Source: Fulvivirga imtechensis AK7
GTDB lineage: Bacteria > Bacteroidota > Bacteroidia > Cytophagales > Cyclobacteriaceae
NCBI RefSeq assembly: GCF_000331535.1
Contig: NZ_AMZN01000056.1
Coordinates: 1-49,307, forward strand
Length of the DNA stretch: 49,307 nucleotides
Reading direction: 5' to 3'
Position numbers and translations under genes: made by a program. Below, piece after piece: positions 1-49,307 of this stretch (positions are counted from its first letter, which is position 1; each line of letters starts with the position of its first letter). The notes under the pieces are model-generated. The model ran no database searches and was not told the DNA's origin. It worked only from the letters and a program-made list of their open reading frames with translations.

Positions 1-3000
1 CTACGTGCAGGTTCTTTTCTATCAGCTCGCCCAGCTCGTTGTATCTGTTCTCTGCCAGCAGTACTTCGCCCTGACCGGTGCCGTTCTTGAACAGCTCATG
101 GTAGCCTTGCATCAGTCTGCCGGCATGGTCGTAGGTGTAGCGTTTTTTGATGCCATAGGTGTCTGTGTCTTTCTGGTGGCTGGTGTAGGTGGCCAGTGTC
201 CAGCCGGGGAAGTTGTACAGGGTGCTGAAGCGGTCTATGCTTCCGCTATAGTTCTCGGTTACGGTCTGGATCACTCTGTAGCGGTCGTCATAGTAGGTGA
301 CGGTGCTCAGCCAGGTGTTGGTATTATCCAGCACTTTGGTCTTGCTGCCGGTAACCTGCCCTTTTACTCTGTCGAACTCGGTTGCAGGGAAGGTGTAGGT
401 GCCTTGTGGGGTGGTTTGGGAGCCTAGCTGGGTGGGAACACTATAATTGTAGGTGGTGCCAAAATCAGGCAGGTTTTTGAAGGTGTAGTCATCGTAGTAG
501 GTGACGGTGAGGTAGTCGTTGGCGGCTACTCCGGTGGGATAGCTTTGATCGGTGTAGCCGTGGATGGCGGTGCCTCTTTCTTCATAGAAGTCGGTGATGC
601 CGGCTACTTCTGTTCGTATGTCTGCAACTTCCATAGCGCCTTTATCCACTATACCTGTGGCGATGGGTCTGTTGAGATGGTCGTACTTGGTGAAGGTCCA
701 CTCATTTTTGCCTTCTCTCTGGTTGCCATCCTGGGTCAGCACTTGTCTGTCTCTGTTGTCGTAGACCATATATATCCAGTCGGCTCCGGGTACGCGCTTT
801 TCGATCAGGCGGTTGCGGTGGTCGTATTTGTATTGGAAGGCCCAACGGGCTAAGAGCGTAGCGCTGGGCGTATAGGGGAAAGCGGACGGAGTCCCTATTT
901 GCTTTACAGCCTCTGGGGGTAATACAAATCTTAAGCGACCATAATTATCATAGATGTAGTAGGTGTCAGCCCAGGTAGCAGCCGATTCATCGGCCTGAAC
1001 TCTTTTCAGAGTGGTTTGACCCCTTCTTTTTGTGTATTCCCTTGTGGCATGACTTTCTTCATCCACAGTTTCAGTAACAAACAGGCTATTTACCTGATAG
1101 ATCTCTGTAACCACGGGTTCTCCAGCATTGTTTACATCCCAATGGTATACACCATCAGCGGTACTGTTGGAAAAATAGTTAGTTTGTATACCTCGTTCTT
1201 GTGACGTCCCTGCCGTAGCAGCCCAATCGGCACCCGGAGCAAAAGTAGCTTCACTTCTTCCTGTTGAGGAGCGCTCCGGCTGGGTGTAACTAAACGGAAA
1301 ATATGACGAGGCCACGTCAGGAGTCGATTGATAATAATTCCTTTGATCGACTATCGGATTGACATTCAAGGTTCCATCTTGAGTTACGGATGCATAAGGA
1401 AGATATTGTCTTTTAATATTTCCCGTTTCATCATATTCCACAGGAGTAACAAGATCGTTTCCGGAAGGAGCTCCCATTTTTACCACTTCCTGAACAGGCC
1501 TTCCCAGGCCATCGATGTATTGGGTAGCCATTTGCAATTTTTCCGGATCGTTTTCCATATCCAGGTCACTGCCGTAGCCAACACTGGTAGATGGTTGCAA
1601 GAAGTTATAGGTTCTCACAAAGTTTACCTTGGCTGTATTATAACTATATGTTGTAGGGTGATGGTTAATCACCTCTACACCTTCACTGGCCGGACCCCAA
1701 CAGCCATTGCTACTCTTCCCTCTTACAAAGTAAAAGCCTGGTACTGGATCGTTGACCACACTCGGTGATATATCTTCCTTCATACCTTCTTTTGACGTTT
1801 GAATGTAATAGCTCGTAGATGTGTCATTCGTATTATTCTTATACAGACTTACTGAATAGATCGGATCCGCAACCGCTTCGGTGTAGGGTCTGGCTGGCAC
1901 ATCAACTGCATCAAACGTATTTACCTGTAGTGGAACCAATGGTGTTGAACAACCTTGTTTTTCAAAAGCCACATAGTAAGTGGTGTTTGCTTCAATCGGC
2001 CCCTCAGGAAGTTTATTTACCGCTGTTTTCTCTATTAACTCCTGATTTCCGTTATACCACACATAGATGGTCGGCTGAACTTGCGGATTATCCACGCCCA
2101 GTTCCAATTCAGTTCCGGGACACACTGTTCTGGTGCTGGATGCAGGGGTTACAGGCAAGCTCCTCACTGTAAGTTGCAAAGTGTTTGACGCTATCGTATT
2201 ATTACAAACACCAACCGCCTGCGCTCGCCACATGGCGCTTGTATAGACTGAAATGGCAATTGATGTGGCTGTACCTTCAGCCTCCGTGCTCCAATTAGCT
2301 CCGTTGTCAGTAGAGTATTGCCACTTAAGATTGGTTCCCGAAAAGCTGACAACTGATAACGTTACTTCTTCACCTTCACAGATCTCCTGTGTATTCAATG
2401 AAAAAGTACCAACAGCAGGGTCAGGTTTTATTGTCACTGCAAGTTCCTGTGTTTCGTCAGCGGTACATGAAGCATTCTGCACTACAGCTTTGAACAAGGC
2501 ATCCTCAGTAATAGAAATATTCTCCACCGAGCTTAGTGACTCCCAGTCATGAACACCGGATTTTTTATACCATTCGATGCTGTTTCCTACATAGTCGTTT
2601 AATGTCAATGAAAAAGCTTCATTCCTGCAAACTTCAGGGGCACCTGTAGAGATGGATATATAACCGGCTTCACTGGCTTGTTCTTTTGTAATAGTCAGGG
2701 CATCTCCGAATTCTTCACCACAATAAGTACCTTTCACAACAACTCGAAATGCGGTGGTATTGGTTACTGTGAAAGTCTCTTGTTCATTAGGCATGATGTG
2801 ATCATTGGCTGGCTCCCATTGCCCCCACACTCCACTGACCTGCTCTCTTTTCTCCCATCTCTCAAAAGAGCCTGAGTAACTGCTTACGGATAAAGTGACG
2901 GTATTACTTCCTCCGCAAAATACTGCAAGGCCGGAGGTTAATGTCAGATCTCCTGTTGAGGGTCGCAACTCAACCGTTACCGTTGCGGACGCTGATGGCA

Positions 3001-4342
3001 ACGTTTCGTTACAATCATTTTTTACAATAGCCCGATACATTGTTGTTTTTTGTAAGTTGCTATATGAATAGCTTGTTGAGTTGCTCTCCACAGCTAAAAC
3101 CCATCCGGACCATTGTGAAGTGATTTTATCATATTCATTCTTTTGCCATTGAACAATAGTACCCACATGTCCCGATAATGATACCGTGCCGCTACCGCCC
3201 TGACAGACCGTATGGGATGTGCCAACGAATCCGGGAACTGGAGGGTCTTTAATGGACATAGAAATAATATTGGTAGTTTTTTCATTGTTACACAACGGTT
3301 TGGTAACTACTGCCTTATATTCAGTATATTTGGTAATACTGATATTACTTATTGAACTGAGAGGAACCCAATCATGAAACTCTTCTTTTTCATACCAGTT
3401 AACAGTACCATCCTGCCCGGTAATACTCAATGAAAATGTTTCTCCAATACAAACAGGGCCAGTCTTTGAAGCACTAATGGTGCCTGCAACAGCGGGGGAA
3501 GTTTCTGTAATCGTATAAGTGTTGTTACTGGGAACCTGAAGACAAACACCATCATCTGTAATCGCTCGAAAAGCCGTTTCTACAGAAACACCATAACTGA
3601 GGGTTTCCGATCCGCTTCCGGCAGAAGTCCAGCTTCCCCATGTGCCGTTGGACTGGCGCACTCTTTTTTCCCAACGTTTGATTATGCCTTCATAGTTATT
3701 CAATTGAAGGGTGCCGCCTGCAGACTCTCCGGAACAGAAGGATGAACTGCCGGATAGCAGCGAGACGGTACCCCCGTTGGGTACTTCTACGTTCACCGTA
3801 GCTATTGATGATGTGACTGTGCTTCCGCACTTGCTTACAAAAGCCTTGTAACGTGTAACATACTGAACGTTGTTATCAATGAGCGATGTGCTTGTGTTGC
3901 TGATATCCTGCCAACTACCATTGTTTACGGATTTTTGCCATTGAACTACATTTCCATTATAACCACTGAGTGTAATTGTCGCACTGCTACCCTGACAAAC
4001 TGTTGGAGTATTGGCAGTGGCCGTTCCGCCTCCTACAGTTTCAACTGTAACGGGTATATTGCAATAGCCGTTCGGGTCATTTAAATCAGTAAAAGTCACG
4101 GAATGGTTGCCCACCTGTGTCCATGTTACAACAAAATCTCGGACTCCAATTCCCGTAGGAGGATGTGTGCCTCCGCCTGAAAGGCTCCAGCTAAATTTTG
4201 TACTGGAACCTGTATAGGTATAAGTAACTGTGGTGTTGATACATACAACACTCATATTTGAATTGGTAATATTCTGGCATTGAGAATACACAGCATAGGT
4301 ACCGAAACAATAAAAAAGTAGTAGGAAAAAAGCGCTCTTCAT
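1..4342 (-). CDS. Secreted Ig-repeat / DUF6443 YD-repeat protein (partial, C-terminus off the left edge)
   Basis: The frame is open from ATG 4342 to the window edge, giving at least 1447 residues. A signal peptide starts MKSAFFLLLFYCFGTYAVYS. About nine Ig/PKD-like repeats of roughly 90 residues follow (residues 20-890), each with a VCxG-type strand, a W-x-K/Q core and a late Cys. A DUF6443 domain lies near residues 895-1010 (around NFVRTYNFLQPS and YIDGLGRPVQE). YD/RHS-like repeats (YDHLNRPIATG, YDHAGRLMQGY) run to the edge. Proteins of this architecture are large secreted Bacteroidota surface proteins that usually end in an RHS core plus a variable tip, so a toxin or adhesin tip may lie outside the window. 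The start overlaps the upstream stop by one base (TGATG), which implies translational coupling. Function is unknown; family assignment is confident. Confidence 0.9.
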   Translation of the reverse strand, partial: MKSAFFLLLFYCFGTYAVYSQCQNITNSNMSVVCINTTVTYTYTGSSTKFSWSLSGGGTHPPTGIGVRDFVVTWTQVGNHSVTFTDLNDPNGYCNIPVTVETVGGGTATANTPTVCQGSSATITLSGYNGNVVQWQKSVNNGSWQDISNTSTSLIDNNVQYVTRYKAFVSKCGSTVTSSIATVNVEVPNGGTVSLLSGSSSFCSGESAGGTLQLNNYEGIIKRWEKRVRQSNGTWGSWTSAGSGSETLSYGVSVETAFRAITDDGVCLQVPSNNTYTITETSPAVAGTISASKTGPVCIGETFSLSITGQDGTVNWYEKEEFHDWVPLSSISNISITKYTEYKAVVTKPLCNNEKTTNIISMSIKDPPVPGFVGTSHTVCQGGSGTVSLSGHVGTIVQWQKNEYDKITSQWSGWVLAVESNSTSYSYSNLQKTTMYRAIVKNDCNETLPSASATVTVELRPSTGDLTLTSGLAVFCGGSNTVTLSVSSYSGSFERWEKREQVSGVWGQWEPANDHIMPNEQETFTVTNTTAFRVVVKGTYCGEEFGDALTITKEQASEAGYISISTGAPEVCRNEAFSLTLNDYVGNSIEWYKKSGVHDWESLSSVENISITEDALFKAVVQNASCTADETQELAVTIKPDPAVGTFSLNTQEICEGEEVTLSVVSFSGTNLKWQYSTDNGANWSTEAEGTATSIAISVYTSAMWRAQAVGVCNNTIASNTLQLTVRSLPVTPASSTRTVCPGTELELGVDNPQVQPTIYVWYNGNQELIEKTAVNKLPEGPIEANTTYYVAFEKQGCSTPLVPLQVNTFDAVDVPARPYTEAVADPIYSVSLYKNNTNDTSTSYYIQTSKEGMKEDISPSVVNDPVPGFYFVRGKSSNGCWGPASEGVEVINHHPTTYSYNTAKVNFVRTYNFLQPSTSVGYGSDLDMENDPEKLQMATQYIDGLGRPVQEVVKMGAPSGNDLVTPVEYDETGNIKRQYLPYASVTQDGTLNVNPIVDQRNYYQSTPDVASSYFPFSYTQPERSSTGRSEATFAPGADWAATAGTSQERGIQTNYFSNSTADGVYHWDVNNAGEPVVTEIYQVNSLFVTETVDEESHATREYTKRRGQTTLKRVQADESAATWADTYYIYDNYGRLRFVLPPEAVKQIGTPSAFPYTPSATLLARWAFQYKYDHRNRLIEKRVPGADWIYMVYDNRDRQVLTQDGNQREGKNEWTFTKYDHLNRPIATGIVDKGAMEVADIRTEVAGITDFYEERGTAIHGYTDQSYPTGVAANDYLTVTYYDDYTFKNLPDFGTTYNYSVPTQLGSQTTPQGTYTFPATEFDRVKGQVTGSKTKVLDNTNTWLSTVTYYDDRYRVIQTVTENYSGSIDRFSTLYNFPGWTLATYTSHQKDTDTYGIKKRYTYDHAGRLMQGYHELFKNGTGQGEVLLAENRYNELGELIEKNLHV

Positions 4343-7300
4343 CAGTTGCTCTGGCTATATTGGTATTTGTATTTCTTCAGTATATTTCCCTGATCATCTT
4401 TGATCTCAAGGACGCGGCCCAGATCATCATAGTCATAGTAGCTGGTGACATTATTTGAATCTGTAATGGTGGATACGCCAACACCAAGATCATAGGAGTA
4501 AGTGGTCATTTCAGCACCTTCCGGATAAACACGAATCTCATCAATACGGGTACCTGATGTAGCTATTGTTGGTGTATAATCGAGTTCACCACTGAATACC
4601 CAATGATCGGTATCCCAGTACCAGTAACTCATTTTTAGTTGCTCTCCCTGAGGTTGGTCTTCGACTGGAATCGTAAAGCTTCCTGAATCATGGTATTTAT
4701 CTCCTGTTCTTGCATTACCTTCAATTCCGGCTTCTTCAAAGCCATTGAAATAAATGTTTGTGGCCCCCGCCCCTGAAGCAAATGCAACCAGCTTTGTATC
4801 ATTGTATCCCCAGATAAATGAGCGTTTGACGCCATCCGCACTTACAATTTCCTTTGGGTTGTTTGAAGTGTCGTAATAAAACAATTCCGTATCCAGAGCA
4901 TAGCTGATTTTATCAACCTGAGCAGGATCATGAGCAGGAAGAGGGCGCTCGGTATTATTCTCATACCTGTAAATCGCCATCTGCTGCCCCAGATCGTTAT
5001 AGGTAATGATATTACCTGAAGATTGGACACCGTTCAGGCTTTTCTCTACCTTAACAGGAGAAGATACAATATGCTTTGCTTTAAGTGTCGCGAAATTCTC
5101 AATGTCATTAAAGTCATCCGGGTATCTTATCCTTTGCTCTTCAATCACCTGTCCGGCTCCATCCAATATACGCTTGGAGGTAAGCAATCCATGGGTTTCA
5201 TTATCATAGGTATACTCTTCCCTGGTAACGACAGGATTCAATCCATTTTCATCGTATACCTTTTGCGTAATGGACGTAAGGTAATGCCAGTAACCTATGT
5301 TCTTGTATTCCAATACATCCAGGTGATCCAGCGCTGAGGGAATGGTAACATGATCTCCGGGATTCATTCCGTTACACGGGTGGCTCCAGGTAGCAACCAA
5401 TTCCGTATTGCTTCCTTCTGCAATGCAAACCCATCCCAGGTACGAGAGACTGTATTTATGTTCATGACTAACAGTGCAGTCATGGTAGCTGATCACTTTA
5501 TTTACATCGGCCTCACCACATAGATAGATAGACTCAGGAGGACATGTAGGCTGGTAAAGCTTGCGGACAACCAGGGCAGGTACTTCTCTTTCATTTCTGG
5601 TATCGGTGGTATATTCATTTTGTACGTCTCTCACTAAAATGGAATTTCCCCTGGCATCGGTTTTATACGTCTTAACTCCTTTTTTTAAGCCATTATTCCA
5701 GCCAAAATTGGTATTGGGAGCCCCAACGATAGGTTCTCCCCAAACAATCAGACCGGGGGTATCAAAATGGATATTAAATTCATGTTCCTCGGCTCCGTTG
5801 AACCCGCTCTCGCCCTGGGTGATCACCACATGGCGGTAATAAATATTATTGCCTGAGGTAGGGTAAAGATTAACCAGGCTGTTGGAATACAAAGTAAGAT
5901 AGGTACAGCTTACGTACTTATTACAAATAGGAACTGGCGGATTGTAGGAGTTGTCGTAACATATGAGTTTGTTGGTCTCAGATTTAAAGTAGTTAGGGGT
6001 ACCACTTATCTCCCCGGATGACTCTAAAGAAGATAATCTGCCGTAGTGATACTTCTTCACTTGACCTTTTCCAGTAACAGGATCTACATTCCTTGCCTCC
6101 GCAATTCTTAACCCTCCTGTTACTACATTAGCTGGTTTTTTCCTTATTTTCTCAGGATAGTAGTCAAAGCTTGCACTGCCAGTTATTCCTCCTCGGCCTA
6201 CTTCCAGAGCACATTTATAAAGATGATCGGCTGTAAGATTGAGATAGTAGCTTTGGCTTCCATCCGGAGTTAACGCTTGCCGGAAGACCTCGGAATTCGT
6301 CGTCAGGTCAGTAACTACCATAACTGCTTTATCGTGGGTCTCGTCAAGCATGTGCCCTTCCTCCATTGAAGCAGTGAGCAATATCTTTACCTCCTGATTT
6401 TGCACATTATATATTTCCAGCTCATCAGATCCTGTGAAAGGCCAGGAAGCCTGTCCCTGGGCGGTCAACGCCGCTGAACTTTTTGTCGGGTAAATTTCTT
6501 CATTTCCCCAGAACGTATTCGGTTCATAAACAAACTCGGAAGTACCGCCTGTCGGATAAATAATTTTCTTCAAAATTCCTTTGTCCGCATATTGTGGGTG
6601 GGGTTCCCGGTCAGCAGTAAGTCCTTCAAAAACTCTTCTGCCAAATACGTCCGTGATCTTTTCATCTCCTGCAACCAGGTATTCATTTTCCACACCATTA
6701 AAATAGCCCCAATGGTCGCGGGCATAGGATAGCCTGGGGGGCAGGGCATTTATATCTTCATATGTAAACTGGTATTTCTCGCCGAAGAGAATGCCTGCAT
6801 CATCAGATTTCACAATGGATTCTAAAAACATTCTGTGTTTCCATTGCTCTTCGGTAAGTGTATTGGCAAAATTATTTTGGCTGTTAGAGAAAACGTATGA
6901 AAAGCTGAATTTCGAGGATTCTCCATCCGGTTGTACCACCTGTATTTCGTTAAGTTTGTAATCATGCACGTCCAACCTGTCCTTTGCTGCCAGGAAATTA
7001 ACTTCACCAAAATTCTCGGACCAAATCCTGCTAAGTATCGATACCCCCAAATTAATTTTATTTACACATGTTTTTATGGGAGGTGATTGCGGACATGTTA
7101 CTCCCTCACAATTACCTTCTTCAGAAGAGAATTTTGCTATTGTTTGTGAAACACCCGCTGCATAGACGTAAAAATCGTTGGTATATTCAAAATGAATAAC
7201 ATCTCCTAAAGGGTGTTCAATACTTGTCAGATACCACGCTGTTTCGCTGAAAAAGCTGTAATCCTTTCCACATCCAGAACCGGCATTGTAAGTCTTTGAA

Positions 7301-7953
7301 GTTTCAGTTGCTCCATTATTACCAAATGTATAGATCACACCATCAGGCGTTGTGATCTTAAAATACCCAACGCCGGGAGCCGTTGGTGTAAAAATCCGCT
7401 CGATCAGAAAATTCTGAAACGGCATCAGTACAGGTCTGCCATCACGATCAAAAACAAATTTACCAGTGAATCCAAGGAAATTAAATGTAAACAGGTCCGG
7501 TTGTGCATCAAATGTGGGATTATCGGCCTCAGCTTCTATGTACTCTATTGCCTCAGGTTCGGATAAGCTAATGTCTTCAGGGTACTCACGATGGTATTTT
7601 CTATCATCAGGTTCATCCCGAATAATGCGCGTAATCACCCCTCCTGCATTCAAGGACCATCCCAAACCTACCAAAGATGAAACTTGATCAATTTTAATCC
7701 CATTTGAATTATAACTCATAGAAATTGGCACCGAAAGATTCTTGGTTTTATAGGTATATAGAGGTATGTCTATATTGGGTGTTCCAGTGGCCAATCCTAC
7801 AGGTACTAATCCATATTTACCCAACTCGCTAGCGGTAGGTGACGGGGGTAAAAAATCTTTATAACCTACGTTACTTTCATAGGTGTCCTGGGCATGAACA
7901 ATAGACCCTAAAGAGGAAAGTATTAAAGCAGCAACTATAAATTTGCGGAACAT
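4342..7953 (-). CDS. Secreted YD/RHS-like repeat protein
   Basis: This protein has 1203 residues from ATG 7953, which begins a clean signal peptide (MFRKFIVAALILSSLGSIVH, cleaved near AHA-Q). An in-frame TTG four codons upstream is possible but less likely. Residues about 30-250 carry the conserved Bacteroidota start of YD-repeat proteins: PTASELGKYGLVPVGLATGT, then SYNSNGIKIDQVSSLVGLGW and a GGVITRIIRDE segment. The C-terminal third has YD-like motifs (YSYDLGVGV, YYDYDDLGRVLEIKDDQGN). It has no DUF6443 domain and no RHS core. It lies just upstream of the DUF6443 protein with a one-base stop/start overlap, so the two are probably made and exported together. It ends right after its last YD motif, as if the pair were two halves of a larger assembly; that is inference. 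Confidence 0.87.
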   Translation of the reverse strand: MFRKFIVAALILSSLGSIVHAQDTYESNVGYKDFLPPSPTASELGKYGLVPVGLATGTPNIDIPLYTYKTKNLSVPISMSYNSNGIKIDQVSSLVGLGWSLNAGGVITRIIRDEPDDRKYHREYPEDISLSEPEAIEYIEAEADNPTFDAQPDLFTFNFLGFTGKFVFDRDGRPVLMPFQNFLIERIFTPTAPGVGYFKITTPDGVIYTFGNNGATETSKTYNAGSGCGKDYSFFSETAWYLTSIEHPLGDVIHFEYTNDFYVYAAGVSQTIAKFSSEEGNCEGVTCPQSPPIKTCVNKINLGVSILSRIWSENFGEVNFLAAKDRLDVHDYKLNEIQVVQPDGESSKFSFSYVFSNSQNNFANTLTEEQWKHRMFLESIVKSDDAGILFGEKYQFTYEDINALPPRLSYARDHWGYFNGVENEYLVAGDEKITDVFGRRVFEGLTADREPHPQYADKGILKKIIYPTGGTSEFVYEPNTFWGNEEIYPTKSSAALTAQGQASWPFTGSDELEIYNVQNQEVKILLTASMEEGHMLDETHDKAVMVVTDLTTNSEVFRQALTPDGSQSYYLNLTADHLYKCALEVGRGGITGSASFDYYPEKIRKKPANVVTGGLRIAEARNVDPVTGKGQVKKYHYGRLSSLESSGEISGTPNYFKSETNKLICYDNSYNPPVPICNKYVSCTYLTLYSNSLVNLYPTSGNNIYYRHVVITQGESGFNGAEEHEFNIHFDTPGLIVWGEPIVGAPNTNFGWNNGLKKGVKTYKTDARGNSILVRDVQNEYTTDTRNEREVPALVVRKLYQPTCPPESIYLCGEADVNKVISYHDCTVSHEHKYSLSYLGWVCIAEGSNTELVATWSHPCNGMNPGDHVTIPSALDHLDVLEYKNIGYWHYLTSITQKVYDENGLNPVVTREEYTYDNETHGLLTSKRILDGAGQVIEEQRIRYPDDFNDIENFATLKAKHIVSSPVKVEKSLNGVQSSGNIITYNDLGQQMAIYRYENNTERPLPAHDPAQVDKISYALDTELFYYDTSNNPKEIVSADGVKRSFIWGYNDTKLVAFASGAGATNIYFNGFEEAGIEGNARTGDKYHDSGSFTIPVEDQPQGEQLKMSYWYWDTDHWVFSGELDYTPTIATSGTRIDEIRVYPEGAEMTTYSYDLGVGVSTITDSNNVTSYYDYDDLGRVLEIKDDQGNILKKYKYQYSQSN

Positions 7954-8070
7954 GTTAATAAACAAATATTTAAAATATTAATAATAATATTTTTGCAAGG
8001 TAATATTATTTATTTTTTTATTCAAATGTCACACAAAATATTTTTGTAGCAATAAATCTCTATTGGGAGC

Positions 8071-8106
8071 AAAAAAAATACCCCGAGAACTTACATCCCC
8101 GGGGCA
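8071..8106 (-). terminator. Rho-independent terminator after hsp20
   Basis: On the minus strand an 8-bp stem ATGCCCCG / CGGGGTAT (one G-T pair) with a 14-nt loop is followed by eight T. It starts 24 nt after the Hsp20 stop codon and ends the 9241-8131 transcript before the YD-repeat genes. Confidence 0.85.
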
Positions 8107-8130
8107 TCTGTTTTTCAGTAATATCTGAGC

Positions 8131-8574
8131 CTACGAAATATCTATCTGCCTCCTGTTATCTTTCATTGCCTCCTCTTTCTTGGGTATATGGATAGTCAAT
8201 ATACCTTCGGAACAACTGGCGGATATTTCATCGCTGTTGATATGCTCCGGTAGTATAAAGGACCTGCTGAAGTAGGAGCATGTGAATTCATTTCTGATAA
8301 AAGATCTCTCCTGATTTTCTGTGTTTCTCTTTTCCGACTCACCGGAAATGGTGAGTATATTATCTTCTACCTCCAGTTTGTAGTCTTCCTTGCACATGCC
8401 AGGAGCCGCGAGCTCCAGTATGTATTCTTGTTTATTTTCTACTACATTAACTGCAGGTATATCGGATCTTTCCCTGATAGGATAATCTTCCAGGACGTCA
8501 CGATTGGTGAAGCCGTCCCAGAAGCCTTCATTAAAATCTTGCCTTTTTCTGCGCTGATCTAATCCGTACAACAT
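8131..8574 (-). CDS. Hsp20/alpha-crystallin small heat-shock protein
   Basis: This is a 147-residue small heat-shock protein, an ATP-independent holdase. The alpha-crystallin domain spans about residues 38-138 (IPAVNVVENKQEYILELAAPGM to the C-terminal strand). The usual hydrophobic strands, a SFILPEHINSDEISASCSEG segment and the terminal I-x-I tail motif (IHIPK) are visible. Length is typical for bacterial Hsp20. It is the last gene of a probable three-gene unit: 39 bp separate it from the HepT-like gene and a strong terminator follows. No CIRCE or other heat-shock operator is visible upstream. Confidence 0.93.
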   Translation of the reverse strand: MLYGLDQRRKRQDFNEGFWDGFTNRDVLEDYPIRERSDIPAVNVVENKQEYILELAAPGMCKEDYKLEVEDNILTISGESEKRNTENQERSFIRNEFTCSYFSRSFILPEHINSDEISASCSEGILTIHIPKKEEAMKDNRRQIDIS

Positions 8575-8613
8575 AATTCTATGAGTTTATGGTTATCAAT
8601 AGTTACTTAAAAG

Positions 8614-9039
8614 TTAGTGTTTTTGCTTTTCTTTTAACTGACTTTCCCTGAGTTCGTTTCCTTCATGCAGGTCATCCTCAACTTCCGGATCCCGAGCAAG
8701 CTCTGCAGAGGCTTCCATTGCCTGTTCGCGGATCAATGTCAGGTCTTCAGTAATTACGTTCCACAACTGCTGATTATCCACTTCCGCTTCGACATTATAT
8801 CGTGCATTTCTAAATCCGCTGAGTATATCGGTGTCGAAATTAAGGTCCGGCATGTCGTCAGCGTCATTGGCCAACTCAAAAGCAGCCTGGCCTATCATCT
8901 GCAAGTTTGTATAGATCTCCTCCTTTACCTGCTCCTCTTCGGTAAACTGCTGATAATTGAGGTCCTGAGCCAGCTCCTGTACCTCTTCAATTCCTTTTAT
9001 AATATTGTTTAGATGTAGTTGTTGTTCTTCTCGTGTCAT
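8614..9039 (-). CDS. HepT-like (DUF86) protein with lost catalytic motif
   Basis: This acidic helical protein of 141 residues aligns by eye along its whole core with HepT/DUF86 toxins: LHLNNIIKGIEEVQEL, then NLQMIGQAAFELAN, then the helix RNARYN-VE-AEVD-NQQLW and an EDLTLIREQ end. Active HepT RNases carry R-x4-H-x-Y; the aligned stretch here reads R-x4-N-x-E, so both the catalytic His and the Tyr that MNT antitoxins AMPylate are absent. No MNT-type nucleotidyltransferase lies next to it. It sits 31 bp after a lipoprotein gene and 39 bp before hsp20, so I infer a domesticated, non-RNase role, perhaps linked to stress. The tail from about residue 112 is Glu/Lys-rich. Fold call moderately sure; function unknown. 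Confidence 0.75.
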   Translation of the reverse strand: MTREEQQLHLNNIIKGIEEVQELAQDLNYQQFTEEEQVKEEIYTNLQMIGQAAFELANDADDMPDLNFDTDILSGFRNARYNVEAEVDNQQLWNVITEDLTLIREQAMEASAELARDPEVEDDLHEGNELRESQLKEKQKH

Positions 9040-9070
9040 CGTTATTTAGGTTCAGTTATGTTAAATAATA

Positions 9071-9241
9071 TCATTGTTTGTCTGGCGCTACTCTGAATTT
9101 TCCTTCTCCCTCCCCTTTACCTTCCCGGGGGTCAGTTGTATCATTTTTTATCGCTTCTTTATCCTCCACGGTATCCTGTTTAGGTTCGCATGACGCCAGC
9201 ATGATAAAAACTGCGATAAAAGCACTAAGTATATATTTCAT
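9071..9241 (-). CDS. Small predicted lipoprotein, 56 residues
   Basis: ATG 9241 to TGA 9071 encodes MKYILSAFIAVFIMLASC followed by a charged, Gly/Lys/Glu-rich tail that ends RVAPDKQ. The MLASC box is a good lipobox, with Cys18 as the expected lipidated residue, so the mature peptide is only about 39 residues and probably sits in the outer membrane or periplasm. It is the first gene of the lipoprotein / HepT-like / hsp20 cluster (31-bp gap). No family recognised. The gene is short, but signal peptide, lipobox and operon position all agree. Confidence 0.7.
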   Translation of the reverse strand: MKYILSAFIAVFIMLASCEPKQDTVEDKEAIKNDTTDPREGKGEGEGKFRVAPDKQ

Positions 9242-9423
9242 AGTTTTTTCATTTGTTGATCTACCATATAAAACGAAATTTTCATGCCAGCTTGATAACC
9301 GTTATTTATTCGAAATTAGGGTGATTTATTGGAAAAATGCTGTGTAAATGGGTCTACATGTGAGATGTTTCTTGTCTCTGGTTTGCTGATCCTTCAGCTT
9401 CTGCCACGGATCAGGGGGATCAT

Positions 9424-9468
9424 GAATATTTTCTCCGTTGCTCTTCGAAAATTCCAGTATGACGTGGT
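9424..9468 (-). repeat. Interspersed repeat, copy 1
   Basis: Read on minus, this segment resembles 10771-10814 on plus: both start ccacgtcat, pass an AT-rich aatttt block and end aacggagaaaatattc (16 identical bases). The two copies lie in opposite orientation about 1.3 kb apart. Confidence 0.6.
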
Positions 9469-9474
9469 GGTTTA

Positions 9475-9514
9475 TGATTTCTGTTCCTCCTGTGTGATTT
9501 CTGTTCCTCCTGTG
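9475..9514 (+). repeat. 20-bp perfect tandem duplication
   Basis: The unit tgatttctgttcctcctgtg occurs twice back to back (9475-9494 and 9495-9514) with no mismatch. Confidence 0.95.
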
Positions 9515-9556
9515 CTTCCTCAGTGGTTAATGATGGCACCCCCCACTGGCTGGGAA

Positions 9557-9679
9557 GTTACTTCCGTGACATGCCATGCAGCAAGTCAGCAGGTATATAT
9601 ATTCAGGTATAGATTATACATTAAGAACAAAACTAAAGTAAGTCGGAGAATAGAAAAGTGGGCAAAGCACGGAAGTAAC
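9557..9679. repeat. Inverted 12-mers bounding a possible small element
   Basis: gttacttccgtg at 9557-9568 has its exact reverse complement at 9668-9679. Weaker similarity continues on both sides, as in the ends of a decayed non-coding element. No protein is encoded between them. Confidence 0.45.
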
Positions 9680-9777
9680 GTCCGCGCTAGCTGGAGGTTC
9701 TCATCCGCTATACAAAACGACAAAACCCTGGTAGAACTTTTATTCGATCTGCCAAGGCTTTTTATTCTTTCCCTTTG

Positions 9778-9848
9778 AGGCGCTGAGCGGATTCGAACCG
9801 CTGTAAAAGGTTTTGCAGACCTCTGCCTAGCCACTCGGCCACAGCGCC
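9778..9848 (-). tRNA. tRNA-Cys (anticodon GCA)
   Basis: On minus a 71-nt cloverleaf can be drawn. The acceptor stem is GGCGCTG / CAGCGCC with discriminator U, the D-arm contains GAGTGGCTAGGC, the anticodon loop is CTGCAAA, and the T-arm has the canonical GGTTCGAATCC. The GCA anticodon reads Cys codons. CCA is not encoded, so it must be added after transcription. Confidence 0.96.
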
Positions 9849-10041
9849 ATTGTTTTCAATATTACCGCAAAACAAATGTAACATTTCCCCCACAGTTTGA
9901 AACCACATTCTGATTTCAGGTCTGCAAAACTATGAATTCTCGGAAATTGTTCAAAGGTATTTCAAGTTTTCGTAGAATTTTATTATCCGCAAGCAACCAC
10001 AATTGCCTATCCCTTAAATCAAGTACTTTTTTTGTACTTCA

Positions 10042-10287
10042 TCAGGTAGGCATAAATCGCTTTAACCTCTTTTTAAAAGTAGCAGCCAACTCATGGTTCT
10101 TTGTGAGTATCTCTATCCGAATGGGAGGATACTCCTCCTCAACTTTAATAATGATCATGATATCATCATCCAGGTAATGTAGGTACTCCACATCTTCTAT
10201 AAGCCAAAGCACTTCTATGATCTCTTTATTGGCCTGGATAATTTTATTTTCGTCCTTAAGTTCGTTCTGTATGTTAAGTTTAAGCAT
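10042..10287 (-). CDS. Hypothetical protein, 81 residues
   Basis: ATG 10287 gives an acidic, Ile/Leu/Glu-rich protein (MLKLNIQNELKDENKII ... KKRLKRFMPT). A TTG start 20 codons upstream would add a hydrophobic stretch, but ATG seems more natural. I recognise no domain; the alternating pattern in the middle (DDDIMIIIKVEEEYPPIRIE) suggests beta strands followed by a helix. It is divergent from the XRE regulator with 93 bp between starts, which might indicate a regulated pair. Coding status is supported by composition and the open frame only, so it remains tentative. Confidence 0.5.
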   Translation of the reverse strand: MLKLNIQNELKDENKIIQANKEIIEVLWLIEDVEYLHYLDDDIMIIIKVEEEYPPIRIEILTKNHELAATFKKRLKRFMPT

Positions 10288-10380
10288 TAATGAAAGAATG
10301 TAATTTAAAACACCATTTTTGTTAATCAATATAACCGTTTTAATCAATTACACAAAACGCTTTTGTAGTATTTTGCATAC

Positions 10381-10683
10381 ATGCTTCACATTGGGGAAGA
10401 GATCCGGAAGGTATTTAAGGAAAGTGGGCTTACTGTAGCAGAATTCGCCAGAAGAATAGATACAAGCCGCGAAAATGTGTATGGTATTTTTAAAAGAAAA
10501 AGTATTGACACGCGGCTCCTTCAAAAGATATCTGATGTATTAGATCATAATTTCTTCAAATACTATGTAAATCCTGAAGAACTATACCCGGAAATAGCCT
10601 CCCTCCAAAGAAAACTGGAAGTAGCCGATCAGGAAATAGCTTATCTTAAAAAGATCAACAAACTGCTTGAAAAGAAAAAGTAA
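10381..10683 (+). CDS. XRE-type helix-turn-helix regulator with coiled-coil tail
   Basis: The protein has 100 residues. Residues 6-58 form a Cro/C1-type HTH: IRKVFKESGLTVAEFARRI is helices 1-2 and DTSRENVYGIFKRKSID the recognition region. Residues 70-98 (ASLQRKLEVADQEIAYLKKI) have heptad character, so a short coiled coil probably drives dimerisation. Proteins of this size with HTH plus coiled coil are frequent in Bacteroidota and usually act as DNA-binding regulators. The start is unambiguous (ATG after an AT-rich spacer). It stands alone, divergent from the 81-residue unknown gene; its target is unknown. Confidence 0.88.
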   Translation: MLHIGEEIRKVFKESGLTVAEFARRIDTSRENVYGIFKRKSIDTRLLQKISDVLDHNFFKYYVNPEELYPEIASLQRKLEVADQEIAYLKKINKLLEKKK

Positions 10684-10770
10684 AGGGGAACGGTTAGGAT
10701 CAAGTCGAAAATCTGTGATACCCTGGCTTTTCAGGCTCCCAACTTTTTCGCCTGTTCCTTACAAATATCA

Positions 10771-10814
10771 CCACGTCATCCTGAAATTTTTGGATAGGAA
10801 CGGAGAAAATATTC
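10771..10814 (+). repeat. Interspersed repeat, copy 2
   Basis: Inverted partner of 9424-9468 with a shared aacggagaaaatattc core. It fills most of the 291-bp gap between the XRE gene and the convergent histidine kinase, where no gene is seen. Confidence 0.6.
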
Positions 10815-10974
10815 CGAATACTACCCAAACAAGGCAGAAGCCTGACCTCATGTGATGTCACAAGATCAGAAAGATCCCTGATCTCCAATATGCTGTGCGT
10901 CTGGAATAACGAAAAAGGAAAAGACTGTGAAAGAAGAACAGCTTATGCTTAGGACACCCCACATATTTTCTATG

Positions 10975-11769
10975 CTATCGCGTACACATCAACTCCTCTT
11001 CGCTGTTCAAGCCAACATAGTTAACGCTTTTCCCATCATTAGGTAAGTCGATCGTGAAGGAAGTACCTTTTCCCTCCACACTCTTGACTTCAATGGTGCC
11101 ACGCATTTTTTCCACCGCCTTTTTAACTATAAACAGTCCCAGTCCATTGCTTCCATTATCAGTGAGTACTGATTTAAAATTTGCCTTGAAAATATGCGGC
11201 AACTGTGCTTCTTTTATGCCAATGCCATTGTCGCTTATCACCAATCTTACTCCATCTTCAAGATCGCTTATTGAAACATTGATCCTGGATTGAGAGCAGT
11301 TGGTATTTCTGTATTTGATTGCATTTTCAAGAAGGTTCTGAAAGATTGATTCCAACATCGGTTTGGCAGCATAAAAGGTGGTGTTATTTTCTATTTTGGT
11401 ATCAATATCAACATCAGAAAAACCGTTGATGTGCCCGAGCGAAATAAATAATTCGCGGACGAGGGCGTCAAAATTGATCGGGATGCGGTCGATACCATCC
11501 CTTCCATCCTGAAACATATTTAAGGTGTTCATGATCTTCTCCTCAAGCTTATCCACACACTGATTGATCATGTATAGATATTCCTTTGCTTCTTTGTCCC
11601 GGATCTGGGTGTCAGCAAACTTTAAAATTCCTTTTAACGAGTTGACGGGGCTTTTAAGGTCATGAACCAACTGGTTGTATTTTATATCGTTATCTCCACC
11701 TGCAAGGGAAGATTTTAGTACGCTTAAAGGTATTTCTGAATTATCAACGTAAGGTATATTGCTCATCAT
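10975..11769 (-). CDS. Soluble sensor histidine kinase (HisKA-HATPase_c), orphan
   Basis: The kinase has 264 residues from ATG 11769; a second ATG and a preceding GTG are alternatives. It has no membrane segment and only a short N-terminus (about 30 residues). The H-box LVHDLKSPVNSLKG places the phospho-accepting His near residue 37. The N-box LLENAIKYRN, the G1 box DNGIGI and the G2 box NGLGLFIVKK complete the catalytic domain. With neither a sensor domain nor an adjacent response regulator it probably receives its signal through a partner and phosphorylates a distant receiver. The first gene upstream on minus is rpsA, beyond two terminators, so it has its own promoter. Confidence 0.92.
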   Translation of the reverse strand: MMSNIPYVDNSEIPLSVLKSSLAGGDNDIKYNQLVHDLKSPVNSLKGILKFADTQIRDKEAKEYLYMINQCVDKLEEKIMNTLNMFQDGRDGIDRIPINFDALVRELFISLGHINGFSDVDIDTKIENNTTFYAAKPMLESIFQNLLENAIKYRNTNCSQSRINVSISDLEDGVRLVISDNGIGIKEAQLPHIFKANFKSVLTDNGSNGLGLFIVKKAVEKMRGTIEVKSVEGKGTSFTIDLPNDGKSVNYVGLNSEEELMCTR

Positions 11770-11830
11770 CACGTTTACTCTTTATTCATATCGGTTTAGC
11801 TTCACACCCTCATAGTGCCTAAAACATGCC

Positions 11831-11866
11831 AAATGAAAAATGCCTTTTACAATTCATAAAGGCATT
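11831..11866 (-). terminator. Second hairpin downstream of rpsA
   Basis: On minus a 9-bp stem AATGCCTTT / AAAGGCATT is followed by TTTCATTT. It lies about 100 nt past the first rpsA terminator and may be a backup terminator or end a separate small transcript. Confidence 0.65.
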
Positions 11867-11969
11867 CTGCGTTGGAACTCATGGTAGACATAAGACCACA
11901 CTTGTGGAAATCTTCTACAAGATCTAAAAACTAGCTGGTTTTGAAGCTTTTACAGAGCAAATCATCCAT

Positions 11970-12003
11970 AAAAACAAAAGGCAACTCATTTTGAGCTGCC
12001 TTT
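11970..12003 (-). terminator. Rho-independent terminator of rpsA
   Basis: On minus a stem AAAGGCAGCTC / GAGTTGCCTTT (one G-T pair) with an AAAAT loop is followed by a T-rich run. It begins 23 nt after the rpsA stop codon. Confidence 0.88.
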
Positions 12004-12025
12004 CCTGATACATCAAAAAGAATAA

Positions 12026-14155
12026 TTATTTCTCTTCGTCTTTGCCTTCTTCCTTCTCTGCTTTAGCCTTATCAGCTTTAGCTTTGCCTTCCTCAGCTTT
12101 AGCAGTTGAAGTTTTACCTTCCGGCAACTCTTCTTCTACTTTCTCAGCTTTAGACTTCTGAGAATCATCTTTCTTACTCTTTTTCTCTTCTTTCACACCT
12201 TCTTCAGGGGTATTACCCTCCATTTTATCTTTAAGGGCGCTTAGCGCCTCAAGATCACCCAAGGTTGACTTTTCAGTATCGCTATTGATTTTGTTAACAG
12301 CGCTACCCTTGGCTTTCTTCTTGGGAGCTCCTGCCGCTGCTTTTGGTTTCTCTTCTGTTTTAGAGTAAACCGCACGGTGCGAAAGAATTATTCTCTTATC
12401 ATCTTTAGAGAATTCCTGAACTTTAAAATCTAAAGTCTCACCATTTTCTGCTTTAGAACCGTCTTCTTTTGTCAGGTTCTTAATAGAGCAGAACCCTTCG
12501 ATACCATACGGTAACTCAAGAGTGGCTCCTTTTTCATTTTGGTTGATAACAGTACACTTGTGAACTGACCCCGGAGTAAATACTGTCTCGAAAGTATCCC
12601 AAGGGTTCTCTTCAAGGTGCTTGTGGCTTAATGCCAGTCTCCTGTTTTCAACATCGAGCTCAAGAACTACTACTTCAAGCTCATCCCCAACTTTAACAAA
12701 CTCGGAAGGATGCTTGATCTTCTTAGTCCATGAAAGATCTGAAACGTGAACCAGGCCATCGATACCTTCTTCAAGCTCGATGAACAAGCCAAAGTTAGTC
12801 AGGTTTCTAACTACACCTTTGTGCTTGGTACCTACAGCATATTTTGTAAGTACATCCTGCTTAGTCCATGGATCTTCAGTCAGTTGCTTAATGCCCAACG
12901 ACATTTTTCTGTCATCTCTGTCCAATGTCAACACTACTGCCTCTAACTCATCACCAATGTTGATGAAGTCCTGAGGGTTTCTCAAGTGCTGTGACCATGA
13001 CATTTCAGATACGTGGATCAGGCCTTCAACGCCAGGCTGGATCTCCAGGAATGCACCGTAATCAGCCACGTTAACGATCTTACCTTTAACTTTTGACCCA
13101 ACATCAAGGTCTTTAGGAAGAGAATCCCAGGGATGAGCAGTAAGCTGCTTCATACCCAAAGAAATACGTTTCTTATCTTCATCAAAATCAAGAACAACTA
13201 CTTTCACGGTTTCGTCAAGGCTTAATACCTCTTCAGGGTGATTGATCCTACCCCATGAAATGTCTGTGATGTGAAGCAATCCGTCAACACCTCCCAGGTC
13301 AATGAACACACCAAAGTTGGTCATGTTCTTAATAGTACCTTCAAGTACCTGACCTTTCTCAAGGTTATTGAGGATCTCAGCTTTTTGTTCTTCAAGATCT
13401 TTCTCGATCAATACTTTGTGAGAAACAACTACGTTGTCGTTAGTATAGTTGATTTTCACTACTTTCACTTCCATTGCCTTATCAACGAACACATCGAAAT
13501 CTCTGATAGGCTTCACATCAATTTGTGAACCTGGCAAGAAAGCTTCAACACCATATATATCAACGATCAGACCACCTTTAGTTCTTCTCTTTACAAAACC
13601 TTCGATAACAGAATCGTTTTCGTAAGATTTAGTGATATTATCCCAGGCCTGAACGATCTTCGCCTTTCTTCTGGAAAGTACCAACTGACCGTTAGCGTTC
13701 TCCTGCTCTTCGATGAAAACTTCTACTCTGTCACCTACTTTCAGGTTTGGAAGATCTCTGAATTCAGTAGCAGATACTAAACCGTCAGATTTAAATCCGA
13801 TGTTAAGTATAACATCGCGATCGTTGATACCTACAACGGTACCTTCAACTACTTCTTTCTCCTCGATAGTTGTCAATGTATCTTCATACATTGAGGCCAT
13901 CTCATCTCTCTTCTTTTTGCTGTAGCCTTCGCCAAAACCTTTGGTCTCGAAAGCCTCCCAATCAAACTCTTCAGTCTTAGCTTCCTCTTTTTTAGCGGCA
14001 GCTTTTTTGGGTTTTTCTTCAGCTTTCACCTCTTCTTTTTCTTCAGCAGCGGCTTCGGCCTTTTCTTCTTTAGCAGCCTGTTCTGTAGTTTCAGTTGCTT
14101 CGTTTTTTGCAGAGTCTACGTTTTCTTCTGCTGCAGTATTTTTTTCTTTTGCCAT
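12026..14155 (-). CDS. rpsA: 30S ribosomal protein S1 (bS1)
   Basis: The protein has 709 residues from ATG 14155 (MAKEKNTAAEENVD); longer in-frame starts upstream are unlikely. Six S1 (OB-fold) domains are visible in order: VVEGTVVGINDRDVILNIG, IEGFVKRRTKGGLIVDIYG, LEGTIKNMTNFGVFIDLGG, VKGKIVNVADYGAFLEI, HKGVVRNLTNFGLFIEL and HKCTVINQNEKGATLEL. bS1 binds mRNA on the 30S subunit, which matters in Bacteroidota where Shine-Dalgarno pairing is little used. A Glu/Ala/Lys tail of about 75 residues at the N-terminus and one of about 120 at the C-terminus make it longer than the E. coli protein (557). AAGAGCAG lies just before the start. The gene is monocistronic with a strong terminator. Confidence 0.96.
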   Translation of the reverse strand: MAKEKNTAAEENVDSAKNEATETTEQAAKEEKAEAAAEEKEEVKAEEKPKKAAAKKEEAKTEEFDWEAFETKGFGEGYSKKKRDEMASMYEDTLTTIEEKEVVEGTVVGINDRDVILNIGFKSDGLVSATEFRDLPNLKVGDRVEVFIEEQENANGQLVLSRRKAKIVQAWDNITKSYENDSVIEGFVKRRTKGGLIVDIYGVEAFLPGSQIDVKPIRDFDVFVDKAMEVKVVKINYTNDNVVVSHKVLIEKDLEEQKAEILNNLEKGQVLEGTIKNMTNFGVFIDLGGVDGLLHITDISWGRINHPEEVLSLDETVKVVVLDFDEDKKRISLGMKQLTAHPWDSLPKDLDVGSKVKGKIVNVADYGAFLEIQPGVEGLIHVSEMSWSQHLRNPQDFINIGDELEAVVLTLDRDDRKMSLGIKQLTEDPWTKQDVLTKYAVGTKHKGVVRNLTNFGLFIELEEGIDGLVHVSDLSWTKKIKHPSEFVKVGDELEVVVLELDVENRRLALSHKHLEENPWDTFETVFTPGSVHKCTVINQNEKGATLELPYGIEGFCSIKNLTKEDGSKAENGETLDFKVQEFSKDDKRIILSHRAVYSKTEEKPKAAAGAPKKKAKGSAVNKINSDTEKSTLGDLEALSALKDKMEGNTPEEGVKEEKKSKKDDSQKSKAEKVEEELPEGKTSTAKAEEGKAKADKAKAEKEEGKDEEK

Positions 14156-14241
14156 TATTTCTGCTCTTTTATACATGCTACCCCAGAGCAATCAGGCAGC
14201 AAATTTGGTTGTTGATCATGTACTGACAAAAACAATACATG

Positions 14242-14259
14242 CCCGTTCACCCGAACGGG
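14242..14259 (-). promoter_or_regulatory. Hairpin in the rpsA leader
   Basis: A perfect 7-bp stem CCCGTTC / GAACGGG with a 4-nt loop lies about 90 nt before the rpsA ATG, right at the predicted transcript start. A role in S1 autoregulation or mRNA stability is possible but only inferred. Confidence 0.5.
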
Positions 14260-14263
14260 AGCG

Positions 14264-14271
14264 CAAAGTTA
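14264..14271 (-). promoter_or_regulatory. Candidate -7 element of rpsA
   Basis: TAACTTTG on minus matches the Bacteroidota TAnnTTTG consensus exactly. No clear -33 TTG is found at the expected spacing. Predicted start lies near 14257, giving a leader of about 100 nt. Confidence 0.5.
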
Positions 14272-14347
14272 AGAAAAAATATTATTGTAAGCTAATACCG
14301 ATCAGCACAAAAGCGAGCAGGAAAGCGCAACCTGAATCATTGGTTAA

Positions 14348-14838
14348 TTATTGTTGATGAAGGGAATATCTTTTCACGGAACAAAGAATAACAACAAGCG
14401 CAAGTATAATAGTGTCTGTAAGAAAACTCACAACTCATCGTTATGGCGAACGAAGTGCGGCAATCCCGTGCATTAAGAGGGGATCGCTTCGATTCCTCCC
14501 CGTGGCAGGCGCGATGACGGCAAGAGTTTTCTTGCAGACACTAAATAACAGCCCGCCATCTTCCATACTCCTCTACACCCAAAGCGGTCAGGTGCAAAAA
14601 GACGGCCCCTGTCATTATTTCCCAGCGCAAGCAGGGCACCCAGCCAGGCGGTAGCAGGTACAAGCAGCAATACAGCCGCCACCAATTCTGCAACTCCTGA
14701 TCCTATTCTTCCCCACGGCTCCATGCCAATAGTCGTAAAGATATAAACGCTTTCAGCCGCCCCTGTAAACTTAAAATAAAGGGTTTGAAGAAGAATTACA
14801 GCGGCTACAATACGCGCGATCCAGGATGAAATTTTCAT
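14348..14838 (-). pseudogene. DoxX-family membrane protein gene, frameshifted and split by a MITE
   Basis: ATG 14838 opens a DoxX-like protein (MKISSWIARIVAAVILLQTL, then GRIGSGVAELVAAVLLLVPA). DoxX proteins are small four-helix inner-membrane proteins. At the third helix the frame breaks: after LLALG an extra base near 14618 shifts the family-like continuation IMTGAVFLHLTALGVEEY to the next frame, and a second extra base puts EDGGLLF into the third frame. The coding sequence then hits the MITE at 14412-14541. Beyond it, IILALVVILCSVKRYSLHQQ-stop continues exactly in the EDGGLLF frame when the element and one TA are removed. The remaining uninterrupted frame from 14838 to 14473 is therefore a broken product, not an intact gene. 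Confidence 0.85.
14412..14541. mobile_element. MITE, subfamily A, copy 1 (130 bp)
   Basis: Terminal inverted repeats are gtgtctgtaagaaaactc and its near-exact reverse complement (one mismatch), with TA on both sides (14410-14411 and 14542-14543). The interior carries cgaagtgcggcaatc and aggggatcgcttcgattcc, partly self-complementary and shared with 30865-31018. It encodes no protein. TA target duplication points to mobilisation by an IS630/Tc1-mariner-type transposase elsewhere in the genome (inference). Confidence 0.9.
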
Positions 14839-14855
14839 TTAAACGCTTGGGGAAA

Positions 14856-16211
14856 CTATTTCAGGTCCTCAAAAGACAGTGTTCCCGTGGAGTAATCTAA
14901 CAAAAGTTCCTGGAACATCAATGTGTATTTGGCTCTTGCAAAGTCCGTTTGAGCCTGTACCAGGTCCTGGTTGGCTTGCGTGTATTCCACCAGGTTAGAT
15001 ATGCCCAATTCATACCTTTCCCTTCCAAGCTCAAAGGAAAGTTCTGCTGCTTCCAACTGAGTTTGTGCCACTTGATATGTGGTAACCGCATCCTGCAAGT
15101 TTTGATAAGCCAGCAAAACCTGAGACTTTACCTGTAATTCAAGGTTTTCGACATCAAGAGCAGCATTTTCATAAGTCACTTTGGATTGCACCACATTAGA
15201 GCGTGTTAACAATCCGTTGAAAATCGGTATAGTGAAGCTTATTCCGTAAGTCTTTTGCACGTTATCCTCCAGAAACTGCTGCTCGAAATTTCGATTTGTA
15301 CCACCATGAATGTAGTTGTAAGCCGATCCATAATTAAAGAATGCGCTTATGGAGGGATAATAGTTACCCTTCATAGCCCTATAGTTGAATTCCATAGAAG
15401 ACTCATTATGTTTCGCTCCTGCAAGATCAGATCTGTTTTCCACCGCAATTGCATATAGTTCATCCGAGGAGACATTTGCATTTACCTCATTAACATTCCA
15501 GGCCGGCTCCTCAATGTTAAAGTTAATTAACGGATCGAGCTGAAGGGTTTGAGCGAGTTGCGCTTTATCATTTCTAAGAGCGTTTTTGGCTCTTAATAAA
15601 TTCAATTCGGCATTTTTCAACTGGTACTCCTGATTAGTAGCATCCACCGCAGCCCTACTGCCTGCTTCTACATGCAAATTGATCTGCTGTAACTGCGTCT
15701 GTTGAGTCTCCATGTTACGTTCAGCAATTTTAACCAGTTCAGTATCTAAAAGACATTGTAAATACCGCGTAGTCACCAGTTGGATAATATCCTCCTTGGT
15801 TCTCTCTACCGTTTCTATCTGCGCCTCAAATCTATACTTCGAAGCTTTATAACTATTTAATTGATTAAACCCCTGAAAAAGAGGCATTGATGCCCTGAAG
15901 GTTGCATTGGTAAAATCCAACAAACCGTTTACCACCCTACCTTCTTGTTGGTTGAAAGAATTTCCATCATTTCTGCCGGTGTTTCCGGTAATGGATAATG
16001 ACGGCCCCATCTGCAATAGATTAGAGGTCTTTGACATACTGGCACTGCTCAGTTGATTTTGTTGCTGCTTTAATGAAATATTATTTTCCAAGGCCAGCTT
16101 TACAGCCTCCTTAAAAGTAAGAGGAGAATCTATAGTAGTTCCTTCCTGCCCAAAAGCTGCTGAGCAGAGTAATACAATAAGTGTTGTTGTTAAACTTATC
16201 CTATTTATCAT
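14856..16211 (-). CDS. TolC-family outer-membrane efflux channel
   Basis: The protein has 451 residues from ATG 16211, which starts the signal peptide MINRISLTTTLIVLLCSAAF (cleaved before QEG). Starts further upstream would precede it with a charged 28-residue stretch and are unlikely. Two OEP repeats are visible, beginning LTFKEAVKLALENNISLKQQ and, in the second half, SDELYAIAVENRSDLAGAKH. Long coiled-coil segments (LQQINLHVEAGSRAAVDATN; VAQTQLEAAELSFELGRERY) fit the periplasmic alpha-barrel. TolC-like trimers form the exit duct for MacAB or RND pumps. It lies downstream of an ABC ATPase on the same strand (207-bp gap) and belongs to the efflux locus. Confidence 0.93.
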   Translation of the reverse strand: MINRISLTTTLIVLLCSAAFGQEGTTIDSPLTFKEAVKLALENNISLKQQQNQLSSASMSKTSNLLQMGPSLSITGNTGRNDGNSFNQQEGRVVNGLLDFTNATFRASMPLFQGFNQLNSYKASKYRFEAQIETVERTKEDIIQLVTTRYLQCLLDTELVKIAERNMETQQTQLQQINLHVEAGSRAAVDATNQEYQLKNAELNLLRAKNALRNDKAQLAQTLQLDPLINFNIEEPAWNVNEVNANVSSDELYAIAVENRSDLAGAKHNESSMEFNYRAMKGNYYPSISAFFNYGSAYNYIHGGTNRNFEQQFLEDNVQKTYGISFTIPIFNGLLTRSNVVQSKVTYENAALDVENLELQVKSQVLLAYQNLQDAVTTYQVAQTQLEAAELSFELGRERYELGISNLVEYTQANQDLVQAQTDFARAKYTLMFQELLLDYSTGTLSFEDLK

Positions 16212-16418
16212 GAGTATTAATTTAGTATTGAGATATGAGTATTGAGACTTTGGTACCACCTTGCTACTTTTTCTTTTTTTTTTAAAAGAACTCAAGACTC
16301 ACCATTATTTATTTTACCTATTGCTTCTGCCAACGTCCGATATTTATCTTCTACCTGCCCTGATCACAGCTATCGGGTTTGATATGGCATAGCTTTATGC
16401 CTATATCTTAAGTACTTC

Positions 16419-17111
16419 TCAGTTTGACGCGATTTTTTCCTGTTTTGTGTCCGATACGATTGCACCATCTACCAATCTGATAGTTCTGCTACCATACGCA
16501 GCATTTGCTTCAGAGTGGGTGACCTGAATGATAGTCATACCTTCCTGATTGAGTTTTTTGAATATTTGCATGATCTCATCTCCCTGCTCAGAGTGGAGAT
16601 TACCGGTAGGCTCATCCGCGAGTAGTAACTTTGGCTGACCGATTATAGCCCTGGCTACACCTACTAATTGTTGCTGTCCGCCTGAAAGCTGTTCAGGGAA
16701 AAGATCTTTTTTGGCTACCATCTGAAAGCGATCCAGCATTTCAGCGACCATACTCTTTCTTTGCGAACCTTTTACACCTTTATAAAGCAAGGGAGTCTCA
16801 ATGTTTTCATATACAGTAAGCTCATCGATCAAGTGGTACGCCTGAAATATAAAGCCGATGTAGTGTTTGTGCATCTCAGACTTTTTGCGTTCCTTCATTT
16901 TATGCACCGGCTCATCAAAGAAATAATATTCACCCTGTGACGGCTCATCCAACATCCCAATAATGTTCATGATGGAGGATTTACCCGCCCCACTGGGGCC
17001 CATAATAGTTACAAATTCACCCTGCTCCACATCCAGATCTATCCCCTTTAAAATAAATGTCCGCTGAAACCGCGAATCTACGTACTTGTCGACTTCCCTA
17101 AGTTTGATCAT
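16419..17111 (-). CDS. ABC transporter ATP-binding protein, MacB/LolD type (variant signature)
   Basis: The ATPase has 230 residues: Walker A GPSGAGKS near residues 39-46, Q-loop FIFQAYHLIDEL, signature LSGGQQQ, Walker B LLLADEPTGN and H-loop TH. It would power the MacB-like permeases encoded at 20564-30649. Two deviations from its paralogue at 33536 stand out: the segment after the signature reads LVGVARA instead of RVAIARA, and the D-loop reads GNLHS where GNLDS is normal, so the D-loop Asp is His. Transport-coupled hydrolysis may therefore be altered; this is inference. A 17-bp sigma-54-like motif lies 29 bp before the start. Confidence 0.92.
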   Translation of the reverse strand: MIKLREVDKYVDSRFQRTFILKGIDLDVEQGEFVTIMGPSGAGKSSIMNIIGMLDEPSQGEYYFFDEPVHKMKERKKSEMHKHYIGFIFQAYHLIDELTVYENIETPLLYKGVKGSQRKSMVAEMLDRFQMVAKKDLFPEQLSGGQQQLVGVARAIIGQPKLLLADEPTGNLHSEQGDEIMQIFKKLNQEGMTIIQVTHSEANAAYGSRTIRLVDGAIVSDTKQEKIASN

Positions 17112-17139
17112 AACAGTTTTTTCTTTACAGTTTTCCTTT

Positions 17140-17156
17140 TGCCAATAAATATGCCA
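17140..17156 (-). promoter_or_regulatory. Sigma-54-like promoter motif before ABC ATPase 1
   Basis: TGGCATATTTATTGGCA on minus has the same TGGCAY-N5-TTGGCA layout as 30687-30703 and 35570-35586. The -12 part reads TTGG where the canonical sigma-54 site has TTGC, so either a lineage variant or a different shared element is present. Confidence 0.55.
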
Positions 17157-17218
17157 ACTAAAAAAATACCCTTAATAGGGTGAATTTATGCACTTTTCTT
17201 TAATTTAACCAATAACAT

Positions 17219-17256
17219 CTGTCCGCTTATGGAATAGAGTGTCTGATACCGGACAG
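17219..17256. promoter_or_regulatory. Inverted repeat, candidate activator site
   Basis: CTGTCCG (17219-17225) and CGGACAG (17250-17256) form a perfect 7-bp inverted repeat, about 63 bp upstream of the sigma-54-like motif. It shares GTCCGC with the repeats at 35631-35675, which suggests binding by the same activator. Confidence 0.45.
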
Positions 17257-17313
17257 TTAACAAATAATAACGACAACTTTCAATCAGGTTAGTCGTTGGA
17301 GAAATAGTAATTA

Positions 17314-17460
17314 GGTCTCTAAGAAAACGCCAATGTCTGCAATACGCTTGCTCCAAAAATGCTCTTCCCGACAACTGTAGGGGACTCCGTTTTTGGGACT
17401 TCATCCCACTCTTTAGCGGGAACGTTTTCTTAAAGCCACTTAGAGTTTTCTTACAAGCAC
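17314..17460. mobile_element. MITE, subfamily B, degenerate copy (147 bp)
   Basis: The left end is ggtctctaagaaaacgcc. The right end has the two tandem gttttctta-type repeats seen in 32439-32579 and finishes cttacaagcac. Interior ccaaaaa/tttttgg arms can form a hairpin. The left flank has TA but the right flank has CA, so one end has decayed. Confidence 0.75.
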
Positions 17461-17474
17461 CAATTACAAATAAA

Positions 17475-18302
17475 ATGGATAACTCATTTATACAACAGAT
17501 TTACAAAGTCCATCAGGAATGTACCCGTTGTCCCTCTTCTGCTGATATTAAGCGTTTCTTTTCGGATCTTCTTGGAGTGCTTTTTCCCAATTTCGCCAGT
17601 AAACCTGTGCATTCACTGACGGAACTCGAAGAACGCGTTATCGTTCTTCGAAAAGACATGGAATCCATTTTGTATAGCAATCTGGTTAAAGGAAGTAATG
17701 ATCCCCAAAAGATCATAGATACTTTTTTTGATAAGATGCCAGAGGTATATGACCGACTACAGAAAGATATCGATGCCACTTATGAGGGAGACCCTGCCGC
17801 ACGCAGCCGTGAAGAAGTAGTGAGGGCATATCCCGGCTTTTATGCCATAGCAGCGTACCGGGTGGCTCATCTGCTTGCTCGTTTAGGGGTAAGTACCGTA
17901 CCTCGCCTGATCACCGAACATGCACACAGCAAAACCGGCATTGACATACACCCAAAAGCTACCATTGGTGAGTATTTTTGCATAGACCACGGCACTGGTA
18001 TCGTTATTGGCGAAACCACCATAATAGGTGATCGGGTTAAAATATACCAGGGAGTAACACTTGGAGCCCTCAGCGTGAGTAAGAGAGATGCCGAAAGACA
18101 AAGACACCCTACGATAGAGGACAACGTGGTCATATATTCCGGGGCAACCATACTAGGAGGAGAGACGATTATCGGCCATAATTCCATTATTGGCGGCAAT
18201 GTTTGGCTTACCAGAAGTGTACCTGCATACTCCAAGGTATATTACCAGGCACATATGCACAATAGCAAAGACGACACAACTGATTTAATAATTTTGAAAT
18301 AA
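17475..18302 (+). CDS. cysE: Serine O-acetyltransferase
   Basis: The protein has 275 residues. It transfers acetyl from acetyl-CoA to L-serine, the first step of cysteine synthesis. A helical N-terminal region (1-135) is followed by a left-handed beta-helix with hexapeptide repeats (IDIHPKATIGEYFCIDHGTG, VIGETTIIGDRVKIYQGVTL, NSIIGGNVWLTRSVP). The active-site His lies in IDHGTG. Only 9 bp separate its stop from cysM, so the two form an operon and catalyse consecutive steps. A MITE ends just 14 bp upstream and may have supplied or displaced the promoter. The N-terminal CTRCPSS segment is Cys-rich for this family. Confidence 0.95.
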   Translation: MDNSFIQQIYKVHQECTRCPSSADIKRFFSDLLGVLFPNFASKPVHSLTELEERVIVLRKDMESILYSNLVKGSNDPQKIIDTFFDKMPEVYDRLQKDIDATYEGDPAARSREEVVRAYPGFYAIAAYRVAHLLARLGVSTVPRLITEHAHSKTGIDIHPKATIGEYFCIDHGTGIVIGETTIIGDRVKIYQGVTLGALSVSKRDAERQRHPTIEDNVVIYSGATILGGETIIGHNSIIGGNVWLTRSVPAYSKVYYQAHMHNSKDDTTDLIILK

Positions 18303-18311
18303 ATACACTTT

Positions 18312-19190
18312 ATGACCATTTTCGATTTAATTGGGAATACTCCTTTGGTAAAGATCAGCAGAATACCTGTTTCAAAAGGGGTAACTATATATGCAAAGCT
18401 TGAAGGGCAGAATCCTGGCGGTAGTGTAAAGGACAGAGCTGCGTATAATATGATAAAAAGCGCGTTGGAGCGTGGAAATATTTCAAAAGGAGACAGGTTG
18501 GTGGAAGCTACCAGCGGTAATACCGGAATAGCGCTGGCCATGATCGCCAGGTTTATGGGGGTACACATGACTTTAATTATGCCTGACAACTCAACCCCTG
18601 AGCGGGTAAAGGCCATGAAAGCGTATGGAGCTGAAGTAATACTTACTCCTGCAGATAAAACAATAGAATACTCCAGGGAGCTGGCTGAAAAAATGGCGGA
18701 TGAAGAAGGTTATTTTATGCTCAATCAGTTTGCTAATGAGGATAACTACCGCATGCATTATGCCACCACCGGCCCCGAAATATGGAAAGATACCCAGGGG
18801 AAAGTAACACATTTTGTGTCCGCCATGGGTACTACAGGCACTATTATGGGTGTTTCCAGGTACTTAAAAGAACAAAATTCTAATATACAAATTGTGGGCA
18901 CACAACCTACGGAGGGCTCCAGTATACCAGGTATCAGAAGGTGGTCGCCCGAATTTTTACCGAAAATTTTTGAGCCTAAACGTGTGGACAGAACAGTAGA
19001 TGTAAGTGAGGCCGAGGCAACGGTAATGACCCGCAGATTGGCCACCGAAGAGGGTATTTTGGCAGGTATGAGTAGCGGGGGCGCTTTGGCCGCGGCCCTC
19101 ACAATTGCCAATGAGCTTAAAAATGGCGTGATCGTATTCATCGTTTGCGACCGTGGAGACAGATATCTTAGCTCAGATTTATTTGCATAA
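18312..19190 (+). CDS. cysM: Cysteine synthase B (O-acetylserine sulfhydrylase)
   Basis: The protein has 292 residues, fold-type II PLP enzyme. The PLP lysine lies in GGSVKDRAAYN, the substrate loop is TSGNTGIAL, and the phosphate-binding loop is GTTGTIMG. It makes L-cysteine from O-acetylserine (product of the upstream cysE) and sulfide or thiosulfate. CysM rather than CysK is favoured by the short length and the EGSSIPGIRRW segment. The protein ends at ACDRGDRYLSSDLFA-like sequence (VCDRGDRYLSSDLFA), as in other CysM. The operon ends here; a hairpin and a new promoter follow. Confidence 0.94.
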   Translation: MTIFDLIGNTPLVKISRIPVSKGVTIYAKLEGQNPGGSVKDRAAYNMIKSALERGNISKGDRLVEATSGNTGIALAMIARFMGVHMTLIMPDNSTPERVKAMKAYGAEVILTPADKTIEYSRELAEKMADEEGYFMLNQFANEDNYRMHYATTGPEIWKDTQGKVTHFVSAMGTTGTIMGVSRYLKEQNSNIQIVGTQPTEGSSIPGIRRWSPEFLPKIFEPKRVDRTVDVSEAEATVMTRRLATEEGILAGMSSGGALAAALTIANELKNGVIVFIVCDRGDRYLSSDLFA

Positions 19191-19234
19191 TGGTGAACAT
19201 TTTTACCTTGATTGCTCTTATATAGAGAATAAAT

Positions 19235-19265
19235 TGCTTTAGTGCATATTAAAGCAATATCTTTG
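19235..19265 (+). promoter_or_regulatory. Bacteroidota-type promoter of the serine hydrolase gene
   Basis: TTG (19235-19237), a 20-bp spacer and TATCTTTG (19258-19265) match the -33/-7 consensus exactly. The expected transcript start near 19272 leaves about 16 nt before the TTG start. An 8-bp inverted repeat (attgcttt / aaagcaat, 19233-19258) overlaps the spacer and could end the cysM transcript or bind a regulator. Confidence 0.7.
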
Positions 19266-19287
19266 TACCGTCAAAAGGAATTAGGAT

Positions 19288-20529
19288 TTGAAGAAGAGGT
19301 ATATATTTTCTATTCTGCTGTTTTTTTTCGGCATAAGTTTTATACTGATATTCAGTTCATCTAGTAGTAATACTGCTAGAAAGCCTTTTGGGGAGCCTGA
19401 AATAATAAAACCGGCTCAATACCAGCCTACAAATGATGACAAAGCTTTTCTAACGCTCTTTGAAGCCTATTTGGAGGGTGCTTTTATAAAAACAAACACT
19501 CCCGGAGCCTCATTGGCCATTGTAAAGGATGGAACTGTTATCTACCAAAAAGCTTTTGGTGTAAAGTCAGCCGGAGGTAAAGACTCCGTAGATATAGACA
19601 CACGCTTTCGAATTGCCTCGGTATCCAAGGGCTTCTCCGCTGTGTTGGCTGGTTTGGTTGCCAGAGACAGCCTTTTATGTTGGGACGATAATATGATCCA
19701 TTACCTGAAATACCCCGTTCAAGGTAAAATGAAGGATATTACGATTAGAAATATTCTTTCCCACACCTGTGGCTTTCAGTATCAGGCTTATAGCACATTA
19801 GTTGAGGACGAGCTGCCCCGGGATGCAATAATTTCCAGATTGCTTACCCTAAAATTATCCCGCCATCCCGGAGATATACATAGCTACCAAAATGTAGCCT
19901 ATAGCTTAATAGAGCCAATTTTAGAATCAATTTATGACAGGCCCTTCACTGAGTTGATGACCGATCAGATATTTACGCCTTTGGGTATGTCACATACCAC
20001 AATAAGCTATGACTCTATGATCAATGGGGTTAATGTGGCTATGCCGCATGGTTACCGCAGAGGAGCCTTCGTTCCTGCCACCATTAAGTCCAGCTACTAC
20101 AATGTGGCTGCTGCAGGAGGTATTAATTCCAGTATAAGTGATATGGCGCAATGGCTTCGGGCTATGCTGGGCTATCGCCCTGAAGTTGTTCCACATGAAG
20201 TGCTTGACCAGGTATTTGAGCCAGTTATAAGCATGAGAGTAAAAAATCCGTACTTCAGCCAGTTGTACAAGCCCAGAAGCGGATACTATGGCATGGGCTG
20301 GAGAATTATAGAATATCCGGAAGACACTATCATCTACCATGGTGGATATGCCAATGGGTATAAGAGCGGAATAGCTTTTGACAGGGACAAAAAGATCGGC
20401 ATCTGCGTACTCACTAATGCTCCCAGCAAATTCTCCAACCTCGTTCTTACGCAGTTCTTTACTATGTACAACGAATACTTTGAGCAGAAAAAAAACTTTA
20501 ACGGTACCGATCTGGTTGTGATGAATTAA
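19288..20529 (+). CDS. Serine hydrolase, beta-lactamase class C / PBP4-like family
   Basis: The protein has 413 residues from TTG 19288. An in-frame stop lies two codons upstream and no ATG follows before the catalytic region, so TTG is the likely start. An N-terminal membrane anchor or signal (KRYIFSILLFFFGISFILIF) exports it. The class C triad is present: S-x-x-K in RIASVSKGFS, Y-x-N in SYQNVAY, and the HGG box in YHGGYANGYKSG. Members are DD-peptidases, esterases or beta-lactamases; the substrate cannot be told here. It is monocistronic with its own promoter and converges on the permease operon (34-bp gap). Confidence 0.9.
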   Translation: MKKRYIFSILLFFFGISFILIFSSSSSNTARKPFGEPEIIKPAQYQPTNDDKAFLTLFEAYLEGAFIKTNTPGASLAIVKDGTVIYQKAFGVKSAGGKDSVDIDTRFRIASVSKGFSAVLAGLVARDSLLCWDDNMIHYLKYPVQGKMKDITIRNILSHTCGFQYQAYSTLVEDELPRDAIISRLLTLKLSRHPGDIHSYQNVAYSLIEPILESIYDRPFTELMTDQIFTPLGMSHTTISYDSMINGVNVAMPHGYRRGAFVPATIKSSYYNVAAAGGINSSISDMAQWLRAMLGYRPEVVPHEVLDQVFEPVISMRVKNPYFSQLYKPRSGYYGMGWRIIEYPEDTIIYHGGYANGYKSGIAFDRDKKIGICVLTNAPSKFSNLVLTQFFTMYNEYFEQKKNFNGTDLVVMN

Positions 20530-20563
20530 TTGCTTCCCGGTTGTAGTTTTTGGCTTACCTATA

Positions 20564-22936
20564 TCACTCGTTCCGCAGGCTGTCGACAGGATTTGCTTTT
20601 GCAGCATTAACAGATTGCAAGCTGATCAATAACCACGTGGGAATGATTGCAAGTACCGCCCCTGCAATGAAGACCCATACCTGAAGCTCAATATGATAAG
20701 CAAAATCAGCCAGCCACATATCAGCAAAGTACCATGCTACGGGCACTGAAAGTATAAAAGCAATCAATACAAGCCTAACAAACTGCCTGCTCAATAGTGT
20801 GACAATATTTTGCCAGCTTGCTCCCAGCACTTTTCTAATACCTATTTCCTTGGTTTTCCGTTCTACCGTGTATGAACAAAGACCTGTCAGCCCCAGCAGG
20901 GATAGAATAATTGCCACACAAGTGAGTAAACCCATGGCCTTAGCCAATCTCTTATCTTTTTCGAGCATTTTTTCATAATTCTGATCAAGAAAAGCGTACT
21001 CAAACCCGGCTTCAGAATTACGCTTATGCCATAAGCTTTCAATATTTTTCAGAAGACTTTGTACTTCTACATTCTTTTCTGTTTTTACCAACAGTGTATT
21101 CTCATCAGGGTGCATATTATTGCGGTTAAACAGCAGCAGTGGGCTTATCTTATCTCTTATCGATTTAAAATGAAAATCGCTGACCACTCCTATGATTTCG
21201 AAGCGATCATCAAATATCTGGCCCACAGGGTCAGTTAAGCCAAGCAATTCTACTGCCTGTTGGTTAAGAATAACGGCTGCAGTGTCTGCTTTCCTTTCCC
21301 TGTCAAAATTCCTTCCTTTTACAACCATCAGCTCTAAGATCGGCACAAGATCAGCATCGCCTGACATATGTTCAAAATTCAGATGTTTTCCATCTTCCAC
21401 CAGGGAAAAAACATTACTGCCCTGATCTCCGGGTGTACGATCGGTAATACTGGCAGCCACAACCCCGCTTATATTTAGCACCTCCTTTCTTAGCTCTTCC
21501 TGCGCAGGGATGGCATGAAGGTTTTTGATAATGATGCTGTTCTCCTGGTCAAAACCCAAATCTTTGTTTTTTACAAAGTCAAGTTGTTGGTAAATTACTA
21601 ACGAACCAATGATAAGCGCAATACTAGTGGCAAACTGTAAAACGACCAATATATTCCTCAAAAACCCTGGGCGACCTGAAGCATGGGTTACCTGCATTAC
21701 CCTGGAAGGTGAGAATCGACTGAGGTAAAATGAAGGATAGGCCGCGGATAAAACACCAACTATCAATGCAAAGGTTAGAAGCAGCATCAGCCCATTTAAA
21801 TTGGTAAAAATACCAATATCGAGGCTGGTACCAACAAAACTATTAGACAGAATGATGAGAAGCTCCGTTAATCCCATGGCAAAAATTATAGCCAGCAAGA
21901 TGATAACCATTGATTCCATCATAAACTGACTTATCAACTGCCACTTCCCGGAGCCCAGGGTTTTGCGTATACCGACTTCTGTTGCTCTTCGAATGGCCTG
22001 TGCCGTAGAAAGGTTGATAAAATTAAAACCTGCTATCGCGACTATCAGAAAGCCAGTTACGGAAAAAATAATAATATTGGTAAAATCACCTCCCGTGAAA
22101 GGTTCAAACTTAAGCTTGGCATCGAAATAAATATCAGCCAGCGGAAAGACATAGAATCTATAACCTGATTCGGAGGGATACCAATCCTCAAACTGCACAT
22201 CAGCATTGAATACAACTTCCGGGAAAATGGTGCTTTTCACGAAATCCTTCATTTGTTGCTCTATCTCCCGCTTTGAAACAGCTCCATTAACCTTTATGTA
22301 AGTCATAGGACCAATATTCCACCAGGGGTTCGAGTAATCAACATCATTGTTTGCCATATAGATGTCGCTTTTCAGATGAGTTAACATCTCCGAATCATCG
22401 AACACGCCCGTTATTTCATACTGAATCTGTTGCCCGTCAAAAGTGATCAGTTTACCGACAGCAGGTTGGTCGCCAAACAGCTTATCCGCCAAATCTCTAT
22501 TAATAACAATCGTATTTGGCTTAGTCATCATAACCGATGACGCACCCTCCACGAAAGGGTAGTCAAATATTTGGAAGAAGCTGGAATCAACCATGGAGAC
22601 CCGGTTGACACGTACTTTTATGTCTTCGCATTTGATCACTGAAGGCCCCATGGGAGTTACCTTTGTGGCATGTTTTACCCATGATTGCTCCCTGAGGCTG
22701 GAAGCCAAAACCCGCGATCCTCCTGCAAAATCACCAATACCGAAGAATTTTGTGCTAATCCTATATATCTTATCGTGTTCGGAAAAATGCTTATCATAGC
22801 TCAGCTCGCGGTGGACATAGAGGATAACCAGCATGGCACAAGCCATACCTATGCCCAACCCAAAAATATTGATACCGGCATGGTATTTATCCCTGAGGAT
22901 ATTTCGAAGAGCTATTTTGATATAATTTTTTAACAT
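20564..22936 (-). CDS. MacB-like ABC transporter permease 1
   Basis: The permease has 790 residues from ATG 22936 (MLKNYIKIALRNILRDKYHA). A longer frame would translate the 14-bp repeats upstream and is rejected. It has the usual layout: N-terminal helix (about 20-40), periplasmic MacB_PCD domain, an FtsX block near residue 285-410 (ATEVGIRKTLGSGKWQL), a fifth helix near 430, a second PCD and a C-terminal FtsX block (RKTKEIGIRKVLGASWQNIV). Such duplicated-FtsX proteins work as dimers with a separate MacB-type ATPase to push substrates through adaptor and TolC. It is last of four tandem paralogues; gap to the next is 101 bp. Confidence 0.93.
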   Translation of the reverse strand: MLKNYIKIALRNILRDKYHAGINIFGLGIGMACAMLVILYVHRELSYDKHFSEHDKIYRISTKFFGIGDFAGGSRVLASSLREQSWVKHATKVTPMGPSVIKCEDIKVRVNRVSMVDSSFFQIFDYPFVEGASSVMMTKPNTIVINRDLADKLFGDQPAVGKLITFDGQQIQYEITGVFDDSEMLTHLKSDIYMANNDVDYSNPWWNIGPMTYIKVNGAVSKREIEQQMKDFVKSTIFPEVVFNADVQFEDWYPSESGYRFYVFPLADIYFDAKLKFEPFTGGDFTNIIIFSVTGFLIVAIAGFNFINLSTAQAIRRATEVGIRKTLGSGKWQLISQFMMESMVIILLAIIFAMGLTELLIILSNSFVGTSLDIGIFTNLNGLMLLLTFALIVGVLSAAYPSFYLSRFSPSRVMQVTHASGRPGFLRNILVVLQFATSIALIIGSLVIYQQLDFVKNKDLGFDQENSIIIKNLHAIPAQEELRKEVLNISGVVAASITDRTPGDQGSNVFSLVEDGKHLNFEHMSGDADLVPILELMVVKGRNFDRERKADTAAVILNQQAVELLGLTDPVGQIFDDRFEIIGVVSDFHFKSIRDKISPLLLFNRNNMHPDENTLLVKTEKNVEVQSLLKNIESLWHKRNSEAGFEYAFLDQNYEKMLEKDKRLAKAMGLLTCVAIILSLLGLTGLCSYTVERKTKEIGIRKVLGASWQNIVTLLSRQFVRLVLIAFILSVPVAWYFADMWLADFAYHIELQVWVFIAGAVLAIIPTWLLISLQSVNAAKANPVDSLRNE

Positions 22937-22946
22937 GACTTTACTG

Positions 22947-22988
22947 GTTTCTTGTCTCTGGTTTCTTGTCTCTGGTTTCTTGTCTCTG
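22947..22988 (+). repeat. 14-bp tandem array, three perfect units
   Basis: The unit gtttcttgtctctg occurs three times in a row, 10 bp before the permease 1 start codon. A single identical 14-mer lies at 9367-9380. Slippage could change the spacing between permeases 2 and 1. Confidence 0.95.
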
Positions 22989-23037
22989 GTGCCTGGTTGA
23001 CTTGTTTTCAGGTTTTTACAGTTATATTTACCCATTC

Positions 23038-25428
23038 TCATTCATCCCTTAAACTATCCACGGGGTTAGCAGAAGCCGCCTTTAATGATTTGTACCCTGT
23101 GGTAACAATAGCAATGGTGAAAGTTGCAGCCAATGCTATCAGGAATATTCCTGCCCCAAGGTTTATCTTGTATTGATAATTTTGCAGCCAAAGGTCCATC
23201 AGATACCACCCCAATGGAGCAGCGATGATAAAGCCTATCATTACAGGTGTTATAAAATCTCTTGACACCAGCGATAAAATATTCTGCACGGAAGCTCCAA
23301 GAGCTTTCCTGATGCCTATTTCCTTTACTTTTTGATTAGTGGTGAAGGATACGAGTCCGAAAAGCCCGAGACACCCGATGAGTATAGCGATACATGAAAA
23401 GAAAGTAAATACAGTTGCCATTTCTTCTTCTGAATCATACATAGATGCCACTACATCGTCTGCAAACTTATAATCAAATGCATACTCAGGATACACCTGA
23501 TGCCACTCCTTTTTGATGTCTTCCAACTGCTGATGAAGGTTTTGACCGGTAAGTTTGACTGATATTGTTCTGGCTTTGCCTAATCCATTTACTAACATCA
23601 ACGGTTCAAGCTTCACCCGCATATTCCTGGAATAGAAATTCTGCACAACTCCTGTAATAGGCACATCGGTGTGCCAAATGTGAACCATTCTTCCGATGGC
23701 CTCCTGTGGATCGGAAATTCCCGCTAATTTTAAAAATTCTTCATTTACAACTACTCTATTCATGGTGTCCACCGCGTGAAGCCCTTCCCCTGCGATGAGT
23801 CCGATATCATACATATCGAGGTAGTTCTCATCCGCCCACTTTACGTCCATATAATACTCTTTCTCGTCATTATCCAGCTCAATATCAGTAACGGATATCG
23901 ATCCGGAGAGTGGAGTGGTACTGGCAAGACTTACATTTCGAACTCCGGATAGCCTTTCAATGCTGCTTTTTAAAGCTTTTTTCTTCAAAACTTCGCTATC
24001 CGGAACCTTCATAACTATTATGGCATCTGTTTTAAATCCCATATCCGATTCCCGCAAAAACTTCATTTGCGCTATCAATACGAGCGTGCCAATGATGAAA
24101 AATGGCGTAATAATAAACTGAAAAGCCACGAGCATTTTCCTAAGCGACAAACCGGAAGTTTTCATATTCGCCCATTTATTTTTGATGATCACGGCAGGCT
24201 TTAATTTAGCCATCACTATCGATGGATACAATCCCGCCATTATAGTAACTATAATCAATGTGGAAAGCAGGAATAGCTCTATTTTACCATCATTCAACCA
24301 TTTAATAGCCATATCGATCTCAAGAAAAGGATTCAAATAGATAAGCAACAGTTCGGCTAAACCAAGCGAAACTACTATGGCCAACACCACTATAAGGAAG
24401 GTCTCCCCCAGGAATTGTTTAATGAGCTGACCTCTGCTACTGCCCAATACCTTACGAACCCCTACCTCTTTGGACCGCTTGACAGCAACTGCTGTAGATA
24501 TATTGATAAAATTGATACATGCTGTTGCGATAATAAAAAAGGCCACTAACGCCATTGTCAAGATGTTGCCATGACTAACGGTTGAGTATCGGTAGTTGTT
24601 GAAGCGTTTATCAAAATGAAGGTCTTTAAGAGGCTGCAAAAAATACGTAAGCTCATTGTTGTCATCAGGGTATTGCTTTTCCTTAAAGGCCTGCAAGTTA
24701 TTATTCACATGCTCCACAGAGGTTGATCCTTCCAGTAATAAATAGATCTGATCATCACTGCTCACACTGCCCCAACCGTGTTTTTCATAGGCATTTTTGA
24801 TCGTTGCGTATGAGATCAGCATTTCAAAGGGGAAATCACTGTTTCTGGGAACGTCTTCCATAATACCTGCAACCTGAAGTGTTTCTTTCTTGTCCAGCGT
24901 GATATCCCGGCCCATAACATTCACATCACCAAAATATTTCCAGGCCAGCTTTTCAGACAGAATCACTTTATTTGGCTCATCTAACGCTGAAAAATTTCCC
25001 TGCAGCAAAGGCCGGGTGAATATTCCAAAATAATTGGATTCTGTATACGCCACACCTTCATCTTCCTCAAAATATTCCCATTCGTTGAGCTCTTTACTTT
25101 CAACACCTATCAGGTTGTTTCCATATTTATTTGAAATAAAAACCAGCTTATCAATACCTGGTATATCCGCCCTGACAGCATCGGGCATGGGGGGAGGCAC
25201 TCCATTTCCGAAAACACGGTTGCCGTGCTGGTCATTGGAAGCATTAACGATGCGGTATATACGCTCGTAATTGTCGTGATACTGGTCATAGCTCAGTAAG
25301 AAGGTAACCAGCAGGAAAAGTACCAAACTACAGGTGATACCCAGCGATAGACCAAATATATTGATAAAAGAGTTGGTCTTATTTCTCAACAGGTTTCTTA
25401 GTGTTGTTTTTAGATAATTTATAAGCAT
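23038..25428 (-). CDS. MacB-like ABC transporter permease 2
   Basis: The permease has 796 residues with the same order of parts as its neighbours: N-terminal helix, MacB_PCD, FtsX block containing RSKEVGVRKVLGSSRGQLIK, second PCD (GLIAGEGLHAVDTMNR) and C-terminal FtsX block KVKEIGIRKALGASVQNILS. It ends ANPVDSLRDE, the tail shared by all four. In this family the ATPase is a separate subunit. A heptamer array begins 11 bp before its start codon. Sequence divergence from the other three is large, so these are old paralogues rather than recent duplicates, probably with different substrates or forming heterodimers. Confidence 0.93.
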   Translation of the reverse strand: MLINYLKTTLRNLLRNKTNSFINIFGLSLGITCSLVLFLLVTFLLSYDQYHDNYERIYRIVNASNDQHGNRVFGNGVPPPMPDAVRADIPGIDKLVFISNKYGNNLIGVESKELNEWEYFEEDEGVAYTESNYFGIFTRPLLQGNFSALDEPNKVILSEKLAWKYFGDVNVMGRDITLDKKETLQVAGIMEDVPRNSDFPFEMLISYATIKNAYEKHGWGSVSSDDQIYLLLEGSTSVEHVNNNLQAFKEKQYPDDNNELTYFLQPLKDLHFDKRFNNYRYSTVSHGNILTMALVAFFIIATACINFINISTAVAVKRSKEVGVRKVLGSSRGQLIKQFLGETFLIVVLAIVVSLGLAELLLIYLNPFLEIDMAIKWLNDGKIELFLLSTLIIVTIMAGLYPSIVMAKLKPAVIIKNKWANMKTSGLSLRKMLVAFQFIITPFFIIGTLVLIAQMKFLRESDMGFKTDAIIVMKVPDSEVLKKKALKSSIERLSGVRNVSLASTTPLSGSISVTDIELDNDEKEYYMDVKWADENYLDMYDIGLIAGEGLHAVDTMNRVVVNEEFLKLAGISDPQEAIGRMVHIWHTDVPITGVVQNFYSRNMRVKLEPLMLVNGLGKARTISVKLTGQNLHQQLEDIKKEWHQVYPEYAFDYKFADDVVASMYDSEEEMATVFTFFSCIAILIGCLGLFGLVSFTTNQKVKEIGIRKALGASVQNILSLVSRDFITPVMIGFIIAAPLGWYLMDLWLQNYQYKINLGAGIFLIALAATFTIAIVTTGYKSLKAASANPVDSLRDE

Positions 25429-25439
25429 AGTTTATACAG

Positions 25440-25552
25440 TTCTCAGTTCTCTGTTCTCAGTTTTTCAGTTCTCAGTTCTCAGTTCTCAGTTCTCAGTTCT
25501 CAGTTCTCAGTTCTCAGTTTTCAGTTTTCAGTTTTCAGTTCTCAGTTTTCAG
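25440..25552 (+). repeat. Heptamer tandem array, 16 units
   Basis: Units are ttctcag, with ttttcag variants towards the right, one ttctctg and one 8-bp unit; seven consecutive units (25469-25517) are perfect. The array lies 12 bp before the start of permease 2, in its leader. Confidence 0.95.
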
Positions 25553-25565
25553 TTTGTCGGTTATT

Positions 25566-25630
25566 TCAGATTTACTCATATGCGCATTCATGCCCTACAC
25601 CACTCGTGAACCTCCGCTGCGTTACGGTTT
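25566..25630 (+). repeat. Permease-spacer repeat, copy 1
   Basis: About 60 bp resemble 28129-28192: both have ttcagat, then cacc-ctcgtg and acctccgct followed by tacgg. It occurs only in spacers between permease genes here. Confidence 0.75.
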
Positions 25631-25635
25631 CAGAT

Positions 25636-28080
25636 TTACTCATCTTTTAGGGTTTGAGCAGGGTTCAGCAGCGCTGCTTTAACAGATTGATAGCTGACGG
25701 TCAGCCAGGCGATAACCAAAGCGAGGACACTGGTAATCACAAAGACTTCCCATCCGATTTCGATCTTGTTAGCAAATTGCTCCAGCCAATGTTTCATGGC
25801 ATACCAGGCCATTGGCAGCGCTATGGCGCATGATACCAATACAAGCTTTAAAAAATTACCGTTTAGCATTACCACCAGTTGCCCTACGGTAGCACCCAGT
25901 ACTTTTCTTATGCCAATCTCTTTGTTGCGTTGGCTAATGGTGTATGCCGCCAGACCAAAAAGACCAATACAGGCAATGAAGAGCGCAAAACCGGAAAAGA
26001 CTGAAAACAGGCTCCCCAGTCGTTGCTCAGACTGATACCGGTTCTGAAGTTCTTCATTGAGAAAAGAGTATTCAAAGGGGTTATCCAGTGCATATTCCCT
26101 CCACTTTGCCTCGGTAAAGGCCAGGATATCCGCAATATCATTGCCGGTAGTTTTGATAGCCACCACCCTATTGCTTCCCCACATAGCAGATTTGATATGA
26201 AAGAAGATAAATGGGTTAACACTAAATCTTAACGATTGAAAGTTAAAATCCCTTGCCACCCCGATTACCTCTACCGGACCTATATCATCACCCATATAGA
26301 TGATCTTCTTTCCTATTGCATTATCATAATCCCACCCATAAAGTCTCATGGCTGTTTCATTGATGATCACTGCGTTAACATCTGACGGCCTGTCTTCTAA
26401 AAATGATCTCCCAGTCACCAGTTCCAGTCCTACAGTATTGAAGAAATGATTATCAACCTTAAGCTGGGCAATTGGTAGCCTGATGTCTCCACTTTCGTTG
26501 GAAAAGACATCTTCAAAGGTACCTCTGCCGATCATATCCATGGCCAGAGATGCCTCTATCACCCCTCTGCGTGCAGCCAGCTCATTCCTAAAAGACTCCA
26601 ACTGATCTCCCATCTTTTCGGCATTGTTGATCACTATAATATTTTCCCGGTCAAAGCCGAGGTTTTTCTGACTGAAGTAGTTGAGCTGCTGGTAGACGAT
26701 AAACGTACATATGATCAGTGCTATGGAAATGCTGAACTGCACCACAACCAGCGAATTTCTGAACCAGGATCGCCCGGCTCCAGTGCTTAGTTTGCCTTTC
26801 AACACGTTAACGGGTTTAAAAGAAGTAAGTACCAATGCCGGGTAGATACCTGCTAAACAACCTAAGAGTACCGGCAACAGCATTAGCAATGCCAGCAGTA
26901 TTGGCCCGGACCAAAAAGATACAGGAAGCTTAAGGCTTAAAAATTGTTCCAGTGAAATTCTGATCAATTCCATCAAGCCAAAGCCAATAATTGTAGCAAT
27001 AAAACAGACCATCACCGATTCTGCTAAAAATTGCCTGATCAGTTGCTGACGCTGAGAGCCCATTACTTTCCTGACCCCAATTTCCTTAGCCCGTGCGGAT
27101 GCTCTTGCAGTTGACAAATTCATAAAGTTGATACCGGCAAGTGTGAGTACAAAAACAGCAACGCACAAGAAAATGTACACATAGTTAATATCCCCGACAG
27201 CCCCCAACCTGTTACCAATTTCACCTGAATACAGGTTAATATCTTTAAGGGGCTGCAGATAAAAGCTCCAGTCGCCTTTGCCCGACATGAATTCATCATA
27301 CTCGATATGAAAGCGTTTCAGCGTTGGGACCACATGATTTTCTGCAATGTCTCTGAACTTCACTTCCAAAGCCTTAGGGTCCGTACCCGGCTTAAGTTCA
27401 GCATAAGTGACCACCTGAGTCCATATCCAACTCCACTCCTTTTCCTTATTATTAGGATTGGTATACATAGACAATAAAAAGTCAAATTTAAAGTGGCTGT
27501 TAGGTGGATGTGGCGCGGTAACTCCGGTTACTTCCAATGGCACTCTTTCATCGCCCATGTAGAGTGTCTTTCCAATGGCATTCCCTTCGCCAAAATATTT
27601 CCTGGCTGCTGCATCCGAAATCACCACTTTATTCATCCCTATCAACGCAGTATGAGGATTGCCCTTTGCCAATTTGAAACCAAAAAAGTCAAAAAAGTTA
27701 GAATCAGCGGCCAACACCTCTCTTTCGTTAAATATCTTTTCGGTAGTGCCATTTTGTATATAACGCATTATTTTCCCGCCTGGGGTGTTGACCCTTGTAG
27801 CCGAGTGCACCTCCGGGTACTCGTTAACCAACACATGTGCGAGGGGTAATACTGATGAACTCATAATTCCTCCATCGGGGTTCCAAATATTGGTTTGATT
27901 CACTCGATACTTGTTCTCAAGGTTTGGGTGAAAGTTATCGTAGCTCAATTGATGTACTACATAGAGAATAATAATCAGGCTGGAGGCTATGCCCAGGGCT
28001 AACCCTAATACATTGATAAGAGAGTAGAACCTGTCTTTGATAAAATTTCTAACCGCTATTTTAATATAATTCCTGATCAT
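25636..28080 (-). CDS. MacB-like ABC transporter permease 3
   Basis: The permease has 814 residues (MIRNYIKIAVRNFIKDRFYS start). The first FtsX block carries RAKEIGVRKVMGSQRQQLIR and the C-terminal one RNKEIGIRKVLGATVGQLVV; the two periplasmic PCD domains lie at about 45-280 and 470-690. It ends LNPAQTLKDE, a slightly different tail from its neighbours. It is the third of four in transcription order from the right only if the four are cotranscribed; gaps of 139 bp upstream and 207 bp downstream hold repeats but no visible promoter or terminator, which supports a shared transcript. Confidence 0.93.
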   Translation of the reverse strand: MIRNYIKIAVRNFIKDRFYSLINVLGLALGIASSLIIILYVVHQLSYDNFHPNLENKYRVNQTNIWNPDGGIMSSSVLPLAHVLVNEYPEVHSATRVNTPGGKIMRYIQNGTTEKIFNEREVLAADSNFFDFFGFKLAKGNPHTALIGMNKVVISDAAARKYFGEGNAIGKTLYMGDERVPLEVTGVTAPHPPNSHFKFDFLLSMYTNPNNKEKEWSWIWTQVVTYAELKPGTDPKALEVKFRDIAENHVVPTLKRFHIEYDEFMSGKGDWSFYLQPLKDINLYSGEIGNRLGAVGDINYVYIFLCVAVFVLTLAGINFMNLSTARASARAKEIGVRKVMGSQRQQLIRQFLAESVMVCFIATIIGFGLMELIRISLEQFLSLKLPVSFWSGPILLALLMLLPVLLGCLAGIYPALVLTSFKPVNVLKGKLSTGAGRSWFRNSLVVVQFSISIALIICTFIVYQQLNYFSQKNLGFDRENIIVINNAEKMGDQLESFRNELAARRGVIEASLAMDMIGRGTFEDVFSNESGDIRLPIAQLKVDNHFFNTVGLELVTGRSFLEDRPSDVNAVIINETAMRLYGWDYDNAIGKKIIYMGDDIGPVEVIGVARDFNFQSLRFSVNPFIFFHIKSAMWGSNRVVAIKTTGNDIADILAFTEAKWREYALDNPFEYSFLNEELQNRYQSEQRLGSLFSVFSGFALFIACIGLFGLAAYTISQRNKEIGIRKVLGATVGQLVVMLNGNFLKLVLVSCAIALPMAWYAMKHWLEQFANKIEIGWEVFVITSVLALVIAWLTVSYQSVKAALLNPAQTLKDE

Positions 28081-28128
28081 TGCTCCTCGATTTTATTCTT
28101 GTTTATTTTTAATTTCTGTTTCTCCAAT

Positions 28129-28192
28129 TTCAGATGTACCCATACAAGCATCCCGCCCGACACCTCTCGTGTACCTCCGCTAGCTACGGCTT
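28129..28192 (+). repeat. Permease-spacer repeat, copy 2
   Basis: Partner of 25566-25630, same orientation, with cacctctcgtgtacctccgct as its best conserved part. The remainder of this 139-bp spacer is AT-rich with no gene. Confidence 0.75.
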
Positions 28193-28219
28193 CTAATCTC
28201 CAATTTCTGATTTTCCCAA

Positions 28220-30649
28220 CTACTCATCCCTCAAAGCCTCCACAGGATTAGCTACTGCGGCTTTTAATGACTGATAACCAATGGTAGCAAATGTTATTAC
28301 AGCAGAAATAACAACTCCTACAACTAAAAACCACGCTTGTAAGTCTATGCGGTAAGCAAAATCTGCCAGCCACCGGCTCATGGAATACCATGCTACCGGA
28401 GCAGCGAGCGCAAATGCAATTAAGACCAGTATTATAAACTCCCTGGAGAACAGAGAAACTATATTTAAAATACCGGCACCTAACACCTTACGAATACCCA
28501 CCTCTTTTGTCTTCTGATTTACCAGAAAAGAGATCATGCCCAACAACCCGAGGGAGGATATAAATATTGAAATACCTGAAAATATTCTAAACAAGGTAAA
28601 AGTATGCTGTTCCTGGGTATATAGCTCCTGTATCTCATCGTCAAGAAACCTATACTCGAAAATCTCATCAGGAAACATCTCTTCAAATACTGTCCGTACA
28701 TGACTTATAGCAGCCTGAGGGTTTGAAGCGGAAATTTTTATACCTGTGTTGTAGTAAAGGATGGGAACGTGCATAATAATAGCCGGCATAATTTCCTCAT
28801 GAAATGAATCCAAATGATAGTCTTCAATCACACCCTTTATTGGACCAACGTATCCACCCACACCAGTGGTGATATCCACTCCAACAGCTTCTTGAGGATC
28901 GCTGAAACCAAGAGTTTTTACGGCTGTTTCATTCAATATATAAGAAACATTCACATCCTTGTCCTTTTGGAAGAGGTTTCGCGCCGATTTTTCCTCTCCT
29001 GGGGTAAGCCATTCCCCATACTTTAATTTCAGACCATATGTTTCAAGGTAGTAGTAATCTGCGGGCTTTATTTGTACACGGTAGCCATTTTCTTGCGTAT
29101 TGGATGCTAACTTGTAGTGGGTATCAAAGCCATCATTGCCAATAGGTGCCGCCAACGCAAAAGATACATTTTTAACGTGCGGATTCACGATCAGTCGATC
29201 CCTCACCCTGTCCAATGTAGCTTCATCGTTTTTAGATATATCCACATTTATGACAGCATCTTTATCAAATCCCAGCGATTTGGTAGTGAAATAATCCATT
29301 TGACTTGCGATAACTACAGTGGCAATGATCAGCACCTGTGAAATAAAAAACTGAACAACAATTAGCCCTTTGCGAAGGAAAAGTGAACCCTTTCCGGGCG
29401 CATGAATAGAATTTTTAAGTGCTTTGACCGGGTTATAAGAAGACAATACCAATGCTGGGTACAAGCCCGACAGAAGAGTGACAACTATTACGACAAGAAG
29501 TATAAACAGCAGCACCTGTATGTTTTGAAAAACATTAACTTCCAGCTCCATATCAAAATATTGATTAAAAACAGGGATCAGCCGCTCCGAAATGCCTGTA
29601 GCCAACAACCCGGAGATGAAGGCAACAACGAACGTATCCATTAAATACTGGCGAATAAGCTGGAAACGCCTCGCTCCCAAAGTCTTTCTTACGCCCACCT
29701 CTTTGGATCTTTTTATCGATAAAGCAGTAGACAGGTTTATAAAATTGACACAGGCAATCAACAGGATAAAAACGCCAATGATGCCCAGCGTCCATAGCGA
29801 GGTGGGATTGATAGAAGTAGGACTTCCCAAGGTTTGATTAAAGTGTATATCCAGCAGGGGTTGCAACACAAACCTTCGCTTCACCAGGTCATTATTTTCG
29901 TAGTGCTTATTGACCAAGGCTTCAAATTGCTCATCCACATCACTCATGTTGGCATCTGGCCTCAGCTTTACATAAGCATAACCTTCCATGGTCATTTCCC
30001 AGGTGTTAAGGTCAGCGATATTCAGTCCAATGTAGTCCATCGACAAAGACGGATATGATACCACCATGTCAAACCTAAGGTGGCTGTTCGCAGGCACATC
30101 CTCCATCAAACCGGCAACCTCCACATCCAATTTGTTGCGCAATCTGATTTTCTTACCAACAGGGTCCTTTCGGCCAAAAAGTTTCTGCGCAAGCGATTCA
30201 GTCAAAAAGGCATAATTAGGCTGACCTAACACCTTTTTTGCATTACCTGAGATCAACTTAAAACTGAATACATCAAAAAAACCGGAATCAACAAATAGTG
30301 CATGATCGACTATGAATTTTTCACCATCTATTACGGCTAACGGACGATCATCACTGTGATATAAAGTAGCGGCTTCAAACTGAGAGAAATCTTCCCTCAA
30401 TGCTCCAATCATGGGATAGGGCACTGCACGATCATATTCCATACCGGAATCCCTTTCTGAGGATTTAGTAACGCGATAGATGCGGTCAGCGTCTTTGTGA
30501 AATTCATCAAAGCTCAGCTCCTGGCTGATGTAAACAAAAACTATAAGACTCGCGGCAATGCCAATGGTTAACCCTATAATATTGATGAATGTAAACCATT
30601 TGCTCTTGACCAGGTTCCTAAGTGTAATTCTAAAATAGTTCTTAATCAT
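28220..30649 (-). CDS. MacB-like ABC transporter permease 4 (first of the permease operon)
   Basis: The permease has 809 residues (MIKNYFRITLRNLVKSKWFT). It shows the N-terminal helix, a PCD domain, an FtsX block with RSKEVGVRKTLGARRFQLIR, a second PCD and the C-terminal FtsX block KTKEVGIRKVLGAGILNIVS, ending ANPVEALRDE. It is the promoter-proximal member: a sigma-54-like motif lies 38 bp before the start, with inverted repeats upstream, and the divergent gene is a sigma-54 activator. The operon 30649-20564 would thus encode four permeases and no ATPase, so it must borrow the ATPases at 16419 and 33536. Confidence 0.93.
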   Translation of the reverse strand: MIKNYFRITLRNLVKSKWFTFINIIGLTIGIAASLIVFVYISQELSFDEFHKDADRIYRVTKSSERDSGMEYDRAVPYPMIGALREDFSQFEAATLYHSDDRPLAVIDGEKFIVDHALFVDSGFFDVFSFKLISGNAKKVLGQPNYAFLTESLAQKLFGRKDPVGKKIRLRNKLDVEVAGLMEDVPANSHLRFDMVVSYPSLSMDYIGLNIADLNTWEMTMEGYAYVKLRPDANMSDVDEQFEALVNKHYENNDLVKRRFVLQPLLDIHFNQTLGSPTSINPTSLWTLGIIGVFILLIACVNFINLSTALSIKRSKEVGVRKTLGARRFQLIRQYLMDTFVVAFISGLLATGISERLIPVFNQYFDMELEVNVFQNIQVLLFILLVVIVVTLLSGLYPALVLSSYNPVKALKNSIHAPGKGSLFLRKGLIVVQFFISQVLIIATVVIASQMDYFTTKSLGFDKDAVINVDISKNDEATLDRVRDRLIVNPHVKNVSFALAAPIGNDGFDTHYKLASNTQENGYRVQIKPADYYYLETYGLKLKYGEWLTPGEEKSARNLFQKDKDVNVSYILNETAVKTLGFSDPQEAVGVDITTGVGGYVGPIKGVIEDYHLDSFHEEIMPAIIMHVPILYYNTGIKISASNPQAAISHVRTVFEEMFPDEIFEYRFLDDEIQELYTQEQHTFTLFRIFSGISIFISSLGLLGMISFLVNQKTKEVGIRKVLGAGILNIVSLFSREFIILVLIAFALAAPVAWYSMSRWLADFAYRIDLQAWFLVVGVVISAVITFATIGYQSLKAAVANPVEALRDE

Positions 30650-30686
30650 TGCTATATTCCTATCTCGTGTAGTTTGATGTAGTTAT

Positions 30687-30703
30687 TGCCAAACTCGGTG
30701 CCA
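30687..30703 (-). promoter_or_regulatory. Sigma-54-like promoter motif before the permease operon
   Basis: TGGCACCGAGTTTGGCA on minus. The -24 half TGGCAC is perfect; the -12 half is TTGG rather than TTGC. It lies 38 bp before permease 4, beside a divergent sigma-54 activator gene. Confidence 0.6.
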
Positions 30704-30754
30704 GAGCATGAAATCAACCTTTTTTAAGTTTAAAGCAGTTTAAATAAAATAGAC

Positions 30755-30805
30755 TGTATCATTTTCGATACAACTACACGTTTAATTTTGATACAGTTTC
30801 GTATG
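30755..30805. promoter_or_regulatory. Inverted repeats, candidate enhancer for the permease operon
   Basis: TGTATC-N6-GATACA (30755-30772) is a perfect palindrome, and 18 bp later ATAC-N6-GTAT (30791-30804) repeats the theme. They lie about 50-100 bp upstream of the sigma-54-like motif, a usual place for activator binding. Confidence 0.5.
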
Positions 30806-30864
30806 TTTGAATATCAAGTATTTAATAGCATTGAGTAGAACAGCGGCAATACGAACCAGAGTTA

Positions 30865-31018
30865 GTGCTTCTAAGAAAACTCGCAATGTATCGTCATTGG
30901 TAACGAAGTGCGGCAATCTCCTCTTCTTTTGGCGTGCATCAAGAGGGGATCGCTTCGATTCCTCCCCGTGGCAAGCCCGCGACAGGCGCGATGACGACAA
31001 GAGTTTTCTTATAGACAC
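30865..31018. mobile_element. MITE, subfamily A, copy 2 (154 bp)
   Basis: Ends are gtgcttctaagaaaactcg and the inverted cgagttttctt-like terminus (aagagttttcttatagacac), with TA on both sides (30863-30864, 31019-31020). The interior shares aagaggggatcgcttcgatt with copy 1 but has extra bases near the centre. It lies between the candidate enhancer and the activator gene. Confidence 0.9.
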
Positions 31019-31068
31019 TATTTAAATAAATTCTTTGGTCTCAATACTATTATCAAAATACTAAATAT

Positions 31069-32439
31069 ATGAAAACACCAGCCAATATACTTATAATAGA
31101 TGACGATAGGGATGTCCTGGAAACTGCAAGAATGTTTTTAAAGCAGGAATTTTCATCCGTAGATATTGAAGAAGACCCGGCAAAGATCCCCGGATATTTT
31201 GAGATCAAGGATTATGATGTCATTCTGCTCGATATGAACTTCAAAAAGGGAATGAATGATGGCGAAGAAGGTTTTCATTGGCTCGGAGAAATATTGAAGA
31301 TCGATGCACAGGCCATTGTTATACTCATTACGGCTTATGGTGAAGTGGATCTGGCGGTACAGGCTATGAAGCAGGGGGCCACTGATTTTGTGCTCAAGCC
31401 ATGGAAAAATCAAAAGCTGTTGGGCACTATCTTGTCTGCATTACAGCTTCGAAAGTCTAAAAAGGAAGTAGTGCGTCTGAAGGAAGCTCAGCATACGTTG
31501 GGCCGCGATGCCAGCCATAGCTTTGAAGATTTCATCGGCAAGTCCCCAGCTATACAACGGGTAAAAGACCTGATCAACAAAGTGGCTAAAACCGATGCGG
31601 ATGTATTGATCTTAGGGGAGAATGGAACCGGAAAAGAATTGGTAGCCCGCGCCATTCATCAGCGCTCCCTGCGCAATGAAGAGGTATTTATCAATGTAGA
31701 CCTTGGTGCCATAAGCGAAACACTTTTTGAAAGTGAACTATTTGGACACGTAAAAGGGGCTTTCACAGATGCCCGGCAAGATAAACCGGGTCGTTTCGAG
31801 CTGGCACACGAAGGCACCATATTTTTAGATGAGATCGGCAATTTATCTCTTCCATTGCAAGCAAAATTACTTACAGCTCTTCAAAGCCGAAGAGTAAGAA
31901 GGGTGGGTTCAAATAAGGAAATGGAAATTGACTTTCGGCTGGTCTGTGCCACTAATATGCCGCTTTACGATATGGTGTATGAACAGAAATTCCGGCAAGA
32001 CCTGCTTTACAGGATCAACACCGTGGAGATTAGAATGCCATCCCTCAAAGAAAGGATAGATGATATTCCTCTGTTAGTTGAACATTTTCTCAGGGTTTAT
32101 GCCAAAAAATATCAAAAACATCGCTTAAAGGTAAATGAACAAATTTTAGAGAAGCTAAAAAACTATCATTGGCCTGGAAACATTCGCGAACTGCAGCATG
32201 CTGTGGAGAGAGCTGTAATCCTTAGTGAGGAAGATACTATCAATTCTATTGAATCCTTCATCAGCCCAACCGCCACCACACACCGACCATTAACCCAGCC
32301 GAAAACCTTAGATGAAATGGAGCGTGATTTCATTCTTCAGTCGTTGGAGGAGCACAATGGTAACATAACCGCTACTGCCAAGACGCTTGGTTTGACCCGT
32401 ACAGCTCTTTACAGAAGAATGAATAAGCATGGAATCTAG
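31069..32439 (+). CDS. Sigma-54-dependent response regulator 1 (receiver-AAA+-Fis)
   Basis: The protein has 456 residues. The receiver domain (6-125) has the acidic pocket DDD, phospho-acceptor Asp55 in VILLDMNF, and Lys in VLKPWKN; it contains an extra KKGMNDGEEG loop. The AAA+ domain has Walker A GENGTGKE, Walker B TIFLDEIGNL and an R-finger region. The sigma-54-contacting loop reads GAFTDA where most activators have GAFTGA. A Fis-type HTH ends the protein (NITATAKTLGLTRTALYRRM). No kinase is adjacent. It is divergent from the permease operon and probably activates it. Its TAG stop is formed at the junction with a MITE (32439-32579). Confidence 0.94.
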   Translation: MKTPANILIIDDDRDVLETARMFLKQEFSSVDIEEDPAKIPGYFEIKDYDVILLDMNFKKGMNDGEEGFHWLGEILKIDAQAIVILITAYGEVDLAVQAMKQGATDFVLKPWKNQKLLGTILSALQLRKSKKEVVRLKEAQHTLGRDASHSFEDFIGKSPAIQRVKDLINKVAKTDADVLILGENGTGKELVARAIHQRSLRNEEVFINVDLGAISETLFESELFGHVKGAFTDARQDKPGRFELAHEGTIFLDEIGNLSLPLQAKLLTALQSRRVRRVGSNKEMEIDFRLVCATNMPLYDMVYEQKFRQDLLYRINTVEIRMPSLKERIDDIPLLVEHFLRVYAKKYQKHRLKVNEQILEKLKNYHWPGNIRELQHAVERAVILSEEDTINSIESFISPTATTHRPLTQPKTLDEMERDFILQSLEEHNGNITATAKTLGLTRTALYRRMNKHGI

Positions 32440-32579
32440 TGTCTTTAAGAAAACGCCATTATCTGAGTTATGCTCGTTCCAAAAATGCTCACGTACCTCA
32501 GTACGTTCCGCTTTTTGGCACTTCACAAGCCTTGACCTTAACGTTTTCTTAAAGCCACTGAGAGTTTTCTTATAGACAC
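32439..32579. mobile_element. MITE, subfamily B (141 bp)
   Basis: Left end gtgtctttaagaaaacgcc, right end two tandem inverted copies (cgttttcttaaagccact and gagttttcttatagacac), TA on both sides (32437-32438, 32580-32581). The centre forms a hairpin (acgtac / gtacgt, loop ctca) inside longer ccaaaaa / tttttgg arms. It fills the whole space between two convergent stop codons and could serve as terminator for both. Confidence 0.9.
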
Positions 32580-32582
32580 TAC

Positions 32583-33239
32583 TTAGAATGCGTAGAAACC
32601 TGAAATTTGAATTACTGAATTCTGGCCCGATGCTCTCCCGAAAAAATTACTCCCCAGAGCATCTATAAATCCGTGGTTATAACGTGCACCTATGCTAAAA
32701 GTATCTGACATCTTGTATGCAAGACCTGCCGCTATACCCAAGTCTACAGAATTGGTATCATCTTCAGATACATCCAATGGGTTGTCAGATGGTGAGAGTC
32801 CTTTAAAACTTTGACGGGAATCTAACAAAAACGCAATATAAGGCCCAAGCTCTACTGTAACTGCGTCACCAAAGGTAAGCTCTCCCAATACGGGTATCTT
32901 CAAATAATTAAGATTAACTGCGTAACTGTCAAACACAGAAAATTCATCCGCTCTTGCACCTTGCATACTATATATCAACTCGGCCTTGGCGGCAACTCTG
33001 TTACTAAAGTTATAACGTCCGTAAAACCCAAGATGTACCCCCGCAAGGCGGTCTGCATTCAGCACCTCGTCATCTACAAAAGAAGAAAAATTTAACCCTG
33101 CTCTTAGACCAAAGTTCACATTTTCCTTTACATACTCCACAGTTTGTTCTACATCCTGCTCCACACCTTCCTGCTGGCCAAATAACGGTACGGCCAGCGT
33201 AACTGTCAATAAAAATAATACTACTTTTCTCATGTCCAT
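32583..33239 (-). CDS. Outer-membrane beta-barrel protein (PorT/OMP_b-brl-like)
   Basis: The protein has 218 residues with a signal peptide (MRKVVLFLLTVTLAVPLFGQ; ATG 33239 or 33233). After an acidic linker (EGVEQDVEQTVEYVKENV) an eight-strand barrel pattern follows: NFGLRAGLNFSSF, GVHLGFYGRYNFSN, VAAKAELIYSMQGA, LKIPVLGELTFGD, ELGPYIAFLLDSR, VDLGIAAGLAYKMSD, FSIGARYNHGF, and the C-terminal SVIQISGFYAF. It lies between the second activator/adaptor unit and the first activator, so it may be an accessory of the efflux system, but barrel proteins of this type are common and the link is only positional. Confidence 0.85.
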   Translation of the reverse strand: MDMRKVVLFLLTVTLAVPLFGQQEGVEQDVEQTVEYVKENVNFGLRAGLNFSSFVDDEVLNADRLAGVHLGFYGRYNFSNRVAAKAELIYSMQGARADEFSVFDSYAVNLNYLKIPVLGELTFGDAVTVELGPYIAFLLDSRQSFKGLSPSDNPLDVSEDDTNSVDLGIAAGLAYKMSDTFSIGARYNHGFIDALGSNFFGRASGQNSVIQISGFYAF

Positions 33240-33285
33240 TTTGATTTAATTCAACAAATAATGTGTATTAAGAGGCTCTAACAAG

Positions 33286-33347
33286 GTGCCAGAGACTCTA
33301 AAAAGACATAAAATCAGCAATAGAAAGTTAATTTGCGACATAGTCGC
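33286..33347 (-). promoter_or_regulatory. Half-matching promoter region of the barrel gene
   Basis: TGGCAC at 33291-33286 recalls the -24 half of the shared motif and is followed by TTGTTAGAGC, without a proper -12 half. A palindrome GCGAC-ATA-GTCGC lies at 33335-33347, the same arrangement as in the other units. Weak evidence. Confidence 0.3.
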
Positions 33348-33472
33348 TGACCGTAAGTAAGATAGATGTAGTGCGAGCTACTCCCAAGCCAACCCCCAAG
33401 AGCTCAGAGAATCGCGGAGGTGTTTATCAGGTTACACAATATATGTAAATATTTCACCGGAAATACTGCACT

Positions 33473-33510
33473 AAAAAAAAGGACAATCCGGTTGACTTCC
33501 GTGATTGTCC
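33473..33510 (-). terminator. Rho-independent terminator after ABC ATPase 2
   Basis: On minus GGACAATC / GATTGTCC form a perfect 8-bp stem around a 14-nt loop, followed by eight T (33473-33480). It ends the adaptor-ATPase transcript. Confidence 0.92.
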
Positions 33511-33535
33511 AGCTTTTACAAGGAGAAATGAGCTT

Positions 33536-34225
33536 TTAAATATGAAACTGCTCCTTGATATTCTCAGTCACCACTTTACCATCAAACAAATTGATGATCC
33601 GATGAGCATAATTCGCATCATAAGGTGAGTGCGTTACCATGATGATTGTTGTTCCCTCCTCATTCAGCTCGGCCAGAAGCTTCATCACTTCTTCACCGTT
33701 TGCCGAATCCAGGTTACCGGTAGGCTCATCTGCAAGTATCACCTTTGGTTTAGCCACAATGGCACGGGCAATAGCCACCCTTTGCTGCTGACCACCGGAA
33801 AGCTGCTGAGGAAAGTGATTTCTTCTGTGCATGATATTCATTCTCTCCAATACCTCTTCTACTCGTTGCTTTCTTTCCGCAGAAGGCACTTTTAAATATA
33901 AAAGCGGAAGCTCTACGTTCTCAAATACTGTAAGCTCGTCTATCAGGTTAAAGCTCTGGAATACGAAGCCTATTGAACCCTTTCTAAGTTGAGCTCTTTG
34001 ACGCTCGGAGTAGTGAGATACTTCATGCTCTCCGAAATAATACTCACCATCGGAAGGATTGTCCAAAAGCCCTAAAATGTTAAGTAAAGTAGACTTACCA
34101 CATCCTGAAGGCCCCATTATGGCTACGAATTCGCCTTCTTTGATTTCAATGTTGATACTGTTCAATGCGGTAGTTTCTACCTCATCAGTAGTATACACCT
34201 TTTGTAAATTTTTGATCTTTATCAT
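33536..34225 (-). CDS. ABC transporter ATP-binding protein, MacB/LolD type
   Basis: The ATPase has 229 residues with canonical motifs throughout: Walker A GPSGCGKS, Q-loop FVFQSFNLIDELTV, signature LSGGQQQRVAIARA, Walker B VILADEPTGNLDS and H-loop THSP. It drives MacB-like permeases. It is 43 bp downstream of the adaptor gene and ends at a strong terminator, so adaptor and ATPase form one transcript. The permeases it serves are probably those at 20564-30649, as no other permease lies nearby. Unlike the paralogue at 16419, its D-loop Asp is intact. Confidence 0.95.
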   Translation of the reverse strand: MIKIKNLQKVYTTDEVETTALNSINIEIKEGEFVAIMGPSGCGKSTLLNILGLLDNPSDGEYYFGEHEVSHYSERQRAQLRKGSIGFVFQSFNLIDELTVFENVELPLLYLKVPSAERKQRVEEVLERMNIMHRRNHFPQQLSGGQQQRVAIARAIVAKPKVILADEPTGNLDSANGEEVMKLLAELNEEGTTIIMVTHSPYDANYAHRIINLFDGKVVTENIKEQFHI

Positions 34226-34268
34226 GGGTATAGTGTTTTAAAGTTATTGAGTTTTTGACGTTATATTT

Positions 34269-35519
34269 TTATTGCAATACCAGTACTTCATTATCTCCGA
34301 AGTTGTCGTAGCTGGAGGTGATCACCCTGTCACCAGGTTCCAATCCTTCCAACACTTCGAAATGTTCAGTATTCTTACGTCCCAGCCTTATACTACGCTT
34401 TTCGGCCTTAGAACCTTCACCACTGACCACAAACACCCAGTTACCGCCTGTATCTTTATAGAACCCGCCAACCGGAAGCAGCAACTCCTCAGATGATTGC
34501 CCTAATTCAATTCTAAGGCGCAAAGACTGCCCTCTTCTTATTCCTTCGGGCTGTTCACCATCAAATTCCATATCTACCTCAAACCGTCCATTGGTGATAG
34601 TAGGATAAATATAAGTTATTTTTAGTTGATATTCTTTACCTGCAAAAGTGGTTGTTGCTTTAAGTCCCTTTGATATCCTTGGCAAGTACAACTCGTCAAT
34701 GGGTACACGTACTTTATAGCTACCCACTTTATCCACCTGCCCTAGTCGCTGACCAGGATTTACAGCCTGTCCTTCAAACAAAGGCGGTGTAGACAACTGC
34801 CCTTCAATTGGAGATTTAATGATCAGGTTGTCAAGTATCTGCCCCACACCTTCGAGACTTTGCGTCATTCTTCTTTCCGAAGTATTTAACTGCCCTAGCT
34901 GCCTCACCCTGGATATTGAGTCATTTTTATAGCTGGCATAAGTGATGTCCTTTCGTTTTAGATTATACTGGTAGTCAGCTTCCGTTTGCTCAAACTCCTG
35001 TTTTGAGATAAGCTTCTTCTCAAACAACATTTTTTGTCGATTATACTGAGGCTCAAGCTTCTCCAACTGATTTTGGATAAGCGCAAGGGTTTGCTGTTGT
35101 TGCAGATCGTTTTGTTCCAGTTGCAGTCTGGTTTGACGCAAGCGGTTAATGCTTTCGTTTAAGCTGGCCTCCTGGCTTAATACACTCAACTCTCTGTTTA
35201 GATTCGACAGCTCAACAATTACATCGCCACTCTTCAACATTGCTCCACTTTCGGCATGCACTTTTTTAATGGTACCACCTTCTATAGCATCAAGGTAAAA
35301 AGTGACGCTCGGCTCTACAGTACCTGTTTGAGGTATAAACTCCTGGAAGACGCCTCGCTTTACTGTAGCTATTGTGAGTTTTTCTTTTTCAACGTTTAAT
35401 CGTGATCTGCGATCAGCAAAAAACAGAAGGTATACGATAAACCCGAGTATTGCGGCCGCTACAAGTATAGTACCTATGCGCTTGACGGTCCATTTCTTCT
35501 TTTTAATTTTTCGGTCCAT
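34269..35519 (-). CDS. Periplasmic efflux adaptor, MacA/HlyD family
   Basis: The protein has 416 residues. A single N-terminal helix (IGTILVAAAILGFIVYLLFF, about residues 15-34) anchors it in the inner membrane. A lipoyl/barrel-sandwich half (GTIKKVHAESGAMLKSGDVI), a long alpha-hairpin (about 105-215, ELSVLSQEASLNESINRLRQ onwards), the second lipoyl half (IIKSPIEGQLSTPPLFEGQA) and a beta-barrel plus membrane-proximal domain (residues 260-416) follow in order. It links MacB-like permeases to the TolC channel. A sigma-54-like motif lies 51 bp before the start and a sigma-54 activator gene is divergent from it. Confidence 0.94.
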   Translation of the reverse strand: MDRKIKKKKWTVKRIGTILVAAAILGFIVYLLFFADRRSRLNVEKEKLTIATVKRGVFQEFIPQTGTVEPSVTFYLDAIEGGTIKKVHAESGAMLKSGDVIVELSNLNRELSVLSQEASLNESINRLRQTRLQLEQNDLQQQQTLALIQNQLEKLEPQYNRQKMLFEKKLISKQEFEQTEADYQYNLKRKDITYASYKNDSISRVRQLGQLNTSERRMTQSLEGVGQILDNLIIKSPIEGQLSTPPLFEGQAVNPGQRLGQVDKVGSYKVRVPIDELYLPRISKGLKATTTFAGKEYQLKITYIYPTITNGRFEVDMEFDGEQPEGIRRGQSLRLRIELGQSSEELLLPVGGFYKDTGGNWVFVVSGEGSKAEKRSIRLGRKNTEHFEVLEGLEPGDRVITSSYDNFGDNEVLVLQ

Positions 35520-35569
35520 TCAGAATCTCTATTAGAATCTATTGTTGTGTTCAATTTTCATAACCACTT

Positions 35570-35586
35570 TGCCAACAAGTGTGCCA
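35570..35586 (-). promoter_or_regulatory. Sigma-54-like promoter motif before the adaptor operon
   Basis: TGGCACACTTGTTGGCA on minus, third member of the TGGCAY-N5-TTGGCA set, 51 bp before the adaptor start. Confidence 0.6.
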
Positions 35587-35630
35587 AATAACACGAACCG
35601 GTTTAAATCCACCACCAGACGTTTTTCACA

Positions 35631-35675
35631 GTCCGCCAGCGTTCATTGATGGACGAAACCGTCCGCCACCGAACA
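35631..35675. promoter_or_regulatory. Direct repeats, candidate enhancer for the adaptor operon
   Basis: gtccgccagcgttca (35631-35645) and gtccgccaccgaaca (35661-35675) agree in 12 of 15 bases and are 30 bp apart, about three helical turns, so both would face the same side of DNA. They start 45 bp upstream of the sigma-54-like motif. Confidence 0.55.
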
Positions 35676-35823
35676 TTTTTTGCGTACTATTGTAGGGGCA
35701 TTATTGGTTTTTTATTAAAATAACTGCTTTGTTGCTGAAAATTGGGCAATTGCAATAAAATGGGTCATAAACGGTATCAACTTTGTCTGTTACTAGCTGG
35801 TTTGATCCGAAAAAACACTTAGT

Positions 35824-37218
35824 ATGGTAGAAAAAAATAGTAAAACAGGAAAGATCTTAATAGTAGACGATAATGAAGACTTGCTAAAGGCCGCTAAAAT
35901 ATTTCTAAAAAGGCATTTCCAACAAGTAGACCTGGAGAAGGATCCGGAGTCCATTCCCACCCTGCTGAATAACGAAAATTATGATGTTATTCTGCTCGAT
36001 ATGAATTTCACAAAAGACGTGTCCAGCGGGAAAGAGGGGTATTACTGGCTGGAAAAGATCCTGGAAATTGACCCTTCGGCTGTGGTTGTGCTTATAACAG
36101 CATATGGTGACGTACAGATGGCCGTTAAAGCCATAAAAGCAGGCGCCACAGATTTCGTTCTCAAGCCTTGGGAGAATGAGAAGCTGCTGGCTACTCTTTA
36201 TTCAGCTATGAAACTAAGGGAAACAAAGCTTGAAGTGGAGGATCTCCGAACAAAACAAAAGCAGATCAACCTGCAGATCAACACCCGCTATCAGGATATA
36301 ATCGGCAAGAGCCCGGCCATACATAAAGTGTTTGAAACCATAGACCGGGTAGCTGCCACCGATGCCAATGTACTCATCCTGGGGGAAAATGGAACGGGTA
36401 AAGAGCTGGTAGCGCGTGCTATACACAATAATTCAGCCCGTAAAGATCAGGTTTTTGTCAACGTTGACTTAGGGTCAGTGAGCGAAACATTATTTGAAAG
36501 CGAGCTTTTTGGCCATAAGAAAGGGGCATTTACAGATGCCAAGGAAGACAGAGCTGGCCGTTTCGAAATTGCCAATGACGGCACCCTCTTTTTAGATGAA
36601 ATAGGGAACCTTTCCATGCCCCTTCAGGCAAAACTATTAACTGTACTACAAAACAGACGTGTAAGCCGGGTTGGCTCCAACAAAGAAACCAACATAGATA
36701 TCAGGTTAGTCTGTGCTACCAATATGCCCTTGTATGAGATGGTTAAAGAAAATAAATTCCGCCAGGATCTGCTTTACAGGATAAATACCATTGAGGTAGA
36801 GCTTCCTCCATTGAGAGATCGCCTTGAGGATATTCCACTGTTGGCAAATCATTTTCTGGAGCATTATGCCCAAAAGTATGGCAAACTGGTAAGCAAGATC
36901 AGCGATGCCGCCATCAGCAGAATGCAAAAACATACCTGGCCCGGAAATATCAGAGAGATACAGCATGCCATTGAAAGGGCGGTGATCATGAGTAATTCAC
37001 AAGTGCTGCAACCGGAAGACTTTAACCTCAATACTCAAACCCATAGTACGGTTGATGGTGACAATGTAATGCTGGATCAATTTAAACTGGAAGATGTAGA
37101 AAAAATCCTGATCAGGAAGGTATTAAAAAAATATAATGGTAATATTACTCAGGCAGCGTCAGAATTAGGATTAACGCGATCATCACTTTACCGCAGGTTG
37201 GAGAAATATGGGCTTTAA
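35824..37218 (+). CDS. Sigma-54-dependent response regulator 2 (receiver-AAA+-Fis)
   Basis: The protein has 464 residues and closely resembles regulator 1. Receiver: acidic pocket VDDNED, phospho-acceptor Asp59 in VILLDMNF, Lys in VLKPWEN. AAA+ domain: Walker A GENGTGKE, Walker B TLFLDEIGNL, sigma-54 loop GAFTDA. Fis-type HTH: NITQAASELGLTRSSLYRRL. Its last 11 bases overlap the start of the histidine kinase, which is therefore its cognate kinase. It is divergent from the adaptor-ATPase operon and probably activates that promoter, and perhaps the 17140 site that shares GTCCGC. Confidence 0.95.
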   Translation: MVEKNSKTGKILIVDDNEDLLKAAKIFLKRHFQQVDLEKDPESIPTLLNNENYDVILLDMNFTKDVSSGKEGYYWLEKILEIDPSAVVVLITAYGDVQMAVKAIKAGATDFVLKPWENEKLLATLYSAMKLRETKLEVEDLRTKQKQINLQINTRYQDIIGKSPAIHKVFETIDRVAATDANVLILGENGTGKELVARAIHNNSARKDQVFVNVDLGSVSETLFESELFGHKKGAFTDAKEDRAGRFEIANDGTLFLDEIGNLSMPLQAKLLTVLQNRRVSRVGSNKETNIDIRLVCATNMPLYEMVKENKFRQDLLYRINTIEVELPPLRDRLEDIPLLANHFLEHYAQKYGKLVSKISDAAISRMQKHTWPGNIREIQHAIERAVIMSNSQVLQPEDFNLNTQTHSTVDGDNVMLDQFKLEDVEKILIRKVLKKYNGNITQAASELGLTRSSLYRRLEKYGL

Positions 37219-38557
37219 AGACTTTAGGGTTCGGGTAGCTTTTCGGGTGGTAATATTGGGCCTCACCATGGCCGTTTTCATTTATTCTCTGTATCGGGAA
37301 GAAATGATCATAACATCAGTGCTGGTAGGCGGTGTTATTCTGATAGAACTACTTGAACTTTACCGGTTTATCTCCCGGACTAACCGCAAGCTTACCCTCT
37401 TTCTGGAATCAGTTAAATATTCTGATTTCGTATCCGGATTTTCTGCAGATAACAACCTCGGCCAAAGCTTTAAAGACCTGAACCTGGCATTTAACGAGGT
37501 ACTCGAGGCTTTTAGAAAAGCACGTTCAGAGAAAGAAGAGCACCTGCTGTACCTCAACACCATTGTTGAACATGTAAGCACCGGCCTGATATCCTTTGAT
37601 CAGGAAGGCAATGTAGGATTGATGAATGCCACAGCCAAGAAATTTTTAAAAACCGACAGGTTAAGAAATATCGATGAGCTGATAGAAAAGCAATCACGAA
37701 TATATAAAGCGCTTTTCGATCTTCCCGCCGGGAAAAGTACCTTGCTAAGGAGTGAAGGAGACGTACAACTGGCTGTGCATGCCACTGAGCTAATATTGAG
37801 AGCAAAGAAATTTAAGCTGGTAGCACTTCAGAATATTCAGCCGGAACTTCAAAAGAAAGAGCTTGAAGCCTGGCAAAATCTTACAAAAGTGCTCAGGCAT
37901 GAGATCATGAACTCTATTACTCCCATTGCATCGCTCACATCAACCATGAAGGATATTCTGATAGAAGATCTACAGGAGATTGGAGGTAAATATGAACTTA
38001 ATGAGGAGGCCGTGGAAGACCTGCAGGACGGCCTGGGAACGATCGAAAGCAGAAGCCAGGGGCTGATCCGCTTTATAGATGCTTATAGAGACTATACCTC
38101 CATACCTCTGCCTAAGGTAAAACCGGTTAAGTTGGCCCATTTGCTGGAGCATGTTTCTCAGCTCATGAAAATCGAGCTTCGCAGAGGGCAGATCGAGTTC
38201 GATTGCATTATTACAGATCCCGAACTCGAATTGCCAATGGACGAGGAGCTGGTTGAACAGGTCCTGATCAACTTATTAAAAAATGCAATAGAGGCTGTTG
38301 AAGAGGTTAAAAAACCCAGGATAACACTAAAAGCCATGCTCAATGAAGATGAAAATGTCAAAGTATCGATTACCGACAACGGTCACGGCATTATCATGGA
38401 AGCTTTGGACCAGATATTTATTCCTTTCTACTCTACAAAAAAGAGGGGGTCCGGTATCGGCTTGAGCCTTTCACGCCAGATCATGCAGCTCCACAACGGC
38501 ACACTGACTGTTGAATCTGAGCCCAATGTGGCCACTACTTTTACTTTGACGTTTTGA
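37208..38557 (+). CDS. NtrY-like membrane histidine kinase
   Basis: The kinase has 449 residues. Two N-terminal helices (about 10-27 and 33-50) leave almost no periplasmic loop, so sensing is likely within the membrane or cytoplasm. A PAS-like region (about 115-205, LNTIVEHVSTGLISFDQEGN) precedes the H-box LRHEIMNSITPI, N-box LINLLKNAIEAV, G1 DNGHGI and G2 GSGIGLSLSRQIM. It overlaps regulator 2 by 11 bp and is translationally coupled to it. The pair fits the cell-envelope-sensing kinase/activator systems often placed beside Bacteroidota MacB-type loci. The gene ends with TFTLTF and a GC-rich palindrome follows. Confidence 0.94.
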   Translation: MGFKDFRVRVAFRVVILGLTMAVFIYSLYREEMIITSVLVGGVILIELLELYRFISRTNRKLTLFLESVKYSDFVSGFSADNNLGQSFKDLNLAFNEVLEAFRKARSEKEEHLLYLNTIVEHVSTGLISFDQEGNVGLMNATAKKFLKTDRLRNIDELIEKQSRIYKALFDLPAGKSTLLRSEGDVQLAVHATELILRAKKFKLVALQNIQPELQKKELEAWQNLTKVLRHEIMNSITPIASLTSTMKDILIEDLQEIGGKYELNEEAVEDLQDGLGTIESRSQGLIRFIDAYRDYTSIPLPKVKPVKLAHLLEHVSQLMKIELRRGQIEFDCIITDPELELPMDEELVEQVLINLLKNAIEAVEEVKKPRITLKAMLNEDENVKVSITDNGHGIIMEALDQIFIPFYSTKKRGSGIGLSLSRQIMQLHNGTLTVESEPNVATTFTLTF

Positions 38558-38574
38558 GGTTTTACCCACCCCTA

Positions 38575-38600
38575 CCCCTCCCGGGAGCTCCCGGGAGGGG
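38575..38600. repeat. 26-bp perfect palindrome
   Basis: CCCCTCCCGGGAG is followed directly by its reverse complement CTCCCGGGAGGGG. It lies 18 bp after the kinase stop and may terminate transcription, though no T-run follows. Confidence 0.95.
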
Positions 38601-38863
38601 ATTTGGGACAACGTTTCATAGGGAGTTTGATAGAAACTGTCGGTAATGAGCTATGTTGGGTGTGATGGTTATTACTGCCGCTATAGCACATCTAATATTT
38701 TGCTTTTGTAGCAGGTGCGTGGGTTGAAAGGGACAGGTAGATATGGTCCATAAGTTCCATCAATTGCCGCTGAAGCAGCATAATACTTTACAAAGATCCT
38801 ACCCAACGGGGTTCAAAACCATCCGATAACACTCAACTCTCACCAGCAGCGCCAGCAGAAAAT

Positions 38864-38879
38864 CCCCTCCTCGGAGGGG
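38864..38879. repeat. GC-rich hairpin next to ssb
   Basis: CCCCTCC-TC-GGAGGGG, a 7-bp stem, 16 bp beyond the ssb stop codon; inverted relative of the 38575 palindrome with the aggggtgggg flank. Confidence 0.85.
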
Positions 38880-38894
38880 CAGGGGTGGGGTCCC

Positions 38895-39233
38895 CTACTT
38901 CTTCCCTCCTAACATCAACAGCTCATTTACATTGATCTCAGTAATGTATTTCTTCTCTCCAGTGGATGCTTCGTAAGAGCGATGCTGCAGCTTGCCTTCT
39001 ATCGCTATTTCCGCACCCTTCTTCAGATATTCAGAAGCAATCTCTGCCTTCTTTCCCCAAACAACAATATTGTGCCATTGCGTATCCTCGATTTTATCTC
39101 CGTCCGAATTCCTGTAGCTGTCTGATGTTGCTAGTGAAAACGTAGCCATTATTTTTCCGCTGGTCAGATTTTTCACTTCAGGATCCCTGCCTAGTCTTCC
39201 AATTAACTGTACGCTGTTTCTTAAATTTTTCAT
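38895..39233 (-). CDS. ssb: Single-stranded DNA-binding protein, short form
   Basis: The protein has 112 residues and is essentially a lone OB-fold: NSVQLIGRLGRDPEVKNLTS, ATFSLATSD, DTQWHNIVVWGKKAEIASEY, LKKGAEIAIEGKLQHRSYE. It binds single-stranded DNA during replication and repair. The Gly-rich linker and acidic C-terminal tip (DDDIPF-like) that recruit partner proteins in full-length SSB are missing; the protein ends LLMLGGKK just after the last strand. It may therefore be a secondary SSB for competence, repair or recombination rather than the replicative one. It stands alone, convergent with the kinase gene. Confidence 0.92.
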   Translation of the reverse strand: MKNLRNSVQLIGRLGRDPEVKNLTSGKIMATFSLATSDSYRNSDGDKIEDTQWHNIVVWGKKAEIASEYLKKGAEIAIEGKLQHRSYEASTGEKKYITEINVNELLMLGGKK

Positions 39234-39438
39234 GATAATAAATAATTAATAGTTAAACATTTTACTTGTTATAAGTCGATAAATAATGTTTTCATCGAAT
39301 TCGTTGACACAAAGTAAAGAGAGGAAGGAAGCGGTAGTTGTATGATAAATGCTTGTATTCGCTTAAATTACATTTGTAAATGTTTGTAAACGAATAATAC
39401 ACTTGAAATCAAATAGTTACAAGAGAAATAGATTTTAA

Positions 39439-39945
39439 TTAAATCTTTCTTCCATTCAGGTATGGCTTCCATTCATCACAATGAAAGCCTGAGAAATCGC
39501 GTAGAAACATAACGTAATTAGGGCGGAAAGGCTTTATCCGCAGTGGGGTCCCAGCCTCATCAGGGGTGTTATCTCCTTTACGGGCATTGCAACGTTTACA
39601 TGCCGTCACCAGGTTATTCCAGAGTGATCGCCCGCCTCTGGATCGTGGCAACACATGATCAAGCGTCAGATCCCGGTCAGTACCACAATATTGGCAGCTA
39701 AAATTATCTCGCTTGAATACATTCAGGCGTGTAAGTGCTACGCCTTTGTATGGAATGTTAACGTACCTCGTCAACCGGATAACGGAGGGCATAGGAAAGC
39801 TCCTGGACACACTGTTCAACTTGTATCCATTAGCGGCCTCCACAAGCTCAGTCTTTTTAAGATAGGTAAGTAAAAACGCTCGCTGAACTGTACAAACCGA
39901 TATAGGACTAAAATCCTGATTCAGCACCAATACCTTCCGGTTCAT
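39439..39945 (-). CDS. HNH endonuclease-family protein
   Basis: The protein has 168 residues. Residues 78-130 form the HNH/McrA fold: zinc-binding CQYCG and CKRCN pairs, catalytic LTLDHVLPRSRGG and WNNLVTACKRCNARKGDNT. The N-terminal part (MNRKVLVLNQDFSPISVCTV) is typical of the stand-alone HNH proteins found at conserved chromosomal sites across Bacteroidota and Cyanobacteria; their role is not established, with DNA repair proposed. It lies 50 bp downstream of the NlpC/P60 gene on the same strand and may be cotranscribed with smpB. Confidence 0.92.
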   Translation of the reverse strand: MNRKVLVLNQDFSPISVCTVQRAFLLTYLKKTELVEAANGYKLNSVSRSFPMPSVIRLTRYVNIPYKGVALTRLNVFKRDNFSCQYCGTDRDLTLDHVLPRSRGGRSLWNNLVTACKRCNARKGDNTPDEAGTPLRIKPFRPNYVMFLRDFSGFHCDEWKPYLNGRKI

Positions 39946-39995
39946 TCTATTAAGATAACCCCAATATCTAATGAAAACAAAACCGGTAATATAAA

Positions 39996-40787
39996 TTATT
40001 GTTTAATAATACGCCTTATGGAGGATAATTGATGAGTTAATTGTCGAGTATGAGCCTCAATGATACCTCGCGAATCCAGCTCATCCATCTTCACCTTGCC
40101 AGAGGCATGAATAATCTCTCCATTTTCTGAAATTATGCCTACATGGGTGATGTTTCCCGACTCACCCGAGAAAAATGCGAGGTCGCCCGGCAGGCAATCA
40201 TCCACTGATTCTACAGCCGTGCCAATACGCACCTGTTGTGATGCATCGCGGGGCAAAGCATAGCCACATATTCTGAACACATTTTGAGTAAATCCTGAGC
40301 AGTCAATACCAAAAGGAGATCGTCCACCCCACTGGTAAGGAGCATTCAGATATTTAAGAGCGACTTGTTTCATGAAGTCAAACTCCCTCTTCTGGCTTAG
40401 GCTTTTGCTCTCACCATTGAAGGCGAGCTGCTCCTCCATTTTGAATAACTCATTGGTAGAAATAGGCAGAATACTACCTACTACTATGCTGATATGATGC
40501 TTATTGTAAAGTATACTTGAGGTCAGGTCAGTGCATATCTTATAATCCGCACTATTGATCTGGTTGAAGTAAGCTTCTGATATCGTATAATGTTGCTTCC
40601 TGTCTATCCAGCCCTGATAACGATCAAAATAAATCTCTACCCTTATCCACTTGCTATCGTCTGATATTTCGATCACTGTGTAATGATCACCAAACAATAG
40701 CTGTGTTACCTGTTCGCTTTTATCGCCGGGCTCGGCTCTTACAGGAATAACACTTAACCTGGATATGCCTTTCTCTCCTATCTCCAT
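39996..40787 (-). CDS. NlpC/P60-family (C40) peptidoglycan hydrolase with SH3 region
   Basis: The protein has 263 residues. Residues 10-75 look like a bacterial SH3 domain (VIPVRAEPGDKSEQVTQLLF; IYFDRYQGWIDRK). The C-terminal NlpC/P60 domain (about 140-260) has the catalytic Cys in GIDCSGFTQNVF, the first His in THVGIIS and the last polar residue in EIIHASG, with substrate-loop YQWGGRSPFG. Such enzymes cut D-Glu-mDAP bonds in peptidoglycan stems. No clear signal peptide is visible, so export or cytoplasmic recycling of muropeptides are both possible. It starts 5 bp after smpB, so they share a transcript. Confidence 0.93.
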   Translation of the reverse strand: MEIGEKGISRLSVIPVRAEPGDKSEQVTQLLFGDHYTVIEISDDSKWIRVEIYFDRYQGWIDRKQHYTISEAYFNQINSADYKICTDLTSSILYNKHHISIVVGSILPISTNELFKMEEQLAFNGESKSLSQKREFDFMKQVALKYLNAPYQWGGRSPFGIDCSGFTQNVFRICGYALPRDASQQVRIGTAVESVDDCLPGDLAFFSGESGNITHVGIISENGEIIHASGKVKMDELDSRGIIEAHTRQLTHQLSSIRRIIKQ

Positions 40788-40792
40788 TCCAA

Positions 40793-41260
40793 CTAGTATT
40801 TTATACGCTCTAACTCGCGTTTAACATCCTTTTCCTTAATACTCTCTCGCTTATCATGGAGTTTTTTACCCTTAGCAACAGCTATTTCCAGCTTGGCCAA
40901 ACCTCTATCATTAATAAATAAGCGGGCTGGTATGATAGTGAGGCCTTTTTCATTGATCTGACTTTCTATCTTTGTCAACTCCTTTTTATGCAGGAGCAGC
41001 TTTCTTTCCCTTGTCGTTTCATGGTTATAAAACGACCCTTGAGAATAGGGGGAAATGTGAATGCCTTTCACATAAAGTTCGCCTCTGTTGAAATAGCAAT
41101 ATCCGTCCATCAGGTTCACCTTACCTTCTCTTATCGATTTGATTTCCGTTCCCTTCAAGGCAATGCCGGCCACGTAAGTATCCACAAACTCATACTCGTG
41201 TCTTGCCTTTCGGTTTTTTATATTAATATTATTGGAAAATCTAGCCTTTTCTTTTGTCAT
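40793..41260 (-). CDS. smpB: SsrA-binding protein
   Basis: The protein has 155 residues, full length. SmpB binds tmRNA and delivers it to stalled ribosomes for trans-translation. Hallmarks are NRKARHEYEFVDTYVAGIAL, GTEIKSIREGKVNLMDGYC, and the basic C-terminal tail (KKLHDKRESIKEKDVKRELE) that enters the empty mRNA channel. The promoter at 41269-41297 puts the transcript start almost on the ATG, so the message may be nearly leaderless. It is followed after 5 bp by the NlpC/P60 gene. Confidence 0.97.
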   Translation of the reverse strand: MTKEKARFSNNINIKNRKARHEYEFVDTYVAGIALKGTEIKSIREGKVNLMDGYCYFNRGELYVKGIHISPYSQGSFYNHETTRERKLLLHKKELTKIESQINEKGLTIIPARLFINDRGLAKLEIAVAKGKKLHDKRESIKEKDVKRELERIKY

Positions 41261-41268
41261 AATTCCTT

Positions 41269-41297
41269 CAAAGGTAGATAATATTTATGATTTTCAA
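41269..41297 (-). promoter_or_regulatory. Bacteroidota-type promoter of smpB
   Basis: On minus TTG (41297-41295), an 18-bp spacer and TACCTTTG (41276-41269) match the -33/-7 consensus exactly. The -7 element ends 8 bp before the smpB ATG, so the leader is only a few bases long. Confidence 0.75.
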
Positions 41298-41355
41298 CTT
41301 CCAATGGTGTTGTTTGTCTGTAAAACGCCATGCTTCTGCCCTTATTATCAAAGAT

Positions 41356-41754
41356 TTACTTTCTTTGTACTGTGCTAAAAATTTGCGAAATACGCTCTCT
41401 TTTTAAAATTTTCTGTCCGGTAATGCCTTCAGCAATCAGCCTCCCACCCACGCTTGCCTTGTAAGTACATAAGAGTTCATTCTTTTCAAAGCTCATAACG
41501 GTCGCCTCTATCTCTAAGGTTTCGCCAACAAAGGCAGGTCCCTTATGATTAATTTCCAATCGTGTGCCAATCCCCTCCTCATCGGCATCTTTCATATCCA
41601 AAACAAAAAGTCTTGTAGAGCACTCTATTTCCCTCGCCAGGGCAAACGTAGAGCACACCTCATGCACCACCTCATTATTAAAAGCAGCAACATCATTTTT
41701 TGTTACCACAAAGGAATATTTCTTCTTATCCCCGGGAGCAAAAACTTTTTTCAT
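41356..41754 (-). CDS. Hotdog-fold thioesterase (FlK-like family)
   Basis: The protein has 132 residues with a single hotdog fold: the central helix VVHEVCSTFALAREIECSTR, then GIGTRLEINHKGPAFVGETL and IEATVMSFEKNELLCTYKAS. The conserved His in EINHKGPAF and the helix before it match fluoroacetyl-CoA-thioesterase-type proteins, which hydrolyse acyl-CoA; most members act on unknown acyl-CoAs. It begins 7 bp after tsaD, so both are cotranscribed. The pairing has no known biochemical meaning here. Confidence 0.85.
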   Translation of the reverse strand: MKKVFAPGDKKKYSFVVTKNDVAAFNNEVVHEVCSTFALAREIECSTRLFVLDMKDADEEGIGTRLEINHKGPAFVGETLEIEATVMSFEKNELLCTYKASVGGRLIAEGITGQKILKRERISQIFSTVQRK

Positions 41755-41761
41755 ACATCAG

Positions 41762-42766
41762 TTACATTTTCATTCTGGCCATAGGGCTAACATCCAATGG
41801 ACTGAATTCCTTATTCAGGTATTTATAATGGGCGGCCATGGCTATCATACCGGCATTATCAGTACAATATTGAAAATCAGGAATATAAATATGCCTCTGC
41901 CTTTCACCCGCCAGTCGTTGCAACTCATGTCTGAGCCCGCTATTAGCGGAAACACCCCCGGCTATAGCTATTTCTCTGATACCAGTCTCATTGCTGGCTC
42001 GTTTTAGTTTTTGCATCAGCATTCTTATCAGGCTATACTGCAAGCTGGCACAAATGTCTTCCATATTATTCTCAACAAACTTCGGATCTTTAGCCTTATT
42101 ATCTCTTAAAAAGTATAAAAAGGCTGTTTTAATTCCACTAAAAGAGAAGTTTAGTCCCGGCATTTCGGTATCAGGAAAGACAAATGCTTCAGGATTACCA
42201 TTTTGAGCATATTTATCGATCAAAGGCCCGCCGGGATAAGGCAGATCGAGAAGCTTAGCCGATTTATCAAAAGCCTCTCCCACTGCATCGTCCTGCGTCT
42301 CACCGATCACTTCCATTTCCAGATAGTCTTTTACCAATACTATTTGTGTATGCCCACCACTGACCGTCAGGCATAGGAAGGGAAACCTTGGGTGGGGCTG
42401 ATCTATAAAATGGGCCAGGATATGCGCCTGCATGTGATTGACCTCTATGAGAGGTATATCAAGCCCCATGGCCATAGACTTAGCAAAAGAGGTACCTACC
42501 AGCAACGCTCCCAGCAGCCCCGGCCCTCTGGTAAAAGCTATTGCATCCAGGTCCTTTTTGGTAATCCCGGCAGCATCCAAAGCCTCCTGTACAACTGGCA
42601 CGATATTTTGTTGATGAGCTCTTGATGCAAGTTCGGGAACTACTCCGCCATATTTTTTGTGTACAGATTGCGTTGCTATTATATTATTAAGTACTTTGCC
42701 ATTTTTAATAATCGCAGCAGATGTTTCGTCACATGATGATTCTATGGCAAGGATAGTAGGATTCAT
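41762..42766 (-). CDS. tsaD: tRNA N6-threonylcarbamoyladenosine synthase subunit
   Basis: The protein has 334 residues from ATG 42766 (MNPTILAIESSCDETSAAI); a TTG three codons earlier is possible. It is the Kae1/TsaD ATPase that, with TsaB and TsaE, transfers threonylcarbamoyl to A37 of ANN-decoding tRNAs. Metal-binding His residues lie in NHMQAHILAHF, the ASKHA loop in TVSGGHTQIVLV, and the C-terminal site in IAGGVSANSGLR and YCTDNAGMIA. Its start codon is only 11 bp from the divergent tamB start, so its promoter must lie inside tamB. Confidence 0.97.
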   Translation of the reverse strand: MNPTILAIESSCDETSAAIIKNGKVLNNIIATQSVHKKYGGVVPELASRAHQQNIVPVVQEALDAAGITKKDLDAIAFTRGPGLLGALLVGTSFAKSMAMGLDIPLIEVNHMQAHILAHFIDQPHPRFPFLCLTVSGGHTQIVLVKDYLEMEVIGETQDDAVGEAFDKSAKLLDLPYPGGPLIDKYAQNGNPEAFVFPDTEMPGLNFSFSGIKTAFLYFLRDNKAKDPKFVENNMEDICASLQYSLIRMLMQKLKRASNETGIREIAIAGGVSANSGLRHELQRLAGERQRHIYIPDFQYCTDNAGMIAMAAHYKYLNKEFSPLDVSPMARMKM

Positions 42767-42777
42767 TTTTATCAATT

Positions 42778-45700
42778 TTGGCGCAAGTTATTAAAAAACG
42801 TATTGTTAAGGCAATACTTTGGTTTTTACTCTCTATTTTCCTTCTCTTAGCCATTGTAATCGGGGCTATACAGGTGCCCTATATCCAAACAAAACTGGTC
42901 AATTATGCATCCAAACATTACTCAGAGCTAACCGGTTATGACATTTCAATCCAACGTATAGCCATTGACTGGTTCGATGAAATAAATGTACAAGGTCTTA
43001 GTGTGGTGGACCCTGAAAACAACCGTCTATTATATGCGGAAGACGTGCTCATAGATTTTCGGGTCAAGGCTGTACTCGATAAAGCCAATCATAATATAGA
43101 TGCAGTCACCATTGAAGGAGCAGACATATTTCTTACCAAAATCACTATTGACGACTCTGCAACTACATTAAATATCAATGAACTAATACGTAGGATCAAG
43201 GCCCAAATAAGACAACAAACCCAATCAAGTCAATACTTATCGGTTGATCATGTTACATTAAAAAACTCATCATTCACCTATTACGACCAGGAACGAGACT
43301 CTATTAAAACAGGTTTTGATTATCATCATTTTAAACTTGTCAATATCAATGGCGAATTCGGTGGTCTTTCGTCAATAGCTGACACGCTAGACCTCGAGGT
43401 ACTGGACCTTACCGCTAATGAAACCTCCACTCACCTGGATATAAAGCACATGACTTCTTCTTTCAGGGTAAGCCAAAGCGCTATGGAATTTAGGGGGTTG
43501 GATATAAAAGCGGGTAACAGCACCATAAAGGATACTATAATTTTTAAATATAGCAGTACCCTGGACCTTAGTGATTTTAATTCCAAAGTTACAATTGACG
43601 CTCACCTCGACAATACCAGGCTTCATAGTAAGGACCTGGGTCTGTTTGCACCGGTACTCAGCAGGTTTGACGAATATTATCAGGTCTCAGGGGATTTTAC
43701 AGGTAAGGTAAGCTCCCTCTCTATTAATAACGCTCATTTAAAGTTTGGAGAGGGAACCGCCCTTAGAGGTAAGATCCGAATGACTGGCCTGCCGGACCTG
43801 GAGGAGACTTTTATCAATTTTGACCTTACAAATTCTTATGTAAGAACCACTGACCTTAAAAACTACCTTAAAGAAAAGACTTATGTTCGGCTGAAGCCTT
43901 TTGGTCAGATCAGTTTTAACGCGGAGTTCCTGGGGTTTTTCAATGACTTTGTTGCCAATGGAGATTTCTTTACAGATTATGGACGGATAATATCGGATAT
44001 TAACCTCAAACTGGAAGAAGATGTGACAAAATCTACCTATAACGGGAAATTGTACATGCAAAATTTTGATATGGGTGGTTATACAGAGAATGCAAATCTC
44101 GGCCGGGTTTCCATGCGCGGGGAAATAAAGGGATCAGGAGTAACCCTCGAAGATGCAGATTTTGAATTAAAGGGCTACATCGACAAGATCGGTATTAAAG
44201 ATTATGAATATACTGATATTCAGACTGACGCCCATTTTGCCAAGGAATATTTTGAGGGCTTTATTAACATTAACGACCCTAACCTGAAGCTAACAGCAAC
44301 TGGTTCTATTGACCTTAGAAAAGATGTTAATTTGTTTAATATTAAAGCCGATCTTGATACAGCCTTGTTAAAGCCGCTCAACCTTTCGGGGGAAGACATT
44401 TTTTTAAGCAGTGAAATAGATATCAATGCCCGCGGTCTTAAAGTAGACAGCATAGTGGGTATTGCAAATCTTAGCAACTCTTTGATCCGCTACAGGGATA
44501 ATACTCTGCAAATCGATTCTTTAAGTATGACTTCCAGAAAAAAAAGTGGTGAAAGGCAGTTACTCCTGGAAACCAATTTGCTCAACTTTAAGGCAGAAGG
44601 AGAATTTGATTATACAGTAGTGTATAAAGACCTTAAAAGACTACTCTATGAATACAGGCTTAACCTTCAGAATGACAAGGAAGCGTTAACGTCTTATTAT
44701 AAGCAAAAAGACGCAACCAATTATGCCAACTATAGCCTGGATTATACAATTGATGTTAAAGACCCTAACCCGTTATTCGAACTGATTGCTCCTGATCTGT
44801 TTATCTCACAAGGCAGCACCATAAGCGGTAATCTTACTGGTGGTTACACGTCCATTATTTCAATGGATACCCATTTGGATACCGTATTTTTCAAAAATGA
44901 CAGCTTCTACAATAACGAGCTGCAGCTCAATATCTCTAAGATAGCAGACAGTACCAGTGTACTTGCTATGGTATACCTGGCCTCGGAAAACCAGACAATT
45001 GCCAATGTGGAAACACGAGATATGATGCTTGAAGGCATATGGAACAATATGCATATTGACTTTGAGTTTGATATTGACCAGGTAAGGTATGCCAACTACG
45101 CTCGCCTTTTTGGGGCCATAGATTTCCTTCCCGATCAAACCCTGATACGACTACAACCATCAGATTTGCAAATACTGGATAAAAAATGGGAAATCCAGAA
45201 GGACAATTTAATAACTATCGATGGAAAAGAAATTACCGTTGAGGACTTAAAGGTATATAACGAACACCAAAGCATATCCCTCAATGGTCAAATATCAGAA
45301 GACACCGAAAATGCACTGATATTAAACATTGACAGCCTGAAGCTCGAAAACCTGAATACCATTTTTAACAAAGAATTATCAGGTACGATCAATGGTTTTG
45401 CCAACCTTAGCAACTACTATCAAACCCCGCACGTTCAAAGTAATCTGTCAGTAATGAAATTTAAAATAGAAGAATTCCTGATCGGAGATGTAAAGGGTAC
45501 CAATACCTGGAATAACAATAAAAAACAATTTGAACTTAACTTCATAGTAGAGCGGCTAAAAAGTAAGATATTACAGATCAAGGGTACCTATACCCCGGAC
45601 AAAGGCCCCGACCAGTTAAACCTCACCGCTCATCTGGACAAAACAGAACTAAAAATATTAGAACCATTTATCGAACACTATTTTACAAAAATAGAAGGCA

Positions 45701-47373
45701 CAGCATCAGGAGCATTAGCTATTACCGGATCACCCGGGGAGCCCGTCATTCGAGGTGATGGATTTATTGAAGAAGGAGCTGTTCATATTAACTATCTCAA
45801 AACAAATTACAAGGTAAATGGCGCCTTCTTCTTCGAAGAAAACAAACTTGGCTTCAACAACATAAAAGTGACCGATAGCCAGGGAAACACCAGTGCCATG
45901 GCAGGGGTTGTTACGCATCAAAACTTTAAAGATTTCTATATAGATATCAGTGGATACCTGGATAATTTTCTGGTACTAAATACCACCAGCTCCGACAATA
46001 GCCTTTTTTATGGTACAGGGATAGCCACCGGGTCAATTCACTTCCTTGGTCCCGTTAATAACATGAATATCATAGCCAATGCAAAGACAGAAAAGGGCAC
46101 AAGAATTTTTATACCGATCGGAGACTCTGAAAGTATTGAACAAGAAGATTATATCAATTTCATTGACTTCAAAGACACTACTGATGCTGTAAATATTAAT
46201 GAAGTCAGCAGGGTAGATCTAAGAGGCCTGAAACTGGACTTCGACCTCAACATCACACCGGATGCTTATTGTGAGATTATTTTTGATATAAAATCCGGTG
46301 ACATCATCCGCGGGCGTGGAAATGGTGATATTAAGCTGCAAATTGATACCAAAGGTGATTTTAATATGTTTGGAGATTTTAATATACAGGAAGGAGGCTA
46401 TAATTTTACTTTATACAGTATCATTAATAAAGAATTTGAAATATTGCCCGGAAGTAAAATTTCGTGGTATGGAGATCCCTACCAGGGTATATTGGATATC
46501 AATGCCACCTATAATCAGTTAGCTACCTTACTACCGCTGCTCATCCGGCAGGAGGCAGACAAGGTGTATGAAGATGTAGTGGAGATCAAAAGAAAATATC
46601 CGGTAAAAGTGTTTCTGGATATAGATGGACCACTCCTTTCCCCAACAGTAAATTTTGATATCATAGCTAATAATTTACCCAGAAATATTGAAGTAGCAGA
46701 ACGCCCTACTGTAGACCTCGAGTTTGAATTTCTCAAATTCAAAAACAGTATAGACGAGCAGGAATTAAAAAGGCAGGTATTCAGCCTAATTGTATTAAGG
46801 AGATTTTCACCATTGCAATCATTTAACACCGGAGGCTCTTTAACCAGCAGTGTGAGTGAACTGCTCTCCAACCAACTGAGCTACTGGATCACCCAGGTAG
46901 ATGAAAATCTTGAAATAGACTTTGACGTAGATTTCGATAAACTTGATGAAGAAGCGTATAATACATTTCAACTGCGTCTCTCCTATACTTTTCTGGATGG
47001 CAGATTAAGGGTAACAAGAGATGGTGGCTTCACAAACCAGGAAAACCGGACCGATATATCCAGTGTGGCGGGAGACTGGACGCTCGAATATGTTCTGACT
47101 CCTGATGGAAAATTTCGAGCGAAGATGTATAACCGTACAAATTACAACCCCATTAACCCCACAAGGGAAAATCAGAACACCATTACCACCGGTTTTAGCA
47201 TTACTCATACGCAGAGCTTCAATGAGCTGAGAGACCTTTTCAAAAAAAGAAAAAGAGAGAAAGAAGAAATGGAAGAAAGTCAATCCGACCCGGAGCAGGA
47301 CCCCGATAAAGATCTCCCGGGAGACACACAGGGCAAGGCGACTTTAAAAGATGAGGAGGATGAAACAGATTAA
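42778..47373 (+). CDS. tamB: TamB-like translocation and assembly module / AsmA-type lipid-bridge protein
   Basis: The protein has 1531 residues from TTG 42778; a TAG lies seven codons upstream and there is no early ATG, so TTG is chosen. One N-terminal helix (AILWFLLSIFLLLAIVIGAI) anchors it in the inner membrane. The body is a long series of beta strands typical of AsmA/TamB proteins, which form a groove across the periplasm for phospholipid transport and outer-membrane protein assembly. The C-terminal TamB (DUF490) domain spans about residues 1120-1470 (around GDFNIQEGGYNFTLYSIINK and LEYVLTPDGKFRAKMYNRTN). The end is a charged tail. No TamA partner lies in the window; it overlaps the DUF2279 gene. 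Confidence 0.93.
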   Translation: MAQVIKKRIVKAILWFLLSIFLLLAIVIGAIQVPYIQTKLVNYASKHYSELTGYDISIQRIAIDWFDEINVQGLSVVDPENNRLLYAEDVLIDFRVKAVLDKANHNIDAVTIEGADIFLTKITIDDSATTLNINELIRRIKAQIRQQTQSSQYLSVDHVTLKNSSFTYYDQERDSIKTGFDYHHFKLVNINGEFGGLSSIADTLDLEVLDLTANETSTHLDIKHMTSSFRVSQSAMEFRGLDIKAGNSTIKDTIIFKYSSTLDLSDFNSKVTIDAHLDNTRLHSKDLGLFAPVLSRFDEYYQVSGDFTGKVSSLSINNAHLKFGEGTALRGKIRMTGLPDLEETFINFDLTNSYVRTTDLKNYLKEKTYVRLKPFGQISFNAEFLGFFNDFVANGDFFTDYGRIISDINLKLEEDVTKSTYNGKLYMQNFDMGGYTENANLGRVSMRGEIKGSGVTLEDADFELKGYIDKIGIKDYEYTDIQTDAHFAKEYFEGFININDPNLKLTATGSIDLRKDVNLFNIKADLDTALLKPLNLSGEDIFLSSEIDINARGLKVDSIVGIANLSNSLIRYRDNTLQIDSLSMTSRKKSGERQLLLETNLLNFKAEGEFDYTVVYKDLKRLLYEYRLNLQNDKEALTSYYKQKDATNYANYSLDYTIDVKDPNPLFELIAPDLFISQGSTISGNLTGGYTSIISMDTHLDTVFFKNDSFYNNELQLNISKIADSTSVLAMVYLASENQTIANVETRDMMLEGIWNNMHIDFEFDIDQVRYANYARLFGAIDFLPDQTLIRLQPSDLQILDKKWEIQKDNLITIDGKEITVEDLKVYNEHQSISLNGQISEDTENALILNIDSLKLENLNTIFNKELSGTINGFANLSNYYQTPHVQSNLSVMKFKIEEFLIGDVKGTNTWNNNKKQFELNFIVERLKSKILQIKGTYTPDKGPDQLNLTAHLDKTELKILEPFIEHYFTKIEGTASGALAITGSPGEPVIRGDGFIEEGAVHINYLKTNYKVNGAFFFEENKLGFNNIKVTDSQGNTSAMAGVVTHQNFKDFYIDISGYLDNFLVLNTTSSDNSLFYGTGIATGSIHFLGPVNNMNIIANAKTEKGTRIFIPIGDSESIEQEDYINFIDFKDTTDAVNINEVSRVDLRGLKLDFDLNITPDAYCEIIFDIKSGDIIRGRGNGDIKLQIDTKGDFNMFGDFNIQEGGYNFTLYSIINKEFEILPGSKISWYGDPYQGILDINATYNQLATLLPLLIRQEADKVYEDVVEIKRKYPVKVFLDIDGPLLSPTVNFDIIANNLPRNIEVAERPTVDLEFEFLKFKNSIDEQELKRQVFSLIVLRRFSPLQSFNTGGSLTSSVSELLSNQLSYWITQVDENLEIDFDVDFDKLDEEAYNTFQLRLSYTFLDGRLRVTRDGGFTNQENRTDISSVAGDWTLEYVLTPDGKFRAKMYNRTNYNPINPTRENQNTITTGFSITHTQSFNELRDLFKKRKREKEEMEESQSDPEQDPDKDLPGDTQGKATLKDEEDETD

Positions 47374-48241
47374 AATATACATCCTTTTTGTCCTATGTTC
47401 TCTATTCACCTTTGATGCAAAAAGCCAGTATGCTGACAGTATCCGTCAAAACAGGTTAAAGCCACTGATAATCACTGCCGGAGCTACGTATGCTTTGTCC
47501 ATGGTCGCCCTTAATGAGCTTTGGTATGCAGACCATGCACGCTCATCATTCCACTTTTTCAATGATAACAACGAATGGAAACAAGTGGATAAAGCCGGTC
47601 ACTTTTATGCTGCCTTTCAAATCAGCTCTGCGGGTTATTATGGGTTAAAATGGGCAGGGCTTGGCAACGATAAGTCATTACTTTATGGTTCGTTAGCCAG
47701 TTTGCTGGCCCTTTCTTCTGTGGAAGTATTTGACGGTTTTTCCACGGCATATGGTGCATCCATCGGAGATTTTGTTGCTAATAGCGCCGGCATTGCATTT
47801 TTTTATGGCCAGCAAAAACTCTGGGAAGAAGTTCGCCTACATCCAAAATTCTCCTTTCAAACCACTTCATACCCCCGGGAAAGGCCGGCCGTCCTGGGTA
47901 AAAATCTTCCGGAAGAGTTATTAAAAGATTACAATGGGCAAACTTATTGGATCTCTGTTGATCTGTCCCGGTTTGTTAGAGGGTCTAAAGTCCCCAAATG
48001 GTTTAATATTGCATTAGGCTATGGGGCACATGATCTCATCTATGCAGAGGACGCTGCCAACATAGAAGCCGGATATGCTCCAAGGCGGCAATATTACCTG
48101 GCAATAGACTTCGATTTTAATGAATATCGCACAAAATCCAAGCTGATCAACACGTTGCTGTACATCATTAATATGGTGCATTTACCCGCTCCCGCATTAG
48201 AGTTTTCAAAGAATGAATTTAAATTCCATTATGCTTATTAG
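47360..48241 (+). CDS. DUF2279 family protein (YfiM-like)
   Basis: The protein has 293 residues from ATG 47360 (MKQIKIYILFVLCSLFTFDA, a signal peptide cleaved near KSQ); ATG 47351 is an alternative. GAGGAGG directly precedes 47360. The DUF2279 region (about 30-150) has hydrophobic segments LIITAGATYALSMVALNELW and LLYGSLASLLALSSVEVFDG around the conserved WKQVDKAGHFYAAFQ and the DFVANSAGIA motif. The second half (STDL-like strands from YWISVDLSRFVRG) looks like soluble or barrel strands. It overlaps the tamB end by 14 bp and so is cotranslated with it. Envelope role likely, exact function unknown. Confidence 0.88.
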   Translation: MKQIKIYILFVLCSLFTFDAKSQYADSIRQNRLKPLIITAGATYALSMVALNELWYADHARSSFHFFNDNNEWKQVDKAGHFYAAFQISSAGYYGLKWAGLGNDKSLLYGSLASLLALSSVEVFDGFSTAYGASIGDFVANSAGIAFFYGQQKLWEEVRLHPKFSFQTTSYPRERPAVLGKNLPEELLKDYNGQTYWISVDLSRFVRGSKVPKWFNIALGYGAHDLIYAEDAANIEAGYAPRRQYYLAIDFDFNEYRTKSKLINTLLYIINMVHLPAPALEFSKNEFKFHYAY

Positions 48242-48291
48242 AAGTCAATATTTTTCCTAAATTGTTTCTACAAACTAAACAACAAATTGGT

Positions 48292-48693
48292 ATGGATCTT
48301 AATGCTTTTATGCAAAATTATGCCGAAGAGATCGGTGGCCAGTACTCTGAATATGATAGCAGAACATCTATTATTATTGTTCCCCTGCCTGATGAACGAT
48401 TTCAAACGGTGCTGGGAAAGTTAAAAAACAGCGCTCGTTACAATAACAGACTTGGGATAGAATTCGTCTCGAAAGTGTGCGAATATTCCCAGGATATGGA
48501 CCTTAAATTGTTATTGGAAGAAAATGGCAATCTCAATCATGCTAAATTTGCAATAGCAGAAGGCTTTATCCATGTAGAGGCGTCCAGCTTCGTGGAAACC
48601 GCCACAGAAGACATATTAAAAGAAATCATACAGGAAGTAGCCAATGTGGCTGATGAATATGAATTTAAGATGACCGGTGAAGATATCCATTAA
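48292..48693 (+). CDS. Hypothetical protein, 133 residues
   Basis: ATG 48292 (MDLNAFMQNYAEEIGG) is preferred over TTG 48262. The pattern is alpha-beta: an N-terminal helix, strands TSIIIVPLPD and LGIEFVSKVCEYS, LKLLLEENGNLNHAKFAIA, then a long C-terminal helix ILKEIIQEVANVADEYEFK. The layout recalls YbjN-like or type-III chaperone-like folds, but I do not recognise a family. Composition is like the neighbours and a strong terminator follows after 28 bp. It lies 50 bp after the DUF2279 gene and may end the tamB transcript. Confidence 0.75.
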   Translation: MDLNAFMQNYAEEIGGQYSEYDSRTSIIIVPLPDERFQTVLGKLKNSARYNNRLGIEFVSKVCEYSQDMDLKLLLEENGNLNHAKFAIAEGFIHVEASSFVETATEDILKEIIQEVANVADEYEFKMTGEDIH

Positions 48694-48721
48694 GATTGGC
48701 AACTGGGTTATCTAAAAAATT

Positions 48722-48755
48722 AAGGCCTGTTTTGAATCAAAGCAGGCCTTTTTAT
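48722..48755 (+). terminator. Rho-independent terminator
   Basis: AAGGCCTG / CAGGCCTT, an 8-bp perfect stem with a 13-nt loop, followed by a T-run. It ends the tamB / DUF2279 / unknown transcript before rnpB. Confidence 0.92.
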
Positions 48756-48785
48756 TGTTTACAAATCATTGATATGCTACTTTCG
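48755..48785 (+). promoter_or_regulatory. Promoter of rnpB
   Basis: TTG (48755-48757), a 20-bp spacer and TACTTTCG (48778-48785, one mismatch to TAnnTTTG). Predicted start lies within a few bases of the RNA 5' end. Confidence 0.6.
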
Positions 48786-48804
48786 TCAAAGTACTAAAAT
48801 AAAA

Positions 48805-49210
48805 TACAAGCCGGCCTATCGTTCTCCGGGTTTCATCGGAGGAAGGAAAGTCCGGGCAACACAGAGCATCGTACTTCCTAACAGGAAGGTGCTGACGGCA
48901 GCGTCAGTAACAGAAAGTGCCACAGAAAATAAACTACCTTCGATAGCTATCGGGGGAAAAGGTGAAAAGGTGAGGTAAGAGCTCACCGCCCCGAGGGTGA
49001 CCAAGGGGGCATGGTAAACCTTACGAGTTGAAAGATCAAATAAGTCCCGCTAGCTGGTGTATCACCGGCTGTTAGGCTGCTCGTCTGATTTTCTTCGGAA
49101 ATAAGCGGGATGGGTAGATCGATAGATCCCTGTAGTGATACCGGGACCAGATAAATGATGGGCCATCGCGATTTACATCGGGAGGACAGAACCCGGCTTA
49201 CAGGCTTGTA
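48805..49210 (+). ncRNA. rnpB: RNase P RNA, bacterial type A
   Basis: The catalytic RNA of RNase P, which trims tRNA 5' leaders. The 5' tacaagcc pairs with the 3' ggcttgta (P1). The conserved P4 halves are visible: GAGGAAGGAAAGTCCGGGC near 48839 and AGGACAGAACCCGGCTTA near 49182. ATGGTAAACC near 49011 is the L15 loop that pairs with the tRNA CCA end. Total length about 406 nt fits. A T-run (49210-49217) follows P1 and should terminate the transcript. Ends are estimated to a few bases. Confidence 0.95.
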
Positions 49211-49217
49211 TTTTTCT

Positions 49218-49307
49218 TAATATTGGAAGGTGTCTCAAAAGTCAAAGTCATCCCGAGGCTTCCAACAACTTTCAGTTGATTTTGTGGATAATGACATTAT
49301 ACCATCA
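49218..49307. other. Gene-free tail, possible repeat
   Basis: No gene is seen. The segment agtcaaagtcatcccgagg resembles the start of interspersed Bacteroidota repeats, but no second copy is present in this window. Confidence 0.35.

What the first reader, a model, noticed from the sequence alone, without database searches (positions are those of the whole stretch)
14348..14838. MITE insertion caught inside a DoxX gene; removing it restores the frame
Deleting 14412-14541 plus one TA joins EDGGLLF to IILALVVILCSVKRYSLHQQ-stop in frame, exactly as the DoxX fourth helix should continue. This fixes the element's borders and its TA target duplication independently of comparison among copies. Two +1 shifts upstream show that the gene was already or later decaying.
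Basis: seen in the sequence. Interest (0 to 1): 0.75.

Follow-up and report, generated by a model that had tools for sequence, protein, structure and literature searches.

The report
Small jumping DNA in decayed gene
A 130-letter piece of selfish DNA, one of some hundreds of relatives in this bacterium, has jumped into the end of a small membrane-protein gene that is broken in other ways too; intact copies in sister species show where it landed and suggest that it copied about six letters of its landing site, not two.

Summary
The insertion is real. A 130-bp element with 18-bp inverted ends (14412-14541) interrupts a DoxX-family gene on the minus strand. Five of 14 held congeners carry an intact orthologue without the element; in three of them both neighbouring genes are closely conserved. 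Two claims need correction. (1) The target duplication is not TA: in 100 elements sampled from this genome 50 have a perfect 6-bp repeat, and where both flanks read TANNTA (53) the two inner bases agree in 47 (shuffled mean 13.6, maximum 22). (2) The tail KRYSLHQQ is out of frame; the orthologous tail KDIPFINNN lies in another frame behind roughly 20 missing bases. The gene is a multiply broken pseudogene. The element belongs to a large MITE family, roughly 200-330 copies by my estimate from end counts; its type of interior is absent from 37 sampled relatives. I did not find its transposase. An ordinary event, with a worthwhile open question about the enzyme.

The parts
14412..14541 (.). MITE, type A interior, 130 bp; most full-length relatives are 153-154 bp, this copy lacks 13 and 11 bases inside
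14542..14547 (-). target-site duplicate on the gene's upstream side (TATTTA on the gene strand)
14407..14411 (-). target-site duplicate on the gene's downstream side, read as a 6-bp copy with one base lost (TATTA on the gene strand); inferred
14344..14838 (-). doxX pseudogene (with the element inside it)
   Evidence: Pfam DoxX 23.1 bits, just under the cut-off 23.6; orthologues
14375..14406 (-). downstream part of the gene that reads LALVVILCSV, matching the orthologues
14344..14373 (-). orthologous C-terminal tail KDIPFINNN-stop, in a different frame from the segment before it
12026..14191 (-). S1-type ribosomal protein gene, downstream neighbour
   Evidence: PF00575, six stretches; 87-88% identical in G001, G008, G014
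14856..16295 (-). outer membrane efflux protein gene, upstream neighbour
   Evidence: PF02321; 71-72% identical in G001, G008, G014
30865..31018 (.). second type A copy, 154 bp
32439..32579 (.). type B copy with the same ends, 141 bp
17313..17460 (.). decayed copy with type B interior, 148 bp

Best explanation
14412-14541 is a non-autonomous transposable element (MITE). Shown: it is one copy of a family with conserved, slightly unequal inverted ends (GTGTYTSTAAGAAAAC), two main interiors between the same ends, and a 6-bp TANNTA target duplication; it sits in a doxX gene that three congeners keep intact between the same two neighbours. Inferred: a DDE-type transposase supplied in trans inserted the element into TATTTA near the 3' end of doxX, duplicating six bases, of which one was later lost on the downstream side. 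Shown: the gene also has two single extra bases and roughly 20 missing bases, so it is a multiply broken pseudogene. Not shown: which lesion came first, and which transposase moved the element.
For: Element and family. Duplication: 50 of 100 perfect 6-bp repeats, inner two bases equal in 47 of 53 with both flanks TANNTA; where the left pair is not self-complementary, 23 of 26 are direct repeats and 0 of 26 reverse complements. The same target rule in other genomes: 34 of 35 ends in G157, 7 of 7 in G497. Empty site: five intact orthologues, three with both neighbours closely conserved. Spacing: protein scores 52, 61, 58 for a 5-base duplicate against 41, 50, 47 for 2 bases, versus G008, G001, G014.
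Against: At this site the two flanks agree in only 4 of 6 bases without a gap, so the 6-bp duplication here rests on the family rule plus one lost base. Whole-gene DNA alignment does not decide: 5-base join 346, 320, 333; 2-base join 343, 314, 336 (G008, G001, G014). 30 of the 100 sampled elements have two or more mismatches in the 6-bp repeat. No transposase with these ends was found, so movement in trans is inferred from the anatomy.
Confidence: 0.85

Rival explanations
1. One reading: a MITE with a 2-bp TA duplication (an IS630/Tc1-type habit; recalled), in a gene whose reading frame continues as IILALVVILCSVKRYSLHQQ.
For: TA does flank both ends, and the 132-base removal keeps the frame.
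Against: The family repeat is 6 bp. No IS630 transposase domain (PF13358) was found in the own genome. All five orthologues have one residue fewer at the join, and the tail is out of frame.
Confidence: 0.08
2. The doxX lesions are partly or wholly assembly or base-calling errors, and the gene works in the living strain.
For: The genome is a draft of 225 contigs; two of the lesions are single bases.
Against: A 130-bp diverged family copy with its own duplicate, and roughly 20 missing bases, are not typical base-call errors. I had no reads to check.
Confidence: 0.04
3. The element is not a transposon but a functional hairpin (for example a transcription terminator or regulatory RNA) that was kept at the gene's end.
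For: It folds very stably and lies in the last part of the gene.
Against: Inverted ends with a flanking direct repeat in the family; absent from the five orthologous loci; it splits a segment conserved in the orthologues; no Rfam match in the window at that place or for a full-length copy with its flanks.
Confidence: 0.03

Closest known systems
Prokaryotic MITEs (ERIC, RUP, Nezha, Chunjie and others; names recalled or from passages of PMC10969869)
   Same: Short, no transposase gene, inverted ends, target duplication, many copies, palindromic interior.
   Different: 6-bp TANNTA duplication and GTGTYTSTAAGAAAAC ends; I found no description of this combination in six library searches, which is weak evidence of absence.
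IS630/Tc1-type MITEs with TA duplication (family habit recalled)
   Same: TA directly next to each end.
   Different: The duplication is 6 bp; no IS630 domain in the own genome.
Rickettsia palindromic elements (passages)
   Same: About 150 bp, palindromic, found inside genes.
   Different: Those described fuse in frame into host proteins; this one sits in a broken gene and ends its reading frame.
IS1595-type insertion sequences
   Same: In G017 a decayed copy lies about 180 bp from a perfect end of this family.
   Different: No second end found there, and no IS1595 domain in the own genome; not counted as a link.

Membership tests
MITE | terminal inverted repeats | tested here: met
   18 bp with one difference; family ends
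MITE | target-site duplication | tested here: met
   50 of 100 sampled elements perfect at 6 bp, 20 with one mismatch, 30 worse; at this site imperfect, 4 of 6 ungapped
MITE | multiple dispersed copies | tested here: met
   41 type A matches; 338 + 327 end motifs against 4 + 9 for the reversed motif
MITE | short and without a transposase gene | tested here: met
   130 bp here, 109-207 bp in the sample
MITE | mobilised by a parent insertion sequence with the same ends | tested here: inconclusive
   no parent identified
IS630/Tc1-derived MITE | 2-bp TA duplication | tested here: not met
   6-bp duplication
IS630/Tc1-derived MITE | IS630 transposase in the genome | tested here: not met
   0 matches to PF13358 in the own genome; the draft may miss some
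DoxX | match to the DoxX profile | tested here: met
   four of five intact orthologues pass the Pfam cut-off (27.1-30.3 bits against 23.6), G011 does not (20.5); the broken window frame scores 23.1
doxX orthologue at this locus | same place between OEP and S1 genes in congeners | tested here: met
   G001, G008, G014 at 71-72% and 87-88%; G011 at 45% and 71%; G007 OEP only in the stretch held; no DoxX match in the 80 more distant loci

The most novel reading that the evidence does not exclude
The copies are the footprint of an undescribed insertion-sequence group whose transposase recognises GTGTYTSTAAGAAAAC ends, inserts only into TANNTA with a 6-bp duplication, and accepts unrelated interiors between those ends. 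The same ends and target rule appear in scattered members of this family of the Cytophagales and in one small-genome member of another family of the order.
Probability: 0.35. Interest if true: 0.5.

Novelty: new member of a known kind. Interest (0 to 1): 0.35.

Why it matters
The case shows how a broken gene and its orthologues can size a transposon insertion, and a pitfall: keeping the reading frame cannot separate duplications that differ by three bases. The family is a large expansion not seen in the sampled congeners, with a precise target rule, and the enzyme that drove it is a concrete open question.

Tried and rejected
Search for the parent element. IS630 (PF13358): 0 in the own genome. 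IS1595 (PF12762): 0 in the own genome, present in 4 of 7 genomes searched; the decayed copy in G017 has a perfect family end about 180 bp behind it but no second end was found. DDE_Tnp_1 (PF01609): one locus in the own genome, an ISAs1-like protein (name recalled), with no better than 4-mismatch resemblance to the ends in its flanks; in G042 an element end with one mismatch lies inside such a gene near a contig end. In G157, 39 matches to one end: 37 identical over 94-134 bp, one 99%, one only 48 bp; in the 29 loci I looked at the contig breaks within 257 bp inside the element, so the interior is missing. The longest reach shows only the last codons of a possible frame; other genomes of that genus gave nothing (1 of 7 matches, G157 itself). 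Viral contigs: 6 stretches match TANNTA plus the end exactly, all inside long reading frames and without a partner end, taken as chance. Plasmids and phages: no match at E 1e-5 for one query each.

Other tests. Do the two ends of an element agree more than chance, as a hairpin under selection might? No clear excess (position 20: 59 of 100, shuffled mean 50.2, maximum 59); positions 5, 7, 17 and 19 agree less than the shuffled mean, most strongly 7 and 19, so the two ends are unequal. Reverse-complement agreement of the two inner target bases is also above shuffling (24 of 53, maximum 21), but this comes from the self-complementary pairs (AT in 26): among non-self-complementary left pairs it is 0 of 26. 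A shared internal deletion with the other 130-bp copy (L020) was considered; the deletions differ.

Counting caveats. Loci for searches came from the 41 type A matches and from all but 11 of the roughly 100 sites that one search listed (of 665), which favours well-kept ends. (93 elements up to 520 bp) contains some mispaired long ones; one search keeps 90-220 bp only and drops elements with under 14 bp of flank. The 665 ends include inner end-like motifs of type B elements, so half of 665 overstates the number; the stricter motif gives 409 ends. In G497 the search required TA next to the end, so half of its TANNTA rule is built in.

Full report
What is there. The minus strand of 14838-14344 carries the remains of a small membrane protein of the DoxX family, between an outer membrane efflux protein gene (14856-16295) and an S1-type ribosomal protein gene (12026-14191), all on the minus strand. 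A 130-bp element, 14412-14541, with 18-bp inverted ends that differ at one base, lies near its 3' end. The element folds far better than shuffled sequence.

The gene in relatives. The first 73 residues of the window protein match one place in each of 5 of 14 held congeners, with open frames of 130 to 164 codons from stop to stop. In G001, G008 and G014 both neighbours are present at 71-72% (OEP) and 87-88% (S1); G011 has both at 45% and 71%; in G007 only OEP was seen in the 3.2-kb stretch held. None of the five has the element, and a search with the element found it in 0 of 37 relatives, the 14 congeners included. I did not look at the locus in the nine congeners without a match. In 80 more distant loci around S1 genes there was no DoxX match at E 1e-5, while 27 of 80 have an OEP match. 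Four of five orthologues pass the Pfam DoxX cut-off; G011 and the broken window frame do not.

The lesions. Downstream, LALVVILCSV matches the orthologues in one frame; then roughly 20 bases are missing (20 in the alignment to G008); then KDIPFINNN, the counterpart of the orthologous DIPF/IPY tail, follows in another frame. The order of events cannot be told.

The duplication. The family shows otherwise. Of 100 elements of 90-220 bp from this genome, 50 have a perfect 6-bp direct repeat at their borders, 20 one mismatch and 30 more; none has a perfect 7-bp repeat. Both flanks read TANNTA in 53; in 47 of these the two inner bases agree (shuffled mean 13.6, maximum 22 in 2000 shuffles). Where the left pair is not self-complementary, 23 of 26 are direct repeats and none a reverse complement, so this is a duplication and not just a symmetric target. 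An earlier, looser sample gave 40 of 93 perfect (shuffled mean 8.9, maximum 17 in 200). In other genomes 34 of 35 ends in G157 and 7 of 7 in G497 follow TANNTA (background 0.6% and 1.6%), and of 9 complete elements 5 have a perfect 6-bp repeat, 3 one mismatch and 1 three. At the doxX site the gene-strand repeats are TATTTA and TATTA, which I read as six bases with one lost; without a gap only 4 of 6 agree. Protein scores against G008, G001 and G014 are 52, 61, 58 for five bases and 41, 50, 47 for two. Whole-gene DNA scores do not decide: 346, 320, 333 for five, 343, 314, 336 for two, and 345, 316, 340 with nothing removed beyond the element.

The family. The end motif occurs 338 + 327 times in the own genome at up to two mismatches, against 4 + 9 for the reversed motif. 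Some of these are inner end-like motifs: one lies exactly 21 bp from an outer end in 49 of 70 type B elements and in 0 of 25 type A elements. With a stricter motif there are 409 ends. I estimate 200-330 elements. Of the 100 sampled, 25 have the interior of this copy (type A), 70 another (type B), 2 both and 3 neither. Among pairs of the same type and similar length, median identity is 0.87 (A, 216 pairs) and 0.83 (B, 960 pairs); the closest pair is at 0.987. The expansion as a whole is therefore not very recent. The stricter motif occurs in 24 of 295 genomes of the family sample, in numbers only in the own genome (409), G157 (44) and G042 (37); a related motif without mismatch occurs in 2 of 390 genomes of the order sample, the own genome and G497 (that sample did not hold G157 or G042).

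Mechanism. Ends, duplication and copy number fit a non-autonomous element moved in trans by a DDE transposase that inserts into TANNTA. That step is inferred: no transposase with these ends was found (see Tried and rejected).

Literature. Six searches listed no paper whose title or abstract start describes such elements; only listings were seen, except passages of the review PMC10969869. This is weak evidence that the family is undescribed.

Verdict. The stated target duplication and the C-terminal reading are wrong in detail. The event is ordinary; the family and its missing transposase are the part worth following.

Noticed in passing
window 32439-32579: A type B copy begins on the last base of the stop codon of the 456-aa regulator gene 31069-32439, so the element supplies that base.
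   Followed up: no
window 30865-31018 and 17313-17460: Two further family copies, in gaps between the long reading frames around them.
   Followed up: partly
L067 15763-16229: A 467-bp family member holds what looks like another inverted-repeat element (arms CATAGCCGTTAACTTAAG) flanked by CCAAAGGGC twice; a similar arm appears near the start of contig C68 in L214.
   Followed up: no
type B elements: A second end-like motif sits exactly 21 bp inside one outer end in 49 of 70 type B elements and in 0 of 25 type A elements.
   Followed up: partly
G157, loci L114 and L116-L143: Many nearly identical element ends sit where contigs break, as if a longer or very uniform repeat were missing from the assembly.
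   Followed up: partly
L347 (G042, contig C5) position 1787: A family-like end lies inside a DDE_Tnp_1 transposase gene near the contig end.
   Followed up: partly
window 48803-49216 and 9778-9848: Class A RNase P RNA and a tRNA gene.
   Followed up: no
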